From a virus: a DNA stretch of 63,349 nucleotides. A model generated the notes under the pieces. It made no database searches, was not told the origin of the DNA, and saw only the letters and a program-made list of their open reading frames with translations. How positions within the stretch are numbered: the stretch's first letter is position 1; each line of letters begins with the position of its first letter. The DNA lies in the IMG/VR virus record IMGVR_UViG_3300011115_000278, positions 1-63,349 of that record. The stretch is one strand, 5' to 3'. Positions 1 through 63,349 of the stretch are shown piece by piece. The translations under genes and the position numbers were made by a program.

Positions 1-410
1 TATAGGGCTGTGTGTTGCTGATACGGACTTAGACTGTCCTGAGGGGTACGAGCCAAACGAAGCCGGAACTGAGTGTATTCCGGTAGTAGTAATTGATGAC
101 AAGAAATGTCCAACCGGTCAGGTTTACAACGAAGACCTAAAAAAATGCGTGCCTATCAAATCTGATGAGTGCGCTGCGGGATTCCATAAGAATGATATAG
201 GGCTGTGTGTTGCTGATACGGACTTAGACTGTCCTGAGGGGTACGAGCCAAACGAAGCCGGAACTGAGTGTATTCCGGTAGTAGTAATTGATGACAAGAA
301 ATGTCCAACCGGTCAGGTTTACGACGAAGAACTAAAAAAATGCGTGCCTATCAAAACTGAAGAGTGCGCTGCCGGTTTCCATAAGAATGATATAGGGCTG
401 TGTGTTGCTG
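1..410 (+). repeat. 195-bp tandem repeat inside the Cys-rich gene
   Basis: Nearly identical copies begin at 1, 196 and 391 (each opening with tatagggctgtgtgttgctg), giving a 195-bp period, or 65 codons, in frame. The third copy diverges after about 20 bases. The related array at the right edge has a 135-bp period. It lacks the CPTGQVYDEELKKCVP segment, so units are gained or lost as whole codon blocks. Confidence 0.9.
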
Positions 411-943
411 ATGATGACGAAGAATGCAAAACTGGGTATGAAAAAGTTGACGGCAAATGCGTGCCGGTCTGCAAAGAAGGGTATATACGTAACTTAGCAA
501 CAAACGTGTGCGAAAAAGAAGACAAAGCATGCCCAGCCGGACAAGTAAAAGATGCAAGCGGCAAATGCGTACCAATTGTAAAACCCCCAGTAACCTGCCA
601 ACCCGGGTTTGAAAAAGTTGACGGTGTGTGCGTGCCTGTGTGCCAAACTGGGTACAAACGCGTCAATGGCGTGTGCAAGAAAATTGCAACCGGTACCACC
701 ACACCTACCCCCTCAACAAGTGGGCTTAACGCAGAAACTGAAACAACCTCCCCGATCTATGCGGGCGCTATGGATGACTTTGATCTGTTTGCAACTTTGG
801 AAGAACTGTTAAAAGAAAATCCAGACAAGAAAAAAGATACCAAGAAATCCAAGGAAAAGACTAAAATGGCTACCGGTGGGCACCTTGATGACCTGCTGGC
901 GGAGCCGATGACAGTGGACGATCTGCTAAAACTACTACGCTAA
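2..943 (+). CDS. Cysteine-rich tandem-repeat protein, C-terminal part (partial at left edge)
   Basis: The frame is open from the left edge to a TAA at 941-943, so the start is missing. The visible product is a run of Cys-rich units (CAAGFHKNDIGLCVAD, CPEGYEPNEAGTECIP, CPTGQVYDEELKKCVP), then looser C-x2-G-x(n)-G-x-C units. A Thr/Pro linker and a charged Lys-rich tail (residues near KKDTKKSKEKTK) follow. The gene that starts at 61555 and runs off the right edge carries the same units, so both are probably ends of one gene. Regular paired cysteines suggest small disulfide-stabilised EGF-like or TIL-like modules in an exposed virion protein. That is inferred from composition, not from a recognised family. 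It is followed after 9 nt by the 698-aa gene. Confidence 0.8.
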   Translation: MGLCVADTDLDCPEGYEPNEAGTECIPVVVIDDKKCPTGQVYNEDLKKCVPIKSDECAAGFHKNDIGLCVADTDLDCPEGYEPNEAGTECIPVVVIDDKKCPTGQVYDEELKKCVPIKTEECAAGFHKNDIGLCVADDDEECKTGYEKVDGKCVPVCKEGYIRNLATNVCEKEDKACPAGQVKDASGKCVPIVKPPVTCQPGFEKVDGVCVPVCQTGYKRVNGVCKKIATGTTTPTPSTSGLNAETETTSPIYAGAMDDFDLFATLEELLKENPDKKKDTKKSKEKTKMATGGHLDDLLAEPMTVDDLLKLLR

Positions 944-952
944 GGACTCAAG

Positions 953-3049
953 ATGGCACGAATTTGTGAAGACGTTATTGTTGGTTACGATCCAGACGAT
1001 GGGTCTGCTATTGTTGAAGAACAATGTTACGACGACGGTAGCGTTGATACCATAAGTGAATCTCCAGATCACGATCTAACTGCATCCGAAGCCCTTGCCG
1101 GGCAAGGTTTTTTGCAAGACGAAGTTGGCAACGTCTACAAACTTGACGACTCTGGCAATTTAACTTTTAAAGACAGCAAAGGCACTGACTTTACGTACAA
1201 CACAGAGAAGGGTGGGTTCACAGACAAGGACGGAAACTTTGCTGGTGGCGACACCCCCCTGCTTAACTATATAAAAAAATACGGCTCAAAAGCAATTGAT
1301 TTACTTAAAACAAACGGCAAATTTGACCCAGCCAAATTGTTAACTCTTGGCATTGGCGCGTATAAGCTTGCAACCGACAAAGATGAGGGTGGCTACAACG
1401 TCCCTATCCCTAAACTGGATGCAGTTACACAACAGATTGAATATAACGATCCCAACCGCAGACCCGGTTCTATGGGACGCCAGTATACGACTGACCCGCG
1501 TTATGTAAAACAAGGCGATACTGCAAATTTAGCCAAAGCGCAAGCCATCTCGGACGCACAGAAAGCCGGTATCTTAGCCGCATACAAACCTGCAGCCGCC
1601 CCTCCTGCGGTTAACCCATACGCAGGTCAAATGGCTATGAAATACAACAACCCGCCCACGGCTACGGGTACAACTACAGGTACTACAACCGCTGCAGCAA
1701 CAACCCCCGCAGCTACCGGCATTGCCGCCGCTCTGCCAGTTATGCCAACTCAACAACAGCTTATGGACCCCAACTACAAAATCAACTCAATTGGTATGGC
1801 TGATGGCGGTATTGCAATGGCTAAAGGTCGCTACCTACAAGGCCAAACAGACGGCATGGCAGACAAGATTCCTTCTAAGATTGATGGCAACCAAGAGGCA
1901 GCACTAAGCCATGGTGAGTTTGTAATTCCTGCCGATGTGGTATCCCACTTAGGTAATGGCAATTCAGATGCTGGTGCCCAAAAGCTTTACCAAATGATGG
2001 ATCGTATCCGTGAAGCGCGTACTGGCACCAAACAACAAGGCAAGAAAATCAACCCCGACAAGTTCATGCCCGGTGGTTTGGCTGCGTCTAAGTATGCCGG
2101 TGGTGGCTCTGTGCAGAAGTTTGATGAGGGAGGTGTGCCGCTTGATACGTCTAAGACATCTACCCTGTCCCCATGGGCTGGTGACTACGTTACCAATATG
2201 TTGGGTAAAACCGAAGCTTTAACTAACGCCCCCATGCAGAATTACGGTGGTCCATTAACGGCTGGCGCGTCTAACTTGCAGCAGCAAGGCTTTGCGGGAA
2301 TTGGCGAGGTTGCCAAGGGTGGATTTAACCCAACTGCATTTACCAGTCAATATAAAGCTCCCACAGCGTACAGCCCTACAACTTCGTCTTTTAATACAGC
2401 GGCGGCTAGTCAGTACATGAACCCATACCTGTCGGCATCTTTGCAGCCACAGATAGATGAAGCCCGTCGTCAGTCCCAGATTACCCAGCAAGGCAATGCC
2501 GCAAAGATGACGCAAGCTGGTGCGTTTGGTGGCTCACGCGGTGCAATTATGGACGCCGAAACACAACGCTCCTTGGGTGCTAATTTGGCAGGTATTACTG
2601 GTACAGGATATAGCAAAGCCTACGACACGGCGATGTCTCAGTTTAATGCTGACCAGCAGCGCAAGATGCAGGAAGCTCAGTACGGGTCAACGTTAGGTAT
2701 GACATCTGCACAAAACGCAGCGCAATACGGCGACGCAGCGCAAAAGGCCACTGAAGACTCACGCCGATACAGCGCAGACTTTGGACTCAAATCGCTTAGT
2801 AATCTTATGGAAGCAGGTGCTACACAACGCGGTATTGAAGCCGAAGGTATTGCCGCAGATAAAGCGCAGTTTGAACAGCAACAAGCTCGTCCTTATACTA
2901 ACTTGGAATTCCAGCGCAAGATGCTGACTGACTTGCCAATCGGTGCTTCTACAACATCAACAAACCAAGATACCTTATCTAAACTGCAAACAGACATTTC
3001 TGGCTTAGCATCGTTGTACCAAAAATTGGCTAACTTGGGCCTTAAGTAA
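953..3049 (+). CDS. Large probable virion protein, 698 aa
   Basis: I recognise this as a type common in environmental podophages but with no assigned function. It has an acidic N-terminal third, a low-complexity Thr/Ala stretch (residues about 225-265), and then a Gly-rich segment. That segment holds the conserved motif ALSHGEFVIPADVVSHLGNG followed by a short helix (QKLYQMMDRIREARTG). The C-terminal half is Gln/Ala-rich and helical. There is no signal peptide or membrane segment. It sits directly before two other large proteins at the end of the late transcript, where P22-like phages keep ejection proteins, so a structural or ejection role is inferred. SD-like GGA precedes the ATG. Confidence 0.75.
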   Translation: MARICEDVIVGYDPDDGSAIVEEQCYDDGSVDTISESPDHDLTASEALAGQGFLQDEVGNVYKLDDSGNLTFKDSKGTDFTYNTEKGGFTDKDGNFAGGDTPLLNYIKKYGSKAIDLLKTNGKFDPAKLLTLGIGAYKLATDKDEGGYNVPIPKLDAVTQQIEYNDPNRRPGSMGRQYTTDPRYVKQGDTANLAKAQAISDAQKAGILAAYKPAAAPPAVNPYAGQMAMKYNNPPTATGTTTGTTTAAATTPAATGIAAALPVMPTQQQLMDPNYKINSIGMADGGIAMAKGRYLQGQTDGMADKIPSKIDGNQEAALSHGEFVIPADVVSHLGNGNSDAGAQKLYQMMDRIREARTGTKQQGKKINPDKFMPGGLAASKYAGGGSVQKFDEGGVPLDTSKTSTLSPWAGDYVTNMLGKTEALTNAPMQNYGGPLTAGASNLQQQGFAGIGEVAKGGFNPTAFTSQYKAPTAYSPTTSSFNTAAASQYMNPYLSASLQPQIDEARRQSQITQQGNAAKMTQAGAFGGSRGAIMDAETQRSLGANLAGITGTGYSKAYDTAMSQFNADQQRKMQEAQYGSTLGMTSAQNAAQYGDAAQKATEDSRRYSADFGLKSLSNLMEAGATQRGIEAEGIAADKAQFEQQQARPYTNLEFQRKMLTDLPIGASTTSTNQDTLSKLQTDISGLASLYQKLANLGLK

Positions 3050-3058
3050 AGGTAAATC

Positions 3059-5062
3059 ATGAATCTCGTTAAAGCGCAAGAATACGCACAGTCACTGCCA
3101 CTGGCGGAATTAAAAAAGTATGCAAATGGTTTGAACCCATCTATGATCCCGCCATGGTTGGCTACGGGTGAGATGGATGCTAAAACTAAACGTGCTGAGA
3201 TGGCTAACAATCTAGAAGGTGCAACGCAAGGCGAACAACCCAGCATCAAAGAACAAGTTGAGCAAAAAGCCGGATTGCTAGGTCTTCAAATGGCTCAGCA
3301 ACGAAATACGCAACAGCAAATGATGCAGCCACGCCCTATGGCTGGCCCTGTACCTACGGGAACTCCACAGCCCCAAGCACAACCTCGGCCCCCACAGATG
3401 GCTGGGCTTAACCAACTGCAGTCTAATATTAAGATGGCTGGTGGCGGTATTGTTGCGTTTGCCGCTGGGGATCAAGTTAAAGTTAGCCGTGAGTTTTTAA
3501 ACTTTTTAAAACAAATGGGTTTGGATTACGTTGAGTATTCCAACATGGCTGAATCCGCCAAAGCCCCTATTCAAGACGCATTTAAAGATGTTAAGGGCAC
3601 GATCCCTACTACCGCACCACAAGCCGCCCCTGCTGCCGCTCAAACGGTTCAAGGCAGTGCGTCTCCAAAAGCTTTTGCCGCAGGTCAGGCCATGCGTCCC
3701 GCAATGGCCGCAGCAAAAAATATAGCCAAAACTAAGCTGATCCCCGGTGCTAACGTGGGCATAGCAGCTTACGAAGGGCTGAGTGACATCAGTGGTGCGC
3801 AAGACTTCTATGACGATCCTAATGTGTCTATGGCAGATAAAGCCAAACAGTTTGCCCGTACAGGCGCTAGAACAGCATTGCCTATTGCAGGTGGTATGGC
3901 TGGAAGTTTAATACCGGCTCCTGTTGTGGGAACTGTCGGTGGCGCGCTAGCGGGTACTGGCCTTGCTGCTCTGATTGACCAAGAGGGCGATGCGCTTAAA
4001 AAATACCGTGAAACCAAAAAAGGCGATATGGCCTCTGAGAACGCCAGACTTGCTGCAAAAGCACCGGTTCCAGACATGGGTACCGAAGGCCGCCGTACAG
4101 CCCCTGTTGCTATGGGTAACGGCATTAATGTATCGCCCAACCTTATTCCGGCGTCGGCTAGACCTAAGCCACAAGGCACCGTTTCACAAAATGTTAATCC
4201 CAACGCTACTAAGGTTAACCCTAATGCGCCTCCAGCGGCACCCGCAGAGCCTGATCCAAATAGCATGGACGCGTTGTTTAGAGAAGCATTAAAAAATAAA
4301 CCACCAGAGCGCAAAGTTGAAGACCTTATTGCAGAAGACCAAGACATTAAAAAACGTTTAGGTTTAGATGAGCCAGCAGGTAAAGCCAAACTAGAACGTA
4401 TTGACGAGATGAACAAACAATATGCGGCAACGCAATTGTCTCCTATGGACGAGCTTATATCAATGCTTGGTAAGTCCGGTCAATACAAAGGTTTGTCTGG
4501 CTTGGCTCCCGCGTATACAAGCATGGCCGAGAAAAAACGTGCCGCAGATGCAGCGCATGCTAAAGGCATTAATGAACTTATGGGCGGGGTTGAAGATACC
4601 CAACGTGGTGAGAAAACTGCGTCAGCCACTGGAGTTAGAACTGCTCGTGAGAAAGACGTTGAAAACGCACGCTTGCGTGACCGTGAAGTTATGAGTTCTA
4701 CGGGTACGGCTCGTGGTCAAGACAGCACAGCAGCATCGTCTAAGTACTCGGTTGATATGCACTACAAAGCGGCCATGGCGCAAATCCGAGCTACTGCGGC
4801 TCGTGAAGGTTTAGGACAACAACGTTTATTGTTAGAAACATTTAAAACTGAATTGGCTACTATTGATAAAGAATTAATACCGCTACTCAGAGCCCCGTTT
4901 GGTCCTGCCAAAGCGCAAATTGCGGAATTGCAAGCTAGAAAAGCTGGATTAACAAAAGCACTGGACGAAGTGTCAGGAATCGGTAAAATGATGCCAGCCC
5001 CCGGCGCAGCAGCAAGCCCCGGCGGAACCAGTAAACCCGGATGGGGGATTAAACCCATCTAA
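3059..5062 (+). CDS. Probable internal or ejection protein, 667 aa
   Basis: Starts 9 nt after the 698-aa gene with AAGGTAAATC before the ATG. The N-terminus is helical, followed by a Pro/Gln-rich linker (residues about 85-120). Next comes a hydrophobic Gly/Ala segment (about residues 270-305, with AGGMAGSLIPAPVVGTVGGA) that could insert into a membrane. The C-terminal half is long, charged and helical. Large helical proteins with a glycine-zipper-like stretch are typical of phage DNA-ejection proteins that form a channel. No enzymatic motif is visible. Function is inferred from order and composition. Confidence 0.7.
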   Translation: MNLVKAQEYAQSLPLAELKKYANGLNPSMIPPWLATGEMDAKTKRAEMANNLEGATQGEQPSIKEQVEQKAGLLGLQMAQQRNTQQQMMQPRPMAGPVPTGTPQPQAQPRPPQMAGLNQLQSNIKMAGGGIVAFAAGDQVKVSREFLNFLKQMGLDYVEYSNMAESAKAPIQDAFKDVKGTIPTTAPQAAPAAAQTVQGSASPKAFAAGQAMRPAMAAAKNIAKTKLIPGANVGIAAYEGLSDISGAQDFYDDPNVSMADKAKQFARTGARTALPIAGGMAGSLIPAPVVGTVGGALAGTGLAALIDQEGDALKKYRETKKGDMASENARLAAKAPVPDMGTEGRRTAPVAMGNGINVSPNLIPASARPKPQGTVSQNVNPNATKVNPNAPPAAPAEPDPNSMDALFREALKNKPPERKVEDLIAEDQDIKKRLGLDEPAGKAKLERIDEMNKQYAATQLSPMDELISMLGKSGQYKGLSGLAPAYTSMAEKKRAADAAHAKGINELMGGVEDTQRGEKTASATGVRTAREKDVENARLRDREVMSSTGTARGQDSTAASSKYSVDMHYKAAMAQIRATAAREGLGQQRLLLETFKTELATIDKELIPLLRAPFGPAKAQIAELQARKAGLTKALDEVSGIGKMMPAPGAAASPGGTSKPGWGIKPI

Positions 5063-5073
5063 CAGGAGTTGAG

Positions 5074-8000
5074 ATGCCTCGCTTTGAGATAACCGCACCC
5101 GATGGTCGTAAGTTTGAAATAACTGCTCCAGAGGGGGCATCTCAGTCCGAGGTGTTAGCTTACGCGCAGGCTAACTACCAATCAATTCCCCAAGGCCCAA
5201 AAGAATCCACAATCGGTAGTGAACTGGTTCGTGGTGGTAAGCAGGTCTTGTCTTCCGCCCGTACGGGTGCGGAGAGCTTGTTTGATAAAAACAAAGCAGC
5301 TACTGAAGGTGTTGCCCGTAGCGAAGCCATTGGACAAGAAGCAGGGATCGGCCCGTCCTTAGAGGCCGTACAAAAGGCGTATCAAGATAAAGGCGTACTG
5401 TCTGCGGCAGGCGAAGCTGTATCTCAAATCCCTCGTGCGTTGGCTGGGCAGGGTGCTAACCTAGCGTCTATGTATGCCGCCGGTAAAGCCGGTGCTGCTG
5501 CAGGTGCTCCGTTTGGCGCAAGGGGTCGGCTTGTTGGCGGTGCGGCTGGTGCCGCAGGTGCGCTTCTTCCTCAATTTATGGGGTCTAACGTTGAGCGCCA
5601 AGCTTCTGAGCAAATGGATGAAGGCAAAGAAGTCGATATTAATCGCACAAAAGCTTACACGTCTGCCGCCGTACAAGCTGCATTAGAAGGTGCCGGTACT
5701 GCATTTACATTGGGTAAACGCGTTGTTAGCGGAATACTTGGGGTTACGGAAGACGCCGCCCTCAGAACTGCCAAATCGCAAGTTGAGTTAGTCAAAGCCG
5801 CTGAGCGTTCGCTGGCTGCGTCCGCAGGGCGTGGTGTTGTCCGTGGTGCGGCTGAAATACCCGTTGAGGTTGGTCAGCAAATTCTTGAGCGTTACCAAGC
5901 TGGGCTTGACTTAACATCTCCAGAAGCGTTTAAAGAATACGGTGAGTCTGCGTACCAAGCTGCTTTAATTGGTGGCCCATTGGGTGGCGCAGCAGGGGCT
6001 GTGGGGCGTGGTCAAGCTCGAAGTCAAGTAGAACAACAACGTCGCGCTGAAGAAGCTGCAAGACCAGCGCCTCCACCTCCAGAAGAAATTGTTCCCGGAG
6101 CCAAGCTGCCAGAAGAAGCCCCCGTGGGTACGCAGGGTACGTTGTTCACGCCCAAAGAAATGGGTAAGCGTGTTCCAGAACCCAAAGAAGAACCCGCTCC
6201 CGCTAAGCCTGCTGCAGTGCAGCAAGGTGAACAAGCTACTCTTGGTTTGGATTTTCAACGTGAATACACCGACTTATTTAAAGAGCGTGACCGCTTGCGT
6301 GAAGGGCCGCAGACTCCAGAAGTTAAAGCTCGGGTTGCCGAACTAACAGGGCAACTAACGTCATACGATGAAGCTGACATTGGTCGTCGCCAAGCTGAAA
6401 AAATTATCAGGGAAGAACGCATTGCAAAAGAAGCAGAACAAAAAGCTGCCGACGAAGCCGGTGCGCAACGGTTTCCCGGTTTGGCTGGTGTAACACCAAC
6501 GCCCACAACACCAACCGGTATTACCCAAGCCGACATTGATGCTGTTGGGTTACCTCTAAAAACATCCAAGCAATGGATAACCGACAATGTGCTTGGTAAG
6601 ACTGTTGAAGAAATTAAAGCGCTGGTTCAGCGTGACCCCAAACTTATTAGTGGTACCGGTGCGCGTGCTGGGGTATTGAAAGCGCTGATAGCGCCACAAC
6701 CTGCAGCTTTTGAGGAGAAACCAAATGAACCGACCATTACCAAAACGGATAAGCCTCAAGGAGAACTTGACCTCGGAGGAGGTGAGTCAGGCGTGGGAGT
6801 ATCTGGTAAGCCTACCGGAACCGACGTGGTACAACCCGGAACCGGAGTTCCCGCCACCACCGGAACATCTGCAACACCTAACGGACTCGGACTGGCACCT
6901 GCTGGACAACCTGCTGGCACGGGAACTACACCTGAAGGAACGCAGCCCACTGCAGTAACGCTATCGCCAGAAGCGCAAGCCGCTAAAGGTTTATTGGATG
7001 CAATAGATAAAGGTGGTGTTCCGTTAAATCCAAGCAAAATTAATGCAATTGCTAGAGGTCTTGGTCTTGATGTTAAAAAATCTGCAAAACCCCAAGAAAC
7101 AATTGCGCGACTACGTGAGGCTGTAGCCCGTGAAACTCAATCAGCAACTACTTCTCCTGTTACTGGTGCTGCTGCCACTACCACGACTACTACGAGACCC
7201 AAGACAACTACTGGGGCAGCTACTAAAACTGCCACTACCAAAGAGACTCAAGCACCGGCTACTACTGGCGCTCCTAAAGTTGTAAATCCGTTTGCTGCAT
7301 TGGTAAAAGATACAGGCACCGCCGAAACAACGGTTGAGGAAGAAGCGCCTAAGCCCGCAAAAACTAAATCCCCGTTTGACATTAGTGGCCCATCCACAAT
7401 TGGTAAAAAATTACAAACTGAAACCGAAGAAACTAAAGCAGGTCAAGCTGCGGCTAGAGCCGCCAGAGCCGCTGAAGAAGCTGAGAAAGCTGCTGCAGAA
7501 GCTAAGAAAACCGCCGATAAAATTACTAAAGCCGACGAAGCTCGTAAGGCTGAAGAAGCTAAGAAAGCTGAAGAAACGCGTAAAGCTGAAGAAGCTAAGA
7601 AAGCTGAAGAAGCGCGTAAAGCTGAAGAAGCGCGTAAAGCTGAAGAAGCGCGTAAAGCTAAAGAAGCTAAGAAAGCTGAAGAGGCGCGTAAAGCTGAAGA
7701 GGCGCGTAAGGCTGAAGAAGCTAAGAAAGCTGCCGTAGCCAAACAATTCTACGACCAACTTGTTGTTCAGCCTACATGGTCAAAAATTTTTGGAACGCCA
7801 CGCACACCAATTGTTTACGAAGACGCTAATTTTGCTTTGGTTCGTCAGTTAAACAAACTTAAACAAGTACGATACTATGCAATTAACCGCCAAGGAGAAG
7901 AGTCAAGGTACCCTATTCAAATGCGGGCCAACCAACCTAGTTGGTTACTTGCGGGGGACTACGAAGTATTGCGCGACGCTGGACAAGCGTTGGAATTAAA

Positions 8001-11000
8001 AGAAACAGAATTAGCTAGAAACAATCCCAACGGGCCGTTTTCTACAGGTAAAAACATTGTTGCCGCAAACTCTCTCGACCCCGCCATTGCGGGGTACACC
8101 AAAAATTTATTAAATTCTTTGGGGTTAGGTCACCTTCGGGTATTTATACATAGCAAACCAGATACATTTGATAGCAGTTACATAGACACCTACAAACTGT
8201 ATGGCCCATTTGCTAGACTAGCTGAAATACGAGAACCTACCGTAAACGGTTCTGCAACAAATCTTGGTATAGACGGCAGAACTTATGGCATTTATTTGAG
8301 GTCCGGTTTGACCGATGGTCAGCGGTTAGAAGTTCTTGCCCACGAAATTGGTCACATTGTGCAAGCTCAGTTGTACGATACCGCCAGTAGCGCCGAACAA
8401 AAGGCTATTACCAACGAATACTTGGCATGGCGCGCAAAGGCTAAAGTAGCAACAAAACGTGACCTTATGTACATGTTGCGCAATCGCGAAGACGCTGAAG
8501 CCAATATTAAAAGGTCTGAAGCGTATAACGATGCAGATACCCTTGCATCCACAATGCAAGAGTTTGATTCCTATTGGATTTCATTTGCCGAGTGGTTTGC
8601 AGACAATGTGTCCCGTTGGGCTACAACTAACGAAAAGCCATTGAGTATTGCAGATAAGTTTTTCTCTAGAGTTGCTCAGATGATGCGCGACTTGGTGGCG
8701 ATTGTCACCAGCCGTAAGTATCCACCTGCCAAATCCGTTGCAGACTTCTTAAACAAAGCAGGCCCTGCAAACTTTGTAGTGCAGTCAAACATTTCTTTGG
8801 AATCAAACTCGGAGATAAAAGAACAGTTCTCTATATCGTTTAGCGACGAACAGCTAATTGACTCTATGGGGCCGCTAAATCGTGACGACAAATCCGGGTT
8901 AAAGAAACTGCTTGTGGGTGTCAAAGCCAATCCTGACATCGGTTACGTCACTAAGTTCCGTACGCAAGTAACGGACATTGCTGCCACTATTGAAAAACGT
9001 CTGAGGGAAAAGTTTGATGGTGCTGTGCGTAACTCACTGGGTGAACTTAATCCTATGGGTCTATACCGTCAGGCGCAAGACTACACCAAGATGCTGCTTG
9101 AGTATTTCCAAACCGGTACGTTGTACAAAGATAAAACAACCGGTCTGTGGAAGTCCGGCATGGGTGAAGGCGTACGCCCACCCGCAGAAGTCTATGCGTT
9201 AATTGACAAGTATGGAGAGAAGAACGGATACAGCCGCGAACGCGCTACACAAATTGCCAGCCGTGTGTTGGAAGGTGTGCGTTTGAATGAGATGCGCAGG
9301 TCTAATGCGCAAGACGGCACGACGTTCCTGATTCACTTAAAAGACAACGAAATTGACCAGTTAGTAAAAGCATACAACGCCGACCCAGACTTGCAGGAAA
9401 TGAGCAAGCTCATGGACGAAGCCCGTAAAGCAATGGTTGACAACTTGGTTGCGGTAGGTAGGTTGTCTGCCGAAGAAGGTAAGTTGTGGCGTGAGGTTGT
9501 AGGCTACGTGCCGTTTGACCGTGAAACAATTGATTCTGTAGCTGCCAACTTTAACAAAGCTAAAAAAATTAGCGGCAAAGGTTTGGCACAGCTTGGCAAA
9601 CTACCTGAGTTGGTTGGTTCGCTTGAACGTCCTGTGGGCAATGTGTTCGATAACTACCTAAACACGCTCGGTTGGATGGTTGGGCAAACACTTAAAGCCG
9701 ACGCTACTCTAATAACTTTGCGCAGCTTAGAAGACATTGGGCATGCCAAATACTTGGGGCGCACTAACCAAGGTAAACCAAACGTTGTGGGCGCGTATGT
9801 TAACGGTGAGATGATGTATTGGTCAGTGCCTAGCAAGTACGACGTCATGGCATTTAAAGACTTGAACCCACCTAAGGCGGGTTGGATTCGGGCTATGGGT
9901 GCGTTCTCAAATATCCTACGCAAAACAGTTACAGTCCTGCCACCATTTGCTTTGAAACAGGTAATGGACGACGTGCAACGTGCCATCATGACGTCTGGTG
10001 TAAAGAACCCCGGCGCTTTAGTTTGGATGTCTTTGACTAACTTCCCCAAGTTGGCATTGGCAGAACTGCGTGGCATTCAGCATCCAATAGTCAAGGAATA
10101 CGGACGCCTTGGTCTGACAGGTGAGTATGACTTTGAAGCCGGTAAGCCTGCTGCTTCTTTGCTAAAAGACTTAGGCTACAAAAAGCGCGGCGTGTTTGAG
10201 ACATTGATTCACAGATTAGATGGTATTACCCGTGCATCTGACTTGGCGGTTCGTAAAGCAATCTACGATCAAACCATGAATGAAAGTAAGGGCGATGAGT
10301 TGTTGGCACAAACCCGTGCCCGTGAGTTTATTAACTTCCGTCGCCGTGGTGCAAACCAATTTGTGACTGACATGATTACGGTCATACCGTTCTTTAACGC
10401 TTACATCCAAGGTATGGATGTGCTGTACCGCGCAGCGTCAGGCAAAGACTCAAGCGCTTCTGTTGATCGTGCGCAAGCTCGGCAAATGTTTTATAGCCGT
10501 GCAATTACCGTTACGATGCTGAGTTCTCTGTATGCGTTGGGTAAGGACGAGGACGACGAAGACTACAAAGAAATGGACTTGCGCACACGGGATAGCAACT
10601 GGATTCTCGGTGGCGGGTACAAGATTGGAGTTCCGGGCGAATTAGGCGCTATCTTTAAAGTCGTACCCGAACGTATTGTGGAGTACATGAAGCGCCAAGG
10701 TACGCCAGAAGAGCAAACGGCATTTGACGCAATGCGCACTACGTTAAGCTACATGTTTGAACAGTACTTAGGCCGTGCAATGCCAATACCACAGGCTATC
10801 AAACCAGTGATCGAAGCATGGGCTAACAAATCATTCTTAACCGGCAAAGACTTGGAAGGCTATCACCATAGGGCAATGGACCCAAGCATGCGTATGACTG
10901 AGCAAACATCAGAACTTGCTAAAGCTATTGCCGTATTTAGTCGTGATGAAATTGGCGTTGAAGTTTCCCCAATCATGATTGACAACGCACTGCGTGGTTA

Positions 11001-11454
11001 CTTTGGCTCAACCGCCGCAATGACTACTATGATAACGGACAGCTTGTTAAACCCAACGCGAGTTGATCGCCCACTGCACAAGTACGCATTGTTCAGTAAT
11101 TACTTGTATGACCCAGTTGGTACACGCCGCATGACTGAGTTCTACGAGGAACGTGAAAAAGTTGGCAAGGCTAACACCACGCTAAACGAGTTGATGAAAA
11201 CTGACTTAACCCGTGCTGAAAAATACGCAAATGAGCATTCCGATGAACTTATACTTGAAGGTATGGTTAACTCTACGCTTGAGCAACTGGAACGCACTCG
11301 GGCGTATCGCAAGTATCTAAACAGTCCTGACGGCGCTACAGAAATGAGTAAGGAAGACCGCGAGAGTTCACTCAAAGAAATTAAACAGATGGAACTTCAA
11401 TACGTTAACTGGGTTCGTGAAGCTAAAACTGAGCTACGTAACGTTCAACGCTAA
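5074..11454 (+). CDS. Giant virion protein with zincin-like HEIGH motif, 2126 aa
   Basis: The largest gene of the window, with SD AGGAG upstream. The N-terminus contains a duplicated beta-like motif (FEITAPDGRK, FEITAPEGAS). A Gly/Ala hydrophobic stretch lies near residues 130-170, and Pro/Thr linkers near residues 330-780. A Lys/Ala/Glu coil of hexapeptide repeats spans roughly residues 825-885. HEIGH at about residue 1090 matches the HExxH zinc-binding signature of metallopeptidases. The remaining 1000 residues are mostly helical without a motif I recognise. Size, position and architecture fit a multi-domain ejected protein that may process peptidoglycan or a virion partner. Protease activity is inferred only from HExxH. 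Confidence 0.75.
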   Translation: MPRFEITAPDGRKFEITAPEGASQSEVLAYAQANYQSIPQGPKESTIGSELVRGGKQVLSSARTGAESLFDKNKAATEGVARSEAIGQEAGIGPSLEAVQKAYQDKGVLSAAGEAVSQIPRALAGQGANLASMYAAGKAGAAAGAPFGARGRLVGGAAGAAGALLPQFMGSNVERQASEQMDEGKEVDINRTKAYTSAAVQAALEGAGTAFTLGKRVVSGILGVTEDAALRTAKSQVELVKAAERSLAASAGRGVVRGAAEIPVEVGQQILERYQAGLDLTSPEAFKEYGESAYQAALIGGPLGGAAGAVGRGQARSQVEQQRRAEEAARPAPPPPEEIVPGAKLPEEAPVGTQGTLFTPKEMGKRVPEPKEEPAPAKPAAVQQGEQATLGLDFQREYTDLFKERDRLREGPQTPEVKARVAELTGQLTSYDEADIGRRQAEKIIREERIAKEAEQKAADEAGAQRFPGLAGVTPTPTTPTGITQADIDAVGLPLKTSKQWITDNVLGKTVEEIKALVQRDPKLISGTGARAGVLKALIAPQPAAFEEKPNEPTITKTDKPQGELDLGGGESGVGVSGKPTGTDVVQPGTGVPATTGTSATPNGLGLAPAGQPAGTGTTPEGTQPTAVTLSPEAQAAKGLLDAIDKGGVPLNPSKINAIARGLGLDVKKSAKPQETIARLREAVARETQSATTSPVTGAAATTTTTTRPKTTTGAATKTATTKETQAPATTGAPKVVNPFAALVKDTGTAETTVEEEAPKPAKTKSPFDISGPSTIGKKLQTETEETKAGQAAARAARAAEEAEKAAAEAKKTADKITKADEARKAEEAKKAEETRKAEEAKKAEEARKAEEARKAEEARKAKEAKKAEEARKAEEARKAEEAKKAAVAKQFYDQLVVQPTWSKIFGTPRTPIVYEDANFALVRQLNKLKQVRYYAINRQGEESRYPIQMRANQPSWLLAGDYEVLRDAGQALELKETELARNNPNGPFSTGKNIVAANSLDPAIAGYTKNLLNSLGLGHLRVFIHSKPDTFDSSYIDTYKLYGPFARLAEIREPTVNGSATNLGIDGRTYGIYLRSGLTDGQRLEVLAHEIGHIVQAQLYDTASSAEQKAITNEYLAWRAKAKVATKRDLMYMLRNREDAEANIKRSEAYNDADTLASTMQEFDSYWISFAEWFADNVSRWATTNEKPLSIADKFFSRVAQMMRDLVAIVTSRKYPPAKSVADFLNKAGPANFVVQSNISLESNSEIKEQFSISFSDEQLIDSMGPLNRDDKSGLKKLLVGVKANPDIGYVTKFRTQVTDIAATIEKRLREKFDGAVRNSLGELNPMGLYRQAQDYTKMLLEYFQTGTLYKDKTTGLWKSGMGEGVRPPAEVYALIDKYGEKNGYSRERATQIASRVLEGVRLNEMRRSNAQDGTTFLIHLKDNEIDQLVKAYNADPDLQEMSKLMDEARKAMVDNLVAVGRLSAEEGKLWREVVGYVPFDRETIDSVAANFNKAKKISGKGLAQLGKLPELVGSLERPVGNVFDNYLNTLGWMVGQTLKADATLITLRSLEDIGHAKYLGRTNQGKPNVVGAYVNGEMMYWSVPSKYDVMAFKDLNPPKAGWIRAMGAFSNILRKTVTVLPPFALKQVMDDVQRAIMTSGVKNPGALVWMSLTNFPKLALAELRGIQHPIVKEYGRLGLTGEYDFEAGKPAASLLKDLGYKKRGVFETLIHRLDGITRASDLAVRKAIYDQTMNESKGDELLAQTRAREFINFRRRGANQFVTDMITVIPFFNAYIQGMDVLYRAASGKDSSASVDRAQARQMFYSRAITVTMLSSLYALGKDEDDEDYKEMDLRTRDSNWILGGGYKIGVPGELGAIFKVVPERIVEYMKRQGTPEEQTAFDAMRTTLSYMFEQYLGRAMPIPQAIKPVIEAWANKSFLTGKDLEGYHHRAMDPSMRMTEQTSELAKAIAVFSRDEIGVEVSPIMIDNALRGYFGSTAAMTTMITDSLLNPTRVDRPLHKYALFSNYLYDPVGTRRMTEFYEEREKVGKANTTLNELMKTDLTRAEKYANEHSDELILEGMVNSTLEQLERTRAYRKYLNSPDGATEMSKEDRESSLKEIKQMELQYVNWVREAKTELRNVQR
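7546..7725 (+). repeat. 18-bp coding repeat, ten KAEEAR/KAEEAK units
   Basis: Ten in-frame hexapeptide units (KAEEAR, KAEEAK, KAEETR, KAKEAK) follow one another within the 2126-aa gene. They encode a long single alpha helix of alternating charge, a spacer between the N-terminal part and the peptidase-like domain. The shadow frames of this stretch give spurious Lys/Leu-rich and Phe/Ser-rich reading frames. Confidence 0.9.
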
Positions 11455-11753
11455 TAGACTCGCCAGACTCGCGCACCGTACCTCCCGTATTCACAGCGGG
11501 AGCGTACTTCTATTTTGATTTTAAGAAATTTAGTAGCCGGTAGGAGTGCGTTTCGCACTTGCACGGGTGTTGCAGTGGTAGGCAAGAAGAACGAGCTACC
11601 AATAACAAACCGCTCCCAATGAAGAAAATACTCAACCCCAAACAGGGTGAGTACTCTCGTGTTGTCCGACAGCTTTGGCTTGGGCTTGGGGGCCTTTGGG
11701 GTCTTAAATGTCGGAAGCTTCCGCTTGCGCAAACGCCGTTTCGTCGATGCCAA
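11451..11753 (-). CDS. Small basic conserved-looking protein with TTG start, 100 aa
   Basis: This frame contains no ATG. The best start is TTG at 11753, preceded by GGAG with a 6-nt spacer. The product is Lys/Arg/Pro-rich at the N-terminus (RRLRKRKL, KAPKPKPK). It ends with an orderly domain holding WERFVIGSSFFLPT and a C-terminal GRYGARVWRVY. It overlaps the last 50 nt of the primase-helicase gene and meets the 2126-aa gene tail to tail with a 4-nt overlap. It is the last gene of the leftward operon. Its function is unknown; the basic tail suggests nucleic acid binding. Confidence 0.6.
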   Translation of the reverse strand: MASTKRRLRKRKLPTFKTPKAPKPKPKLSDNTRVLTLFGVEYFLHWERFVIGSSFFLPTTATPVQVRNALLPATKFLKIKIEVRSRCEYGRYGARVWRVY

Positions 11754-14553
11754 TTACGTCTCCATCAAAGATGTAGCAGCGTACTGCAATACCGCTAAGC
11801 CCCCCTACGGCTCCCGCACCAATCCGAGTGGGATGGGACTTGCCACCGTGCTTCAGATACCCCGCAGTGGTTAGCCGTGTCAAACTATCTCTAACGTCCA
11901 CCTGCCTGCTAGTAAAGTATTTGCGTAGCTCAGCCACAGGTATGGCAAGCGTCTTGGTGTCAGGGTCGTACCGCATCACCAGTTTGCCTTTGGGGGTCAT
12001 TGCGGGTCTCTCAGGCATGCCACCCTTGGGGGTATATGCAGCTACCATTGCGTTATTGACATTCTCGTTAATAAACGCGCCCAGTGTCTCTTGTGCCACA
12101 GTCATTGGATTGCCAACGCTAGACAAGTTAGACGCAATCGACTCCCGCACAACTCCCAACGCAAACTGATATATACGTGTAATGTCAATGTTAATCAGCC
12201 CAAGCTTGGTTGCAATCAACGCACCGACAAAAGCACACGTCAACAAGCAAGAATAAAAACGGTCGGTCTGGTCTAGGTTCAGCGCCTTGTCCACCTTGGC
12301 TTGCATATCGGCAAGTAGCTTCATTACATGGTCGTGGTTGTCAATAATGTACTGAACGTAGATTGGACCTGCCAAGCCGTAATTAGAATTAAGCTTGCCA
12401 AACGTCTCATCAATCTCAGCTTTAGGTGAACCTGTGTATGCGTGAAACGCAATCTCAAGCACTCGACGAAGCTCACCATCTGCCGTACTCTTAAGATTCT
12501 GCAGGGCATCCACAACAGAAGCGTTGCCTGACGACAAAGTAAAGTTACACCATGTTGTATTGTTTACACGTAGTTTATTACTCTGCGCTTCCATACGGTG
12601 CTTGCCTCGCCCTGAGGTAAACCCATAAGCGTAGTCAGACAAAAGCTCTGGTTTCTCATTGGTGATCTCATCTATGGTGAACGCAATGCTGTTCATCATG
12701 CCAAGCAAGTGCATCTTGGAAGCGTACGTGTCGTCTTGTTTCAGCAGTAGGGTATCAGGGTTGCCAAAGATAGAGTTGACCACCATTTGCGCCGTTGATT
12801 TGCCAGAACCCGACCCGTTATGTTTAAGGTGAACTAAAGCGCCTTTTACGTTTTGCTTGGGGCCAATGAACTTTAGCAAGGGTGAACCAAAGCCCAAGAA
12901 CAACGCCAGTGCATGCGTCTCAAGTCCGGGCCGGTTGTAGAAGTTAGCGATCTTGCTCCACTCTTCCAACGTGCCGGTTGGTTTAAACTGCTCGGCCAGT
13001 TCCCGTGTGCCGCTTGAGGGCGGTGCTAGTTTAGTACCGGCTGCGGTGTATTCCAACTCACCTACGACAAAGCCTAGCCCGTCAGGTGTCCACCCCATTT
13101 GACTGCGTGTTTTGTTCGCAGCGTACTGCGACTGCAGTTTGCGTAGTGTCGAAGCAAAGTAAGCCATGATTGCATCCAAGTGTTTTCCGTAAGCGACTAC
13201 ACCGTTTTTAATCAGCAAGTCGCGCATTTTATCTTTGGTGAACAACGTAGTTACCGGAGCGTAGAACCTACGGATACCGTCTTGCTTCATGTGCAAGTTC
13301 AGACCCACCATCTCGCCTTCACCATTACCGTACTTGTCCGAGTCAAAGAATCTCTCTGTTAGGTATAGGTCGTATGGGTAGATTTCAACGTCCTTCTCCT
13401 CGCCATCGGGCGTACGTTCTTTCTTGTACACGCCGCCGTTAGCGCCCCGAAAGTATGGATAGGGGTACGCCGGTATCGACATGGTAAGTGCCGGTGCCGT
13501 CTCGTCCTTGGGTGTCTCGATGATGTACTGGTCATCCTCAACAACTGCTTGTTCTACAAACTTACCCAACAGAATTGGCGTAGAAATCTTCTGCGGGCAA
13601 CCCTCGCACAAAGATGGGTTATTGTCACGATACCACTCGCATGTATACGGACCTTTGGTCTCAGCGGCTTTAGCTTCGGTAGCCTCTGCCGAGTACTCGG
13701 GATGCCGTTTGGACAGCGTGTGGATAGCCGTAGGGCCATCCTCGCAACGCACAGCGATAGACAACGCACCCCGCCACAACGGTTCTTCTAGCGTATCTGC
13801 GTTCTCAATGGCGTGTTTAATCTGCGCACAGCCGTTACTGTTAATACTACGGATAGCTATACGCTTAAACGAACACTTGGGGTAGTCGCCACCACCGCCA
13901 ATATCTTTTGAGGTCTCGTCCATGCCAAATTGTTTGGCAGCACTCAAGTCCATCGCAGGGGCGGGTAACGGTTCAATAAACTCAGCAAGGGACACAGGCG
14001 TACCCATTGCAATAATCTGTACAGGTCTCGATGTTTCGTTTTTAAAGTTATGGGTGCCGGGTATGCGTAAGATGCGAGCCGCATCCGCAGTCACCGCAGG
14101 GTCAGCAAATAGTTTCTTTTGAGCGCACAAACGCTTCAGTGATTTTGCGTGTCGTACCCACTCGGATACAGGCACGTCTTCGGTCAAAGGCCAATAGACA
14201 TGGAGACCACCACCTGAGTTAACAAGCGTCGGACTCGGGAGCTTTGTGTCAGCAACAAATATGGATAGTGCTTGGGCAGCAGCAGCTTGGTCAGCGTATG
14301 GCTTACCTGTACCGCAGTCTAAATCTAAAAAGAACGACCGTAGAAAGATGGCATTGTCCACCTTACGACCTGAGTCATCTTCAAATGTGGCAAGCGCAAA
14401 ATACGCATCCACGCCTTGAGAATCCATACCTGAGCCGACTGCCTCCACGTCTTCAATCGTCGCTTGGAACGATTGCTTGACAGCGTTTGACCGAATACCA
14501 ACAGTGCAATACATGCCCTGCCTAGGTAATACGGAGTTGAGAAAGTCAGTCAC
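11704..14553 (-). CDS. Bifunctional primase-helicase, 949 aa
   Basis: The N-terminal part looks like an archaeo-eukaryotic primase (AEP) domain. It has DLDCG (residues about 75-79) as the metal-binding DxD, NSGGGLHVYW (about 115-125) with the catalytic-type His, and RILRIPGTHNFK (about 160). A Cys cluster (C-x(9)-C-x2-C near residues 305-320) may bind zinc. The C-terminal half is a superfamily 3 or DUF927-like ATPase with Walker A GSGSGKST near residue 582. It would unwind DNA and lay primers at the phage fork. It is preceded by a hairpin terminator or attenuator at 14572-14607. The polymerase, ssDNA-binding candidate and helicase genes are upstream in the same operon. Confidence 0.85.
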   Translation of the reverse strand: MTDFLNSVLPRQGMYCTVGIRSNAVKQSFQATIEDVEAVGSGMDSQGVDAYFALATFEDDSGRKVDNAIFLRSFFLDLDCGTGKPYADQAAAAQALSIFVADTKLPSPTLVNSGGGLHVYWPLTEDVPVSEWVRHAKSLKRLCAQKKLFADPAVTADAARILRIPGTHNFKNETSRPVQIIAMGTPVSLAEFIEPLPAPAMDLSAAKQFGMDETSKDIGGGGDYPKCSFKRIAIRSINSNGCAQIKHAIENADTLEEPLWRGALSIAVRCEDGPTAIHTLSKRHPEYSAEATEAKAAETKGPYTCEWYRDNNPSLCEGCPQKISTPILLGKFVEQAVVEDDQYIIETPKDETAPALTMSIPAYPYPYFRGANGGVYKKERTPDGEEKDVEIYPYDLYLTERFFDSDKYGNGEGEMVGLNLHMKQDGIRRFYAPVTTLFTKDKMRDLLIKNGVVAYGKHLDAIMAYFASTLRKLQSQYAANKTRSQMGWTPDGLGFVVGELEYTAAGTKLAPPSSGTRELAEQFKPTGTLEEWSKIANFYNRPGLETHALALFLGFGSPLLKFIGPKQNVKGALVHLKHNGSGSGKSTAQMVVNSIFGNPDTLLLKQDDTYASKMHLLGMMNSIAFTIDEITNEKPELLSDYAYGFTSGRGKHRMEAQSNKLRVNNTTWCNFTLSSGNASVVDALQNLKSTADGELRRVLEIAFHAYTGSPKAEIDETFGKLNSNYGLAGPIYVQYIIDNHDHVMKLLADMQAKVDKALNLDQTDRFYSCLLTCAFVGALIATKLGLINIDITRIYQFALGVVRESIASNLSSVGNPMTVAQETLGAFINENVNNAMVAAYTPKGGMPERPAMTPKGKLVMRYDPDTKTLAIPVAELRKYFTSRQVDVRDSLTRLTTAGYLKHGGKSHPTRIGAGAVGGLSGIAVRCYIFDGDVIGIDETAFAQAEASDI

Positions 14554-14571
14554 AGAACCTCACTGGGTTGA

Positions 14572-14607
14572 GGAAAAAATAGGGGTGACAGTACTACCTG
14601 CCACCCC
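14572..14607 (-). terminator. Intrinsic terminator or attenuator before the primase-helicase gene
   Basis: On the minus strand GGGGTG (14607-14602) pairs with CACCCC (14587-14582). An inner CAG/CTG extension closes the loop, and TATTTTTT follows. It lies in the 61-nt gap between the HTH gene and the primase-helicase gene, all transcribed leftward. It would therefore reduce, not end, expression of the downstream genes. Confidence 0.65.
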
Positions 14608-14614
14608 ACGAGGG

Positions 14615-14863
14615 TTACTTACGTTTTGAAAGACGTGCAATAACTTTAGGCATTGCTGCCTGATAACGAGCGCGTGGCACCGATCTACCAGTCAGCCAGT
14701 TGTACACACTCGCACGAGTCACGCCAAACATCAGCGCTATCTCGGTAATCGGTGTACCTTTGTTGATACAAACGTCAGCCAACTGCATAACAATCGGCCT
14801 CTGGTCTGCATCTTCAACTTTCTGAATGAAAAGGGTGTCATGCCCCCGTGGTCTATTACGCAT
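14615..14863 (-). CDS. Helix-turn-helix DNA-binding protein, 82 aa
   Basis: A central segment (PITEIALMFGVTRASVYNWL, residues about 38-57) is a clear helix-turn-helix of the Cro/C1 or YdaS type. A basic C-terminus (VIARLSKRK) follows. The start overlaps the last 8 nt of the preceding gene. The position inside the replication cluster and upstream of a hairpin suggests a transcription regulator for the operon, or a replication initiator accessory. Which one cannot be told from sequence. Confidence 0.75.
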   Translation of the reverse strand: MRNRPRGHDTLFIQKVEDADQRPIVMQLADVCINKGTPITEIALMFGVTRASVYNWLTGRSVPRARYQAAMPKVIARLSKRK

Positions 14864-15746
14864 CTTCGTCAGTAGCCCAGTCGCTCAAAATGTCAGATAC
14901 GTTCTTTGCTGCTGCAGGCGTCTCAGGCTTTGCTTTGGCGGGGGTACGTTTCACTGGCTCAGCCACGGCTTCCGCTTTCTCGACGGCAGCAGGGGCTTCC
15001 TTGAACGACTGTGGTAACGCAGGCATGCCTTCGGCCTTAGATGGAACCATCTTTAACTCAATAGCTTGACGAGCGTCTTCGGTTTGGCTCTGTGCTTTAC
15101 CCAGTTCCCACTCTTCTTTTGACAAGGGGCGTACAGCACGAAACTTCAACACAGGCACTGCTTCGGCTGTGTCAAAGCGAGCTTCGGTCACGATGCCTGT
15201 AATCGGAATACCGTGTCCTGACAAGAACTTACCAAACGCTTGCAGTGGCATCTTCTCGCCTTCAGCACGACCGAAGTATGACTTGGCAGGGACTGACAAA
15301 CGGTAGATGTTGCCACCAATGTCGTTCTCTAAAGCTACAGCCAAACGCTTGCTGTAACGGCAGGCACGAGCCTTACCATCGCCAGAGCCTTCGATGTTCT
15401 GAGGGCAGCTAGCGCAGGTCTTGCTTTGCGGGTTTGCTACTTCTTCATTGGGCACTACGCCTTCAGCAGACCAGCAGGCAGGTTTAATGTCCTTGCCTTC
15501 TTCGTATTTGTCTGCATAGAACGTGCGGGTCACACCCTTGCCGGATGCAATTACCACGAAGTTCATGGCGCGTTCTTCGTTCTTGGCAACTTCTTCGCCG
15601 CCTACGACCATGCGCCACACACCGCCCTTAATAGAGATTTGCTTACCGCCAGAGCTACCTGCAATGTCACGGGTAGTAGCGTCAGAAGCCTCACGTAAAT
15701 AGTCAGGGATAACGGAACCGGATTTGAAAAGTGTCATGTTACTCAT
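14856..15746 (-). CDS. Putative single-stranded DNA-binding protein, 296 aa
   Basis: The N-terminal two thirds are mixed beta-rich. A Cys cluster (CASCPQNIEGSGDGKARAC, residues about 110-130) resembles the zinc-containing core of T7 or T4-type ssDNA-binding proteins. The C-terminus is Ala/Lys/Pro-rich and ends in the acidic tail SDWATDEDA, as SSB proteins do. It sits between the helicase-side genes and the primase-helicase gene, where a replication ssDNA-binding protein is expected. Identification rests on architecture and context, not on a recognised signature. Confidence 0.5.
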   Translation of the reverse strand: MSNMTLFKSGSVIPDYLREASDATTRDIAGSSGGKQISIKGGVWRMVVGGEEVAKNEERAMNFVVIASGKGVTRTFYADKYEEGKDIKPACWSAEGVVPNEEVANPQSKTCASCPQNIEGSGDGKARACRYSKRLAVALENDIGGNIYRLSVPAKSYFGRAEGEKMPLQAFGKFLSGHGIPITGIVTEARFDTAEAVPVLKFRAVRPLSKEEWELGKAQSQTEDARQAIELKMVPSKAEGMPALPQSFKEAPAAVEKAEAVAEPVKRTPAKAKPETPAAAKNVSDILSDWATDEDA

Positions 15747-15766
15747 TTTGATTTCCTATTGGGAAG

Positions 15767-16156
15767 TTACTTGGATGAACGGCGAACCGTGATCGAGTAT
15801 TTCGACTCGATATTCACACCTGCAGGCATGCTGTCTGGATTCTCTTTGACGAACTGTGCAAAGTTACCTTGCGCAATACGACGTTCGAGTAAGTCAGGGG
15901 CATCATGCTCACGGATGAATTTGTACATACTGTCCCAGTCACTGGTCCAGTAGCGTGTTTTGACGGCTCGTGTAAACGAGCCATGTTGTGTTTTGCCACC
16001 GTCTTGTCCGGTAGTCTTGCATATTTCTAGAAGTTCATGCTCGACGGCATCAAGTTGAACATCAAGGTCAGCTATCTCAGCTTCCATCTGCCTCTTCTTT
16101 ATTTCTTTAGCGTCACGTATTTTGATATACACATTGACTAACTGGCTTGCATCCAT
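15767..16156 (-). CDS. Conserved-type phage protein with N-terminal coiled coil, 129 aa
   Basis: The first 50 residues form a charged helix with heptad character (KEIKKRQMEAEIADLDVQLD). A compact domain with WTSDWDSMYKFI and an Arg/Ser tail follows. It lies 20 nt upstream of the ssDNA-binding candidate with AAGGAATCC before the ATG. The shape recalls host-nuclease inhibitor Gam-type proteins, but I see no diagnostic motif. Function unknown. Confidence 0.6.
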   Translation of the reverse strand: MDASQLVNVYIKIRDAKEIKKRQMEAEIADLDVQLDAVEHELLEICKTTGQDGGKTQHGSFTRAVKTRYWTSDWDSMYKFIREHDAPDLLERRIAQGNFAQFVKENPDSMPAGVNIESKYSITVRRSSK

Positions 16157-16207
16157 AGGATTCCTTTGATTTGCGTTGAACTAAATTGAAATTATACACT
16201 GTCAAAT

Positions 16208-17761
16208 TTACATGTCAAGCTCTTGTTTGTATAAATCTACTAAACTTTGATGTAAATCTATTTTATTTTGCAGCATGGTGTACACGCGCCGCTCGACAGG
16301 GCTACCTTGTAAGTGTGTAACCGTAACGTGATTTACCTGTCCTGCACGGTGCGCTCGTGAGTTAGCTTGCAAATAGATTTCTGTAGACGCTACTGGACCC
16401 CACCACACAACTTGGTCGGCACGAGTCAGCGTGATACCGTGTGCAGTGGCTTGCGGTACTAGCAGGAGTATGCGTGGGTCGTCCTCGGTTTGGAACTGTT
16501 TGATGATGTCTGCTCGGCGTGTAGAAGCAACGCCGCCATGAATTGTCTGCACTGTGTATCCTTCTTTGAGTAAAGTATTCTCAACCATCTGAAGCGTGTG
16601 CCGGTATGGGATAAACACCAATACTTTATGGTCAGTTTGCTCAATCACATTCAGTAACTCAGTCATGCGATTGGATACGTCAAACTCAACAACGCCTCCG
16701 TCATCGGTATAAACCGCACCTTGCGCAACTTGCAAAAGTTTGTTAAGCATTGCTGCCGCATTTACCGCTGTGATTTCTGAGCCTGCTGCGATAGTCATCA
16801 TTTGTTTTTTAAGTGCGTCGTAGTATTTGGTCTGCTGAGCCGTCAAGGGAACTTCACGAGTTGAATACAACAAGTCAGGCAAGTCCAAGCACTCAAGCTT
16901 TGTGTATCTAATGGCAGGTTGCAATACTTGGTGAACGATCTGTTGTGCGTCTTGTCTTGGCACCCACTTATATTGTGTAAGCTTGAGCATTACCTTGTCA
17001 CGGAACGCACCAAAGAATCTAGGCACGGCATCAGGTGCCACAAGCTTAGCCAGACCATAGGCATCTAGCGGTGACTGCGACGCAGGCGTACCTGTCATCA
17101 TCCACAGGCGTGTAGTAGGTTTAATCAAGGTTGCTAGGCACTTCCACCTATCGGTAGTCACGCTCTTAACTGCGTTAGCCTCGTCCACAATGATGAGGTC
17201 AAACTCACCGGCTTCTAACTCTTTGTTGACTACCTTCACACCATCAAAGTTAATGATTACAAATTCGTAATCCCCTTGGATAACCTTCTGTCTTTGTGTG
17301 CGTGACCCCTGTGCAATAGCCACTGTGCGGTGCATGACTGTCTTAAATAAATCAGATCGCCACGCGGTGTCCATGATGGACACTGGGCACACAACAAGCA
17401 CACGCTTAACCCTGCCCTGACTCATTAGATAATCAGCCGCCCACGCCGCCGCACTGGTCTTGCCTGTGCCTGCTTCGTTGAACACAAAGCAGCGTGGATG
17501 GAGTGTGAGGAATTCTGCAGTGGTACGCTGATGGTCAAAGGGCGTAAACATTCCGGGCCACTGATAGCGTCCCAAAATGGGACTAGGTACATCTCGTATA
17601 CCTAGATTGCGTAACAGTTGCACTTCGTCAAAACCCCAGTTAACAATAACTTGGTCAACGTCTCCGTTGTTCTCAAGCACCTTGCTTTTAGGAATGATAG
17701 AAGTGATTTGATTTGCCTTGCGTGTATTAAACACCAATGCTTTGTTGTCAATGATTTGCAT
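16208..17761 (-). CDS. SNF2-like DEAD/DEAH superfamily 2 helicase, 517 aa
   Basis: Walker A NEAGTGKTS lies near residue 93, and the DEAH-box equivalent IIVDEAN near residue 190. Motif III-like MMTGTPASQ and a C-terminal helicase domain with QANSRAHRAGQ (motif VI) follow. This is the SNF2/SWI2 ATPase layout, translocating on double-stranded DNA, often seen in phages for replication fork or recombination work. The ATG at 17761 (MQIIDNK) is preferred. An in-frame extension to 17866 would read through the terminator hairpin at 17791-17813. Confidence 0.85.
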   Translation of the reverse strand: MQIIDNKALVFNTRKANQITSIIPKSKVLENNGDVDQVIVNWGFDEVQLLRNLGIRDVPSPILGRYQWPGMFTPFDHQRTTAEFLTLHPRCFVFNEAGTGKTSAAAWAADYLMSQGRVKRVLVVCPVSIMDTAWRSDLFKTVMHRTVAIAQGSRTQRQKVIQGDYEFVIINFDGVKVVNKELEAGEFDLIIVDEANAVKSVTTDRWKCLATLIKPTTRLWMMTGTPASQSPLDAYGLAKLVAPDAVPRFFGAFRDKVMLKLTQYKWVPRQDAQQIVHQVLQPAIRYTKLECLDLPDLLYSTREVPLTAQQTKYYDALKKQMMTIAAGSEITAVNAAAMLNKLLQVAQGAVYTDDGGVVEFDVSNRMTELLNVIEQTDHKVLVFIPYRHTLQMVENTLLKEGYTVQTIHGGVASTRRADIIKQFQTEDDPRILLLVPQATAHGITLTRADQVVWWGPVASTEIYLQANSRAHRAGQVNHVTVTHLQGSPVERRVYTMLQNKIDLHQSLVDLYKQELDM

Positions 17762-17783
17762 AATAAATTTAAATAGAAGTGAC

Positions 17784-17813
17784 AAAAATAGCCCAGTAGC
17801 ACTGCTACTGGGC
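17784..17813 (-). terminator. Intrinsic terminator upstream of the SNF2-like helicase gene
   Basis: A perfect 10-bp stem (gcccagtagc at 17791-17800 with gctactgggc at 17804-17813, 3-nt loop) is followed on the minus strand by TATTTTTG. It separates the nuclease and polymerase block from the helicase to primase block. Downstream genes therefore need antitermination or their own promoter. Confidence 0.85.
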
Positions 17814-17885
17814 AAACCCATTACGGGGAGGAGAAACCAACGAAACAACTTAGCAACTGCAGCCACTAAGTGGTTTTATCTTACA

Positions 17886-18170
17886 TTACTTTTTACGCTC
17901 TCGCTTAGAAACTTGTGACTTTAGCGCACCATTTTTAGTGCGGGAGAAGCTAGTGTTTTCTGATTGCGGTGCAGCACGAAGATTGCCTAAGTTTGATTTG
18001 CCGCCTTTAGACATAGCCTTCTTGTGATCTACGTCTACATCGTCAGGCAAAGTGCCATTAGCTTTCTCGTATGCCCGTCGTGCTTTGTGCCTCTCGGACT
18101 GAGCGGCTAGTTGTTTTGGTGTGCCCTGATAGTTTTTATACTCAGCGGCATAATTGCGTTTAGTGGCCAT
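17886..18170 (-). CDS. HNH endonuclease-like protein, 94 aa
   Basis: Starts at the ATG at 18170 (MATKRNY), overlapping the nuclease gene by 11 nt. The product is Lys/Arg-rich. DVDHKKAMSKGGKSNLGNLR (residues about 46-65) supplies the D-H, N and N of a small HNH fold. The usual CxxC zinc pairs are absent, as in many minimal phage HNH proteins. Phage HNH proteins can nick DNA in packaging or replication, or be homing endonucleases. The close packing here argues for an integral operon gene. Confidence 0.65.
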   Translation of the reverse strand: MATKRNYAAEYKNYQGTPKQLAAQSERHKARRAYEKANGTLPDDVDVDHKKAMSKGGKSNLGNLRAAPQSENTSFSRTKNGALKSQVSKRERKK

Positions 18171-18825
18171 TATGATTCTCACAAGTAGTAACTGGGCAGA
18201 ACTTACACAGCGCAGAGCTTTTGGGATTCCATACCCCATGCACCACCGCCGTTTCGATTGCACTAGCCCTGCCAGCCCATTTAGACAGGATTTCAGGCAA
18301 TTGACTCCGAGTGTACTCAGACTTAATTACATCGCCAACTACAACAAACAACAGTGCCCCCTTAACGGTATTTACGTCGGGATGGTGAATCATCACCATA
18401 GCTGCCATTAGTTCTAATTGAGCGCTGTCTGCGTAACGACTTGACTTGCCGGTCTTATAGTCGGCTACCCTTGCAACGCCATTGTCGTGGTTGATTGCAA
18501 GATAGTCTGGGATGCCTCGGAACCATACGTCTTTGTCAAAGAATCCACAGGGGGTAAAATTTGCTCGGATGCCAAGTTTTTCTTCGCAACGGATGTCGCC
18601 TTTGAAGCTGGCGAGGGGTTCCACAAATGGTTTGTAATGCGCATAACTTGCCGGAAGTGGTGTTTTATCACGGATGTGTTCCTCAAATGCTTTGTGTACA
18701 GCAGTGCCGTACATGGTTGCTTCAGTGTCTTTAGATTTAAACTTTTTTAGTATCTTGACTTCGTGGTATCTGCGTGGACAACCTTCGTAGTCTTTGATGC
18801 CTGAGTATGAATGGGTTAGCGTCAT
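18160..18825 (-). CDS. Cas4/RecB-type PD-(D/E)XK nuclease with Fe-S cysteines, 221 aa
   Basis: The N-terminal YSGIKDYEGCPRRYHE is the usual opening of the PD-(D/E)XK RecB-like family. GIPDYLA and VADYKTGK (near residues 120-145) supply the catalytic D...DxK. A C-terminal C-x2-C-x5-C (CKFCPVTTC) together with the early CP cysteine matches the four-Cys iron-sulfur arrangement of Cas4 and AddB nucleases. The ATG at 18825 was chosen because the longer frame to 18951 runs into the polymerase gene. Role: probable end-resection exonuclease in phage recombination or replication. No CRISPR array is present, so a Cas role is not suggested. Confidence 0.75.
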   Translation of the reverse strand: MTLTHSYSGIKDYEGCPRRYHEVKILKKFKSKDTEATMYGTAVHKAFEEHIRDKTPLPASYAHYKPFVEPLASFKGDIRCEEKLGIRANFTPCGFFDKDVWFRGIPDYLAINHDNGVARVADYKTGKSSRYADSAQLELMAAMVMIHHPDVNTVKGALLFVVVGDVIKSEYTRSQLPEILSKWAGRASAIETAVVHGVWNPKSSALCKFCPVTTCENHNGH

Positions 18826-18866
18826 GGAAAAAACCGAGTTTGTTTTTGCAAGCCCTAGTGTACCAA

Positions 18867-20774
18867 TCAACAGTCCCCATAGGAAGCCCCTACGCCTGAT
18901 TCGCAGGCTAGCGGTAAAGTTTGTGCCCACTTTGGTCTCCATGACATACACTCCTCAACGTATTGTTTTGCTTCATCTTTTTCCTCAATTGGTGCGATAC
19001 AAGCCACGGCATCATGGACTGTCAACACCACCTTATACTTCTTGCCGATTTTGAGCATCTGCTCCGCAACGACCTGCCTTGCTACGGCTTGGCACACGTT
19101 CTCGACTACTTTCCCGCCGTAGATATACACGGGTATTCCCTTAGAAAAGTATCGCCATTGGTCTTTCTTGGTTGTCTCATCCATAACTTTGGCTAAGTCA
19201 GGATACTGGATAAACAAGCCACTAGGTAGGGTTAACCCCTTGCCCGGAACTGCTCTGATTAGCCCCTGCTCGTCTACCTGCATCCCGTTGCCAGTACGCA
19301 ACGCAATCAGCGCCTCGTCTGCCCTGCGCCACAGTTCGGGTATCTTGTAGTATGCCCTTCTGTACGAGTCAATAAAAAGCTTTGCATCGTCAAACGTTAC
19401 GTCTACACCGGCTTGTGCCTTAAGAAACAGCTTTAGCTTCTGATGCCCAACACCATACCCCGCACCAAGAATCACAACCTTGCCCACCTGCCTTTGCTGT
19501 CTGTCAATCTCACCAACAGGTATTTTGTATATCTTGCTTGCCATTAGCTTGTACACGTCTTGTGACTTTGAGAACGCTTCTATCAAGTCATGTTGACCCG
19601 CAAGCCAAGCCAAGGTACGTGCCTCAATCTGCGCTGAGTCGCAGTCAATCACAACGTAACCCTTGGGCGCTTTGATAGCCTTCTTGATCTTGCCTGCGTT
19701 GTCACCGCGTGATGGTAGGTTCTGCAAGTTTACAGAGTCTTGACCAGACCAACGACCAGAGTGTGCCCCGTAGTAACGTAGAGGTACAGGAAACCTGCCT
19801 CGATTAGACATACCAATAAAGCGCTCAGTGCGAGTCTCTTCAATTGTCGTCTTGTTTCCAAGGCGGGCAGCGACAAGGATTTGGATTCGTTCATCAGGAT
19901 GCTCCTCTAATAATTTAAACTCTTCATCGGTTTTGGCAAATGCCCACGCTACCTTACCAGTGCGCAGGCTTACCTTTGTGGGCGGTACAACACCGTAGTT
20001 CTCCAGTACCTTAGAGAACTTGTCATTAGACATTAGTAGCTTCTTGATGCCTGCCATGCCCTCACTAAAGATAGCGTGCACGTACTCGGGATCAGCGTCT
20101 TTTAGCATGAAGTCCCGCACAGATTCCATTAGCGTTTCTTTGGCATCCCTCACGGCTTCCAAGTGGTCAACCAGTAGCTTCTTGTCCAACTCAAGCACAG
20201 GCTCAATGAACATGCGCAGAGTCATGTCAATCAGTTTCAGTTCTTGCTTAGGGAAATCCATCGCCATGTACGCATTGAATAGCTTGTACGTTAACTCTAC
20301 GTCATTAACGCAGTACTCAGCGTAGCGTGCCAACTCTTGCTCCGAAAAATCAGCGTAGTGTTTGCCCTTGGCTTGTAACACCTCATCGCCCTTGGCTCCG
20401 ATACCCATGCGTTCAGCTTGCTTGGCTAAGCCATGCGCCTTCTCATGCGGAAACAAAGCCCGTGACATACCAAGCGTGTCCAACCAAGCCAGTGGCTTTA
20501 CGCCATACAGCCAGTCAAGTACCGCACCATCAAACGCAGTGTTCTGTGCAACGACCATCGCACCAGACCAGTCGAACTCTTTCAGTATCCGCTCCACTTG
20601 CGGTTTGGGATACCAAACAGTTTGCCCATCGTCCACCTTGATCGCAATGCCAATCATCTCAAACTGAGATGACCGCACATACTCCTCGGTAGGAATCTTG
20701 GTCAGGGAATACTCAGTCGAGTAGAAGCACTCAAGGTCTAGGGTTACGATTTTTGGCATAAACTTTTTCTTCAT
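18867..20774 (-). CDS. DNA polymerase, family A with 3'-5' exonuclease, 635 aa
   Basis: The proofreading domain shows ExoI DLEC (residues 13-16), ExoII NTAFD (78-82) and ExoIII YCVNDVELTY (about 153-162). The polymerase domain shows motif A DCDSAQIEAR (near 375), motif B RQVGKVVILGAGYG and motif C VHDA (near 588). In motif C the usual Glu after the catalytic Asp is Ala, while the two catalytic Asp residues are kept. No 5'-3' exonuclease domain is present, as in T7-like enzymes. The start overlaps the upstream gene by 44 nt. An ATG 15 nt further in (MPKIVTL) is an alternative. Confidence 0.93.
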   Translation of the reverse strand: MKKKFMPKIVTLDLECFYSTEYSLTKIPTEEYVRSSQFEMIGIAIKVDDGQTVWYPKPQVERILKEFDWSGAMVVAQNTAFDGAVLDWLYGVKPLAWLDTLGMSRALFPHEKAHGLAKQAERMGIGAKGDEVLQAKGKHYADFSEQELARYAEYCVNDVELTYKLFNAYMAMDFPKQELKLIDMTLRMFIEPVLELDKKLLVDHLEAVRDAKETLMESVRDFMLKDADPEYVHAIFSEGMAGIKKLLMSNDKFSKVLENYGVVPPTKVSLRTGKVAWAFAKTDEEFKLLEEHPDERIQILVAARLGNKTTIEETRTERFIGMSNRGRFPVPLRYYGAHSGRWSGQDSVNLQNLPSRGDNAGKIKKAIKAPKGYVVIDCDSAQIEARTLAWLAGQHDLIEAFSKSQDVYKLMASKIYKIPVGEIDRQQRQVGKVVILGAGYGVGHQKLKLFLKAQAGVDVTFDDAKLFIDSYRRAYYKIPELWRRADEALIALRTGNGMQVDEQGLIRAVPGKGLTLPSGLFIQYPDLAKVMDETTKKDQWRYFSKGIPVYIYGGKVVENVCQAVARQVVAEQMLKIGKKYKVVLTVHDAVACIAPIEEKDEAKQYVEECMSWRPKWAQTLPLACESGVGASYGDC

Positions 20775-21150
20775 CTTTGATTATCTGCACCTGCGCACCC
20801 ATTGCTCGTGGGTCAGACCAACCTTGCATTAATTTCCTACCATCTAAGCCGCGTCTTTCACCAGACTTAACTTCCGGTATGTCCTGCGGAGACAGCAAGT
20901 CGTGAAACACCTGAGCCTCAAACCTTGCACGTCGAGCTTCTTTGTACGCCTCAATCAACGCTGCTTTTTCTTCCGGTTCTAAGAACCACAAGCGATGTAT
21001 TTGTCCGTCTTGATTTTCTGTCAGCAGGTTGTCAAGCTTATCTAAAATGGTACTAAACCTTGGTATGCGCCCACGGCTATCAGCATCCCCAAAGAAATCC
21101 TCGGGGTTGGTCTTGAGTCGTTCAATAATTACTTGTACTGATTGCATCAT
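20731..21150 (-). CDS. Unknown protein upstream of the DNA polymerase, 139 aa
   Basis: I do not recognise it. It is predominantly helical and charged, with a basic stretch (YKEARRARFEAQ) and a C-terminal SGERRGLDGRKLMQGWSD segment. It overlaps the polymerase start by 44 nt, so the two are probably translationally coupled. A replication accessory role is suggested by position only. Confidence 0.6.
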   Translation of the reverse strand: MMQSVQVIIERLKTNPEDFFGDADSRGRIPRFSTILDKLDNLLTENQDGQIHRLWFLEPEEKAALIEAYKEARRARFEAQVFHDLLSPQDIPEVKSGERRGLDGRKLMQGWSDPRAMGAQVQIIKDEEKVYAKNRNPRP

Positions 21151-21152
21151 TT

Positions 21153-21452
21153 TTAAATCATCCTATCTAATGTGGCTTCGAGGGTACCTCGTTTAATTTC
21201 ATCTTCATTGATGACTAACACCCTGCCCCCTGCGGTCAGGATGGCATCTAGGTTTTTGTATTGCAATGCAGTGGGCACCCCCTTGCCTGCCTTGGCTTCG
21301 ATGCCCAAGAACTCACCGCCTAAACATACTAAGAAGTCAGGCACACCACTGTTGCCGTAGCCAGTGCCAATAGGCATGGCGTAGTACGCTCCATAAGCTT
21401 TCAAGATCGCTTTGATCTTGGCTTTAACTTTAGATTCGGGTGTTGCTGCCAT
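21153..21452 (-). CDS. VRR-NUC nuclease, 99 aa
   Basis: The whole protein is one VRR-NUC domain of the PD-(D/E)XK superfamily. It shows GYGNSGVPDFLVCLGGEF (residues about 30-48), where Asp is catalytic, then GIEAKAG giving E-x-K, then a Gln in ALQYKNLDAI. Stand-alone VRR-NUC proteins in phages act as structure-specific endonucleases, probably resolving junctions or flaps. Start ATG at 21452, overlapping the upstream gene by 23 nt. Confidence 0.9.
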   Translation of the reverse strand: MAATPESKVKAKIKAILKAYGAYYAMPIGTGYGNSGVPDFLVCLGGEFLGIEAKAGKGVPTALQYKNLDAILTAGGRVLVINEDEIKRGTLEATLDRMI

Positions 21453-21918
21453 GTAGATTGGTACTCATAACTTGGTTGTAATCGAACCCCTCGTCGAGGC
21501 ATTCACTAAGTAACACATCTTCAGTCCCGTGTTTAACAACGTTGTTGTTGTATGTGTACACACTACGTGGGACACGTATCAGTCCGGCTACAAAGTCTTT
21601 GCCTAACCGCGTGGTACGCCAAATGCCTGAGAACTTGGACTTGTGTGAATCGTCCTTGCTCTTGCGCTCCACAAGGTTCCACCAGTGCAACGTAGCCAGT
21701 TGGTTAGACCGCACCAACCATTGAGGTCCAGTTATAGGAACATTTACCCAACCGTCCTCATCGCCAGTTTGATGATGCAGCCACAACAATCCTTGGGCCA
21801 TTGTTTTGTTAATGTTGCGGATGTATATCTTTCCCCATCGGTCACATACAGGGCAGTGCCCACCGTCACCGGCAATCGTGCGACCCCAAGCGTCTCGCAA
21901 TATCATGTTATTTTCCAT
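21430..21918 (-). CDS. Unknown protein with zinc-type CPVC knuckle, 162 aa
   Basis: The N-terminus has GGHCPVCDRWGKIYIR (residues about 18-33), half of a zinc finger. A Trp-rich segment (GLLWLHHQ, WLVRSNQL, LHWWNLVER) that resembles a winged helix follows. Starts at ATG 21918. The end overlaps the VRR-NUC gene. I do not know the family; a DNA or RNA binding role is plausible. Confidence 0.6.
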   Translation of the reverse strand: MENNMILRDAWGRTIAGDGGHCPVCDRWGKIYIRNINKTMAQGLLWLHHQTGDEDGWVNVPITGPQWLVRSNQLATLHWWNLVERKSKDDSHKSKFSGIWRTTRLGKDFVAGLIRVPRSVYTYNNNVVKHGTEDVLLSECLDEGFDYNQVMSTNLHGSNTRI

Positions 21919-22126
21919 AGTCGGCTACCTCAATAAGTTTGGTTAAGTAATGCTGTGCTTTTTTAAGGTCGTCGATGCCGCCTTTGTCTTTCCAACGAGA
22001 CACATACTTCACCACGTTACCTTCAAGATACCCAAGGTCGTTGGCAATGATGTAGTCCCACGGTTGTACCGCTTTCTTTTTGTAGTGGTCGCCTGCAATT
22101 TGCATCTCGTTTGCTGATTCAATCAT
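21908..22126 (-). CDS. DUF3310 protein, 72 aa
   Basis: AGDHYKKKAVQPWDYIIAND and the following EGNVVKYVSRWKDKGGIDDL are the conserved DUF3310 signature, a small phage family annotated in some genomes as related to nucleotide kinases. The length is complete for the family. The precise biochemical role is not established. It is coupled by ATGA to the 42-aa gene upstream. Confidence 0.85.
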   Translation of the reverse strand: MIESANEMQIAGDHYKKKAVQPWDYIIANDLGYLEGNVVKYVSRWKDKGGIDDLKKAQHYLTKLIEVADYGK

Positions 22127-22251
22127 TTAGTTTTTTCCTGTAGTAGTGCGTCATAGTACTGCTTGGGCATCGGGGCTTTCTTGTTGAGGGTACACCTCAA
22201 CCATTCGGCACCACCAAGTTGATTAAAAATAATCCACTGCCGGTCAGACAT
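22123..22251 (-). CDS. Small unknown protein, 42 aa
   Basis: ATG at 22251, TGA at 22123-22125 overlapping the next ATG (ATGA). It opens MSDRQWIIFNQLGGAEWLR, a helical Trp/Gly-containing pattern seen in many small phage proteins. It fills the only gap between two tightly packed genes, and overlaps the upstream gene end by 8 nt. That packing supports it as real despite its length. Confidence 0.6.
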   Translation of the reverse strand: MSDRQWIIFNQLGGAEWLRCTLNKKAPMPKQYYDALLQEKTK

Positions 22252-22552
22252 TCGTACCTGTCTTCCTATTAGTGGCTCGGGCGGTTTGAGGCGTGGCATC
22301 TTTTAGTGACCTTTCGTGTTTGTTTGGTTGTCGTGCTTTTGTGTAAGTACCAAATTGTTTGTAATCTATACCCTCTATACTTTCAATTGTCCCGTTACTT
22401 TTGGCACGAAAGCGTACATCTCTCATAAAGATGCTAGGGCGATCTACTAAGCGCAACTCATCCCAAGGGTTAAGTACACGTGGGGGGTTGCCGCCCTTCA
22501 GAACAAAACATTCTCTGAGAGGGTCATAGCGAACAAGGTCAAGTACTTTCAT
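22244..22552 (-). CDS. Unknown protein, 102 aa
   Basis: Mixed beta-rich N-terminus (LVRYDPLRECFVLKGG, NPWDELRLVDRPSIF) and a Lys/Arg/Thr-rich C-terminal tail. ATGA overlap with the glutaredoxin gene upstream. Not recognised. The basic tail suggests contact with nucleic acid. Confidence 0.6.
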   Translation of the reverse strand: MKVLDLVRYDPLRECFVLKGGNPPRVLNPWDELRLVDRPSIFMRDVRFRAKSNGTIESIEGIDYKQFGTYTKARQPNKHERSLKDATPQTARATNRKTGTNV

Positions 22553-22797
22553 TGCAGTATCCCCAACTGGCGTAGCGCAACCTTCAAACCCTCAACACCA
22601 CCAACACGTTGATCGTTAATAAAAATTTGAGGCATCTGACGAGCATCAGGAAACTCTTTGGTAAAGTTAGCCATGCGGTCACCCACCGTAATGTCAACAT
22701 CGGCATACTTTAAGTTTGCAGCTTCCAGTATGCGTTTAGCCGACACGCAGTTAGGGCAGTTATTCCTTGTGTAAATTGTGATGTGTAGGTCTTTCAT
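22549..22797 (-). CDS. Glutaredoxin, 82 aa
   Basis: Thioredoxin-fold redox protein with active site CPNC at residues 14-17, MPQIFINDQRVGG carrying the cis-Pro, and GGVEGLK at the glutathione site. The length is typical of glutaredoxins. Phage glutaredoxins reduce ribonucleotide reductase. No reductase gene is present here, so it would serve the host enzyme. Coupled by ATGA to both neighbours. Confidence 0.93.
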   Translation of the reverse strand: MKDLHITIYTRNNCPNCVSAKRILEAANLKYADVDITVGDRMANFTKEFPDARQMPQIFINDQRVGGVEGLKVALRQLGILQ

Positions 22798-22979
22798 CTC
22801 GGTGCATCCTCATGGTTGTCAGGATTGAACTTAGGGACTCGGTTACCCTTGTCCTTTGGATTTGGGAATGAGGGGAACGGCCACACATTACTTTCCTCGT
22901 GTTCTGTTAACACGCCCCTTACTAGCAATGGTGTTGGTTGATTTGTGTCTCCACTTAGCATTCTTTTTACTTGACTCAT
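22794..22979 (-). CDS. Small Pro-rich protein, up to 61 aa, start uncertain
   Basis: Ends with an ATGA overlap to the glutaredoxin gene, which argues that this frame is translated. The ATG at 22979 has no ribosome binding site and overlaps the 59-aa gene by 92 nt. A GTG further in (VLTEHEESNVWPF), preceded by AAGGGG, would give about 39 aa and reduce the overlap. The C-terminal part is Pro/Asn/Lys-rich (FPNPKDKGNRVPKFNPDNHE). Unknown function. Confidence 0.45.
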   Translation of the reverse strand: MSQVKRMLSGDTNQPTPLLVRGVLTEHEESNVWPFPSFPNPKDKGNRVPKFNPDNHEDAPR

Positions 22980-23067
22980 CGGGTGTTGTGTCCGTGTTAA
23001 CTTTAGGTAAAGATGCCATTAGCTTAAGTAAGCTATCTACTTCTGTTTCTTTGCGTTGCGTTTTCAT
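22888..23067 (-). CDS. Small basic protein, 59 aa
   Basis: ATG at 23067 with AGGAG upstream and an ATGA overlap with the preceding gene; TAA at 22888-22890. Begins MKTQRKETEVDSLLKLMASL, becomes Lys/Asn-rich (SSKKNAKWRHKS) and ends RVNRTRGK. No family recognised. Its 3' half overlaps the next frame. Confidence 0.55.
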   Translation of the reverse strand: MKTQRKETEVDSLLKLMASLPKVNTDTTPDESSKKNAKWRHKSTNTIASKGRVNRTRGK

Positions 23068-23258
23068 TCCCCAAGCTCCTCAAAGATGTCGTTGAGTACA
23101 GTTTTAATTTGGCTGACCATCTCAGCTTTTGTATAAGGTGCGGACATAACCATCTTGATACTCGCCAACGCCTTATACATAGCCTGCCCCTTCAATGCAA
23201 ACAGTAACGCATCCTCATCGTCGGGGTAGTTAAACTCCAGTATGGCTTTTGATTTCAT
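23064..23258 (-). CDS. Small acidic protein, 64 aa
   Basis: Contains NYPDDEDALLFALKGQAMYKA and an amphipathic C-terminal helix. This resembles a short family found in many phages, with an acidic helix followed by a Met-rich helix, of no known function. ATGA couplings on both sides mark it as part of the operon. Confidence 0.65.
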   Translation of the reverse strand: MKSKAILEFNYPDDEDALLFALKGQAMYKALASIKMVMSAPYTKAEMVSQIKTVLNDIFEELGE

Positions 23259-23818
23259 TTACCCAAGCCACCAAAGTACAAGTGCAAGCGACGATACAAC
23301 TCATGTGCATCATTAAGGCTAACGGTATCCATGATGGCGTCGATGCTTGTGCGAATGTCGGGTTGATGGTCAAACGCCTCCGCCATTGGCTCATTAACCA
23401 AAGCAGCTAAACCTTTGGCTTCTTGCTTAGAAGTTATAACCTTATAACTTTTGGCTTTCTTTACCTTAGCTTCTCGCTTAGCCATTATCTTGGCAGACTT
23501 GATGGGTGTGTACTCTTTACCATTGGGGCGTAGCAAACCGTCGCTATCCTTGTAGATATGCCCTTGGCGTAGCATCTGCCCAATCAATGAGGACACAGAT
23601 GACTTCTTATGCCCTTGCTGCACAAGGATTCGGATTGCATCGTTTCGAGCGCAACCGGAGTTGTCTCGCACAAAGTTAAATGTTGCTTGCGTTACGTTGT
23701 TTGTAGGTTTAAACACGGTTGTTTCCTTAGTTGTTTCCTTAGTTGTTTCAGTTGTTTCAGGTTGTTCCCAAGCTTGCAATATCTTTTGCATTTCTGTTTT
23801 TAAATCAGGCATTGTCAT
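23255..23818 (-). CDS. Unknown protein with probable winged-helix domain, 187 aa
   Basis: Start ATG at 23818 (MTMPDLK) follows GAGG. Thr/Lys repeats (TKETTKETTVF) link a short N-terminal helix to a domain with CARNDAIRILVQQGHKKSSV and IGQMLRQGHIYKDSDGLLRP. The pattern is that of a winged-helix DNA-binding fold. The segment KSYKVITS (near residues 120-130) is encoded by a copy of the GTTATAAG-type element at 23431-23452. A regulatory role is possible but unproven. Confidence 0.6.
   Translation of the reverse strand: MTMPDLKTEMQKILQAWEQPETTETTKETTKETTVFKPTNNVTQATFNFVRDNSGCARNDAIRILVQQGHKKSSVSSLIGQMLRQGHIYKDSDGLLRPNGKEYTPIKSAKIMAKREAKVKKAKSYKVITSKQEAKGLAALVNEPMAEAFDHQPDIRTSIDAIMDTVSLNDAHELYRRLHLYFGGLGK
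23431..23452 (-). repeat. GTTATAAG-type element inside a coding sequence
   Basis: The plus strand reads AAGTTATAACCTTATAACTT followed by TT, the fully dyad-symmetric form of the intergenic element. It is translated as part of KSYKVITS in the 187-aa protein. It is the only copy found inside an accepted gene. Confidence 0.75.
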
Positions 23819-23978
23819 CCTCAAATAGGTTAAGTTGTTTAGGGTCAGGCATGGTGCGTGATAAATCCTCCATGTCACGCAACCGCATCTCCAACCTTTC
23901 AGATAAGACTTTGATTAAACCCGTATGCCCATCGGCATAACGGATTAGTTCCTCATCGGTCAAGTTGTCATAGTTCAT
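23805..23978 (-). CDS. Small unknown protein, 57 aa
   Basis: ATG at 23978 overlaps the preceding stop (ATGA); TGA at 23805-23807. Starts MNYDNLTDEELIRYADGHTG and ends with an acidic LNLFEDDNA. Helical with a clear LTDEEL capping box. It fills an otherwise empty gap between coupled genes. No known function. Confidence 0.65.
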   Translation of the reverse strand: MNYDNLTDEELIRYADGHTGLIKVLSERLEMRLRDMEDLSRTMPDPKQLNLFEDDNA

Positions 23979-24337
23979 CGAAGCTCCATAAAGTTAATAA
24001 GCTTGTTGTCATCGTCGGTAGTGAACCATACGATGTTGTCGGGCGGGGGCACGTTAACCTTCTTAAGATGCCCACCTACCGTTGCGACTGCCCTGATTCT
24101 CTCTAGCCAATCAGGTAAGTCTGTCACTAGCCCACGAGACGCTTCCTCATGTCCATCACGCCACCGCTTGAGTGTGTAGTCACCTTCACGCTCTTCGTAT
24201 CTGCATTCGTACATAGGATTGTCTTTGTGGTATCCAAGTTTATGTTCTAGCATTCGAAGGGCGTCTGACTTAGCTCGCCCATGTCTGTCTGCTACTTCCA
24301 TAATCTCAGTTACCATCGCCTTCACTTTCCCCATCAT
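23975..24337 (-). CDS. Unknown protein, 120 aa
   Basis: ATG at 24337 (MMGKVKAMV) follows GGGGG and lies within the 3' end of the preceding gene. The frame to 24370 would deepen the overlap. Contains a helical DNA-binding-like N-terminus (VADRHGRAKSDALRMLEHKL), a charged middle and a C-terminal beta segment. Family not recognised. Confidence 0.55.
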   Translation of the reverse strand: MMGKVKAMVTEIMEVADRHGRAKSDALRMLEHKLGYHKDNPMYECRYEEREGDYTLKRWRDGHEEASRGLVTDLPDWLERIRAVATVGGHLKKVNVPPPDNIVWFTTDDDNKLINFMELR

Positions 24338-25232
24338 GTATCCCCCAATCAAAAGCGCCAAGGATTTCATCCACCTTGATCTTGGTTAAAGCACGAGTGC
24401 TATCTTCTTCACGCAATTCTTTAGGTGTTATGCCAGACAATACCTCTTCAAGCTTACGTGAAGCTTTCGTCAACGCAGGGTCGTTAGTAATATTCATAAC
24501 TTGCAACAACTCACACAAGTCAACGGCATTGGTCACCGTTGTGTCGTGGAACGTACGCTTTTTGCCGTCCACGTCAACAGTCAAGCGATCACTCAACTTA
24601 CTGATAGCGTTATACAAACGAGTCCATGAGTCTTGGTTCGCTGCCTTCAACTTGGCATCAAGTTTCTCTTCGTATTGTGCGATCAGGTTGCGTTGTACCT
24701 CGCTCTCAATGTCTAACCTAAAGTCACCGCCAGTAGGCAAGGGAGTGAACGATGCCTCCATGCGGAAACGCTGAGCCACTTTGCCCCTGCTTGGGTACTC
24801 GCCACGGTCAAACAATGTGCCAAGTTGGAACGCTGCCCCTGCTACGAGTGTCTCGTACTTGTCTAAGAACGCATCGACCAAGCGATGGAACTCGGTGTTG
24901 TGTCTACCCATAGTCTTTTGATACTCAAGCAGTGCCGCAGTGGGCAACAGTCTTGCACCTTGGTCATTCCAAGGAAGCGTCAAGCGATAGTGCTCGGCTC
25001 GGGCACGGGCTTGAAACTTGGTGATAGCTTCTAACTCTTTGCACTCAGCGAACAAGTTCTTGTACACCGATGCCGCCTTCTTGGAGCCTGACCCTTTGGC
25101 GATGGTGACCTCGGCTTGCGTACTCTTGTCTTGCTTGCGACCCGAGTAGACTGCGATGTTTAAGTCCACCATCATGGCAGACCTAGCTACGCCTGCAATA
25201 GGCTTTTCTGTTTCAATTGTGTAGTAGTTCAT
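24306..25232 (-). CDS. Unknown protein, possibly DUF3150-like, 308 aa
   Basis: Long, mostly helical protein with a conserved-looking middle (LTLPWNDQGARLLPTAALLEY) and a C-terminal helical segment. In integrative elements and large phages a helical DUF3150 protein of about this size travels with a MoxR/CobS-like ATPase and a CobT-like VWA protein, both encoded just upstream here. Assignment therefore rests mainly on context and length. SD GGAGAAACC precedes the ATG at 25232, directly after a GTTATAAG element. Confidence 0.5.
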   Translation of the reverse strand: MNYYTIETEKPIAGVARSAMMVDLNIAVYSGRKQDKSTQAEVTIAKGSGSKKAASVYKNLFAECKELEAITKFQARARAEHYRLTLPWNDQGARLLPTAALLEYQKTMGRHNTEFHRLVDAFLDKYETLVAGAAFQLGTLFDRGEYPSRGKVAQRFRMEASFTPLPTGGDFRLDIESEVQRNLIAQYEEKLDAKLKAANQDSWTRLYNAISKLSDRLTVDVDGKKRTFHDTTVTNAVDLCELLQVMNITNDPALTKASRKLEEVLSGITPKELREEDSTRALTKIKVDEILGAFDWGIHDGESEGDGN

Positions 25233-25241
25233 GGTTTCTCC

Positions 25242-25265
25242 AAAAGTTATAAGGTTATAAGTTTT
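25242..25265 (-). repeat. GTTATAAG tandem element before the 308-aa gene
   Basis: Plus strand AAAA, GTTATAAG, GTTATAAG, TTTT. On the coding strand it reads CTTATAACCTTATAAC and spans the stop codon of the upstream gene. It ends just before the GGAG and ATG of the next gene. Confidence 0.9.
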
Positions 25266-25536
25266 ACCGTTTGATGATGACTGTTTCGTCTAGCTTTGCA
25301 GCCAGTTTGATTGTGTCGATGTAGTCTTGGTTCACTGGTGCCACAGTGAATAGCTCGTGTGTTACGACTGGCTTGATAGCCGGTACGTATGCGTTCTGAT
25401 ACCCTTGCGAGCCTAGGTTGTTGCCCACATGAGTCTCAGTTAGGTGTTCGGCATAAGACAAAGTATCGGTAAGGATTTCAAGTTGCCCTGCATCTAATAA
25501 AACGTGATGCCCGTTGATGGTTAGTTTAAATTTCAT
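25264..25536 (-). CDS. Unknown protein, 90 aa
   Basis: Beta-rich start (MKFKLTINGHHVLLDAGQLE) followed by a helix and an internal segment with Gly and Asn. ATGA overlap with the 122-aa gene upstream. The stop TAA is part of the following element. Function unknown; small phage proteins of this shape are common in early operons. Confidence 0.6.
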   Translation of the reverse strand: MKFKLTINGHHVLLDAGQLEILTDTLSYAEHLTETHVGNNLGSQGYQNAYVPAIKPVVTHELFTVAPVNQDYIDTIKLAAKLDETVIIKR

Positions 25537-25901
25537 AAGTTCACTTGTATGGTTCGTGATACATACATGTAGCCTTGAGCATCGCCTGTGCTATCCTCTT
25601 CAACGTCATCGTCTTCCTCGCCAAGACGAATGAACTCGTACTCATACTCAAGCTCATGCACATCCGCTAAAAACTTGGGAAACATGTCTACCTCGGGGTA
25701 CGATTCGTACCACTTGACTGAGTTAGCATTGAACACCAATATGCGATGCTTGTCGTCCCAACTAAAAGACTCGTTGCCCCATGAATCAAGCACATGTTTA
25801 AATGTGGTGTTCATTAAAAGTTTAAGCTTGTCGTACTCTATCAAGCTATGCTCACTACTCACCGGATAGATGAGCGCTTTTACATCTGATCTATATCCCA
25901 T
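25533..25901 (-). CDS. Unknown acidic protein, 122 aa
   Basis: The ATG at 25901 (MGYRSDVKALIYPV) follows GGAGAAAACC; a TTG 12 nt upstream is not needed. Trp/Tyr-rich centre (SWGNESFSWDDKHRILVF) and an acidic cluster (GEEDDDVEEDSTGD). Not recognised. The acidic patch could mimic DNA, but this is speculation. Confidence 0.6.
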   Translation of the reverse strand: MGYRSDVKALIYPVSSEHSLIEYDKLKLLMNTTFKHVLDSWGNESFSWDDKHRILVFNANSVKWYESYPEVDMFPKFLADVHELEYEYEFIRLGEEDDDVEEDSTGDAQGYMYVSRTIQVNL

Positions 25902-25911
25902 GGTTTTCTCC

Positions 25912-25935
25912 AAAAGTTATAAGGTTATAAGTTTT
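25912..25935 (-). repeat. GTTATAAG tandem element before the 122-aa gene
   Basis: AAAA plus two GTTATAAG octamers plus TTTT on the plus strand. It sits between the VWA protein stop and the GGAGAAAACCATG of the next gene. Confidence 0.9.
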
Positions 25936-27110
25936 CAAACTTCGACACGAATCGTCGTACCAAATGGTGCAACCATATCGGTTGTGATAGCCCACAAGGT
26001 AGGCACATTGGTGTTACCCCAATCACCTACATAGCCGTCGGTAAACTGCACAATAGCTTGTGGGTTGATGTGGTTTTCACGCAAGTATTCAAACAACACA
26101 GAACCATCTGTACCACCACCGCCCTTGGGTTTCATGTCGGCTACGGCAAACTGACCATCCTCGAATGTCTGATGCCCTGCTACCTGAGTGTCCCAATAGA
26201 TAACATGCGTCTTGGTTGGCTTGACCTCTTCAATGATGGTCTTGATGTTGGAAACGAACGCAGTCATCTCATCGCCACCGAAACATGAACCCGACGTGTC
26301 GAACCCGATGACCAACTCAGTCATAGTAGTTCCCACCATAGAAGGCATGTAAACGTCGTAGCTCAAGAATCTACGATTAGGTTTACGCCATGATGACTCG
26401 TCACGACCTGCGCATGTCTCGGTGATGAAGTCACGCAAGACTTTCTTCCAGTCAATCTTGGGTTGCAACAAGTCACCGAACGCACCATCTGCATCGCCTG
26501 CACCCTTGCCCTGCATCTTGCGACGCACGATCTCGCCCTGACGAATGGCTCGTTGTATCTCATTGCCACGCTCGGCATCCTTGGCAGGGTCACCGCTTGT
26601 TGCATTAGCCCAGTCATGCTCATCGAACCCTTGCTCACCACCTTCGCCACCGCCACCACCCCCGCCTTCCTCTTGCTCTTGCTTGAGGTCTTCGAAGATT
26701 TGCTTGACCGACCATCCACGATATTTAGCATCAGGTTGCACACCTAACTCGGGCATCTTGATGAACCCCTCACCATCATCCATATCCACTAAGGATAAGT
26801 TAACGAAGTGATCTGCTGCGATGTTAGCCAACTGAGCATCCTCGTCGTGCAATGCAGACCATACTTGCAAGTGACGATACGCTTTGTGCTGACCCTCATG
26901 CAAGATGAGGAAGCGCAACTCGGGGTCGGTCTTCATGTGTTCTTCGATGAAGGCAGGGTTGTAGATAACATCCCAACCGTTAGTAGCTGCAGTAGGTACA
27001 TCGTCATTGACATGCACCTTGCCACACGCAAGGATACCGCTATACACACAGAACTTTTTGTGTTGCATGATAGCGATGTGCGCTTTCTTGATTCGATCTT
27101 GTACGTTCAT
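25935..27110 (-). CDS. VWA-like protein with HExxH metallopeptidase motif, 391 aa
   Basis: The N-terminal domain contains LHEGQHKAYRH (residues about 70-80), an HExxH zinc site. A Gly/Glu linker (about residues 150-170) and a C-terminal von Willebrand A-like domain follow. The MIDAS residues are DTSGS (near 271) and GGGGTD (near 335), with QFTDGY after them. This is the predicted VWA-like metallopeptidase family (DUF2201-type). Such proteins work with MoxR ATPases, as CobT with CobS, in remodelling or metal insertion. The MoxR gene lies about 0.9 kb upstream. Its role in a phage is unknown. Confidence 0.85.
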   Translation of the reverse strand: MNVQDRIKKAHIAIMQHKKFCVYSGILACGKVHVNDDVPTAATNGWDVIYNPAFIEEHMKTDPELRFLILHEGQHKAYRHLQVWSALHDEDAQLANIAADHFVNLSLVDMDDGEGFIKMPELGVQPDAKYRGWSVKQIFEDLKQEQEEGGGGGGGEGGEQGFDEHDWANATSGDPAKDAERGNEIQRAIRQGEIVRRKMQGKGAGDADGAFGDLLQPKIDWKKVLRDFITETCAGRDESSWRKPNRRFLSYDVYMPSMVGTTMTELVIGFDTSGSCFGGDEMTAFVSNIKTIIEEVKPTKTHVIYWDTQVAGHQTFEDGQFAVADMKPKGGGGTDGSVLFEYLRENHINPQAIVQFTDGYVGDWGNTNVPTLWAITTDMVAPFGTTIRVEV

Positions 27111-27121
27111 GGTTTTCTCCG

Positions 27122-27144
27122 AAAGTTATAAGGTTATAAGTTTT
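27122..27144 (-). repeat. GTTATAAG tandem element before the VWA gene
   Basis: AAA, two GTTATAAG octamers and TTT on the plus strand, between the stop of the 199-aa gene and the GGAGAAAACCATG of the VWA gene. Confidence 0.9.
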
Positions 27145-27742
27145 AAAAGCTGTGAGTTAATGGGATGAGCATCTCGGTGTTCTCATCTAGTAGCGTTGCT
27201 ATGCGCTCGGCTAATGCCACCTCTTCGGGTGTTCGTTGTGTAAGGAAAGCAGTGACTAACTGTTCTCGTAGTGCTTTGTTGCGGACGACCATTGAGTAGT
27301 GCGGATTTGCGCTCATATCGTCAAGGCGTTGAATGTTTGTATCAAACCTATCATCCATGTTTTTTACAAACTCTTCGTATGTGATCTTGTAGTAATTCTT
27401 TTTCTCTTCCTCGAAGTGCATCTTAGTCAATGCGCAGTCAGCTTCAAGCAAGCCAATAATTTCAAGGCGTAGCTCGGGGTTAATACTTCGTGGTGACCGA
27501 AAAGATAGGTAGTGTCCATGCGCAGGCTCAGCGTAAATCACAGGTTCTTCACCCGCTATCTTAAAGATGAGACTGCGCACATCTTTAGTCTTGCTTGACC
27601 ACCCACCGCCGTGCCTGCCTGACGCAATGCTTCTACGCACCATGTTGCGTAGCGTCTTAGTCAAACGATTAGGGTTAAAAGTAGCCACGGTGAGGACACC
27701 GGGGGACTGCAGTTGTCTTGCTAATGCGTACATGTTGCTCAT
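27143..27742 (-). CDS. Unknown protein, 199 aa
   Basis: The ATG at 27742 (MSNMYALARQL) overlaps the stop of the 57-aa gene (ATGA) and follows GGAAACC. A longer frame to 27856 would overlap that gene. Features: SGRHGGGWSSKTKDVRSL and a beta segment (YAEPAHGHYLSFRSPR), then a charged helical region. It lies between the MoxR and VWA genes, so it may be a partner of that module. Not recognised. Confidence 0.6.
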   Translation of the reverse strand: MSNMYALARQLQSPGVLTVATFNPNRLTKTLRNMVRRSIASGRHGGGWSSKTKDVRSLIFKIAGEEPVIYAEPAHGHYLSFRSPRSINPELRLEIIGLLEADCALTKMHFEEEKKNYYKITYEEFVKNMDDRFDTNIQRLDDMSANPHYSMVVRNKALREQLVTAFLTQRTPEEVALAERIATLLDENTEMLIPLTHSF

Positions 27743-27912
27743 GATGGTTTCCTTGGTTTGTTTAAGAGTCCTGTTTGTAAATTCCATGCGTCCTTGGACT
27801 GCACGTAGTTTTGTAGTGGGCGTTGGTATGCCTTGCTGATTCGATTGGGATGCCAATCTTTTTTAACAACGACAATGGTCTGCCCGTTAGCGGTTCGTTC
27901 TACGATAAGCAT
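27739..27912 (-). CDS. Small unknown protein, 57 aa
   Basis: ATG at 27912 with GGAG upstream (CTGGAGACCGTAATG). Contains a beta hairpin-like start (MLIVERTANGQTIVVVKKD) and a basic Asn/Lys/Pro-rich tail. Overlaps the 29-aa gene by TAATG and the 199-aa gene by ATGA, so all three are coupled. Confidence 0.6.
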   Translation of the reverse strand: MLIVERTANGQTIVVVKKDWHPNRISKAYQRPLQNYVQSKDAWNLQTGLLNKPRKPS

Positions 27913-28001
27913 TACGGTCTCCAGTAGTAAAGGTCGAGGGCTAGCACAATGATTGCTAGGACTAAGATAAAACGCTCGAAGCGTTCCCAAGGCGTAAACA
28001 T
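27912..28001 (-). CDS. 29-aa single-pass membrane microprotein
   Basis: ATG at 28001 directly after the repeat element (AAGG serves as SD), TAA overlapping the next ATG. Sequence starts MFTPWERFERF, then a hydrophobic helix of about 15 residues (ILVLAIIVLALDLYYW) and a short RP end. It would sit in the inner membrane. Function unknown. Confidence 0.5.
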   Translation of the reverse strand: MFTPWERFERFILVLAIIVLALDLYYWRP

Positions 28002-28023
28002 AAAGTTATAACCTTATAGGTTT
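28002..28023 (-). repeat. GTTATAAG-type element, inverted-centre variant
   Basis: AAAGTTATAACCTTATAGG then TTT on the plus strand. The centre is CC instead of GG and one octamer is altered (CTTATAGG). It lies between the MoxR stop and the 29-aa gene start. Confidence 0.85.
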
Positions 28024-29089
28024 AGAAGAACTTACCAAGCTTTGCTGCTTGGGTTGTGAACTTACGGCTACCGCATGCCATGCCTACCTTGGCTTTGTTG
28101 GATGCCAACGAGGTAATGAATAACGCATGTGCCTCGAACGATTCGTTAGCCATACGATCTGCGTAGTCCATCACTGCGTCGATAGTCTTAGCATCGACAC
28201 GACCCGCCAACATAAAGGCGAGAATGAACAACGCACCGGCACTTGTTGGAACCTTGGCTTTGTATGGTTCTCTCACAATGTTCTCGTACAAAGGCAACTG
28301 ATCTGCCAAGTGAATGAGTGCATCCATATCCCTAGCTGCTGCTTCACCCACAGTACCCGCCAATGCAGGCAACAAGGCATCGCCCAACACATGACGCATT
28401 TTGATAATGTTAGATGCTTTCTCAAGTGAACGAGGCGAGCAGTATGCCTTCACGTTGCCCGTCAATGGGTTGAAGATGTAGGGGTTTTTAGCCTTGGGGT
28501 CGAGGTCTACATAACAGTCGAATATCTGTGGGTACTGCTTGGCAAATGCCATAACTTCGGGGGCAATGTTGTTGTCCGATGCCCACTCAAGCCACTGCTC
28601 TACAGTTGGGTTGGCTAGGTTTACCACAGTCATGCGGTTGTAGGCATGGGCAGGGATGTTGTCACCCACGCCATCTGTATCTAGGTTGGTCGTTGCAAAT
28701 ACAATCGAGCCGGTCGGTAGAAGTACATCACCTACACGATGCTCAAGGATAGTCGGCAACAACATGTTCATCACTGGTCGCAGTGACTTACCCAACTCGT
28801 CGAGCATTAGCGCAACAGGGCGGGTTTGATTTCGACCGATACCGAAACGCACATTGGGTGCATACGATGTGGTCATGTTCTCTCGGTCAATGACAGGCAT
28901 AGCCAAGTCACCGAGGTCTAGGTTTGCACAGTCGATGTAGCACATCTGATAGTCAGGTAGCTCTCTACCTAGTGTCGCTAGGATGGACGACTTGCCCACC
29001 CCCGGTTGACCACGCAGTAGGACTGTGTTTGTTGTACCCACATTACGGATAAGGGTCGTTGCTTGTTTGAGATTTAAAGACAGGTTCAT
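28022..29089 (-). CDS. MoxR/CobS-like AAA+ ATPase, 355 aa
   Basis: Walker A GQPGVGKSS at residues about 27-35, Walker B LMLDELGK near 93-100 and sensor 1 FATTNLDTDG near 130. An AAA+ lid of the MoxR type and a helical C-terminus follow. MoxR ATPases act as chaperone-like remodelers paired with VWA proteins, which here is the 391-aa product. Such pairs are known in some integrative elements and large phages, but their target in phages is unclear. SD AGGAAATC before the ATG. Confidence 0.88.
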   Translation of the reverse strand: MNLSLNLKQATTLIRNVGTTNTVLLRGQPGVGKSSILATLGRELPDYQMCYIDCANLDLGDLAMPVIDRENMTTSYAPNVRFGIGRNQTRPVALMLDELGKSLRPVMNMLLPTILEHRVGDVLLPTGSIVFATTNLDTDGVGDNIPAHAYNRMTVVNLANPTVEQWLEWASDNNIAPEVMAFAKQYPQIFDCYVDLDPKAKNPYIFNPLTGNVKAYCSPRSLEKASNIIKMRHVLGDALLPALAGTVGEAAARDMDALIHLADQLPLYENIVREPYKAKVPTSAGALFILAFMLAGRVDAKTIDAVMDYADRMANESFEAHALFITSLASNKAKVGMACGSRKFTTQAAKLGKFF

Positions 29090-29107
29090 TTTGATTTCCT
29101 TTGATTG

Positions 29108-29130
29108 AAAGTTATAAGGTTATAAGTTTA
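29108..29130 (-). repeat. GTTATAAG tandem element before the MoxR gene
   Basis: GAAA, two GTTATAAG octamers and TTTA on the plus strand, 19 nt ahead of the MoxR ATG, in the gap after the 252-aa gene. Confidence 0.9.
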
Positions 29131-29152
29131 CTTAAGTTGGCTTACGCCACGT

Positions 29153-29911
29153 TTACAAGACAAAGGTCTCAGAGCGAGACACAATGTACATGTTCTTTTT
29201 GCATTGAGCCATGATGGTTGCCCAACATGCTTTTGCATTTGATTTCTCTACGTATGTGTACTGCGGGTATGCGTACTGACGTTCGAATTTACTGCGAGCG
29301 ATAATCACTTTCCATGTATCGGCTCGGTTGGTATCGGAGAGGGCGTCGGGTAGTCTTACGCCAAACATGCCGTAGTTATCTTTTTCCATATCATCGGGAG
29401 TAGCTACGGCATACAGTAACTTAAACGCATCGGTGAACCCTGACTCTTGCAAGTCATTGGCTAGTGCTTTGGTCGCTGCTCTATCAACCCGCTTTTGCTC
29501 GAACGCTTGAAGTGGCGTGATGACTTCGCCTTGGGCATTGAGAGTGATGCCGTCATAGTAATAATAAAGTTTAGTGCCGACACGAAGCACAGGTTGCGAA
29601 TAGCTTAAGATGCTACGCTTACTCATACCCACGCCTACACCCTCAAAGAAACCAAACGCTTCATTGAGGCGGATGATCGTGGTGTTATGTGTGTGCCATC
29701 CTCTAGTGTCAATCTTCACATCGCCATTGGGATAGGCAGTCAGTATGTCGGTACTCCACATGCGCACCCGCATTGTGTCGTCGTTACCCTTGACCACACG
29801 GAAGTGGCACATGCTACGTTGGTGCGCATTAGCAGGGGCATCGCCCTTGTTCTTGCCACGCTTATACATGTGACGTGATAAGTGCATTGAAAGTTTTGAG
29901 TACATGCTCAT
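29153..29911 (-). CDS. Unknown protein, 252 aa
   Basis: Arg/His/Lys-rich N-terminus (LSRHMYKRGKNKGD) followed by a mixed fold with repeated beta segments (GDVKIDTRGWHTHNTTIIR, VGTKLYYYYDG) and a helical end. No motif recognised. GGAGAAACACA before ATG 29911. It precedes the MoxR gene in the same transcript and may belong to that module. Confidence 0.6.
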   Translation of the reverse strand: MSMYSKLSMHLSRHMYKRGKNKGDAPANAHQRSMCHFRVVKGNDDTMRVRMWSTDILTAYPNGDVKIDTRGWHTHNTTIIRLNEAFGFFEGVGVGMSKRSILSYSQPVLRVGTKLYYYYDGITLNAQGEVITPLQAFEQKRVDRAATKALANDLQESGFTDAFKLLYAVATPDDMEKDNYGMFGVRLPDALSDTNRADTWKVIIARSKFERQYAYPQYTYVEKSNAKACWATIMAQCKKNMYIVSRSETFVL

Positions 29912-29922
29912 TGTGTTTCTCC

Positions 29923-29946
29923 AAAAGTTATAAGGTTATAAGTTTT
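29923..29946 (-). repeat. GTTATAAG tandem element before the 252-aa gene
   Basis: AAAA, two GTTATAAG octamers, TTTT. It overlaps the stop codon of the zinc-ribbon gene and ends next to the GGAG of the 252-aa gene. Confidence 0.9.
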
Positions 29947-30163
29947 ACCTGCCACCCTTGTGGCTAGAGTTGAGGTTGAGTAAGAGAGTGCGGTCAGTCA
30001 CTACGATGTAGTTAGACTTAGGCATTGGCACGATGGTGTGTTTAACCTTGCGTGCTTCGCTTTCACCACATGCCATACATGTGGGTCGTGTCATCTTCGC
30101 TCGTTGGGGTTCGACCCTCACGGCATAACAACAAGTGCAGATCGGTAAGTGATAGTTGGTCAT
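29945..30163 (-). CDS. Small zinc-ribbon protein, 72 aa
   Basis: Two cysteine pairs (C-x-C-C near residues 9-12 and C-x2-C in PTCMACGESEARK) make a zinc ribbon. A beta segment (NYIVVTDRTLLLNLN) follows. GAGGGAACACC before ATG 30163. Zinc ribbons of this size in phages bind nucleic acid or RNA polymerase. Its target is unknown. Confidence 0.65.
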   Translation of the reverse strand: MTNYHLPICTCCYAVRVEPQRAKMTRPTCMACGESEARKVKHTIVPMPKSNYIVVTDRTLLLNLNSSHKGGR

Positions 30164-30266
30164 GGTGTTCCCTCACAGTTTGTCTAGCGTCTATACGGCT
30201 TGCGAACCAACGGCTAAGCCGTTGACATTCGTACCCCTCCATCTCATCTTGAAGTAATCGGGTCAT
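30063..30266 (-). CDS. Small unknown protein, 67 aa, overlapping the zinc-ribbon gene
   Basis: ATG 30266 overlaps the preceding stop (ATGA) and has GAGGTAACACC upstream, almost the same leader as the next gene. The first 34 residues (MTRLLQDEMEGYECQRLSRW onward) are unique. The rest overlaps the zinc-ribbon gene in another frame for 100 nt, which is unusual. The coupling supports initiation here, but the full length is uncertain. Confidence 0.4.
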   Translation of the reverse strand: MTRLLQDEMEGYECQRLSRWFASRIDARQTVREHHDQLSLTDLHLLLCREGRTPTSEDDTTHMYGMW

Positions 30267-30430
30267 GGTGTTACCTCGGCAAAGTCGTAAAGCTCTGACT
30301 CACCTGATGTTTTGTAATACATTTCCCACGCTTTCTCATCGAGTAGCTGACGGGCTTGATCTTCGTTCTCAGCTTCTACTTCCACCTCAACGGCGAAGCT
30401 AATAACTACAGTTGCGGTATACGTTTTCAT
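30263..30430 (-). CDS. Small acidic protein, 55 aa
   Basis: ATG 30430, TGA 30263-30265. A beta strand and helix fold (MKTYTATVVISFAVEVEVEA, then EDQARQLLDEKAW). This pattern of strand then Glu-rich helix is widespread in small phage proteins of unknown role. It starts 2 nt after the preceding stop. Confidence 0.65.
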   Translation of the reverse strand: MKTYTATVVISFAVEVEVEAENEDQARQLLDEKAWEMYYKTSGESELYDFAEVTP

Positions 30431-30432
30431 AA

Positions 30433-30666
30433 TTACTCCCACAGATGTTTCATTGCAACTACGGCATCTGCCATAGATTTCTTGGTAGTCATGATGCGCA
30501 GGACGTCATTGTCTTTAGCCATTGCAACCATGAGGTTGGTTAGTATTTCCTCGTACTTAGCGATGCGGTCGTACTGTGCCCACGCACTACACACTACGCA
30601 TCCATCCTCGTGGTCGGGGCAACGCTCACCCCAATGGTCGGTCATTGCTTGTTCGATATAGTTCAT
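30433..30666 (-). CDS. Small Cys-containing protein, 77 aa
   Basis: Contains CPDHEDGCVVCSAW (residues about 16-29), a likely zinc site, in a helical protein with a long amphipathic C-terminal helix. Overlaps the preceding gene by ATGA. Function unknown. Confidence 0.6.
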   Translation of the reverse strand: MNYIEQAMTDHWGERCPDHEDGCVVCSAWAQYDRIAKYEEILTNLMVAMAKDNDVLRIMTTKKSMADAVVAMKHLWE

Positions 30667-30896
30667 TTGGTTGCCCTCTTGGTAAAGTCTTCCTCTTGCA
30701 ATGGAGGTAGCTTCAATGCTTCCTTCATCATCTTGAACACACGCTTAAAGGACTTCATATCCTCTGAGCCTGTGCATGGCGAGCCGTAGCCCGTTGGTTT
30801 GCCTTTCTTGTCGTAGCAAACCTCTTGTAAGCAGTACCAGTCTTCGCCTGCATTCAATGACTTGGTGTTAACGATCCGATAGTTCCACGTAAACAT
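30663..30896 (-). CDS. Small unknown protein, 77 aa
   Basis: Starts MFTWNYRIVNTKSL and contains YCLQEVCYDKKGKPTGYG, a beta hairpin pattern, then a charged helix (MKSFKRVFKMMKEALKLP). This resembles a small phage family of unknown role. Leader GGAGAACGCTT before ATG, right after an element copy. Confidence 0.65.
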   Translation of the reverse strand: MFTWNYRIVNTKSLNAGEDWYCLQEVCYDKKGKPTGYGSPCTGSEDMKSFKRVFKMMKEALKLPPLQEEDFTKRATK

Positions 30897-30907
30897 AAGC
30901 GTTCTCC

Positions 30908-30930
30908 AAAAGTTATAAGGTTATAAGTTA
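30908..30930 (-). repeat. GTTATAAG tandem element before the 77-aa gene
   Basis: AAA, two GTTATAAG octamers and TTA on the plus strand, covering the stop of the 78-aa gene and ending beside the SD of the next gene. Confidence 0.9.
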
Positions 30931-31164
30931 CTCAATCACCACCACACGACGAACGGGTTCGGCTTCGTCATCTTCGGGTTCGTCTTCGTCATGGATTAGC
31001 CTGTCGCATCTGTGGTAGTCAGACATCTGCACCGACCCATTGAATACTTGGGACACCTTGGGGGCTAGCGTTGTGCGCCAGTAGTCACCCGACCCGTGGG
31101 CAAGATGCACATCGGCACTTTCGTCAAAGTTTTGCAATAGCTCAATTAGTTCGGACACTTTCAT
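30928..31164 (-). CDS. Small acidic protein, 78 aa
   Basis: Begins MKVSELIELLQNFDESADVH, a helix followed by a beta segment, and has an acidic stretch (IHDEDEPEDDEAEP) before a hydrophobic end (RRVVVIE). Small phage proteins starting with this helix are common. Function unknown. GGAGAATG-like SD. Confidence 0.65.
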   Translation of the reverse strand: MKVSELIELLQNFDESADVHLAHGSGDYWRTTLAPKVSQVFNGSVQMSDYHRCDRLIHDEDEPEDDEAEPVRRVVVIE

Positions 31165-31190
31165 ATCATTCTCCAGTTAGGGTTAGGTGT

Positions 31191-31406
31191 TTAGATAAAG
31201 TCAATAGCGTATTCGTTACCAGCTTCGCTTAGCTGCAGTTCACACAACACGACACTCTTGAGTGCCTGCATCATGCGGTAAACATCAAGCGCTTTAAATT
31301 GATCAGCGTTCTTGATGAATAGTGTGCCGTATGCGAAGTACGCATTGTCGGCAATGTCAGAGTTAACTTCCTCGATTCGTTTTAGTACAACGGTTTCAAG
31401 TCCCAT
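31191..31406 (-). CDS. Small unknown protein, first gene after the structured leader, 71 aa
   Basis: ATG at 31406 (MGLETVVLKRIEEVN) follows GGAGAAACCT and a repeat element. A TTG further upstream is ignored. Helical with a Leu-rich centre. It is the first clear gene of the leftward operon after the promoter at 32160-32188. Confidence 0.6.
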   Translation of the reverse strand: MGLETVVLKRIEEVNSDIADNAYFAYGTLFIKNADQFKALDVYRMMQALKSVVLCELQLSEAGNEYAIDFI

Positions 31407-31416
31407 AGGTTTCTCC

Positions 31417-31440
31417 AAAAGTTATAAGGTTATAGGTTTG
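31417..31440 (-). repeat. GTTATAAG-type element before the first operon gene
   Basis: AAAA, GTTATAAG, GTTATAGG, TTT on the plus strand. One base differs from the tandem consensus. It marks the junction between the structured leader and the first gene. Confidence 0.88.
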
Positions 31441-32060
31441 GTGTGGTACACACCCAAGAGGGGACAGCATCCCCTCCCAGTTGAATACAACTTGTTGACA
31501 CGGCTAATGCCGTGAGTAGTGCGTTATTTGATTTGGCTTTTTTACTACGATAGGGTTTGTCGTTCTGGCATATCCTGACCCTTGTCAGTTCCAGTTCCCA
31601 TGGTTGTCTTAGCGGTAGCATCCCGAGGTGCTACATAAACTCCACTGAGCAGTTTGTATGATTGGCATACAAATACTGCACCCATTTAGGTAGTGTGCGT
31701 ATGCTTTGCATGTTGCTATCGTTTCGTTGACACTAGCCTATTGAAACTACACCACAACATACTGGGGCTAAACCCAACGTCTATTCACCTAGGAAGAAAA
31801 GTAACTTACATCTTTGGCGGTTCAGTATCCTTACTCAACAATAGCCAACTGGCATGGCACTACCTGCCCTTGGGGACTTACAGTAAACTCTCGGAATCAG
31901 GGAAACCCAAGTGAATGGGATATGAAACACGCATAAGAGGTGCGGTGGCTATTGAGGCATCGGGATACGACCAACTCTTGTATGAACTGGACACTAATCT
32001 GTATGGCTTCTGCAATTGAAGCAGCGACGGCTCGAAGGTATGTGCATCGTATGTGGGAGG
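31441..32060 (-). ncRNA. Large structured leader RNA, candidate new ncRNA
   Basis: About 620 nt without a convincing gene, downstream of the leftward promoter. Complementary arms that can pair: 31440-31445 with 31449-31454; 31458-31463 with 31471-31476; 31499-31504 with 31509-31514; 31565-31568 with 31591-31594 enclosing 31575-31579 with 31584-31588; 31615-31620 with 31629-31634. Further arms: 31649-31660 with 31666-31679 (2-nt bulge); 31687-31696 with 31730-31740 (one bulge); 31839-31847 with 31946-31954 (9 bp, long range); 32006-32010 with 32018-32022. Minus strand is preferred because of the promoter. Size and phage setting recall GOLLD and ROOL RNAs, but no sequence match is claimed. Confidence 0.6.
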
Positions 32061-32083
32061 AAAGTTATAAGGTTATAACTTTA
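32061..32083 (-). repeat. GTTATAAG-type element in the leader
   Basis: AAAGTTATAAGGTTATAACT then TTA on the plus strand, a dyad-symmetric variant, followed by another TTATAAG. It lies between the boxA-like site and the structured RNA. Confidence 0.88.
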
Positions 32084-32112
32084 TAAGATACACAAAAACC
32101 TAACTAATAAAT

Positions 32113-32123
32113 TGTTAAAGAAC
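32113..32123 (-). promoter_or_regulatory. boxA-like antitermination site
   Basis: The minus strand reads GTTCTTTAACA, continuing AATTTATTAG. The bacterial rRNA leader boxA is GCTCTTTAACAATTTATCAG, so the match is close. It lies about 30 nt downstream of the predicted transcription start. BoxA RNA recruits NusB and S10, making RNA polymerase resistant to terminators. Terminators at 17.8 and 14.6 kb in the same transcript give it a purpose. Confidence 0.6.
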
Positions 32124-32127
32124 TAAA

Positions 32128-32151
32128 CAAGCCGAGGCGTTACTCGACTTG
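32128..32151 (-). promoter_or_regulatory. 5' leader hairpin before boxA
   Basis: On the minus strand CAAGTCGAG pairs with CTCGGCTTG (9 bp, one U-G) around a 6-nt loop. The U-G pair works only in the minus-strand transcript. It begins at the predicted 5' end of the RNA, so it may protect the transcript or act with boxA. Confidence 0.6.
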
Positions 32152-32159
32152 ATAAATCA

Positions 32160-32188
32160 ATTATAACAGATTATAGGTATGTTGTCAA
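32160..32188 (-). promoter_or_regulatory. Consensus sigma70 promoter of the leftward operon
   Basis: Minus strand TTGACA (32188-32183), 17-bp spacer, TATAAT (32165-32160): both hexamers match consensus exactly. The predicted start is near 32153. It drives the leader RNA and the early and replication genes with host RNA polymerase. It lies immediately after the end of the HTH gene. Confidence 0.88.
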
Positions 32189-32193
32189 GCGTT

Positions 32194-32682
32194 TTATAAT
32201 CCATCTACCTCATCCCAATCCTTCAAAATTTCCGCCTTGTGTGCCACGGCTTCGGGGTTTCGCTTGGGGTCGTTCTTCTTTCCCTGTGCGACGATCTGAT
32301 GCACTCTGATCTCTGAGATGCCGTAGTCTTGGGCGAGTTGTTTTCTTTTGACCCCGAGCATCGCTCTGCGGTATACATCTGCATCTCGTTCCGCCAAAAG
32401 TTTCTTCCTTGGTATGGTGGCTTCGACTCGTGGGGCTTTCTCGTCTAATACTTTGATGATGGCTTTTTTGATTGCAGAGTGTTGACTCATGCCATTGGCT
32501 ACTGCATAACCTTGGGCGATGTTGAGGTGTTTGGTTCCAATCTTGAGCCAGAGTTGTAGTGCTGCAACTGCAGCCCCTTCTAAGCCATCTTCGTGGGTTT
32601 GTGCCAGATCGTCTGCAACGCTGAGTGGAAGTTCAATGGTGAGGGAATGGGTTTGGAAGCTTGCGGTGGTGGAGTCAGTCAT
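32194..32682 (-). CDS. Helix-turn-helix regulator candidate, 162 aa
   Basis: C-terminal RKQLAQDYGISEIRVHQIVA (residues about 113-132) is a helix-turn-helix of the Mor or sigma region 4 type, with Lys-rich flanks. The N-terminal half is helical, with a beta start that resembles a ribbon-helix-helix or dimerisation domain. CAAGGACTT precedes the ATG. It is flanked by the main leftward promoter on one side and the palindrome cluster on the other. It is therefore the best candidate to bind GTTACnnnGTAAC or the GTTATAAG element. That is inference. Confidence 0.7.
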   Translation of the reverse strand: MTDSTTASFQTHSLTIELPLSVADDLAQTHEDGLEGAAVAALQLWLKIGTKHLNIAQGYAVANGMSQHSAIKKAIIKVLDEKAPRVEATIPRKKLLAERDADVYRRAMLGVKRKQLAQDYGISEIRVHQIVAQGKKNDPKRNPEAVAHKAEILKDWDEVDGL

Positions 32683-32719
32683 AGTAAGTCCTTGGGGGTT
32701 AAAAGCTTGAGTGTATCAG

Positions 32720-32744
32720 AAAAGTTATAAGGTTATAAGTTTTT
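32720..32744 (-). repeat. GTTATAAG tandem element in the HTH gene leader
   Basis: AAA, two GTTATAAG octamers and TTTT on the plus strand, 38 nt before the HTH gene ATG and just downstream of the TATAAT at 32755-32760. Confidence 0.9.
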
Positions 32745-32754
32745 GGTTGGGTAT

Positions 32755-32779
32755 ATTATAGATGTTGTTACATTGTAAC
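32755..32779 (-). promoter_or_regulatory. Possible promoter and operator of the HTH gene
   Basis: Minus-strand TATAAT at 32760-32755 without a good -35. The palindrome GTTACATTGTAAC (32767-32779) sits where the -35 would be. Binding there would block the promoter, fitting autoregulation by the HTH protein. Confidence 0.45.
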
Positions 32780-32895
32780 GAAATGGGGGGTGGTCGTTAC
32801 AGGGGGTGTGTTACCCTTAGGGAGAATTGAGAATTCAATGAAATCAACAAGTTAGGTGCGGGTTGCTTTAGGGGTTATAGGTGTTTTATAGCTTT

Positions 32896-32908
32896 GTTAC
32901 ACCGTAAC
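32896..32908. promoter_or_regulatory. Palindrome GTTACACCGTAAC
   Basis: Second copy of the GTTACnnnGTAAC palindrome; one flanking T/A pair extends it to 15 bp. Confidence 0.65.
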
Positions 32909-33027
32909 AGGGATTGAAGAGAGCGTGAGTCAAAAACTACCACTATAAACTATAACGACCATGAAACCATGAAAACAAGAGGTTATAGCTATAGCCTGAT
33001 TTTGACCGTCACAATTCTAAAAAGACC

Positions 33028-33040
33028 GTTACAATGTAAC
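33028..33040. promoter_or_regulatory. Palindrome GTTACAATGTAAC
   Basis: Third copy, directly adjoining the AT-only tract at 33041-33063. Confidence 0.65.
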
Positions 33041-33165
33041 AATATAATATATTATATATATATCTATCTCTCTCTCTTGGTTTTTGAAACGCTTAGTATT
33101 ACATTTGCGGGGCTATTTGCAAAAAAACAACGTTACGGGGTTTTGTAACAAATCGGGGGTGTTTT

Positions 33166-33178
33166 GTTACATTGTAAC
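33166..33178. promoter_or_regulatory. Palindrome GTTACATTGTAAC
   Basis: Fourth copy, identical to the one at 32767 including the flanking TT and G. A looser pair of half-sites (GTTAC, GTAAC, 8 bp apart) lies just before it at 33132-33149. Confidence 0.65.
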
Positions 33179-33206
33179 GCAGGGTAAAATCATAGTAGTG
33201 CCGCCC

Positions 33207-33230
33207 AAAAGTTATAACCTTATAACTTTT
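33207..33230. repeat. Fully palindromic form of the GTTATAAG element
   Basis: AAAAGTTATAAC then CTTATAACTTTT: except for the central CC the 24 bp are a perfect inverted repeat. It is not followed by a gene start, unlike most copies. Confidence 0.85.
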
Positions 33231-33386
33231 GCTGATTTTTGTCCCCTTGGTCGCCCCGAGCCTCTCTCCCTCACTCGCGCACACGCACTCGCGCGCTCGC
33301 TCTCCCGCACCGCCTAACTACTATGACGTTTTCCAAACGGACAATGCAAGCGCACGCATGATGCTCATGCTGCAAAAATTTTGGGC

Positions 33387-33411
33387 AAAAAAAAGCCACC
33401 TTGCGGTGGCT
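33387..33411 (-). terminator. Intrinsic terminator after the 61-aa gene
   Basis: Minus strand AGCCACC, GCAA loop, GGTGGCT, then eight T. It ends the short leftward unit that starts from the promoter at 34269-34297. Confidence 0.9.
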
Positions 33412-33414
33412 AGT

Positions 33415-33650
33415 GGTAAACCCTAGGGTTTAGAAATACATTGAAAAGAACTTGTCATTGATGTATGCGAGCGCATCTTTTTCATGACGGAATGAGCGTT
33501 TTTCCCCATCGGAAAATTCAACCTTCCATCGGTTAACCAATGGATCATTGTAGATTTTCCATGTGATAGTGTCACATTCGGGTTTTGCCTTTGAATAGTG
33601 CATGTATTTGTTCATTTTTAAACCCCTAGGGTTTCCCCTAGGGTTTCCGT
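33415..33650. repeat. AAACCCTAGGGTTT palindromes flanking the 61-aa gene
   Basis: AAACCCTAGGGTTT overlaps the gene's stop codon (33418-33431). Two further CCCTAGGG copies lie in its leader (33623-33648), one of which supplies the ribosome binding site. The 61-aa gene is thus bracketed by the same palindrome. Confidence 0.7.
33430..33615 (-). CDS. Small unknown protein, 61 aa
   Basis: ATG at 33615 (MNKYMHYSKAKPECD) preceded by AGGGG with a 7-nt spacer. A longer frame would overlap the upstream gene. Single beta-rich domain with WKIYNDPLVNRWKVEFSDGE and a helix, resembling small phage DNA-mimic or binding folds. No assignment. Terminator directly downstream. Confidence 0.6.
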   Translation of the reverse strand: MNKYMHYSKAKPECDTITWKIYNDPLVNRWKVEFSDGEKRSFRHEKDALAYINDKFFSMYF

Positions 33651-33661
33651 TGGTTAGATTT

Positions 33662-34201
33662 TTACTTAACTGATTCGGTGAAATCAGGGATAAACTCGAT
33701 AATCGCATCAAGCAAAGCGCCCTTCAGCAAGGTTTGATTTAACAGGGTGCATTGGTGTAATGCTTTTTGCAAAGTGGCAATCAAAGCGGGCATATCGGTA
33801 ACTTCTACTTTTCCAGCTTTAGCAGTAGCTTCAGCTTTAGCGTTTACTTCAGCTTTAGCTTCAGCTTTTTTGTTTGCCAAATCACGAGAAAATGGCACGT
33901 TTGTTTCGAACGCTATCCAAAAACATTGTGCATACTGTTGCGCTGAGTTTTTGCTGATATATTCCTTTGATACTAGCGTATCAAATAAGGCTTTAACTTC
34001 ACCCCTTGCTTCGTTCGTTTTTGAATTGCCCTTCAAATACTCAGCTTTCGTTGTGTTGCAAGCGATGACGTGCGCATCTACCAGTTTTTGAATTTCCTGA
34101 TTTTGCTTGCTGACACTATCAGCTTCCAGCTTTTCAGCTTTAGCTTTAGCAGTTGCGAACGCACCAATAATTGATGCATGAATTTTCGTGAATTGTGCCA
34201 T
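33662..34201 (-). CDS. Unknown Ala/Lys/Glu-rich helical protein, 179 aa
   Basis: Nearly all helix, with a charged repeat ANKKAEAKAEVNAKAEATAK (residues about 108-128) separating two globular-looking segments. AAGGGAAAACC precedes the ATG. It has its own promoter, apart from the main operon. High likely expression and a location between early and late regions suggest a host-takeover or regulatory protein. Function unknown. Confidence 0.65.
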   Translation of the reverse strand: MAQFTKIHASIIGAFATAKAKAEKLEADSVSKQNQEIQKLVDAHVIACNTTKAEYLKGNSKTNEARGEVKALFDTLVSKEYISKNSAQQYAQCFWIAFETNVPFSRDLANKKAEAKAEVNAKAEATAKAGKVEVTDMPALIATLQKALHQCTLLNQTLLKGALLDAIIEFIPDFTESVK

Positions 34202-34566
34202 TTTGGTTTTCCCTTGAATAGCGTTGATTTAAATATCGGCTAAACCGAATTGCCTAACCGATAGGTGAAATGTATATTAAGTTATAGGTTTTGTCAACAC
34301 TTATATAAAGATATAACCTTATTTATTTTTGACCCTGTTTTGACCCCACCGCCCCCCTATGCCCACTTGTGGTGGGTCGGAGTCCCGCCCCGCTTTACGC
34401 TGAGCGCAGCATCCTCCAGCACCACAAAATAACCATTCCTATAAAAAACTATACCGCCCACAGCGACCCACCCCCTTTCTACAGAAAAGGCCCCCCGTCA
34501 AAAATAAAACACACAAGAAAAAAATTACATATATAATCCGCAAAACTAACGGCTGCTATTCCGCCT
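34202..34566. other. Divergent intergenic region between early and late genes
   Basis: 365 bp separating leftward and rightward transcription. Holds the leftward promoter at 34269-34297, degenerate element-like sequence (34277-34321), and a hairpin CCCAC/GTGGG near 34360. A TATAAT at 34532-34537 without a -35 may serve the late genes. Late transcription may therefore need a phage activator. Confidence 0.6.
34269..34297 (-). promoter_or_regulatory. Leftward promoter of the 179-aa gene
   Basis: Minus strand TTGACA (34297-34292), 17-bp spacer, TACATT (34274-34269), predicted start near 34262. The spacer contains CCTATAAC, a half copy of the repeat element, which could place a regulator inside the promoter. 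Confidence 0.65.
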
Positions 34567-35121
34567 ATGTACACACCTGTAATTGACTTTGATGTTCCGC
34601 TTGCGGACTACTCCCCGACATTCGAGTCGCTGGAGACCCGCGTGGCCGCAGCCATGGCTGCGTTAGTAGACACTAACAATCTGCCACCGCCAAACGAAAT
34701 ATCCGAAACGGACAAGCACAAGGCCCGCGAGGTATTCATTGGAAACGAGTTGGCGTCAGACGAGGACTTGTCCTCTCCCGGCATGGTGGTGTATCTGCAG
34801 TCCCTGCTATCTGAATACGATCAAGTGGTCATCAAGTCGGCCCAACAACTGCGAACATACGTAACTAATAAGCTGCTATCTGAAACGGCAAACCCTGATC
34901 CACGCATACGGATGAAGTCACTGGAACTGCTGGGTAAGATCAGCGACGTTGGATTGTTTACGGACAAGACAGAAATCACGATGCGCCACCGGCCTACGGA
35001 AGAGCTAGAACAACTACTGCGGGAACGCCTGACCAAGGTGCTGGAAGCCGAGGTAGTGGACAACACTAAGCCAACCAAAGTCCAAGTACAGATAGATATT
35101 AGCGACGTCGAAGCAATCTGA
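34567..35121 (+). CDS. Probable terminase small subunit, 184 aa
   Basis: Directly precedes the large terminase (TGATG overlap). The acidic helical N-terminus, the helical centre (KSAQQLRTYVTNKLLSET, MKSLELLGKISDVGLF) and a C-terminal beta strand (KVQVQIDISDV) fit phage small terminases that recognise packaging sites. No strong SD is seen. Identification is mainly by position. Confidence 0.65.
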   Translation: MYTPVIDFDVPLADYSPTFESLETRVAAAMAALVDTNNLPPPNEISETDKHKAREVFIGNELASDEDLSSPGMVVYLQSLLSEYDQVVIKSAQQLRTYVTNKLLSETANPDPRIRMKSLELLGKISDVGLFTDKTEITMRHRPTEELEQLLRERLTKVLEAEVVDNTKPTKVQVQIDISDVEAI

Positions 35122-36644
35122 TGCACCAAACCCTGACTCCAGAAATCATTGACCGGATTTCCAAGAAGCTGCCTGCAGATGAGGCGGTGGAGTTACTTGC
35201 CATGTTTGCAGAGTTGGATGGCCGAAAGCGCCAGCAGTTAGCCCAAGACGACTTCTTATCGTTTATTGCTGCTATTGATACTAACTATAAGTTTGGCATT
35301 CACTTAAAACGGCTGGGTAGCCTGCTGATGGAGGTCGAACAGAACATCAAGAACCGGATTGCGGTGTCAATGGCACCTCGTATGGGTAAATCCCAGATGA
35401 TTTCTATCTATTATCCGGCTTGGTACTTGGGAAAACACCCCGATCACAAGGTAATTGTGGCCTCACACACTGCAGATTTGGCGGTTGTAATGGCTCGCAA
35501 GGTGCGAAATCTCATCAATACGCCCGAATACAAGGCAATTTTCCCCAATACAAGCATTGCAAGCGACGCAAAAGCGGCTGCGCAGTGGAATACGACCAAG
35601 GGTGGCGAGTATTTTGCAATTGGTGTGGGTGGTGCGCTGGCCGGACGGGGTGCTCACTTGATTATTGCCGACGATCCGCTGTCTGAGCAGGACATTAAGG
35701 GGGGAAACACGACTTCCCTTGACTCGGCGTACGAGTGGTTCAGTGCTGGTCTGCGTACTCGTCTCATGCCAGAGGGGAAAATCTGTGTTTTGCACACAAG
35801 GTGGCACCAGCGGGACCTGATTGGGCGGTTAATTAAAGACTCGGCCATGAATGAGGGCGGGGACAGCTACGAAATATTTGAATTCCCTGCCATTTTGAAC
35901 GAAGGCACGGATAACGAGAAGTCAATCTGGCCAGAGCAGTGGTCAATCGAGTCTTTGCAGCAAACCCGGGCGTCAATGCACCACATCATGTGGCAGTGGT
36001 ACGCTCAATACCAGCAAAACCCAACAGCAGCCGAGGCTGCGATCATAAAACGGGACTGGATACGCTGGTGGGAGAAAGATGACCCGCCAAAGATTGACTT
36101 TATGGTGCAAGCGTTTGATACGGCGCTTACAACCAAGGAACGGTCTGACTTTTCCGTGTGCCATACGTGGGGCGTGTGGGAGAATGACGACGATGGCACG
36201 CAGAACGTCATACTGCTGAATAAGGTTAAGGGGAAATACGAGTTTCCTGAGCTAAAAGCCATGGCGCACGAGCAGTACAAGATATGGGAGCCGGACAGTG
36301 TGATTGTTGAGGCTAAAGCCAGTGGTCAGCCGCTGATTGACGAGATGCGCAGGTCAGGTATATTTGTGCAGGACTTCAGTCCCGGCAAGGGGCAGGATAA
36401 AATTGCTAGGCTTAATGCTGTGGCAGATATGTTTGCATCAGGGCACGTTTGGTTCCCCGAGAATGCGTGGGCTGCGGCCACGGTGGAAGAGATTTTGGCG
36501 TTTCCTGCGGGCGAGCATGACGACGAGGTGGACACCATGACACTGGCGTTAATGAGAATTCGCAATGGTGGGCTATTGCGCTTGAGCAGTGACCACGAGG
36601 ATAATGACCCCTATTACGCGGCCCGTCGGCAGGCGTATTACTAA
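35121..36644 (+). CDS. Terminase large subunit, 507 aa
   Basis: ATPase with Walker A MAPRMGKS near residue 86 and Walker B LIIADDP near 182. The C-terminal RNase H-like nuclease has FDTALTTKERSDFSV (near 331) and EHDDEVD (near 466). It packages DNA into the prohead through the portal. The length is normal. The family resembles terminases of podophages with P22-like heads. Confidence 0.93.
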   Translation: MHQTLTPEIIDRISKKLPADEAVELLAMFAELDGRKRQQLAQDDFLSFIAAIDTNYKFGIHLKRLGSLLMEVEQNIKNRIAVSMAPRMGKSQMISIYYPAWYLGKHPDHKVIVASHTADLAVVMARKVRNLINTPEYKAIFPNTSIASDAKAAAQWNTTKGGEYFAIGVGGALAGRGAHLIIADDPLSEQDIKGGNTTSLDSAYEWFSAGLRTRLMPEGKICVLHTRWHQRDLIGRLIKDSAMNEGGDSYEIFEFPAILNEGTDNEKSIWPEQWSIESLQQTRASMHHIMWQWYAQYQQNPTAAEAAIIKRDWIRWWEKDDPPKIDFMVQAFDTALTTKERSDFSVCHTWGVWENDDDGTQNVILLNKVKGKYEFPELKAMAHEQYKIWEPDSVIVEAKASGQPLIDEMRRSGIFVQDFSPGKGQDKIARLNAVADMFASGHVWFPENAWAAATVEEILAFPAGEHDDEVDTMTLALMRIRNGGLLRLSSDHEDNDPYYAARRQAYY

Positions 36645-36653
36645 GGACTTTAC

Positions 36654-39215
36654 ATGGCTACTAATATGTTCCCCTCTTTGAACCCAGCACCGCTTGGGTT
36701 GGATGCACTGGCCCCTGAGATGGACGAAGGCCCCGGTCTTGAGATTCAGATTGAGAACCCCGAGGGTGTGATTGTCGGCATGGACGGCATTGAGATTGAC
36801 CTGATGGAAATTGTTGCAGGCGATAAGAGCGACGACTTTGACGCTAACCTTGCCGACGAGATGGACGAGGGCGAGTTACAGAAAGTTGCCAGTGACTTAG
36901 TTGAGTTGGTGGACAGTGACATTTCTGGCCGTAAAGAGTGGGTGGAGATGTATGTCAAGGGCTTAGACGTTTTGGGGATGAAATATGAAGAACGAACGGA
37001 GCCGTGGCTTGGAGCTTGTGGCGTGTTTTCAACCGTACTCACAGAAGCGGCAGTTAGGTTTCAAAGTGAGACTATTATTGAGACATTCCCTGCTCAAGGA
37101 CCAGTCAAGACGGAAATCATTGGTGCGATTGATAGGCTTAAAGAGGAAGCTGCTGAGCGCGTCCGGGAGGACATGAATTTCCAGTTGACCGAGGTAATGT
37201 CTGAGTACCGCCCCGAGCATGAGAAGATGCTGTATTCCCTTGGTTTGGCTGGCAGTGCGTTCAAGAAAGTTTATTATGACCCCAGCTTGAGTCGCCAGAT
37301 TGCGGTGTTTATTCCCGCTGAAGACATTATTATTCCTTACGGTGCGTCGAGCTTGAAAACGTCTGATCGTGTAACTCACATCATGCGTAAGACCAAGAAC
37401 GACATGAAGAAGCTGCAGGTAGCGGGCTTTTATCGTGACGTTGAGTTGGGTGAACCACAAGTCATACATACAGACATTGAGAAGAAAAAAGCGGAAGACC
37501 AAGGCTTTACGCTCACAGATGACGACCGCTATCAGATTCTGGAAATCCACGTTGACTACGACTTACCGGGTTACGAGGATGAAGATGAGATTGCACTGCC
37601 ATACGTGGTGACAATTGATCGCGGCACTAACAAAGTGTTGGCCATCCGCCGCAACTGGAACCCAGACGACAAGCGCAAACTAAAACGCGATCACTTTGTA
37701 CAGTACACATACATACCCGGGTTTGGTGCTTACGGTCTTGGCTTGATTCACTTGATCGGCGGTTACGCACGCGCGGGTACGTCCATCATGCGTCAGTTGG
37801 TTGACGCAGGTACGTTGGCCAATTTGCCCGGTGGTTTGAAAGCTCGTGGCTTGCGCATCAAGGGCGACGATACCCCCATAAACCCCGGTGAGTTTCGTGA
37901 TGTAGATGTGCCAAGCGGCGCAGTCAAAGACAACATCATGATGTTGCCGTACAAAGAACCGTCACAAGTTCTGCTGTTGCTACTGAATCAGATCACTGAC
38001 GAGGGCAAACGCCTTGGCTCTATTGCTGATATGAACATCAGCGACATGAGTGCAAATGCTCCGGTGGGTACCACGCTTGCGCTGTTGGAGAGACAACTCA
38101 AGACAATGAGCGCGGTGCAAGCTAGGGTTCACTACTCGATGAAGCAAGAGTTTAAACTTTTGCGTGACATCATCCGCGACTACACACCAGATCAGTACGG
38201 CTTTGATCCATCAAGCGGCGACCGCATGGCAAAGCAAGAAGATTACGACATGGTGGACGTGATCCCCGTAAGCGACCCCAACAGCGCGACGATGGCGCAG
38301 CGCATCATGCAGTACCAAGCAGTGATGCAGTTGGCGCAACAAGCTCCGCAAATTTATGACTTGCCTATATTGCACCGTCAGATGATTGAGGTGCTTGGTG
38401 TGAAGAACGCTGAGAAACTTGTACCTACAGATGACGACATGACACCCCGCGATCCTGTCTCGGAAAACATGGCGTTCCTGAATGGCAAACCAACCAAAGC
38501 GTTTATTTATCAAGACCACGACGCACACATTGCTGTACATACCTCAATGATGCAAGACCCACTCATCATGGCGCAAGTTGGGCAGAACCCACAAGCCCAA
38601 AAGATGATGGCTGAGATTCAAGCTCACCTCTCAGAACATTTGGCGTTTGCTTACCGCAAGAAAGTGGAAGAACAGCTTGGCGTGCCATTGCCACCACCCG
38701 ACGAACCCCTGCCAGAAGACGCAGAAGTTATGTTGTCACGTTTGGTTGCCCAAGGCGCACAGCAAGTGCTGGCTGCGAGTAAAGGTCAGGCGGCTAATCA
38801 GCAAGCTCAGCAGATGCAGCAAGACCCCGTCATGCAGTTGCAGCAAGCCGAACTCCAGATCAAGAAACAAGAGGCTGACACTAAAGCGCTCAAGGTCAAG
38901 GGCGACCTCCAGCTTAAAGCCGAGGAGTTGTCACTCAAAGCCCGCGAAAGCGCGGCTAAAACAGGTGAAGACCCACAGATGGCTGCAATGCGTCTACAGC
39001 AAGAAATTATGCAGGCGCAAGAGTTACACGGTATGGAGATGGCCGCTAAACAGATGGAGTTGCAACAAGCTCAAGCCCAGCAACAGCAAGCTATGCAGCA
39101 GCAGCAAGCTCAGGCTCAGCAGAAGATGGCTCATGGCGGACAGGTGCATAACCAGAAGTTAGAGCATGCCGAGATGGACAGAATCGCAAAGTTATTACAA
39201 GGTAATAGGGAGTAA
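36654..39215 (+). CDS. Portal protein, 853 aa
   Basis: Large portal of the P22/podophage type. The acidic N-terminus is followed by a core with ERTEPWLGACGVFSTVLTEA and a motif FGAYGLGLIHLIGGYARAG. The long C-terminal barrel is Gln/Ala/Met-rich helix (QQAQAQQQQAMQQQQAQAQ). Located right after the terminase. The C-terminus resembles the coiled barrel of P22 gp1. Confidence 0.88.
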   Translation: MATNMFPSLNPAPLGLDALAPEMDEGPGLEIQIENPEGVIVGMDGIEIDLMEIVAGDKSDDFDANLADEMDEGELQKVASDLVELVDSDISGRKEWVEMYVKGLDVLGMKYEERTEPWLGACGVFSTVLTEAAVRFQSETIIETFPAQGPVKTEIIGAIDRLKEEAAERVREDMNFQLTEVMSEYRPEHEKMLYSLGLAGSAFKKVYYDPSLSRQIAVFIPAEDIIIPYGASSLKTSDRVTHIMRKTKNDMKKLQVAGFYRDVELGEPQVIHTDIEKKKAEDQGFTLTDDDRYQILEIHVDYDLPGYEDEDEIALPYVVTIDRGTNKVLAIRRNWNPDDKRKLKRDHFVQYTYIPGFGAYGLGLIHLIGGYARAGTSIMRQLVDAGTLANLPGGLKARGLRIKGDDTPINPGEFRDVDVPSGAVKDNIMMLPYKEPSQVLLLLLNQITDEGKRLGSIADMNISDMSANAPVGTTLALLERQLKTMSAVQARVHYSMKQEFKLLRDIIRDYTPDQYGFDPSSGDRMAKQEDYDMVDVIPVSDPNSATMAQRIMQYQAVMQLAQQAPQIYDLPILHRQMIEVLGVKNAEKLVPTDDDMTPRDPVSENMAFLNGKPTKAFIYQDHDAHIAVHTSMMQDPLIMAQVGQNPQAQKMMAEIQAHLSEHLAFAYRKKVEEQLGVPLPPPDEPLPEDAEVMLSRLVAQGAQQVLAASKGQAANQQAQQMQQDPVMQLQQAELQIKKQEADTKALKVKGDLQLKAEELSLKARESAAKTGEDPQMAAMRLQQEIMQAQELHGMEMAAKQMELQQAQAQQQQAMQQQQAQAQQKMAHGGQVHNQKLEHAEMDRIAKLLQGNRE

Positions 39216-39217
39216 TC

Positions 39218-39412
39218 ATGGCCAGTCTGCTTGAGGTGTTAAACAAAAAACTTGACGAACACGTCAAGCAGTTGGTCGATGTTGTCAGTGCTGGTGGTGC
39301 GAAATCCCACGAGCACTACAAAGAATTGTGCGGGACTATCCGAGGTCTGCAAACCGCGCAGTATGAACTTGCTGACCTCGTGCGAAAAACTAAGGAATAT
39401 GAAGATGACTGA
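39218..39412 (+). CDS. Small helical protein after portal, 64 aa
   Basis: Two helices (SLLEVLNKKLDEHVKQLVDV and LQTAQYELADLVRKTKEYED). It starts 2 nt after the portal stop. Similar short helical proteins follow portals in related phages. Function unknown. Confidence 0.65.
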   Translation: MASLLEVLNKKLDEHVKQLVDVVSAGGAKSHEHYKELCGTIRGLQTAQYELADLVRKTKEYEDD

Positions 39413-39809
39413 TTTCGACGTTAGTGCGGTTGATCTGAGTGGGTTGCTAAACACATCCACGGAAGAAAAAGCCAAACAAGTGCCGGACCCCGCGACGTAC
39501 CATATTTTGTGTATGTTGCCAAAAGCTGAAGAAGAATTTAGTGAGACTGGGATTTTAAAGTCCACCACAGCTATGTACCACGAGGAGCTTCTATCCCCCG
39601 TGTTATTTGTCGCAAAGATTGGCCCCGATGCGTTCAAAGACCAAGCCAGATTTCCGTCTGGCCCATCATGCAAAGTTGGTGATTTTATTTTGGTTCGCCC
39701 AAACACCGGCACCCGTATGAAAATTCATGGCACCGAATGGCGTTTAATTAACGATGATTCCATACAAGCCGTTGTGCAAGACCCTCGTGGTATCCAGCGT
39801 CCCACATAA
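39405..39809 (+). CDS. GroES-like co-chaperonin, 134 aa
   Basis: ATG at 39405 with AAGGA 8 nt upstream. After an N-terminal extension, YHILCMLPKAEEEFSETGIL, a mobile loop region, CKVGDFILVRPNTGTR and SIQAVVQDPRG follow the order of GroES strands: start, loop, KVGD, and the final strand. It lies before the scaffold and capsid genes, as a capsid-folding co-chaperonin would (T4 gp31 analogy). No GroEL gene is present, so it would cap host GroEL. Confidence 0.6.
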   Translation: MTDFDVSAVDLSGLLNTSTEEKAKQVPDPATYHILCMLPKAEEEFSETGILKSTTAMYHEELLSPVLFVAKIGPDAFKDQARFPSGPSCKVGDFILVRPNTGTRMKIHGTEWRLINDDSIQAVVQDPRGIQRPT

Positions 39810-39818
39810 GGAGTAATC

Positions 39819-40775
39819 ATGGCTGAAATTGAAAAAACAGAATTTGAATTTCCCGATGAAGTTGAAGTCAACGCCCGCAAGGGTGGCAAAGTTGTAGAAC
39901 CTGAGTCTGACGAACCGGAAATTGAAGTCGTAGACGACACACCTGCCGAAGACCGTGGGCGTAAACCCATGTCTGAGCCGCCCAAAGATGTGACGGACGA
40001 CGAGTTGTCAAAGTACGACGAAAGTGTTCAAAAACGTATAAAACACTTTACAAAAGGCTACCACGACGAGCGCCGCGCTAAAGAATCGGCGGAACGTGAG
40101 CGAGAAGAAGCACTGCGGTTTGCCCGATCTTTGGCTGAAGAAAACAACAAACTTAAAGGCTCTGTTAACCAGAATCAGACAGCCTTGATTGAACAAGCCA
40201 AGAAAGTGGTGGCCAATGAGCTTGATACTGCAAAACGTCAATACAAAGAAGCCTACGAAGCGGGTGATTCTGATGCTTTGGTAAACGCTCAAGAAGCGCT
40301 TACCTCTGCCAAGATGAAAGCGGAAAAAGTAAATAATTTTCGCCCAGCCCCTTTACAGGTGGAAAAAACTGATGTACAAACTGCATATCAGCCCCAACCG
40401 GCTGCACCCGTGGACGACAAACTGCTTGCATGGCAAGACCAAAATCAGTGGTTTGGGTCCAATAAACGGATGACAGCTTATGCCCTCGGCTTGCACGAGG
40501 ACTTGGTAGGGGAAGGAATTCCGGCAGGCAGTGAAGAATACTACCGACGTATCAACACTGACATGCGCGAAAGGTTTGCCGACCACTTTGGAGCCGACGA
40601 ACCCGCTGATGCGAAACCTCAGCGAACCAAATCCAATAACGTTGCACCTGCAACGCGTAGTACAGCACCGCGCAAAATCGTGCTGACGCAGACACAGGTA
40701 AATCTCGCCAAGCGGTTGGGAGTTCCATTGGAACTGTACGCCCGTAAGGTTGCTGAAGAAATGAGGAAAACATAA
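39819..40775 (+). CDS. Probable scaffolding protein, 318 aa
   Basis: Acidic N-terminus, a long coiled coil (DERRAKESAEREREEALRFA, residues about 82-101 and on) and a basic C-terminus ending in ARKVAEEMRKT. It lies between portal and capsid, the standard place for the scaffold that shapes the prohead. No sequence signature beyond composition. Confidence 0.75.
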   Translation: MAEIEKTEFEFPDEVEVNARKGGKVVEPESDEPEIEVVDDTPAEDRGRKPMSEPPKDVTDDELSKYDESVQKRIKHFTKGYHDERRAKESAEREREEALRFARSLAEENNKLKGSVNQNQTALIEQAKKVVANELDTAKRQYKEAYEAGDSDALVNAQEALTSAKMKAEKVNNFRPAPLQVEKTDVQTAYQPQPAAPVDDKLLAWQDQNQWFGSNKRMTAYALGLHEDLVGEGIPAGSEEYYRRINTDMRERFADHFGADEPADAKPQRTKSNNVAPATRSTAPRKIVLTQTQVNLAKRLGVPLELYARKVAEEMRKT

Positions 40776-41227
40776 TGGAAAAAACTAAACCCCTATCACG
40801 GGAACTTGATACACGCGAACAGGCGGAGCGTCCTAAACAATGGATGCCCCCCAAACTTCTACCCGATCCGAAACCGGAAGCGGGTTATGCATTTCGCTGG
40901 ATCAGGATTGCCTCGCAGGGAAAAGAGGACGCCACAAACTATTCCTCCAAGCTTGCCGAGGGTTGGGAACCCGTTAAAGCTTCAGATCATCCCGAGATTC
41001 GTCTGTTTAATTCTGCTGCGGCAAAGTTTCCAGACAGTATTGAGGTAGGTGGTCTCTTGCTTTGCAAAACACCTGTGGAGTTTACTGTGCAACGTAATGC
41101 GTACTATCGCCAACAAGCGGATGCGCAGATGCAATCAGTTGACAACACATACATGCGCGAGAATGATCCGAGGATGCCTATGTTTAAAGAACGTAAGTCC
41201 ACGGTCACTTTCGGAAAAGGTATTTAA
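40775..41227 (+). CDS. Head-region protein, 150 aa
   Basis: TAATG overlap with the scaffold. A Pro-rich N-terminus is followed by RWIRIASQGKEDATNYSSKL, a beta segment (LLLCKTPVEF) and a charged end. This short protein is often found between scaffold and capsid in environmental podophages. Role unknown. Confidence 0.65.
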   Translation: MEKTKPLSRELDTREQAERPKQWMPPKLLPDPKPEAGYAFRWIRIASQGKEDATNYSSKLAEGWEPVKASDHPEIRLFNSAAAKFPDSIEVGGLLLCKTPVEFTVQRNAYYRQQADAQMQSVDNTYMRENDPRMPMFKERKSTVTFGKGI

Positions 41228-41244
41228 TTTTTTAGGAGTCTTAA

Positions 41245-41847
41245 ATGGCAACTACAGCAGCACCCTATGGGCTACGTCCCATAAATCGTATCGACGGCAT
41301 GCCTTATGCTGGCGCTACGAGTCAGTTCTTGATTGACCCAGCAGGCACTGGAACCAACTTGTTTTATGGTCAAGTTGTTCTTATCAATGCAAGTGGTTAT
41401 ATCGCTTTGTCTACCGCTAATGGCATAGACACTACTACCAATAACCTTGGTGGCAATGGTGTAGGTGCAATCGGCGTTTTCGTCGGTGCATCTTATATCA
41501 ACGCACAAGGCCAGCAAATTTACGGTCAGTATTACCCTTCCGGCACAACCGGCGTGGTGACTGCATACGTAATTACTGACCCATTTGTTACTTTCCAAGC
41601 ACAACTAAGTGGTTCTGGCGCTCAAACAGTTTTGGGCACTAACACCTTCTTTACCGCTGTACAAAGCACTAGCACGGGTTCCACTCAGACTGGTAACTCA
41701 ACTAGCTCTTTATCAGTTACTGTGCAAGCAACGGCTGCGGCTTTCCGTATTGTGGGCTTTGCGTCTACTCCCGGCGATGCATACACTGATGTGTTGGTTA
41801 AGTTCAACCCCAGTGCCCATTCATACTTGAATAACGTTGGCCTGTAA
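41245..41847 (+). CDS. Probable head decoration protein, 200 aa
   Basis: Opens with AAPYGLRPINRIDGMPYAGA, a motif common in capsid-associated phage proteins. It continues as a beta-rich, Ser/Thr/Gly-rich sequence. Located directly before the major capsid gene, SD AGGAG. A decoration protein stabilising the shell is the likely role. Confidence 0.7.
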   Translation: MATTAAPYGLRPINRIDGMPYAGATSQFLIDPAGTGTNLFYGQVVLINASGYIALSTANGIDTTTNNLGGNGVGAIGVFVGASYINAQGQQIYGQYYPSGTTGVVTAYVITDPFVTFQAQLSGSGAQTVLGTNTFFTAVQSTSTGSTQTGNSTSSLSVTVQATAAAFRIVGFASTPGDAYTDVLVKFNPSAHSYLNNVGL

Positions 41848-41857
41848 GGAGTAAATC

Positions 41858-42766
41858 ATGGCAATTTCACGCGCACAACTACTTAAAGAACTTCTTCCCG
41901 GCTTAAACGCTTTGTTTGGTCTGGAGTACGCCAAGTATGGTGAGGAACATAAAGAAATTTATGAAACCGAAACTTCTGAGCGTTCTTTTGAAGAAGAGAC
42001 AAAACTGTCTGGCTTCGGTCAAGCACCAGTCAAAAACGAGGGTTCTGCCATCGCTTATGACAATGCACAAGAAGCATGGACTGCACGTTACACCCACGAA
42101 ACCATTGCGATGGGCTTTTCCATCACAGAGGAAGCTGTGGAAGATAACTTGTATGACAGCTTGTCTTCACGCTACACCAAGGCTCTGGCCCGTGGTATGG
42201 CATACACCAAGCAAGTTAAAGCTGCTTATGTGTTGAACAATGCCTTTGCTGGCGGCCCAACATACGGCGACGGTGTGGTGCTTTGCTCCACTGCCCACCC
42301 TTTGATTTCTGGTGGTACTAACAGCAATACACCATCTACCGCTGCTGACTTGAATGAAACATCGTTGGAAAACGCTGTTATTCAGATCGCAGCTTGGACA
42401 GACGAGCGTAGCTTGCTGATTGCTGCAAAGCCTAGGAAGTTGATTGTTCCTCCTTCTTTGATGTTTGTTGCTACACGTTTGCTGGAAACCGAACTCCGTG
42501 TTTCTACTGCTGACAATGACATTAACGCATTGAAGAACAATGGTTCAATCCCTGAAGGCTATACCGTTAACCACTACCTGACAGACACCAATGCTTGGTT
42601 CCTGTGTACAGATGTGCCTAACGGCTTAAAGCACTTTGTTCGTACCCCCTTGTCTACTGGCATGGACGGTGACTTTGACACAGGTAACGTTCGTTACAAA
42701 TCCCGCGAGCGTTACAGCTTCGGTGTGTCAGACCCACTGGGTATCTTCGGGTCACCCGGAGCCTAA
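41858..42766 (+). CDS. Major capsid protein, 302 aa
   Basis: HK97-fold-like sequence with an acidic N-arm (YETETSERSFEEETKLSG), a helix (RGMAYTKQVKAAYVLNNAF) and the conserved GDGVVLCSTAHP, as in Mu gpT-like major head subunits. It follows a probable decoration protein and is followed by a strong terminator, as expected for the most highly expressed gene. Confidence 0.85.
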   Translation: MAISRAQLLKELLPGLNALFGLEYAKYGEEHKEIYETETSERSFEEETKLSGFGQAPVKNEGSAIAYDNAQEAWTARYTHETIAMGFSITEEAVEDNLYDSLSSRYTKALARGMAYTKQVKAAYVLNNAFAGGPTYGDGVVLCSTAHPLISGGTNSNTPSTAADLNETSLENAVIQIAAWTDERSLLIAAKPRKLIVPPSLMFVATRLLETELRVSTADNDINALKNNGSIPEGYTVNHYLTDTNAWFLCTDVPNGLKHFVRTPLSTGMDGDFDTGNVRYKSRERYSFGVSDPLGIFGSPGA

Positions 42767-42788
42767 TATTTCTTTGGAAATATTTGAA

Positions 42789-42810
42789 GGGGGGCCTTGT
42801 GCCCCCTTTT
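42789..42810 (+). terminator. Intrinsic terminator after the major capsid gene
   Basis: GGGGGC (42790-42795), 5-nt loop, GCCCCC (42801-42806), then TTTTCTTTT. Confidence 0.92.
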
Positions 42811-42914
42811 CTTTTGTTGTATATTGCATTTAACCCGGGCTTATCCGGTGTTCTGACAGTCCCGGCTGACGACATGCAGACAGAACACCCCAACTTGCAT
42901 GTAAGGAATACATC

Positions 42915-43457
42915 ATGGCACGCACTACGTTTCAAGGCCCAGTTCGTTCATTGGGCGGCATCTATCAACAAGGCCCAGCGGCTGTTGTTGAGATCACATC
43001 TAGCACCACATTAAACCCTACAGATCACGCTGGTCGTATCATTTCTGTTGGTGGTTCTTTGGCGGCAGCATTGACTTTGACTTTGCCAGCTATTAACGTT
43101 TCAACTAATTCCACAACATCTGGCCCCGGTCAAGACCCCAGCACAGTTAACAATGAAGGCGTTGTATACACCATCTGGGTTCCTACAACCATCTCCACTA
43201 GCTCGTTGAAGATTGGCACTAACGGTACTGACAAATACGTTGGCACAATTGTTATGAACGATGTTGATACTGACGGAGCCGCTTTGGTTGGTTTTTCAGC
43301 CGCCGCTGCTAACGATTTTATTAACTTAAATGGCACTACCACTGGCGGTGTTGCTGGTTCATGGGTGCAAATTGTTGCTATTGCCGCTAACAAATACGTG
43401 GTTACTGGCACGGTGTTGGGCACAGGCACTGTTGCTACGCCATTTGCTAACTCCTAA
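42915..43457 (+). CDS. Beta-rich virion protein, 180 aa
   Basis: Begins ARTTFQGPVRSLGGIYQQGP, then Ser/Thr/Val-rich beta strands with a Gly/Thr-rich loop. Typical of small virion surface proteins placed just after capsids in podophages. SD AAGGA. Followed by a UUCG-loop terminator. Confidence 0.65.
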   Translation: MARTTFQGPVRSLGGIYQQGPAAVVEITSSTTLNPTDHAGRIISVGGSLAAALTLTLPAINVSTNSTTSGPGQDPSTVNNEGVVYTIWVPTTISTSSLKIGTNGTDKYVGTIVMNDVDTDGAALVGFSAAAANDFINLNGTTTGGVAGSWVQIVAIAANKYVVTGTVLGTGTVATPFANS

Positions 43458-43464
43458 TCAACCC

Positions 43465-43486
43465 AAGGGGCTTCGGCCCTATTTTT
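43465..43486 (+). terminator. Terminator with UUCG tetraloop
   Basis: GGGGC TTCG GCCCT stem-loop followed by ATTTTT (43468-43486). Confidence 0.85.
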
Positions 43487-43500
43487 AAAGGAGATTGATT

Positions 43501-43779
43501 ATGATGCAAACGGACGTTTTATCTAAAGCTGCGGCTGCTGGAACAACTACCACCATTTTTGCTGGCCCAGCCCGTATTAAAGGTGTGTCTATCAGCTATC
43601 CATCAGGGGGAACGGTTGTTCTTAATGATGGAACAGGCGGCACAGGTATGTTTTCTTTTACTGCGCCAGCGGCTGCGGGTTCTATTTACATGATATTCCC
43701 CGGAGAAGGTATTAGATGTAGTACCAACATTTCAGCAGTTTGTGCCGCATCTACTACCGCCGTGGTGTTCTATGGCTAA
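43501..43779 (+). CDS. Small virion-type protein, 92 aa
   Basis: ATG at 43501 with AGGAG upstream. Contains AGPARIKGVSISYPSGGTVV and a hydrophobic beta-rich end. It resembles trimeric head-surface or neck proteins but is not recognised. Confidence 0.6.
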   Translation: MMQTDVLSKAAAAGTTTTIFAGPARIKGVSISYPSGGTVVLNDGTGGTGMFSFTAPAAAGSIYMIFPGEGIRCSTNISAVCAASTTAVVFYG

Positions 43780-44017
43780 GTCACCCGCATGGCAGAGGAA
43801 AGAGGGCAAATCCGAGAAGGGCGGCCTGAACGCCAAAGGCCGAGCCTCTGCCAAAGCGCAAGGCATGAACTTGAAACCTCCCCAGCCAGAAGGCGGCTCC
43901 CGGCGCGACTCTTTCTGTGCGAGGATGGGCGGCATGAAAAAGAAGCTAACGAGTGCAAAGACAGCCAACGATCCGAACAGTCGGATTAACAAAGCATTGA
44001 GGGCATGGAATTGTTAG
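43772..44017 (+). CDS. Small basic phage protein (DUF6321-like), 81 aa
   Basis: Start ATG 43772 overlaps the preceding stop. Sequence opens MAKSPAWQRKEGKSEKGGLN and has GGSRRDSFCARMGGMKKKLT, a widespread Lys/Arg/Gly-rich phage family I associate with DUF6321. Role unknown; basic, perhaps nucleic acid binding inside the head. Confidence 0.6.
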   Translation: MAKSPAWQRKEGKSEKGGLNAKGRASAKAQGMNLKPPQPEGGSRRDSFCARMGGMKKKLTSAKTANDPNSRINKALRAWNC

Positions 44018-44250
44018 ATTTAAATACCGTTTGGCTATCTACAATATCACTGTTAATTGCAGTGATAGCGTACATGATGAATGAAAAGTTCAGGGAATTG
44101 ACTCGTGTCACCATCTTGTTGAACAAAACACGTGAGGAGGTTGCCCGTGATAATGTTACTCAAGCAGAAATTGACCGCATTACGAACCACATTGACCAAC
44201 GCTTTAACAAACTTGAAGCAAAAATTGATCAACTTATTCAAAAAGGGTGA
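44005..44250 (+). CDS. Membrane-anchored coiled-coil protein, 81 aa
   Basis: One membrane helix (residues about 8-24, VWLSTISLLIAVIAYMM), then a charged coiled coil (NHIDQRFNKLEAKIDQLIQK). Overlaps the previous gene. Similar small proteins with a membrane helix and coil appear among structural genes of environmental phages. Function unknown. Confidence 0.65.
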   Translation: MELLDLNTVWLSTISLLIAVIAYMMNEKFRELTRVTILLNKTREEVARDNVTQAEIDRITNHIDQRFNKLEAKIDQLIQKG

Positions 44251-44256
44251 GTAATC

Positions 44257-45183
44257 ATGGGCGTTGAATCACTTGTAAAAGGCGCTGTTGGCACATTGGC
44301 CAAAGATAAAGTGTCTTCGTACTTGTCGCCTAGCCAAATGGATTTTATTACGTTTGCGCTTAACCCGCAGGCATACCTTCTTGATAAAGGCGTTAACGCA
44401 GCCGCTAATGCGTTGGGATATGGCAGTCAGTATCGTGAGTTAAAAGGTGGCGCTCAAAGTGAAAAAGAAGAGTACAAACAAGTAATGCGCGACGCTATTG
44501 GTGATATGTTGCCAGACACAGTTGGCGACTTTGTACGCGCAACGCCCAGAATATCGGAAGCTGATTTGCAACCTGCTGGGACATATACAGCTTTTGACCC
44601 TAATACGCAAACTTACATGCAGCAAGGATCGTCTAACCCGATAGCACGCTCGGACTCTGCTGGGTTTGATAACTTTGTGCGTGATTTAAACTACGGAACT
44701 CAAACCCCCGGTACTGGAAACGCAGTAGGTCCATTGCCAGAAGGCAATCCTATATTTGAGAGCAACGTTAGTAATCTTCCGTACGAATTACAGTCAACGC
44801 CAGTTAGCGGCGCACCAGAGGGGTTTGATCCAGCGTTGTTAGCTGCAATCATACGCGATGCAAATCCAACCAGCACTGGCGCTACGGATGACTTGGGTGA
44901 AGTAACTGTCGTTGACCAAAAACCTTCTGGTAGCGGTGGTGATTTGTCCTACACAGAGATGCTTGATGTATTAAATTCAACGTCTACGTACGACCCCAAT
45001 CTTGGCATGAACGTACCAGTTACAGAAAGCCTAGCTCCAGAAGGATACATGTTTGATGCTGGTAGTGGTATGAACGAATACTTTGGCGGTGGCAGCGGCG
45101 GCGGTGGTCTTGGCAAATACTATGACGATTTTAGTAGCCAAGCCTACGTTAGAGGTGGTCAAATTCCACAAGGCAGACGATAA
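44257..45183 (+). CDS. Unknown late protein, 308 aa
   Basis: Helical, hydrophobic N-terminus, Asp/Pro/Ser-rich middle, and a Gly-rich C-terminus (GGGSGGGGLG, ending YVRGGQIPQGRR). The end resembles the Gly-rich tails of small ejected proteins. Directly coupled to the next gene (TAATG). Not recognised. Confidence 0.6.
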   Translation: MGVESLVKGAVGTLAKDKVSSYLSPSQMDFITFALNPQAYLLDKGVNAAANALGYGSQYRELKGGAQSEKEEYKQVMRDAIGDMLPDTVGDFVRATPRISEADLQPAGTYTAFDPNTQTYMQQGSSNPIARSDSAGFDNFVRDLNYGTQTPGTGNAVGPLPEGNPIFESNVSNLPYELQSTPVSGAPEGFDPALLAAIIRDANPTSTGATDDLGEVTVVDQKPSGSGGDLSYTEMLDVLNSTSTYDPNLGMNVPVTESLAPEGYMFDAGSGMNEYFGGGSGGGGLGKYYDDFSSQAYVRGGQIPQGRR

Positions 45184-45608
45184 TGCCCAGCACAAGTAAG
45201 AAACAACATAATTTCATGGCGGCGGTGGCCAACAATCCATCCTTTGCTAAGAAAGCGGGAGTCCCACAGTCCGTGGGCAAGGACTTTAACCAAGCGGACA
45301 AGGGCCGCAAATTTGCTAAAGGTGGCGACATGAAACCAGTAGATATGAAAAAGAACCCCGGTGTAGCCAAGTTACCTACAGCCGTACGTAATAAGATGGG
45401 TTTTATGAACAAAGGCGGTATGGCTGAAGGTGGAAAATCAGACATGAAACAAGATAAAGCCATGATGCAAAAGGCTGTGAACAAACACGAAGGCCGTTTG
45501 CACAAGGGTTCACCCATGACTAAGTTGTCAAAAGGTGGTGGTATCGAGTCCAAGGGTAAAACCAAAGGCAAGATGGTTAAGATGAACATGGGCGGCGTGC
45601 CCTGCTAA
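45183..45608 (+). CDS. Basic virion-type protein (DUF3008-like), 141 aa
   Basis: N-terminus MPSTSKKQHNFMAAVANNPS and FAKKAGVPQSVGKDF is a conserved phage motif (DUF3008-type). The rest is Lys/Gly/Met-rich. Strongly basic, hence possibly packaged with DNA. Ends with a repeated KGKTKGK motif similar to that of the next protein. Confidence 0.6.
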   Translation: MPSTSKKQHNFMAAVANNPSFAKKAGVPQSVGKDFNQADKGRKFAKGGDMKPVDMKKNPGVAKLPTAVRNKMGFMNKGGMAEGGKSDMKQDKAMMQKAVNKHEGRLHKGSPMTKLSKGGGIESKGKTKGKMVKMNMGGVPC

Positions 45609-45619
45609 AAGGAGTTGAC

Positions 45620-46174
45620 ATGAAAAAACGGTACAACGGTGAAGATAACAGCTACATTACTTCCGAGGATAGTAATAGCGGTATGAAAGAAGCGTATGAC
45701 GTAGGTCAAGCTGAGACGCGTATTAACAATGCCAAAGAACGTATGCGGGCTGAGACTGAGGGCGCAAGAGACGAGGGCAAAATTACCGAGTCTGGAGACC
45801 AAGGTTTTGGTGGTGCGGGTTCTAGTAGAACTGTAAAAGCTACACCTAAACCTGCGGCTAAACCTGCGGCTAAACCTGCTGCCAAACCTGCGGCTAAAGA
45901 AACCGCTCGCGATACAGGTAGTGACGTATCACGTATGGCTAATCGCGGTAAACCCGCCGAAGCCCCTGTTGACGAAACAAAACTTTCTTTTGCCGAACGC
46001 CAAAAATTAAGTAATGCGCGTTCAAGAGCCGGTAGCGGTACCACCGATAGACGATCTGTTGGCGAGCGCTTAAAATCCGCATTTGGCATGAAGAGCGGTG
46101 GCTCTGTAGGTTCGGCTTCCCGTCGTGCTGATGGTATTGCTACCAAAGGTAAAACGCGCGGAAAGTACATCTAA
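45620..46174 (+). CDS. Lys/Pro/Ala-repeat late protein, 184 aa
   Basis: Acidic N-terminus, a KPAA repeat (about residues 75-92) and a C-terminal ADGIATKGKTRGKYI tail. That tail echoes the end of the preceding protein, as if a shared targeting or packaging tail exists. SD AGGAG. Unknown function. Confidence 0.6.
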   Translation: MKKRYNGEDNSYITSEDSNSGMKEAYDVGQAETRINNAKERMRAETEGARDEGKITESGDQGFGGAGSSRTVKATPKPAAKPAAKPAAKPAAKETARDTGSDVSRMANRGKPAEAPVDETKLSFAERQKLSNARSRAGSGTTDRRSVGERLKSAFGMKSGGSVGSASRRADGIATKGKTRGKYI

Positions 46175-46176
46175 TC

Positions 46177-46464
46177 ATGATGGCCTGTCGTGGTATGGGG
46201 GCTGTCATGCCCTCTAAAATGCCTAAAGGCGTGAAAAAAGCGCGCCGGGACGATACTGATTTCACGCAATACAAAGAGGGTGGTGAAGTGAAGTCTAAGG
46301 TAAATGAGGCTGGCAACTACACCAAACCAGAGCTACGCAAACGGATTTTTAACAGTGTTAAAGCCGCCGCAGTGCAGGGAACTGGCGCAGGTGAGTGGTC
46401 AGCCCGTAAAGCTCAGTTGATGGCTAAACGATATAAAGACGCTGGTGGGGGATACAGAGATTGA
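46177..46464 (+). CDS. Small basic phage protein, 95 aa
   Basis: Contains NEAGNYTKPELRKRIFNSVK and GEWSARKAQLMAKRYKDAGG, a pattern I recognise from many environmental phage genomes without a known function. Basic and helical. It lies in the block of small Lys-rich proteins between the capsid and connector genes. ATGA overlap with the next gene. Confidence 0.65.
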   Translation: MMACRGMGAVMPSKMPKGVKKARRDDTDFTQYKEGGEVKSKVNEAGNYTKPELRKRIFNSVKAAAVQGTGAGEWSARKAQLMAKRYKDAGGGYRD

Positions 46465-46694
46465 AAGCCCCGCAGCAATCCCTTAAAAACTGGGGCGACC
46501 AGAAATGGCGCACCAAGAGTGGAAAGCCGTCAAGCAAGACAGGTGAGCGGTACTTACCCGAGAAAGCTATCAAGTCATTATCATCACAAGAATATGCAGC
46601 CACAACCAAGGCCAAGCGCGCAGGCAAGGCGGCGGGCAAACAGTTTGTAGCTCAACCAAAATCCATTGCAAAGAAAACGGCAGGCTTTAGATGA
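46461..46694 (+). CDS. Small basic phage protein (DUF5872-like), 77 aa
   Basis: MKAPQQSLKNWGDQKWRTKS and GERYLPEKAIKSLSSQEYAA match a small conserved phage family I associate with DUF5872. Lys-rich, likely nucleic acid binding. Coupled on both sides by ATGA. Confidence 0.6.
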   Translation: MKAPQQSLKNWGDQKWRTKSGKPSSKTGERYLPEKAIKSLSSQEYAATTKAKRAGKAAGKQFVAQPKSIAKKTAGFR

Positions 46695-47617
46695 CTACTA
46701 CCGGAACCACACTGTTCAACATGGACTTCACGGAGATTGCCGAGGAAGCGTGGGAGCGTGCGGGCCGTGAGATGCGTTCTGGTTACGACTTGCGTACAGC
46801 ACGTCGTTCAATGAATCTGATGACGATTGAGTGGCAGTCTAAGGGTATTAACATGTGGACAATGGAGCAGGGAATCATTAACCTGACTTCGGGGCTTAGC
46901 ACTTACGCCCTACCAACGGACACGATTGACCTGCTAGAACACGTCATTCGTACTGGGTCCAACACTGCGTCTACGCAGGCGGACTTAACCATTACACGCA
47001 TTAGCGTCTCTACTTATGCAACTATTCCAAACAAGCTTAGCCAAGCTCGCCCAATTCAAGTCTGGATTCAAAGACTCTCTGGCGAAACTAATCCAACGAC
47101 TGCGGTCTTGGATGGCGCGATTTCGTCAACAGCCACCACAATAACGCTTAGCACGGTAGTTGGCTTGGCTGGGGCTGGTTTTATTAGACTTGGTACAGAA
47201 GATATCTACTACACGTACGTCACTGGCAATGTGCTTGGTGGCGTGTTCCGTGGTCAGAATAACACTACGGCAGCGGCACAAACGGATGGCACTGCGGTGT
47301 TTGTGCCTCAACTACCTGCCGTAACAGTTTGGCCTACCCCTGATAACTCAACGCCCTACCAGTTCGTATACTGGAGACTCAGACGTGTTCAAGACGCTGG
47401 CGCTGGTGTAAGTACCGCCGACATGAATTTCCGCTTCCTGCCTTGTTTGGTGGCGGGCTTGGCGTATAACATTGCGGTCAAGGTCCCCGAATTAATGCCC
47501 CGAATAGAAATGCTCAAGATGATGTACAACGAGGCGTTTGAGATTGCCGCTGGAGAAGACAGAGAGAAAGCGGCCATTCGCCTTGTGCCTCGTCAACAGT
47601 TTATTGGTAGCACGTAA
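46691..47617 (+). CDS. Head-tail adaptor, P22 gp4-like, 308 aa
   Basis: Helical N-terminus (EIAEEAWERAGREMRSGYDL) and MNLMTIEWQSKGINMWTMEQ, followed by a beta domain (TYALPTDTIDLLEHV) and a helical end. This is the layout of adaptors that dock under the portal in short-tailed phages. Longer than gp4 through a beta insert in the centre. Confidence 0.7.
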   Translation: MTTTGTTLFNMDFTEIAEEAWERAGREMRSGYDLRTARRSMNLMTIEWQSKGINMWTMEQGIINLTSGLSTYALPTDTIDLLEHVIRTGSNTASTQADLTITRISVSTYATIPNKLSQARPIQVWIQRLSGETNPTTAVLDGAISSTATTITLSTVVGLAGAGFIRLGTEDIYYTYVTGNVLGGVFRGQNNTTAAAQTDGTAVFVPQLPAVTVWPTPDNSTPYQFVYWRLRRVQDAGAGVSTADMNFRFLPCLVAGLAYNIAVKVPELMPRIEMLKMMYNEAFEIAAGEDREKAAIRLVPRQQFIGST

Positions 47618-48000
47618 TGGGAAATAGGTTTGCATCCGGCAAAAAAGCGATTGCCATGTGCGACCGCTGTGGCCAGCAATACCTACTTAAAAAGCTTAAG
47701 ACTGAAGTTATTAAGCAGAGAAAGTATCAGTTGTTGGTTTGCCCTGAGTGCTGGGACCCCGACCAGCCTCAGTTAATGTTAGGCACCTTTCCTGTTGATG
47801 ATCCACAGGCTTTGCGTAATCCACGCAAGGACACAACGTATGTAACGGCAGGCATAAACAATATTGGTAGTTTGACCAGTGGTTCACGAGACATTCAGTG
47901 GGGCTGGGCACCCGTGGGCGGGTCTAGATTAAATGATGCAGGATTGACACCAAACTACTTGGTGGCAACGACAAATGTTGGTACAGTAACGATATCTTAA
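47617..48000 (+). CDS. Zinc-finger late protein, 127 aa
   Basis: N-terminal CDRCGQQY and CPECWD form a four-Cys zinc site; the rest is beta-rich and Gly-rich. A TAATG overlap joins it to the adaptor gene. This small family is common next to adaptor genes. Exact role not known. Confidence 0.65.
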   Translation: MGNRFASGKKAIAMCDRCGQQYLLKKLKTEVIKQRKYQLLVCPECWDPDQPQLMLGTFPVDDPQALRNPRKDTTYVTAGINNIGSLTSGSRDIQWGWAPVGGSRLNDAGLTPNYLVATTNVGTVTIS

Positions 48001-48011
48001 GGAGTTTAAAC

Positions 48012-48200
48012 ATGGCATATACAAAATCAGCAGACGGCATTACTAAAAAAAGTAAGACTGATGCTCAAATCTTTTCTACTAGCGGCCCTTCTCAAAAAGA
48101 AATGATGGGCGGCAAGGGTAAAGGTAAAGGCAAAACCAACGCCGATATGCTGTCTATGGGTCGTAACTTGGCAAAAATTGCCGCACAGAAACGAGGCTAA
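48012..48200 (+). CDS. Small Lys/Gly-rich late protein, 62 aa
   Basis: Very basic with GGKGKGKGKTNAD in its centre. SD AGGAG. Likely minor virion or DNA-associated protein, unknown. Confidence 0.55.
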   Translation: MAYTKSADGITKKSKTDAQIFSTSGPSQKEMMGGKGKGKGKTNADMLSMGRNLAKIAAQKRG

Positions 48201-48202
48201 TC

Positions 48203-48466
48203 ATGGCTACATTTAGCAAAAAAATAATGGGTAAAGAAGTTGGCGATGCTGCGGTCTACGCTACACCCCATACTATGACTGGTAAAGTTGTTACGGCTTC
48301 CGATAACCCCGGTTCTGGCCCAAATCACAATGATGCAAACACAGTCAATATGTCTGTGGGCAACATTAATCGTCGTGCACAGCCAGCAGCTAAAACAACT
48401 GGCATCAAAATGCGCGGTACTGGCGCGGCCACCAAAGGTTTGATGTCTCGCGGCCCAATGGCTTAA
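48203..48466 (+). CDS. Small basic late protein, 87 aa
   Basis: Starts MATFSKKIMGKEVGDAAVYA and has Arg/Gly/Ala-rich C-terminal half (IKMRGTGAATKGLMSRG). The C-terminal pattern resembles RGxGAAxKG tails in phage structural accessory proteins. Unknown role. Confidence 0.6.
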   Translation: MATFSKKIMGKEVGDAAVYATPHTMTGKVVTASDNPGSGPNHNDANTVNMSVGNINRRAQPAAKTTGIKMRGTGAATKGLMSRGPMA

Positions 48467-48469
48467 ATT

Positions 48470-49321
48470 ATGACAATGACATACGCTCAACTTGTAGCTG
48501 CGGTAACTGATTACACGCAGAACACGTTTGACACGACTACGATTAATACGTTAATCCAGCAGGCGGAGCAGCGCATCTATAACACGGTGCAGATTGCTAA
48601 CTTGCGGAAGAATGTCACGGGCGTATTAACAAGCGGCAATAAGTACTTGGCTTGTCCTAATGATTTTTTATCAACGTACAGCCTTGCTGTTTACCCGTAT
48701 AACGCTACAACGGCTACTGGAACATCTGGGGCTAAAACAATTGTTGTAGCAAGTACAACTGGTATCGCTGTAGGTCAACAGGTCACTGGGACTAACATTG
48801 GTACAAACGCATTTGTTAGAAGCATTGCCAGCACAACAATTACCTTGACTGTGGCTAACAGCGGTACGGTAAACGGCGCTGTTGTGTTCCAAGGTGACTA
48901 TCTGTACTTGTTAAACAAAGATGTTAATTTCATACGTGATGCGTATCCATTTACCTCAATGGTATCTGAGCCTAAACACTACGCCATCTTTGGCCCGCAG
49001 TCAGCCAATGTGAATGAGTTGTCGTTTATTCTTGGCCCTACGCCGGATGCTAACTACTACGCAGAACTGCACTATTATTACTATCCAGAGTCTATTGTTA
49101 CTGCCTTAACCACATGGTTGGGTGATAACTTTGACTCTGCATTGCTGTATGGAACTCTGTGCGAAGCTGGTGTTTACATGAAAAGCGCACCTGAAGACGG
49201 TATGTACAAGACGTACCAAGAACGGTACGTTCAGGCTATTGCTCTTCTCAAGAACTTGGGTGACGGCAAACAAAGAATGGATGCGTACAGAGATGGTCAA
49301 GTTAGGGTGGCAGTATCGTGA
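48470..49321 (+). CDS. Second head-tail connector-like protein, 283 aa
   Basis: MTYAQLVAAVTDYTQNTFDT and LIQQAEQRIYNTVQIANLRK are typical of podophage connector or adaptor proteins, and a beta insert follows. A hydrophobic helical C-terminus completes it. With the 308-aa adaptor it probably forms the short tail ring, similar to P22 gp4 or T7 gp11. Confidence 0.65.
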   Translation: MTMTYAQLVAAVTDYTQNTFDTTTINTLIQQAEQRIYNTVQIANLRKNVTGVLTSGNKYLACPNDFLSTYSLAVYPYNATTATGTSGAKTIVVASTTGIAVGQQVTGTNIGTNAFVRSIASTTITLTVANSGTVNGAVVFQGDYLYLLNKDVNFIRDAYPFTSMVSEPKHYAIFGPQSANVNELSFILGPTPDANYYAELHYYYYPESIVTALTTWLGDNFDSALLYGTLCEAGVYMKSAPEDGMYKTYQERYVQAIALLKNLGDGKQRMDAYRDGQVRVAVS

Positions 49322-49731
49322 GTATTCTTCAAACTCAAACGACCAGCTTTAAGACAGAGCTATACACAGGCGTTCATAACCTATCTACCAATACGTTAAA
49401 GATTGCCCTGTATACGGCTGCGGCTGATTTAAACGAAGCTACCACTGTGTACAGTGCAACCAATGAAGTCACCGGAACTGGATACGTTGCAGGCGGGGTG
49501 GCCTTGACGGGCGTAACCATTAGCTCATCTGGGTATACGGCTTATGTAGATTTTTCTGATGTAGTGTTTGGCGCATCGGTGACGGCTCGTTGTGCGTTGA
49601 TTTATAACGTCACGCAGGGTAACAAATCCATAGCTGTGTTGGACTTTGGGTCTGACAAAACATCTACCAATTTCACCATCACAATGCCTGCTAACTCAGC
49701 AACGGCGGCATTGATTCGTTCTTCTAACTAA
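49318..49731 (+). CDS. Beta-rich tail protein, 137 aa, GTG start
   Basis: GTG at 49318 overlaps the previous stop. Sequence contains KIALYTAAADLNEATTVYSA and a beta-rich end. This family is common in the tail region of environmental phages and probably forms a small tail or fibre attachment protein. Confidence 0.6.
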   Translation: MSILQTQTTSFKTELYTGVHNLSTNTLKIALYTAAADLNEATTVYSATNEVTGTGYVAGGVALTGVTISSSGYTAYVDFSDVVFGASVTARCALIYNVTQGNKSIAVLDFGSDKTSTNFTITMPANSATAALIRSSN

Positions 49732-49740
49732 GGAGTCACC

Positions 49741-50304
49741 ATGACTATCGACAAAATTACCGCTACCGATAAAGTGGAAGCGATGACCAAATACAACGCA
49801 ATGCCTGAAGACACTATGTCTATTCACGGTACTTACCACGCTGTTTGCTACAGCCAAGATGGTTTTATCAAGTGGGAAGATGAGATTAAAAACTTGGTCA
49901 CTACAGTGGGTAAGAACTTTACACTAGATACAACTCTGGGTAACGTAGCTGGCGGTGCAGTTGTGATGGGTCTTAAAGGCACAGGAACGGCAGTTGTAGC
50001 TGATACTCAAGCTTCTCACGCAAGCTGGTTAGAGGTGGGTGGTACTAATGCTCCCGCATATTCAGGCAACCGTCCTACACCATCATTTAGCGCGGCTTCT
50101 TCTGGTAGTAAGGCTACATCTTCTGCTGTGTCGTTCTCTATTACCAGCACCGGAAACGTCTTTGGATGCTTCATTAACATTGGCGGTAGCGCAACCAAAG
50201 ATTCAACCACTGGCACATTGTTCTCCGCTGGTGACTTTTCTAGTTCTAAATCTGTGATTAACGGCGACACAATTGCTGTTACTTACACTGCTACATTGAC
50301 CTAA
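49741..50304 (+). CDS. Tail-region protein, 187 aa
   Basis: N-terminal region with MSIHGTYHAVCYSQDGFIKW and LVTTVGKNFTLDT, followed by a Ser/Thr-rich jelly-roll-like domain. Conserved type near tail fibres. SD AAGGAG. Confidence 0.6.
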   Translation: MTIDKITATDKVEAMTKYNAMPEDTMSIHGTYHAVCYSQDGFIKWEDEIKNLVTTVGKNFTLDTTLGNVAGGAVVMGLKGTGTAVVADTQASHASWLEVGGTNAPAYSGNRPTPSFSAASSGSKATSSAVSFSITSTGNVFGCFINIGGSATKDSTTGTLFSAGDFSSSKSVINGDTIAVTYTATLT

Positions 50305-50306
50305 AA

Positions 50307-51323
50307 ATGGCTGGAGCCGCTTGGGGTGATAATGCTTGGGGCGACTTGGGTTGGGGTGGAGTTACCACCTATCAAGAGAGCGTTACTGAGTATTTAACCC
50401 CAGCTACGGCTTGGGGGGCTAACACTTGGGGAGATAATCCTTGGGGCGGTACAGTCCCCATGTTTGATACTCAAGAGGCTACGGTAGCGTTTAACGATTC
50501 AGTATCAGAAACAGCGGCTATAACGGAAAGCCAGACGGTAACTACAGCATTTAATGGGTCAGTTACAGAAACTGCGGCTATCACGGATTCCAATACGGCT
50601 ATAACAGCTTATGGAGAGTCAGTCACTGAAACAGCGGTAACTTCAACCACAGAATCAGTTACAACAGTTTTTATTGCATCTATAACGGAAACGGCGGCTA
50701 CATCTACAACTGAAGAAGTAGCGGCAACATTTGCCGTATCCAGAACTGAAGTTGCGGTGACATCTACAGCCGAAGTCGTAGCGGCTACGTTTGCCGGAGA
50801 TGTTACGGAAACTGCGGCTCTAACAGACGCTAACACAGCCATTACGTCATACAACGAATCAGTTGCAGAAACCGTAGTTACAAGCACAACCGAATCAGCT
50901 ACAGCTATTTTCTCTGAGTCAGTTACAGAAACTGCTGGTATTGCCACGGTTGAAGAGGCTGTAGCCACGTTCCTTGAAAATGTTACTGATTCCATTGCAA
51001 TAGCAGAGGTGGCTCTTGCTACCTTAATTGTGACCATTACGGAAACGATGGCTACGTCTGACTCAACAACAGTTGGAACGTATTACACAGAATTTATTGC
51101 AGAGCTTGCGGCTATCACAGATAATCCTGTAGCGGCAACAACGTATTCTGCAAGCAGGTCTGAAACGGCGGCAATTACAGAAACAAATGGTGGACGATTC
51201 TTGTGGGAAATTATTAATGACACACAGGGCGTTACATGGCAAAATATCAGCAATCCACAAACACCGGGCTGGGCTGATGTGAATAATACTGAAGTTCCCG
51301 GTTGGACAGTAATTTCTACTTAG
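50307..51323 (+). CDS. Thr/Glu-repeat tail protein, 338 aa
   Basis: N-terminus has Trp-Gly motifs (WGDNAWGDLGWGG, WGANTWGDNPWGG). From residue 50 it is built of about 17-residue repeats such as SVTETAAITDSNTAIT and SVTETAVTSTTESVTT. The C-terminus has tandem Trp motifs (TWQNISNP, GWADVNNTEVPGW). An elongated repeated fibre is likely. Function inferred. Confidence 0.65.
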   Translation: MAGAAWGDNAWGDLGWGGVTTYQESVTEYLTPATAWGANTWGDNPWGGTVPMFDTQEATVAFNDSVSETAAITESQTVTTAFNGSVTETAAITDSNTAITAYGESVTETAVTSTTESVTTVFIASITETAATSTTEEVAATFAVSRTEVAVTSTAEVVAATFAGDVTETAALTDANTAITSYNESVAETVVTSTTESATAIFSESVTETAGIATVEEAVATFLENVTDSIAIAEVALATLIVTITETMATSDSTTVGTYYTEFIAELAAITDNPVAATTYSASRSETAAITETNGGRFLWEIINDTQGVTWQNISNPQTPGWADVNNTEVPGWTVIST

Positions 51324-51335
51324 TAGGAGCAATAG

Positions 51336-52151
51336 ATGGCAAATACATCCCTAATCGGTTTAACCCTTCCAGTTACGGGCACTCAGTCCGGGCAATGGGG
51401 CGACACAGTTAACAACGCCATCTCACAGATTATTGACGTTGCGGTGGCGGGTACACAGACTATCTCTGCTGATGCAGACATTACGCTGACCTTAACTACT
51501 GGTACATACGCAAGTACAGGTCTAACGGCTAATAGTTCACAGTACGCAGTTCTTCTGTGGACGGCGGCTGGCACGGTCACTCGCACAATTACAGTCCCTG
51601 CCCAGTCTAAAACCTACGTGGTGATTAACAAAAGTAGCACCCAATCAATCATTGTCATAGGTACAACCGGAACGGGTGTTACTGTGGTCGCGGGTACGCG
51701 GGCTATCGTGGCTTGGGATGGTACTAACTTTGTTAATGTGGGCGGTGGCTCTGCGGCTGGCTCTAACACGCAGGTTCAGTTTAATAGTTCTGGTGCTTTT
51801 GGCGCTTCTTCTAGCCTGACATGGAACGGCACAACGCTGACATCCACAGGTTTTGGTGGCCCCATTAACGGTACTGTAGGTGCAACCACTCCAGCAACTG
51901 GTGCGTTTACAACGGTTACAACCACATCAGCTATCGCTTATAACTACGGCGGTACAGGCCAGTCAAGTTTGTTTAATCAGTGGGGCGTAACTTACGCATC
52001 TACTACGGGCGTATTAGCTACCACGGCGGCTGGTACAACTGGTCAAGTTTTAACGGCTACTACAGGTGGCGCTCCCACTTGGGCAACTGCGGCGGCTACT
52101 GGCGCTACTCGCGGTCAAGCAGTGGCAATGGCTCTCGTCTTTGGTCTATAA
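51336..52151 (+). CDS. Tail fibre-like protein, 271 aa
   Basis: LIGLTLPVTGTQSGQWGDTV is a conserved start of phage tail proteins. Ser/Thr/Gly-rich beta strands follow, ending with a short hydrophobic tail. Probably a structural fibre component. Confidence 0.65.
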   Translation: MANTSLIGLTLPVTGTQSGQWGDTVNNAISQIIDVAVAGTQTISADADITLTLTTGTYASTGLTANSSQYAVLLWTAAGTVTRTITVPAQSKTYVVINKSSTQSIIVIGTTGTGVTVVAGTRAIVAWDGTNFVNVGGGSAAGSNTQVQFNSSGAFGASSSLTWNGTTLTSTGFGGPINGTVGATTPATGAFTTVTTTSAIAYNYGGTGQSSLFNQWGVTYASTTGVLATTAAGTTGQVLTATTGGAPTWATAAATGATRGQAVAMALVFGL

Positions 52152-52160
52152 GGAAACATC

Positions 52161-52538
52161 ATGGCAAATCCCAATCTTGCTGGCACATCAACCACAATCT
52201 ACGGCGTAACAACCTATTTAACACCCGGCACAACGGCGGCTACGGTTTTGTTATCTAATGCGGCTTCTAGCAGCACGGTAATGAAAATCAACCAGATTGT
52301 TGCGTCTAATGTAACTGGTTCTGCGGCAGTCAATGTCACAGTAGCTATTAACAACTTAGCGGCTGGCGCTGGTACGGCTTTCCCAGTTGCATCAATAGTT
52401 TCAGTGCCGCAAGCCGCTTCATTGATTGTTGTAGATAAAACAACGGCTATTTATTTGATGGAAAACTCTTCTATCACTGTTACATCTGGCACAGCCAGCG
52501 GCATTACTTACAGCATCAGCTATGAGTTGATAGCATAA
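52161..52538 (+). CDS. Small tail-region protein, 125 aa
   Basis: Beta-rich Ala/Thr sequence with NPNLAGTSTTIYGVTTYLTP and a compact Val-rich core. It resembles small receptor-binding or fibre-cap domains. SD AAGGA. No assignment. Confidence 0.6.
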   Translation: MANPNLAGTSTTIYGVTTYLTPGTTAATVLLSNAASSSTVMKINQIVASNVTGSAAVNVTVAINNLAAGAGTAFPVASIVSVPQAASLIVVDKTTAIYLMENSSITVTSGTASGITYSISYELIA

Positions 52539-52549
52539 TTGGAGGTCTT

Positions 52550-53467
52550 ATGGGACTCCGATACACGGGAAACATTGTCTCTGCTGGGCGTAACGGCATT
52601 AACTTCCCTGTCACATCGGTGGAATACTTATGTGTGGCTGGCGGGGGTGGTGGTGCGGGTGGAAATAATAGTGGTGGTACTGGTGGAGGCGGTGCGGGTG
52701 GCTTATTAACCGCTACTGGATATTCTGTCACTATTGGCTCTGCCATCACAATTACCATTGGTGCTGGTGGTGCTGGTGGTGCAACTGCTAGCTATCCTAG
52801 TTCTTTTAATGCTGGAGCATCTGGCACAGACTCTACAATTGTTGGTGGCACAACTATTACAGCCGTAGGTGGTGGTAGAGGTGGATTTACTTCATCACCA
52901 TTGCCAACAACAGGCGGTTCTGGTGGAGGTTATGGTAGTGATTCCACAACTGCAACGGCTATTGCTGGCACATCAGGTCAAGGATTTGCAGGAGGTGCAA
53001 TAGTTTCAACATCACCAGCATCATCTTCTGGCTCTGGTGGTGGCGGTAGCGGTTCAGTTGGAAATCCAAATAGTAGTACAGGGTTTTCTGGTGGTGGCGG
53101 TGCGGGTACTGTTTCATCTATTTCAGGCTTACAAATTCAATATGCTGGAGGCGGTGGTGGTGGCGCATACGGCATTTTGTCTAATACAGCACCCGGTTTA
53201 GGTGGCGGTGGTGGTGGGGGTAATGGTGGAGTTACTACAACTAATCCTACCTCTGGGTTGTCTAATACAGGCGGTGGTGGAGGCGGTGGTGGTTCGGGTG
53301 CTACAGGAAGTCAATCTAATGGAGGTTCAGGCGGCTCTGGCATCGTAATCCTACGCTACCCATCTTACTTAGCCCCTGCTACATCTACGACAGGCAATCC
53401 TGAAACTTATGTGACTGGCCCTTGGCGTGTTTATCGCTTTGTAGCATCAGGCACGATTACATTCTGA
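52550..53467 (+). CDS. Glycine-rich fibre protein A, 305 aa
   Basis: The core is polyglycine-like with many GG pairs interrupted by short strands. It opens VEYLCVAGGGGGAGGNNSGG and ends with GGSGGSGIVILRYP and YRFVASGTITF. The same ends occur in the proteins at 53474, 55194 and 56421. Gly-rich (polyglycine II sandwich) domains are known from tail fibre adhesins of phages such as S16, so receptor binding is likely. Confidence 0.75.
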   Translation: MGLRYTGNIVSAGRNGINFPVTSVEYLCVAGGGGGAGGNNSGGTGGGGAGGLLTATGYSVTIGSAITITIGAGGAGGATASYPSSFNAGASGTDSTIVGGTTITAVGGGRGGFTSSPLPTTGGSGGGYGSDSTTATAIAGTSGQGFAGGAIVSTSPASSSGSGGGGSGSVGNPNSSTGFSGGGGAGTVSSISGLQIQYAGGGGGGAYGILSNTAPGLGGGGGGGNGGVTTTNPTSGLSNTGGGGGGGGSGATGSQSNGGSGGSGIVILRYPSYLAPATSTTGNPETYVTGPWRVYRFVASGTITF

Positions 53468-53473
53468 GGATAT

Positions 53474-55192
53474 ATGGCACAAGGTCTTTTTACACTCAGA
53501 CAAGTTAACCAAGCCATTCGTCAAGGCGCATGGTCAGCATTTAATCCACCTCAGTGGGTTGAGTACCTTTGCGTTGCTGGTGGTGGTGCGGGGGGTTGTG
53601 GAAACGCTTCTGGCGGCGGCGCTGGCGGTCTTTTAACAGGCATGGTTCCCGTTACTGCGGGTACTTCTTATACGGTAACTGTTGGCGCTGGTGGCCCTCA
53701 ACAAAATACACAAACGACAGGAGCCTCACCTTCTGGCAATAATTCAGTATTTTCAACTATTACAACAGTAGGTGGAGGCGGAGGTGGCGGTGCGTCATTT
53801 GCAGGAGGTAACGGTGGTTCTGGCGGCGGCGCTGGAGGTTATATTGGCCCATTAGTATATGGACTTGGGATTATTGGGCAAGGTAATGATGGCGGAAGAA
53901 ATTCTACTAGCGGAACAGACCGTTCTGGTAGTGGCGGCGGAGGCGCTGGAACCGTAGGATTATCTGAGGCTGAATTTGATAAAGCTAGACAAGGCGGCGC
54001 AGGGATTGCTTCTGCTATATCTGGAACTGTAACAACATACGCTGGCGGTGGCGGTGGAGGTTCTAGGACTGGTGGTGGTGCTTCAGGCGGTGTCGGAGGT
54101 GGCGGTGCGGGTGGCACTAATTACGGTGACAACGGCACAGCAGGAACAGCCAATACAGGTGGCGGCGGTGGTGGAGGTGCGGCGGCTGGCCCTTCTTATG
54201 GCGGTGCAGGCGGTTCAGGCATCGTAATAGTCAGATACCCCGGCTCTGTGCAGTTTTACACTGGTGGAACTGTTACTTTAAGCGGCATTAGCCCTAATGG
54301 GTATTTTGTTGTTCATACGTTTACCTCTGGCGGTACGTTGGCCCCAACAACGCCTACAAACTTAGCCCCTTCATTACCCGCAAACACAACGGTTTTCTAT
54401 ACATCAGGTGTATGGGTTGCTCCTGTCGGTGCTACGCAAGTTGAATATCTTGTAGTTGCTGGTGGCGGTGCTGGTGGTTCTGATTATGGCGGCGGAGGCG
54501 GTGCTGGTGGATTTTTAACTGGTACTGGATTAGCCGTTACCGCTGGAAATTCTTATGCAGTAACAGTAGGTGCTGGTGGAAATGCTGGCGCACCAAGGCC
54601 CACTGGTGGTAGCGGCGGTTCTATTGGTAATGGTACTGCTGGTAATAATTCTATTTTGGTTGGTCAATCAAGCACTATTACCGCAACTGGTGGCGGGTTT
54701 GGCACTGCGGTTAATACAAGTGGTGGTGGTGCTGGCGGTTCTGGTGGAGGCACTGGTGGTAATAGCGGCTCTACATTAGCAGGAGGTACGGCAACAGCCA
54801 GCCCAGCGCAAGGAAATAACGGTGGCGCAAATAATCTTAATAGTCCATACCCATCTGGCGGCGGAGGAGGCGCTTCCGCAGTTGGTGGCACTGGCACGGG
54901 TAGCACAAGCGGTAGCGGTGGGGCGGGAACGGCATCCACTTTAATTGGCGCTTCTGTAACTTATGCGGGCGGCGGTGGCGGCGGTTCTGGCGCTCAAGGC
55001 GGAACTCCGGGTACAGGCGGTGCTGGCGGCGGTGGAAATGCTGGAACAAATTCACCAACAGCGTTTACAGGAGTTAGCGGCACTGTTAACACTGGCGGAG
55101 GCGGAGGCGGAGGCGGATATTCCACTGCTCTTGATGCCTACGGTAGTGGCGGTAACGGCGGCTCTGGCATTGTGATTATTAAATGGAGTTGA
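53474..55192 (+). CDS. Glycine-rich fibre protein B, two modules, 572 aa
   Basis: Two Gly-rich modules in tandem (residues about 25-255 and 300-572). Each opens with VEYL(C/V)VAGGG and closes with GGSGIVIV or GGSGIVII, so it is probably a fused duplication of the single-module neighbours. Likely receptor-binding adhesin. Confidence 0.75.
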   Translation: MAQGLFTLRQVNQAIRQGAWSAFNPPQWVEYLCVAGGGAGGCGNASGGGAGGLLTGMVPVTAGTSYTVTVGAGGPQQNTQTTGASPSGNNSVFSTITTVGGGGGGGASFAGGNGGSGGGAGGYIGPLVYGLGIIGQGNDGGRNSTSGTDRSGSGGGGAGTVGLSEAEFDKARQGGAGIASAISGTVTTYAGGGGGGSRTGGGASGGVGGGGAGGTNYGDNGTAGTANTGGGGGGGAAAGPSYGGAGGSGIVIVRYPGSVQFYTGGTVTLSGISPNGYFVVHTFTSGGTLAPTTPTNLAPSLPANTTVFYTSGVWVAPVGATQVEYLVVAGGGAGGSDYGGGGGAGGFLTGTGLAVTAGNSYAVTVGAGGNAGAPRPTGGSGGSIGNGTAGNNSILVGQSSTITATGGGFGTAVNTSGGGAGGSGGGTGGNSGSTLAGGTATASPAQGNNGGANNLNSPYPSGGGGGASAVGGTGTGSTSGSGGAGTASTLIGASVTYAGGGGGGSGAQGGTPGTGGAGGGGNAGTNSPTAFTGVSGTVNTGGGGGGGGYSTALDAYGSGGNGGSGIVIIKWS

Positions 55193-55193
55193 A

Positions 55194-56042
55194 ATGAGTC
55201 AAACTTTATTAGGTGGATTCCTTTCCGCAACTTTTAACCCTTTGAGTGGCGCACCTACTGCTGTTGAATACCTTGTGGTCGCTGGTGGTGGTGGTGCGGG
55301 TTATTCAGCAGGGGCTGGTGGCGGTGCTGGTGGTCTTTTGACTGCGGCTGGATTTGCGGTTGCGGCTGGCTCTGCTTTGACCATTACTGTTGGTGCTGGC
55401 GGCACTGCTGGCTCTGGTTCTGGAACTGCTACAAATGGTGTTGATTCTGTATTTTCATCAATAACAGCTACAGGTGGCGGTAAAGGTGCAGAAGGTTCTA
55501 ATGCAAGTTCCTCTGGCGGTTCTGGCGGTGGTGGTGCTGGTGGTACTTCAAATGCGGGGGGCGCTGGAACTTCTGGTCAAGGTTTTGCGGGAGGTGCAGG
55601 GCAAGCATCTTCACCTTATGGTGCTGGTGGTGGTGGCGGTGCTGGTTCTGTAGGATTACAAGGTGTCAGTACAGGCGGCAATGGTGGCACTGGCATTTGC
55701 TCTACTATCACAGGCACAAGAGTGTTTTACGCTGGCGGTGGTGGCGGTGGTATTGGTTCAAATAACATTACTGGTTTAGGCGGTGGTGGCGGTGGTGGCA
55801 ATGGTGGCACAGGCGCAGATATTGGCGGTTCAGCAGGGACAGCAAACACAGGCGGTGGTGGTGGTGGCGGCAGAAACTCTACAGTTGCAACTGCTGGCGG
55901 TGCTGGCGGTTCTGGCATCGTAATTCTTAGATACCCTGCATCACAAAGCCCACCAACTGCAACAACTGGCTCACCACAGATAAACTTTGCTGATGGGTAT
56001 CAGATATATACATTCACATCTAGCGGCACTATTACTTTTTAA
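55194..56042 (+). CDS. Glycine-rich fibre protein C, 282 aa
   Basis: Single Gly-rich module with VEYLVVAGGGGAGY, GGAGGSGIVILRYP and the C-terminal IYTFTSSGTITF. ATGA-type coupling with the previous gene. Paralogue of the neighbouring fibre genes. Confidence 0.75.
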   Translation: MSQTLLGGFLSATFNPLSGAPTAVEYLVVAGGGGAGYSAGAGGGAGGLLTAAGFAVAAGSALTITVGAGGTAGSGSGTATNGVDSVFSSITATGGGKGAEGSNASSSGGSGGGGAGGTSNAGGAGTSGQGFAGGAGQASSPYGAGGGGGAGSVGLQGVSTGGNGGTGICSTITGTRVFYAGGGGGGIGSNNITGLGGGGGGGNGGTGADIGGSAGTANTGGGGGGGRNSTVATAGGAGGSGIVILRYPASQSPPTATTGSPQINFADGYQIYTFTSSGTITF

Positions 56043-56053
56043 CGGAGAAAATC

Positions 56054-56419
56054 ATGGCACATTTTGCTAAAGTCATCAACGGCGTGGTCACAGAAGTTAA
56101 TGTGGTCGATTGGGAAACGCTGAACATTGAAGGCCATCCTTGGGGTGACCCATCACTCTGGATTCAAACTTCATATAACACCTCGGGCGGCGTACATCGT
56201 CTAGGCGGTACACCACTGCGTAAGAACTACGCTGGTATTGGGTACACATACGATGCAGGTCGTGATGCGTTTATCCCTCCCAAACCATTTGCGTCTTGGG
56301 TACTAGATGAAAGCACTTGTTTGTGGGGCGCACCTACAGCTATGCCTGTAGTTGAAGGAAAACGTTTTAATTGGGATGAGCCTACATTGTCATGGGTTGA
56401 AGTAACTCAAGGGGCTTGA
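56054..56419 (+). CDS. Tail-region protein, 121 aa
   Basis: MAHFAKVINGVVTEVNVVDW and GGTPLRKNYAGIGYTYDAGR with a Trp-rich C-terminus. A family frequent in environmental phages, next to fibres. Probably structural. Role unknown. Confidence 0.65.
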   Translation: MAHFAKVINGVVTEVNVVDWETLNIEGHPWGDPSLWIQTSYNTSGGVHRLGGTPLRKNYAGIGYTYDAGRDAFIPPKPFASWVLDESTCLWGAPTAMPVVEGKRFNWDEPTLSWVEVTQGA

Positions 56420-56420
56420 T

Positions 56421-57308
56421 ATGGGCCAATACTCTGGGATGTGGACGCTAAGTCAAGCGTCCCAAGCAATCAAAGATAATAATTGGTCTGGACTGCCTCC
56501 ACAGAATGTGGAGTATTTGGTCGTTGCTGGTGGTGGTTCAGGCGGTGGTGCTTATTATGGTGGTGGCGGCGGTGCGGGCGGGTTGCTTGCGGGTTTTTCT
56601 GGTGTTTCTGCTGGCACTCAATTATGGATAACTGTTGGCGCTGGTGGGGCGCAAGTAAGCGGTGGAATATACGGCAACATTGGAAATAACTCTGTATTGC
56701 TTGCAACATCTTCTGGAGCTACAACGGGAAACATAGTTGCTTTTGGTGGCGGCTACGGTGGTGGTGGCGGTCAAGTAAATAGTGCCTATAGGCAAGGCGG
56801 TGCAGGCGGCTCTGGTGGCGGTGGCGGTGAATATGCTGGCGGTCTTTTTGGCGGTGCTGGAACATCAGGTCAAGGCAATGCTGGCGGTAGTATTTATGGT
56901 GGCGGTGGCGGTGCAGGGACTGCTGGTATAAGTCTTTTTGGCGGTAATGGTGGCGCAGGTATTGCGTCTGCCATTTCTGGAACGGTTACAACCTATGCTG
57001 GTGGTGGCGGTATGGGAGTTAACACAACGGCTATCAGTGCGGGCGGTGTTGGCGGTGGTGGTTCAGGTGGTGGTACTAGCAGTATTGCATCTGTTGCAGG
57101 CACAGCAAACACAGGTGGCGGTGGTGGTGGTGGTTCACAAACTGGAGACCCTTCTCAATATGGTTCTGCTGGCGGTAGCGGCATCGTAATTCTCCGCTAT
57201 CCAGACACATTCATAGCCGCTACAAGCACAACAGGTTCACCAACAATCACTGTGGCTGGAGGCTTTAGGGTCTACCAATTCACAGCCAATGGTTCTATCA
57301 CGTTCTAA
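56421..57308 (+). CDS. Glycine-rich fibre protein D, 295 aa
   Basis: N-terminus MWTLSQASQAIKDNNWSGLP resembles the start of protein B (LFTLRQVNQAIRQGAWSAFN), followed by the shared Gly-rich module, GGSGIVILRYP and YQFTANGSITF. Paralogue of the other three. Confidence 0.75.
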   Translation: MGQYSGMWTLSQASQAIKDNNWSGLPPQNVEYLVVAGGGSGGGAYYGGGGGAGGLLAGFSGVSAGTQLWITVGAGGAQVSGGIYGNIGNNSVLLATSSGATTGNIVAFGGGYGGGGGQVNSAYRQGGAGGSGGGGGEYAGGLFGGAGTSGQGNAGGSIYGGGGGAGTAGISLFGGNGGAGIASAISGTVTTYAGGGGMGVNTTAISAGGVGGGGSGGGTSSIASVAGTANTGGGGGGGSQTGDPSQYGSAGGSGIVILRYPDTFIAATSTTGSPTITVAGGFRVYQFTANGSITF

Positions 57309-57313
57309 AATGA

Positions 57314-57601
57314 ATGCGCTGGCTCATCCTGTTACTGCTGTTGGGGCTAGTTGGAGCCGTAGCCAAGAATGGCTGTCATGTGCGCGAGTTCTATGGGATA
57401 GGCTACACAGTCCACGACCCAACCCTGCGTCACAGAGAGATGATGGCGTGGCTAGACAAAAACGCCCAGTATTGCAAGTCAACAGATTACACAGTCATTT
57501 GGAACAATTTGGCAGAATGGGCTGGCGCGGCGGATTCCACATGGCTTAGAGCCAAAGTTGTACATGGATACAAAGACGCACTTGATCGAGAAAAGAAATG
57601 A
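57314..57601 (+). CDS. Small exported protein before the holin, 95 aa
   Basis: N-terminal signal-like hydrophobic helix (WLILLLLLGLVGAVA, residues 3-17) and a helical exported domain with two Cys. It precedes the membrane and holin genes, so a spanin-like or lysis accessory function is possible. No lipobox was seen. Confidence 0.55.
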   Translation: MRWLILLLLLGLVGAVAKNGCHVREFYGIGYTVHDPTLRHREMMAWLDKNAQYCKSTDYTVIWNNLAEWAGAADSTWLRAKVVHGYKDALDREKK

Positions 57602-57876
57602 CCAAGAAGCCAATACGCCAACCACGGAAACCGCAAATAGAGACAAAAGAAAAGTTGACGCTGTGGGTCACGCTCATGGTCAGCACCACCCTGTGCATCT
57701 CTGTCTTGGCTATGGTCATCAGCTTTATGCTTGGCCTTTGGGCCAAAGAGGTGGACAACGCAGAGATCTTCAAGATGATTTCACCCGCTTTTTCTACACT
57801 TATCGGCGGCATGATTGGGTTCCTGAGTGGTATTAAACTGATGCAAAATGAAGATAAAAAGGATCACAAATGTTAG
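57598..57876 (+). CDS. Two-helix membrane protein, lysis cassette, 92 aa
   Basis: Basic N-terminus, then helix (residues about 22-48, LWVTLMVSTTLCISVLAMVI) and a second hydrophobic region (FSTLIGGMIGFLSGIKLM), acidic and basic tail. Overlaps both neighbours. Could be a holin or antiholin paired with the 3-TM holin. Confidence 0.6.
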   Translation: MTKKPIRQPRKPQIETKEKLTLWVTLMVSTTLCISVLAMVISFMLGLWAKEVDNAEIFKMISPAFSTLIGGMIGFLSGIKLMQNEDKKDHKC

Positions 57877-58364
57877 ACATTCTTTCTGGGGGCTTGCTAG
57901 GCTCCATTTTTGGTGGCTTGTTCCGTATGGCCCCCGAGGTGCTCAAGTTCTTTGATAAGGCCAATGAGCGTAAACACGAACTCCTAATGTTTGCCCGTCA
58001 GTGCGAACTAGAGCAACTGCGCGGTCAGCAAAAGCTGGCTGAGATAGGCGCACAACGGGAAGCTGCCGTAGATGTGGGCGTTATGGATGCGTTTAACAAC
58101 GCCATCACCCAGCAGGCCGAGATGGTCAAAGCCGCAGGCGGTTGGGTGGCTAGTCTGTCAGCTTCTGTGCGTCCAGTCGTAACGTATTGGGTGCTGTTTG
58201 TTTGGTCATTTATCCATGTTTGGTTTGCATGGAACGCATGGGTTGCGGGTGCTCCTGCTGTAGAAGTGTTTAAAACCATGATGACACCTGACTTCTCAGC
58301 CCTGTTATCTGGGACAATTAACTATTGGTTTCTTGACCGCACCTTGAAGCAACGCGGAATATGA
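57870..58364 (+). CDS. Holin, 3-TM GTA-type, 164 aa
   Basis: N-terminal amphipathic Gly/Phe-rich helix, an internal helix rich in Glu and Gln, then a hydrophobic region (VRPVVTYWVLFVWSFIHVWF) and a C-terminal NYWFLDRTLKQRG. This matches the holin of three TMs found in gene transfer agents and podophages. The endolysin gene follows with ATGA overlap. It would form pores to release the lysozyme. Confidence 0.75.
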   Translation: MLDILSGGLLGSIFGGLFRMAPEVLKFFDKANERKHELLMFARQCELEQLRGQQKLAEIGAQREAAVDVGVMDAFNNAITQQAEMVKAAGGWVASLSASVRPVVTYWVLFVWSFIHVWFAWNAWVAGAPAVEVFKTMMTPDFSALLSGTINYWFLDRTLKQRGI

Positions 58365-58804
58365 ACCTAGAACTAGCCGCAGAACTGTGCCGCCGGTATG
58401 AGGGGTATCGGGCCAAGCCCTACCTTTGTCCGGCTGGCGTGGCTACGATTGGCTATGGTTCTACATACTACGCAGACAAACGCAAGGTAACTTTAGAAGA
58501 CGCTCCAATGGACGAACCTACGGCACGGGCGCTTTTGATGATTGAGCTTGAGCATACGTATCTACCGGGTGTTTTGCGTAACTGCCCCGGCTTGATTACA
58601 GACGTTCGCAAGTGCAACGCCATTGTAGATTTTTGTTATAACTTAGGCACAGGACGCTTGCAGACTTCCACGTTAAAGAGGAAAATCAATGCCAATGATT
58701 GGGAAGGGGCAAAAGAACAACTGATGCTCTGGACTAAAGGTGGCGGTAAGGTACTGCCGGGACTACTTAAACGCCGCACGGCTGAGTGCGCTTTGTTGGA
58801 TTAA
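58361..58804 (+). CDS. Endolysin, GH24 lysozyme, 147 aa
   Basis: N-acetylmuramidase of the T4 lysozyme family. Catalytic E14 in RYEGYRAKPY, and GVATIGYGST with T29. In the spacing E-9-D-6-T of T4 lysozyme the Asp position is Cys23 (PYLCPAG), a known natural variant. No signal or anchor sequence, so it needs the holin. Full length for the family. Confidence 0.92.
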   Translation: MNLELAAELCRRYEGYRAKPYLCPAGVATIGYGSTYYADKRKVTLEDAPMDEPTARALLMIELEHTYLPGVLRNCPGLITDVRKCNAIVDFCYNLGTGRLQTSTLKRKINANDWEGAKEQLMLWTKGGGKVLPGLLKRRTAECALLD

Positions 58805-58807
58805 GCG

Positions 58808-60895
58808 ATGGCACTTAAAAAACTTGTACTGAAACCGGGAGTTAACCGGGAGAACACCCGGTACACCAACGAAGGTGGCTGGTTTGAGTCCGACAAAGTA
58901 CGGTTTCGCCAAGGCACACCTGAGAAGATTGGTGGCTGGTCACGTATTTCTGTGTCCTATTTTGTGGGTGTATGCCGTTCTTTGTGGAACTGGATTACCC
59001 TTGAAAATTTTAACCTGCTTGGCGTAGGTACAAACCTTAAGTTTTACCTTGAGAATGGCGGTCAGTACAACAATATTACGCCTATTCGGGCGGCGGCTAT
59101 CCTGAGTAATCCGTTTGCAACGGTTAATGCAAGTACCACTGTAACCGTAACCAATACAGCCCACGGTGCAATTACCAACGATTTTGTAACGTTTAGTAAC
59201 GTAGCCACTGTAGGCGGTTTAGATTTAAACGGTGAGTATCAGATTACTTACATTGATGCTAATACCTTTACAATTGTGTCTGCTACGGCGGCTACCTCAA
59301 CTGTGGCGGCTGGCGGCGGTACAACTGTTAATGCGGTCTATCAAATTAACGTAGGTGACTCATACCAAATTCCTCTGACCGGCTGGGGCGCAGGCAACTG
59401 GGGGTCTGGCTCTTGGGGCTTTGGCGGTACATCATCATCTGCTTTGCGTCTGTGGAGCCAGAATAACTTTGGTGAAGATTTAGTCTATGGTTTTCGTGGT
59501 GGCCCAATCTATTACTGGGATGCTTCGTTTGGCTTAAACCCATCTCCTTTTACGATCACAATTGCTTCTCCGGGGGTGGTGACAAGCGTTCTGAGCTTGT
59601 CTAATGGCACTGCCGTTATTCTTACAAATGGTGGGTATCCATCGGCGCTTCCTACGGGGCTATCTCCCGGAACTATTTACTACGTAGTCAATGCGTCTGG
59701 GTTTACATTTAACTTAGCGTTAACGGTTGGCGGAACACCTATTAACACTTCAGGAACTCAGTCTGGGACTCACTACATCATGCCTAATGGCATTAACATT
59801 GTTAGTCTGGCTAGTGCTTCTGATGCTCCAATTATCCAGAACTTTGTCTTTGTATCTGACATCAGCCGTTTTGTGTTTGCCTTTGGCTGTAATGACTACA
59901 GTTCTTCCGTTCAAAATCCTATGCTGATACGCTGGTCGGATCAGGAGTCTGTGGTCAACTGGACACCTTCTGCAACCAATCAGGCCGGTAGCGTCACTTT
60001 GTCTCACGGCTCCAGTATTGTGACTTCCATCCAAACCCGTCAAGAAATTTTGGTGTGGACTGACTCAGCCATCTATTCGCTCCAGTACCTTGGCCCGCCA
60101 GTGGTTTGGTCAAGTCAATTGATGGGAGATAACATTTCTATCCTTGGTCAGAACGCGGCGGCACAGGCTTCTGGTGTGGTGTACTGGATGGGCGTAGACA
60201 AGTTCTATTCTTACGATGGACGTTTACAAACACTAAACTGCGACCTGCGTAGATTTGTCTATCAAGACATTAACCTTGACCAAGACCAACAAGTGTTTGC
60301 TGGTACAAACGAAGGCTTTAACGAGGTTTGGTGGTTCTATTGCTCTTCAAGTAGCTTAACAGTTGACCGCTATGTGATATACAACTACGTAGAGAAAGTC
60401 TGGTACTACGGCACGATGGCACGAACAGCATGGATAGATTCTGGGCTACTGGACTACCCTGTTGCCGCTACGTACACTTATAACTTGGTTAATCAAGAAT
60501 ACGGCTTAGACAACAACGAGACAGGTACGCCCGCAGGTATTGAAGCTTATATCTCATCTTCTGAGTTTGACATTGATGACGGAGACAGGTTTGGCTTTGT
60601 TTGGAGAATGCTCCCAGATTTAACATTCTCAGGATCAGATGCCTCTCCAACTCCGCAAGTTACGTACACTTTGTATCCTATGCAAAACTCAGGCTCTGGT
60701 ACAGGCACAGCGGTAAATAAGGATGTAGACAAGTTAACCGGCGCTCAGTACACAGTGACTGAAGGTTTTACAGGGCAGATCAACACCCGTGTGCGGGGCA
60801 GACAGTTAATATTAAAAGTTAGTTCGGACAACCTTGGAACAGCTTGGCAGTTGGGTTCTACCCGTATAGACATTAGACCGGACGGCAGAAGATGA
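58808..60895 (+). CDS. Tail accessory protein, P22 gp10-like, 695 aa
   Basis: N-terminal LKPGVNRENTRYTNEGGWFE and VRFRQGTPEKIGGWSRI form the typical signature of the phage stabilisation family (P22 gp10). The rest is a beta-propeller-like domain with Ser/Thr/Gly strands and several insertions. It would form the base of the short tail under the adaptor ring. It comes right after the lysis genes. Confidence 0.8.
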   Translation: MALKKLVLKPGVNRENTRYTNEGGWFESDKVRFRQGTPEKIGGWSRISVSYFVGVCRSLWNWITLENFNLLGVGTNLKFYLENGGQYNNITPIRAAAILSNPFATVNASTTVTVTNTAHGAITNDFVTFSNVATVGGLDLNGEYQITYIDANTFTIVSATAATSTVAAGGGTTVNAVYQINVGDSYQIPLTGWGAGNWGSGSWGFGGTSSSALRLWSQNNFGEDLVYGFRGGPIYYWDASFGLNPSPFTITIASPGVVTSVLSLSNGTAVILTNGGYPSALPTGLSPGTIYYVVNASGFTFNLALTVGGTPINTSGTQSGTHYIMPNGINIVSLASASDAPIIQNFVFVSDISRFVFAFGCNDYSSSVQNPMLIRWSDQESVVNWTPSATNQAGSVTLSHGSSIVTSIQTRQEILVWTDSAIYSLQYLGPPVVWSSQLMGDNISILGQNAAAQASGVVYWMGVDKFYSYDGRLQTLNCDLRRFVYQDINLDQDQQVFAGTNEGFNEVWWFYCSSSSLTVDRYVIYNYVEKVWYYGTMARTAWIDSGLLDYPVAATYTYNLVNQEYGLDNNETGTPAGIEAYISSSEFDIDDGDRFGFVWRMLPDLTFSGSDASPTPQVTYTLYPMQNSGSGTGTAVNKDVDKLTGAQYTVTEGFTGQINTRVRGRQLILKVSSDNLGTAWQLGSTRIDIRPDGRR

Positions 60896-61548
60896 CTTTT
60901 ATTGTTACTACCAACTTTGAACTAAATAAGATAGCCGCGCCTAACTTACCCCTGCCTCCAGAGGAATATAACGTCCAGTATTTTGACCAGATGTTAAACA
61001 TCTTGCGTCTGTACTTTAACAGGCTTGATTCATTAACCACCCAGTTTATGACTTCATCAGGCGGAGCAGGGATACGCTTACCGTATGGAGCTTTTTCAGA
61101 CTTTACTAGTCAGACCGCAACAGCTAATACAGCCACGCTGATGGCGTTAAACACCACAGATTTTTCTAACACGGTAACTCTAGTAACTGGGTCAAAGATG
61201 ACTGTTGCTAACGCCGGTATATACAACTTGCAGTTCAGCGCACAGCTTCAGAACTTGGACAATGCCCCGCAGGATGTATTTATCTGGCTGAAGCAAAACG
61301 GCACAGACATTGTTGGCTCTACGGGAAAAGTGGGTATGCCTGCTAGAAAAAGTGCTGGGGTTCCGTTTCACGACATCAAGGGCTGGAACTATTTTCTGTC
61401 TATGAGCGCAGGCGACTACGTTCAAATTTACTGGTCTACAACTAATGCGGCTGTAACCATAGAAACTTATGCGGCTTCAGGCACACCGACTAAGCCATCC
61501 ACAGCTTCTGTTGTGGCTACACTATCATTTGTTTCGGCTTTGCCTTAA
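60892..61548 (+). CDS. C1q-like tail protein, 218 aa
   Basis: A helical N-terminal stalk (residues about 30-50, EYNVQYFDQMLNILRLYFNR) and a C-terminal jelly-roll resembling C1q/TNF (VANAGIYNLQFSAQLQNLDN, VFIWLKQNGTDIVGST). Trimeric spikes or fibre caps have such domains. Overlaps the gp10-like gene by ATGA. Confidence 0.65.
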   Translation: MTFIVTTNFELNKIAAPNLPLPPEEYNVQYFDQMLNILRLYFNRLDSLTTQFMTSSGGAGIRLPYGAFSDFTSQTATANTATLMALNTTDFSNTVTLVTGSKMTVANAGIYNLQFSAQLQNLDNAPQDVFIWLKQNGTDIVGSTGKVGMPARKSAGVPFHDIKGWNYFLSMSAGDYVQIYWSTTNAAVTIETYAASGTPTKPSTASVVATLSFVSALP

Positions 61549-61554
61549 TACATC

Positions 61555-63349
61555 ATGGCCATATCACAAGAACAAGTTGACTGGTGGTTTTCCCAAAACC
61601 CAAATGCTACGGCAGATGAAGTTGCTGCGGCGGTAAAGTCCGTAGGCGGGCTAGAAGGTAACGCAGGTTTGGCGGAGATGATTGCCAACCGGTTTTCTAT
61701 TGCCGAGCCAGAAGTCACAAACTACTACAACGCATACACAGCGCCTAAAACGCCCGCCACGCTTACAACGCCAACGACTGATACGTCTACAACGCTTACA
61801 ACGCCAACGACTGATACGTCTACAGTTTTAGACAGTATTATAAATACCCCAACAACTCAAACCGACTTCCTGTCAACGCTAGCCGCCCCTGCCGACAACA
61901 TAAATTCTAATAACGGTTACGTAAAGCCTTCTACAAGACCCACCAGTGGTGGCGTAACCAACGTTATTGAGGGTGACGATGTTGACACCCAAATAGCTCA
62001 ACTAGCCACAGAGTACGCCAGTTGGGGCGGTAATACTCCCGGTTATACGGAATTAATTCGCAAATCTGATGGGGCGGTGTTAGACCGTCGTAAACTGGGC
62101 ACTCTTACCGACGAAGCTTTACTCAAAATAGGTTTGTCATTTATCCCGGGGGCAGCCCCATTTCTTGCGGCGTATAACGCCCTTGATGCTGCTAGAAGAG
62201 GCAATATAGTTGGGGCAGTTATTGGTGGCACCGGGCTGGTTCCCGGCATGGAAAACTTAAACACAGCGCTAAAAGTTGGCCAAGCAATTGACCAAAACAA
62301 CCCTTTTGGGGCAATTACAGCATTGGCTGGTAATACAGATTTACAAAATTTAACGGGTCTAAACACAGCCAATGTTGGTGGTTTTACCGCTAAAGATGTT
62401 ATGGCCGCAGGTAGCCTAGTTCAAGCTGCTAATGCAAACAATACCGCTGGTGTTCTTACAAGCCTTGGAACGTTGACTGGTAGTAGCGACACAGTGTTAG
62501 CTGGTAAAGCATTAGCTTTATATAATCGTATTCAAAATGGCGACGTTAAAGCTTTAGGGGAGGCAGTTAATTTATCTAACAACGTTTCGGGTTCTACCAC
62601 TGGGTCTACTACGGGTACCGCAACTGCAGGCACGGGCACCACTACAGTTGGAGATTTTGAAGATACAGAAGTCACCCGCCTAAGAGGATTGGGATATACC
62701 AACGACCAAATCCAAGATTATTTTAGAAATCTGGATAACATAACGGGTGTATTTGATACTGTTACTGGCGGAACTGGTAACGATACGGTAACCGGCGCTA
62801 CGGGAAATGACGTTGCTTCGTTTACTAGGTCCCTTGGCACGCTAGATCAGTTAGATACAACCCGAACCGCTGATGAGTATGCTGACTTCTTGGCGTCTAT
62901 TGGCATTACAAACACTACGCAGCTAACGGATAGCGGCCTTAGTAACCAAGACATTTTGGACCTAATCAATGCTGGCATTGACACGGTTACCGTTACTGGC
63001 GCTACGGGTAACGACACAGTTACAGGCGGTACTGGAGTTAGCACAATCACGGGTGGCGGTGGGAACGACGACACGGTTACAGTTGTAGATAACAAACCAT
63101 GCGCTGCCGGTTTCCATAAGAATGATATAGGGCTGTGTGTTGCAGATACGGACTTAAACTGTCCTGAGGGGTACGAGCCAAACGAAGCCGGAACTAAGTG
63201 TATTCCGATAGTTGAGATTGTGGATAACAAACCATGCGCTGCCGGTTTCCATAAGAATGATATAGGGCTGTGTGTTGCAGATACGGACTTAAACTGTCCT
63301 GAGGGGTACGAGCCAAACGAAGCCGGAACTAAGTGTATTCCGATAGTTG
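61555..63349 (+). CDS. Cys-rich tandem-repeat protein, N-terminal part (partial at right edge)
   Basis: ATG 61555, open to the right edge (598 codons). Residues 1-60 are helical (ISQEQVDWWFSQNPNATADE). Thr/Pro repeats (TLTTPTTDTSTTLTTPTTDT) and a domain with hydrophobic Gly/Ala helices follow. Thr/Gly-rich repeats (TVTGGTGNDTVTGAT, near residues 400-505) recall RTX-type GGxGxD turns. Then 45-residue Cys-rich units begin. The downstream part probably continues at the left edge of the window, so this is likely one long virion protein. Confidence 0.75.
   Translation, partial: MAISQEQVDWWFSQNPNATADEVAAAVKSVGGLEGNAGLAEMIANRFSIAEPEVTNYYNAYTAPKTPATLTTPTTDTSTTLTTPTTDTSTVLDSIINTPTTQTDFLSTLAAPADNINSNNGYVKPSTRPTSGGVTNVIEGDDVDTQIAQLATEYASWGGNTPGYTELIRKSDGAVLDRRKLGTLTDEALLKIGLSFIPGAAPFLAAYNALDAARRGNIVGAVIGGTGLVPGMENLNTALKVGQAIDQNNPFGAITALAGNTDLQNLTGLNTANVGGFTAKDVMAAGSLVQAANANNTAGVLTSLGTLTGSSDTVLAGKALALYNRIQNGDVKALGEAVNLSNNVSGSTTGSTTGTATAGTGTTTVGDFEDTEVTRLRGLGYTNDQIQDYFRNLDNITGVFDTVTGGTGNDTVTGATGNDVASFTRSLGTLDQLDTTRTADEYADFLASIGITNTTQLTDSGLSNQDILDLINAGIDTVTVTGATGNDTVTGGTGVSTITGGGGNDDTVTVVDNKPCAAGFHKNDIGLCVADTDLNCPEGYEPNEAGTKCIPIVEIVDNKPCAAGFHKNDIGLCVADTDLNCPEGYEPNEAGTKCIPIV
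63088..63349 (+). repeat. 135-bp tandem repeat at the right edge
   Basis: Two copies of the gataacaaaccatgcgctgc unit start at 63088 and 63223 (135-bp period, 45 codons). They match the left-edge units in most positions but are not identical, so the two ends do not simply overlap. Confidence 0.9.

Follow-up and report, generated by a model that had tools for sequence, protein, structure and literature searches.

What is encoded by the roughly 620 nt that separate a consensus promoter from its first gene, at the head of a long set of phage genes? The window, meaning the whole stretch of DNA analysed here, is IMG/VR virus record IMGVR_UViG_3300011115_000278 (63,349 bases). Its minus strand holds most genes between about 11.7 and 32 kb, including primase-like, helicase and DNA polymerase A genes; the plus strand carries the terminase and portal genes, past 35 kb. 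A preliminary description had placed a large folded non-coding leader between a promoter and the first gene, possibly a relative of the phage RNAs GOLLD and ROOL or a new class. The leader is real, and lies at the head of the leftward (minus-strand) genes, between the promoter at 32188-32160 and the ATG at 31406 (Table 1); its strand, its boxA and an insert of about 210 nt had been missed. Sequence comparison shows that this region is a conserved, structured non-coding RNA, which would form the first ~750 nt of the main early transcript. It is a new RNA class and a novel combination of two known ideas.

The early leader and its homologues

We infer that the leader is transcribed from the consensus promoter, with a start expected at about 32156-32152. 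Promoter-like sequence was found at the corresponding place in the homologues. The gene upstream of the promoter has a weak PHROG match (phrog_836, 'late transcriptional activator', E 2e-5), and either its relatives or other ORFs precede the RNA in homologues. The first early gene differs between phages, while the position of the RNA is constant all the same. No intrinsic terminator was predicted between the core of the RNA and the first gene. The early operon behind the leader spans about 14-20 kb, and the first strong predicted terminator on the minus strand is at 17813-17791. This hairpin and another at 14607-14582 (minus), each with 10 pairs and a T run, are strong, terminator-like and located within the leftward genes. 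A second perfect consensus promoter, TTGACA-16-TATAAT, lies at the end of the helicase gene (16218-16191, minus). GC hairpins are present between the leftward and rightward genes at 33624-33643 (plus) and 33411-33394 (minus), the latter followed by a T run.

Homologues were collected starting from the gene upstream of the promoter, which led to seven IMG/VR contigs with a leader at the same place. The set was enlarged by pattern scans for the P3 and P8 regions, by loci around a downstream zinc-ribbon gene, by one genome scan and by iterated nhmmer profiles. Profile searches placed the RNA in 37 non-identical sequences, several of them near-identical to one another: the window, 35 other IMG/VR records and one contig from a bacterial MAG. 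The scan of genome contigs gave 15 loci, and the RNA was present only in L136. This contig of 4.4 kb had been assigned by binning to a Rhodobacteraceae MAG, which does not establish the host. No match was obtained when the window RNA and two divergent members were compared by blastn with 50,697 phage records, when the window RNA was compared with plasmids, or when the downstream zinc-ribbon protein was compared with phages by tblastn; the RNA was absent from every sequenced isolate phage searched. No second full copy was found within the window, where a covariance model (R2) gave only weak extra matches at 2.4 and 7.5-7.7 kb.

Rfam models gave no match at gathering score across the whole window, no family down to E ≤ 5 in 31300-32250, and, when six diverse members were searched at E ≤ 0.5, nothing that overlapped the RNA. 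Three weak Rfam matches at homologue loci all lay outside the RNA, and ARAGORN reported no tRNA or tmRNA. Kinship to GOLLD, ROOL, HEARO, OLE or any other Rfam family was not found at these thresholds. Of the two initial proposals, a relative of GOLLD or ROOL is not supported, the genomic setting also being different, and the new class was borne out by covarying structure in 37 sequences with neither a conserved frame nor an Rfam family. A literature search found no account of such an RNA, and a description in a subscription journal or preprint may exist.

Structure of the core

The core consists of two halves. In the first, P1 closes P2 and an exchangeable module, P3 abuts P1, P4 abuts P3, and the variable P5 lies inside P4. 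In the second, P8 closes a junction holding P7, an optional P9, and P10. At least seven helices are conserved (P1-P4, P7, P8 and P10).

Table 1. Features of the leader region, in order of the minus strand
Feature	Position	Strand	Remarks
Gene upstream of promoter, putative transcription regulator	32194..32682	minus	PHROG match
Early promoter	32160..32188	minus	TTGACA-17-TATAAT, TG before -10; 12/12 sigma-70 consensus
HP1	32128..32151	minus	hairpin at transcript 5′ end, directly before boxA (boxB position in rrn leaders)
boxA	32104..32123	minus	GTTCTTTAACAATTTATTAG; core GTTCTTTAACA at 32113-32123
Conserved stretch past boxA	32087..32104	minus	GTTAGGTTTTTGTGTATC; boxC position in rrn; conserved in close homologues
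20-nt palindrome/hairpin	32062..32081	minus	AAGTTATAACCTTATAACTT; hairpin in leader; sequence differs between phages
P1 5′ strand and P2	32010..32029	minus	P1 CGTC 32026-32029; P2 hairpin CTGC 32021-32024/GCAG 32010-32013
Exchangeable module	31790..32000	minus	between P2 and P1 3′ strand; ~210-nt insert in window
9-bp helix in insert	31946-31954/31839-31847	minus	CAATAGCCA/TGGCTATTG
P1 3′ strand and P3	31762..31781	minus	P1 GACG 31778-31781, then, gapless, P3 TTGGG 31773-31777/CCCAG 31762-31766
P4	31709..31761	minus	TATGTTG 31755-31761/CAACATG 31709-31715
P5, variable, within P4	31743-31747/31721-31725	minus	GTTTC/GAAAC; inspection only
P8, closing helix	31544..31694	minus	P8a ACTAC 31690-31694/GTAGT 31544-31548; P8b GGG 31681-31683/CCC 31553-31555
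P7 hairpin	31649..31679	minus	base covaries; apical part length-variable, poorly aligned
P9 hairpin	31615..31634	minus	one subtype only
P10	31565..31594	minus	outer CTGG/CCAG, inner CTGAC/GTCAG; conserved internal loop, GATATG on 3′ side
3′ hairpins	31440..31514	minus	31499-31514, 31479-31492, 31456-31478, 31440-31454; conserved in close subtype
First early gene	31191..31406	minus	71 codons; ATG at 31406, GGAG ribosome site upstream

The named helices were scored on two ordinary MAFFT alignments that were not fitted to structure. Counting cells, which are not independent events, 98.0% were paired in P1-P4 (33 sequences) compared with 82.2% (sd 0.9) in shuffles, and 94 had changed on both sides compared with 23.5 (sd 5.9); in P7-P10 (27 sequences) 79.6% were paired compared with 66.4%, and 106 were double-changed compared with 40.4. 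None of 500 shuffles reached the observed pairing or double changes of P1-P4. Covariation was 0.446 in P1-P4 and 0.301 in P7-P10, against 0.153 and 0.118 in the respective shuffles. When partners were slid (by 1-3 columns in P1-P4), pairing fell to 30-48% in P1-P4 and 31-45% in P7-P10, in a control that leans toward the helices because they were first drawn on the window sequence. RNAalifold, given no structure, found the same helices on the same alignments, and a covariance model of P7-P10 (R1) recovered two members that had been left out, L136 (E=2e-18) and L156 (E=3e-13). In an unsupervised G-test on 19 sequences, shared ancestry dominated the covariation signal, and the result was not counted as proof.

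Most core helices are backed by compensatory changes. P1 and P2 were paired in 100% of cells, with both sides changed in five pairs. P3 is rewritten in other phages as TACCG/CGGTA, TCCCG/CGGGG or TGCTG/CAGCA, and 98.2% of its cells were paired; for P4 the figure was 95.6%, with both sides changed in four pairs. P8a and P8b were paired in 91% and 99% of cells, both sides having changed in six pairs, and L165 has GCGG/CCGC at P8b in place of GGG/CCC. In P10, both sides changed in eight of nine pairs. P9 was paired in 95% of cells in the 10 sequences that have it, with little variation. Judged from the number and kind of these helix replacements, chance is untenable as the source of the pairing.

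Covariation in homologous leaders, the check proposed with the preliminary description, supports structure well beyond shuffles, though not every helix as originally drawn. The '12-bp hairpin with a 2-nt bulge' corresponds to P7, whose base covaries. A 'three-way-like' unit at 31687-31740 gave way to other pairings: the relatives support P4 (31755-31761/31709-31715) instead, and the strand 31690-31694 pairs with 31544-31548 as P8a. The 9-bp helix whose arms lie 100 nt from each other is present, and by inspection it is compensated in L045 (CAATAGTT/AACTATTG), but it belongs to an insert that only some relatives share.

This insert occupies the exchangeable module, which ranges from ~30 to ~280 nt and is of three types among the homologues. 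The ~210-nt type is common to L024, L033, L036 and L037 and has diverged in L045. The 3′ hairpins are likewise replaced by other hairpins in other subtypes. In L028 (about 12560-12620), L053 and L136, inserts just before P8 fold into long hairpins capped by GNRA-type loops (GGCGGAACGCC, GGCGCAACGCC), which hints at tertiary contacts on the periphery. Within P8, CUAAAU/UAUC may resemble a GNRA-loop/receptor.

On the minus strand, G-U pairs outnumbered A-C by 90 to 21, which fits this strand being the functional RNA. Single-sequence folding energy beat shuffles only modestly (z -2.57 minus, -2.47 plus) and would by itself have proved nothing; the proof is comparative. No conserved open frame was found: ORFs in the core of the relatives did not generally exceed the lengths seen in shuffled sequence, and members differ in core length by non-multiples of 3. 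The original view that no gene covers the leader was thus upheld.

boxA and the 5′ elements

In essentially all members the order is promoter, hairpin or hairpins, boxA, palindromic hairpin, core, subtype-specific 3′ hairpins and first early gene. HP1 forms in most homologues with differing arm sequences, and in many a second hairpin, HP1b, lies between HP1 and boxA. The sequence GTTCTTTAACA is the sole perfect match in the window to GYTCTTTAANA, the gamma-proteobacterial boxA consensus (PMC5725501), which may not be that of the host. boxA is perfect in 29 of the 37 members and has one mismatch in seven; L125 has no clear boxA. Among shuffled leaders, about 0.1% contained a perfect one. In L014 the run TCTTTAACAATTTATCAG is identical over 18 consecutive bases to the E. 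coli rrnB leader, which likewise has a hairpin a few bases ahead of boxA.

In rrn operons, a leader-trailer helix arises from the pairing of boxC with a trailer (PMC10250234). Here, most members showed no consistent duplex beyond that of shuffles, in a test that is confounded by palindromes and that covered all but the last members, and the RNA was therefore not filed as an rrn leader.

The palindrome AAGTTATAACCTTATAACTT occurs in 12 copies with ≤2 mismatches between 23431 and 33228 of the window, for example at 25244-25263, 25914-25933, 27123-27142, 29925-29944, 30910-30929, 31419-31438 and 32062-32081, and several copies sit just upstream of early-gene ribosome sites. Related phages each have a version of their own, repeated together at multiple sites; the pattern suggests a DNA operator, or an RNA hairpin, whose recognition changes in concert. 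A different hairpin motif, CCACCACCUAC...GGGGGCAC, is found before boxA and again as a core insert in divergent members (HP1b of L094 and L090, the P9 region of L099 and L102, and in L156 and L125), which looks like repeated use of a single hairpin type at different sites.

Two related leaders, L098 (1450-1600) and L117 (200-420), have promoter, hairpin and boxA with the zinc-ribbon gene downstream, and no core. boxA and core are thus separate modules, and boxA function does not need the core. In L104 (2350-2700) and L108 (1450-1900), leaders that lack the large RNA contain two boxA-like sites in tandem.

Possible functions and comparison with known systems

What might an ornate RNA do behind such a signal? 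boxA is necessary and sufficient for formation of the rrn antitermination complex (PMC10250234). Most likely, host NusB-S10 and the other Nus factors would assemble on boxA of the nascent RNA and render the polymerase Rho-resistant, allowing it to finish the untranslated RNA of ~600 nt and the long early operon. An untranslated leader of this length would otherwise be exposed to Rho; use of the host rrn complex by the phage is the simplest reading. The core would fold under the Nus complex and, as a piece of the leader, would influence in cis how the early operon is transcribed or expressed, comparably to HK022 put RNA, which acts on polymerase in cis (PMC9378689). The cis role is the weakest step. 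The missing leader-trailer helix and the boxA leaders without core also count against the scheme, and we give the whole of it, a new structured RNA heading the main early transcript, made in the manner of rRNA, protected from Rho and acting in cis, about an even chance.

That the leader always lies in the same place is no proof of action in cis, because a processed trans-acting RNA would look identical. The core could be a stable scaffold, RNP or ribozyme of the GOLLD/ROOL/OLE kind, cut from the early transcript, with boxA merely guaranteeing that the untranslated RNA is completed. The ornate modular architecture, the conserved unpaired nucleotides, the exchangeable peripheral modules round a constant core, as in large RNAs of defined three-dimensional shape, and the lack of the core in some related boxA leaders all fit such a molecule. 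The core is nevertheless always found heading the early operon, with no promoter or terminator of its own and no known processing site; GOLLD and ROOL, by contrast, often occur close to tRNAs (PMC7567579). We regard a trans-acting RNA as a tentative second choice, somewhat less probable than action in cis.

A riboswitch or autoregulatory element that senses a ligand or protein and controls the first early genes is unlikely: the 5′ untranslated position and conserved internal loops would suit it, but the first gene varies between phages, no terminator is seen between core and gene, and the 3′ hairpins are not kept between subtypes. Still more doubtful is a decoy role, in which the abundant leader would titrate away NusB-S10 and so stop the host from transcribing its rRNA; the near-perfect boxA behind a consensus promoter would suit it, but a decoy would have no need of the ornate core, and antitermination already explains a boxA in cis heading an operon. 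That the structure works as single-stranded DNA, for example in a replication origin, is highly improbable, for although covariation alone does not tell RNA from DNA, the transcribed strand shows the G-U excess and the element sits between promoter/boxA and ribosome site.

Returning to the rRNA-like reading, a folded RNA directly behind an rRNA transcription signal suggests that phages may have copied the host strategy for transcribing rRNA. With a little less confidence than in the cis scheme, somewhat short of even, we propose that the phage has redirected the rRNA programme (strong promoter, boxB-like hairpin, boxA, and a Nus complex that chaperones folding) toward making its own large RNA machine at the very start of infection, which would either modify the polymerase in cis or be active as a free RNA particle.

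Large structured RNAs of unknown function are rare, and for few of them is there any hint of how they are produced. Here an ornate RNA is tied to an rRNA-type boxA, always at the point where phage early transcription begins. The class offers a direct test of boxA antitermination as a general route for transcribing and folding long non-coding RNA, and of whether phages take over polymerase through nascent RNA. With the alignments and covariance models, further members can be searched for.

Among known systems, GOLLD and ROOL are also large, ornate, phage-borne and of unknown function, and together with OLE they form homo-oligomeric RNA assemblies (PMC12286853). No covariance model relates the present RNA to them, and its setting, an early-operon 5′ end behind boxA, with no tRNAs, is different. 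HK022 put RNA resembles it, by description and not by sequence, as structured nascent RNA heading phage early transcription; put acts alone, without a Nus site, the nascent RNA itself binding polymerase and suppressing pausing and termination. The put RNA is also much smaller. Lambda-type nut sites are similar in that a phage early transcript carries boxA close to its start. In lambda nut the hairpin comes after boxA, whereas here it comes before, and here a large RNA lies downstream. The rrn leader differs in that the present RNA is phage-borne, is not rRNA, is followed by an mRNA operon and has no consistent leader-trailer helix; the two share a hairpin a few nucleotides before a boxA of perfect consensus near the transcript start, and a long structured untranslated RNA downstream of it.
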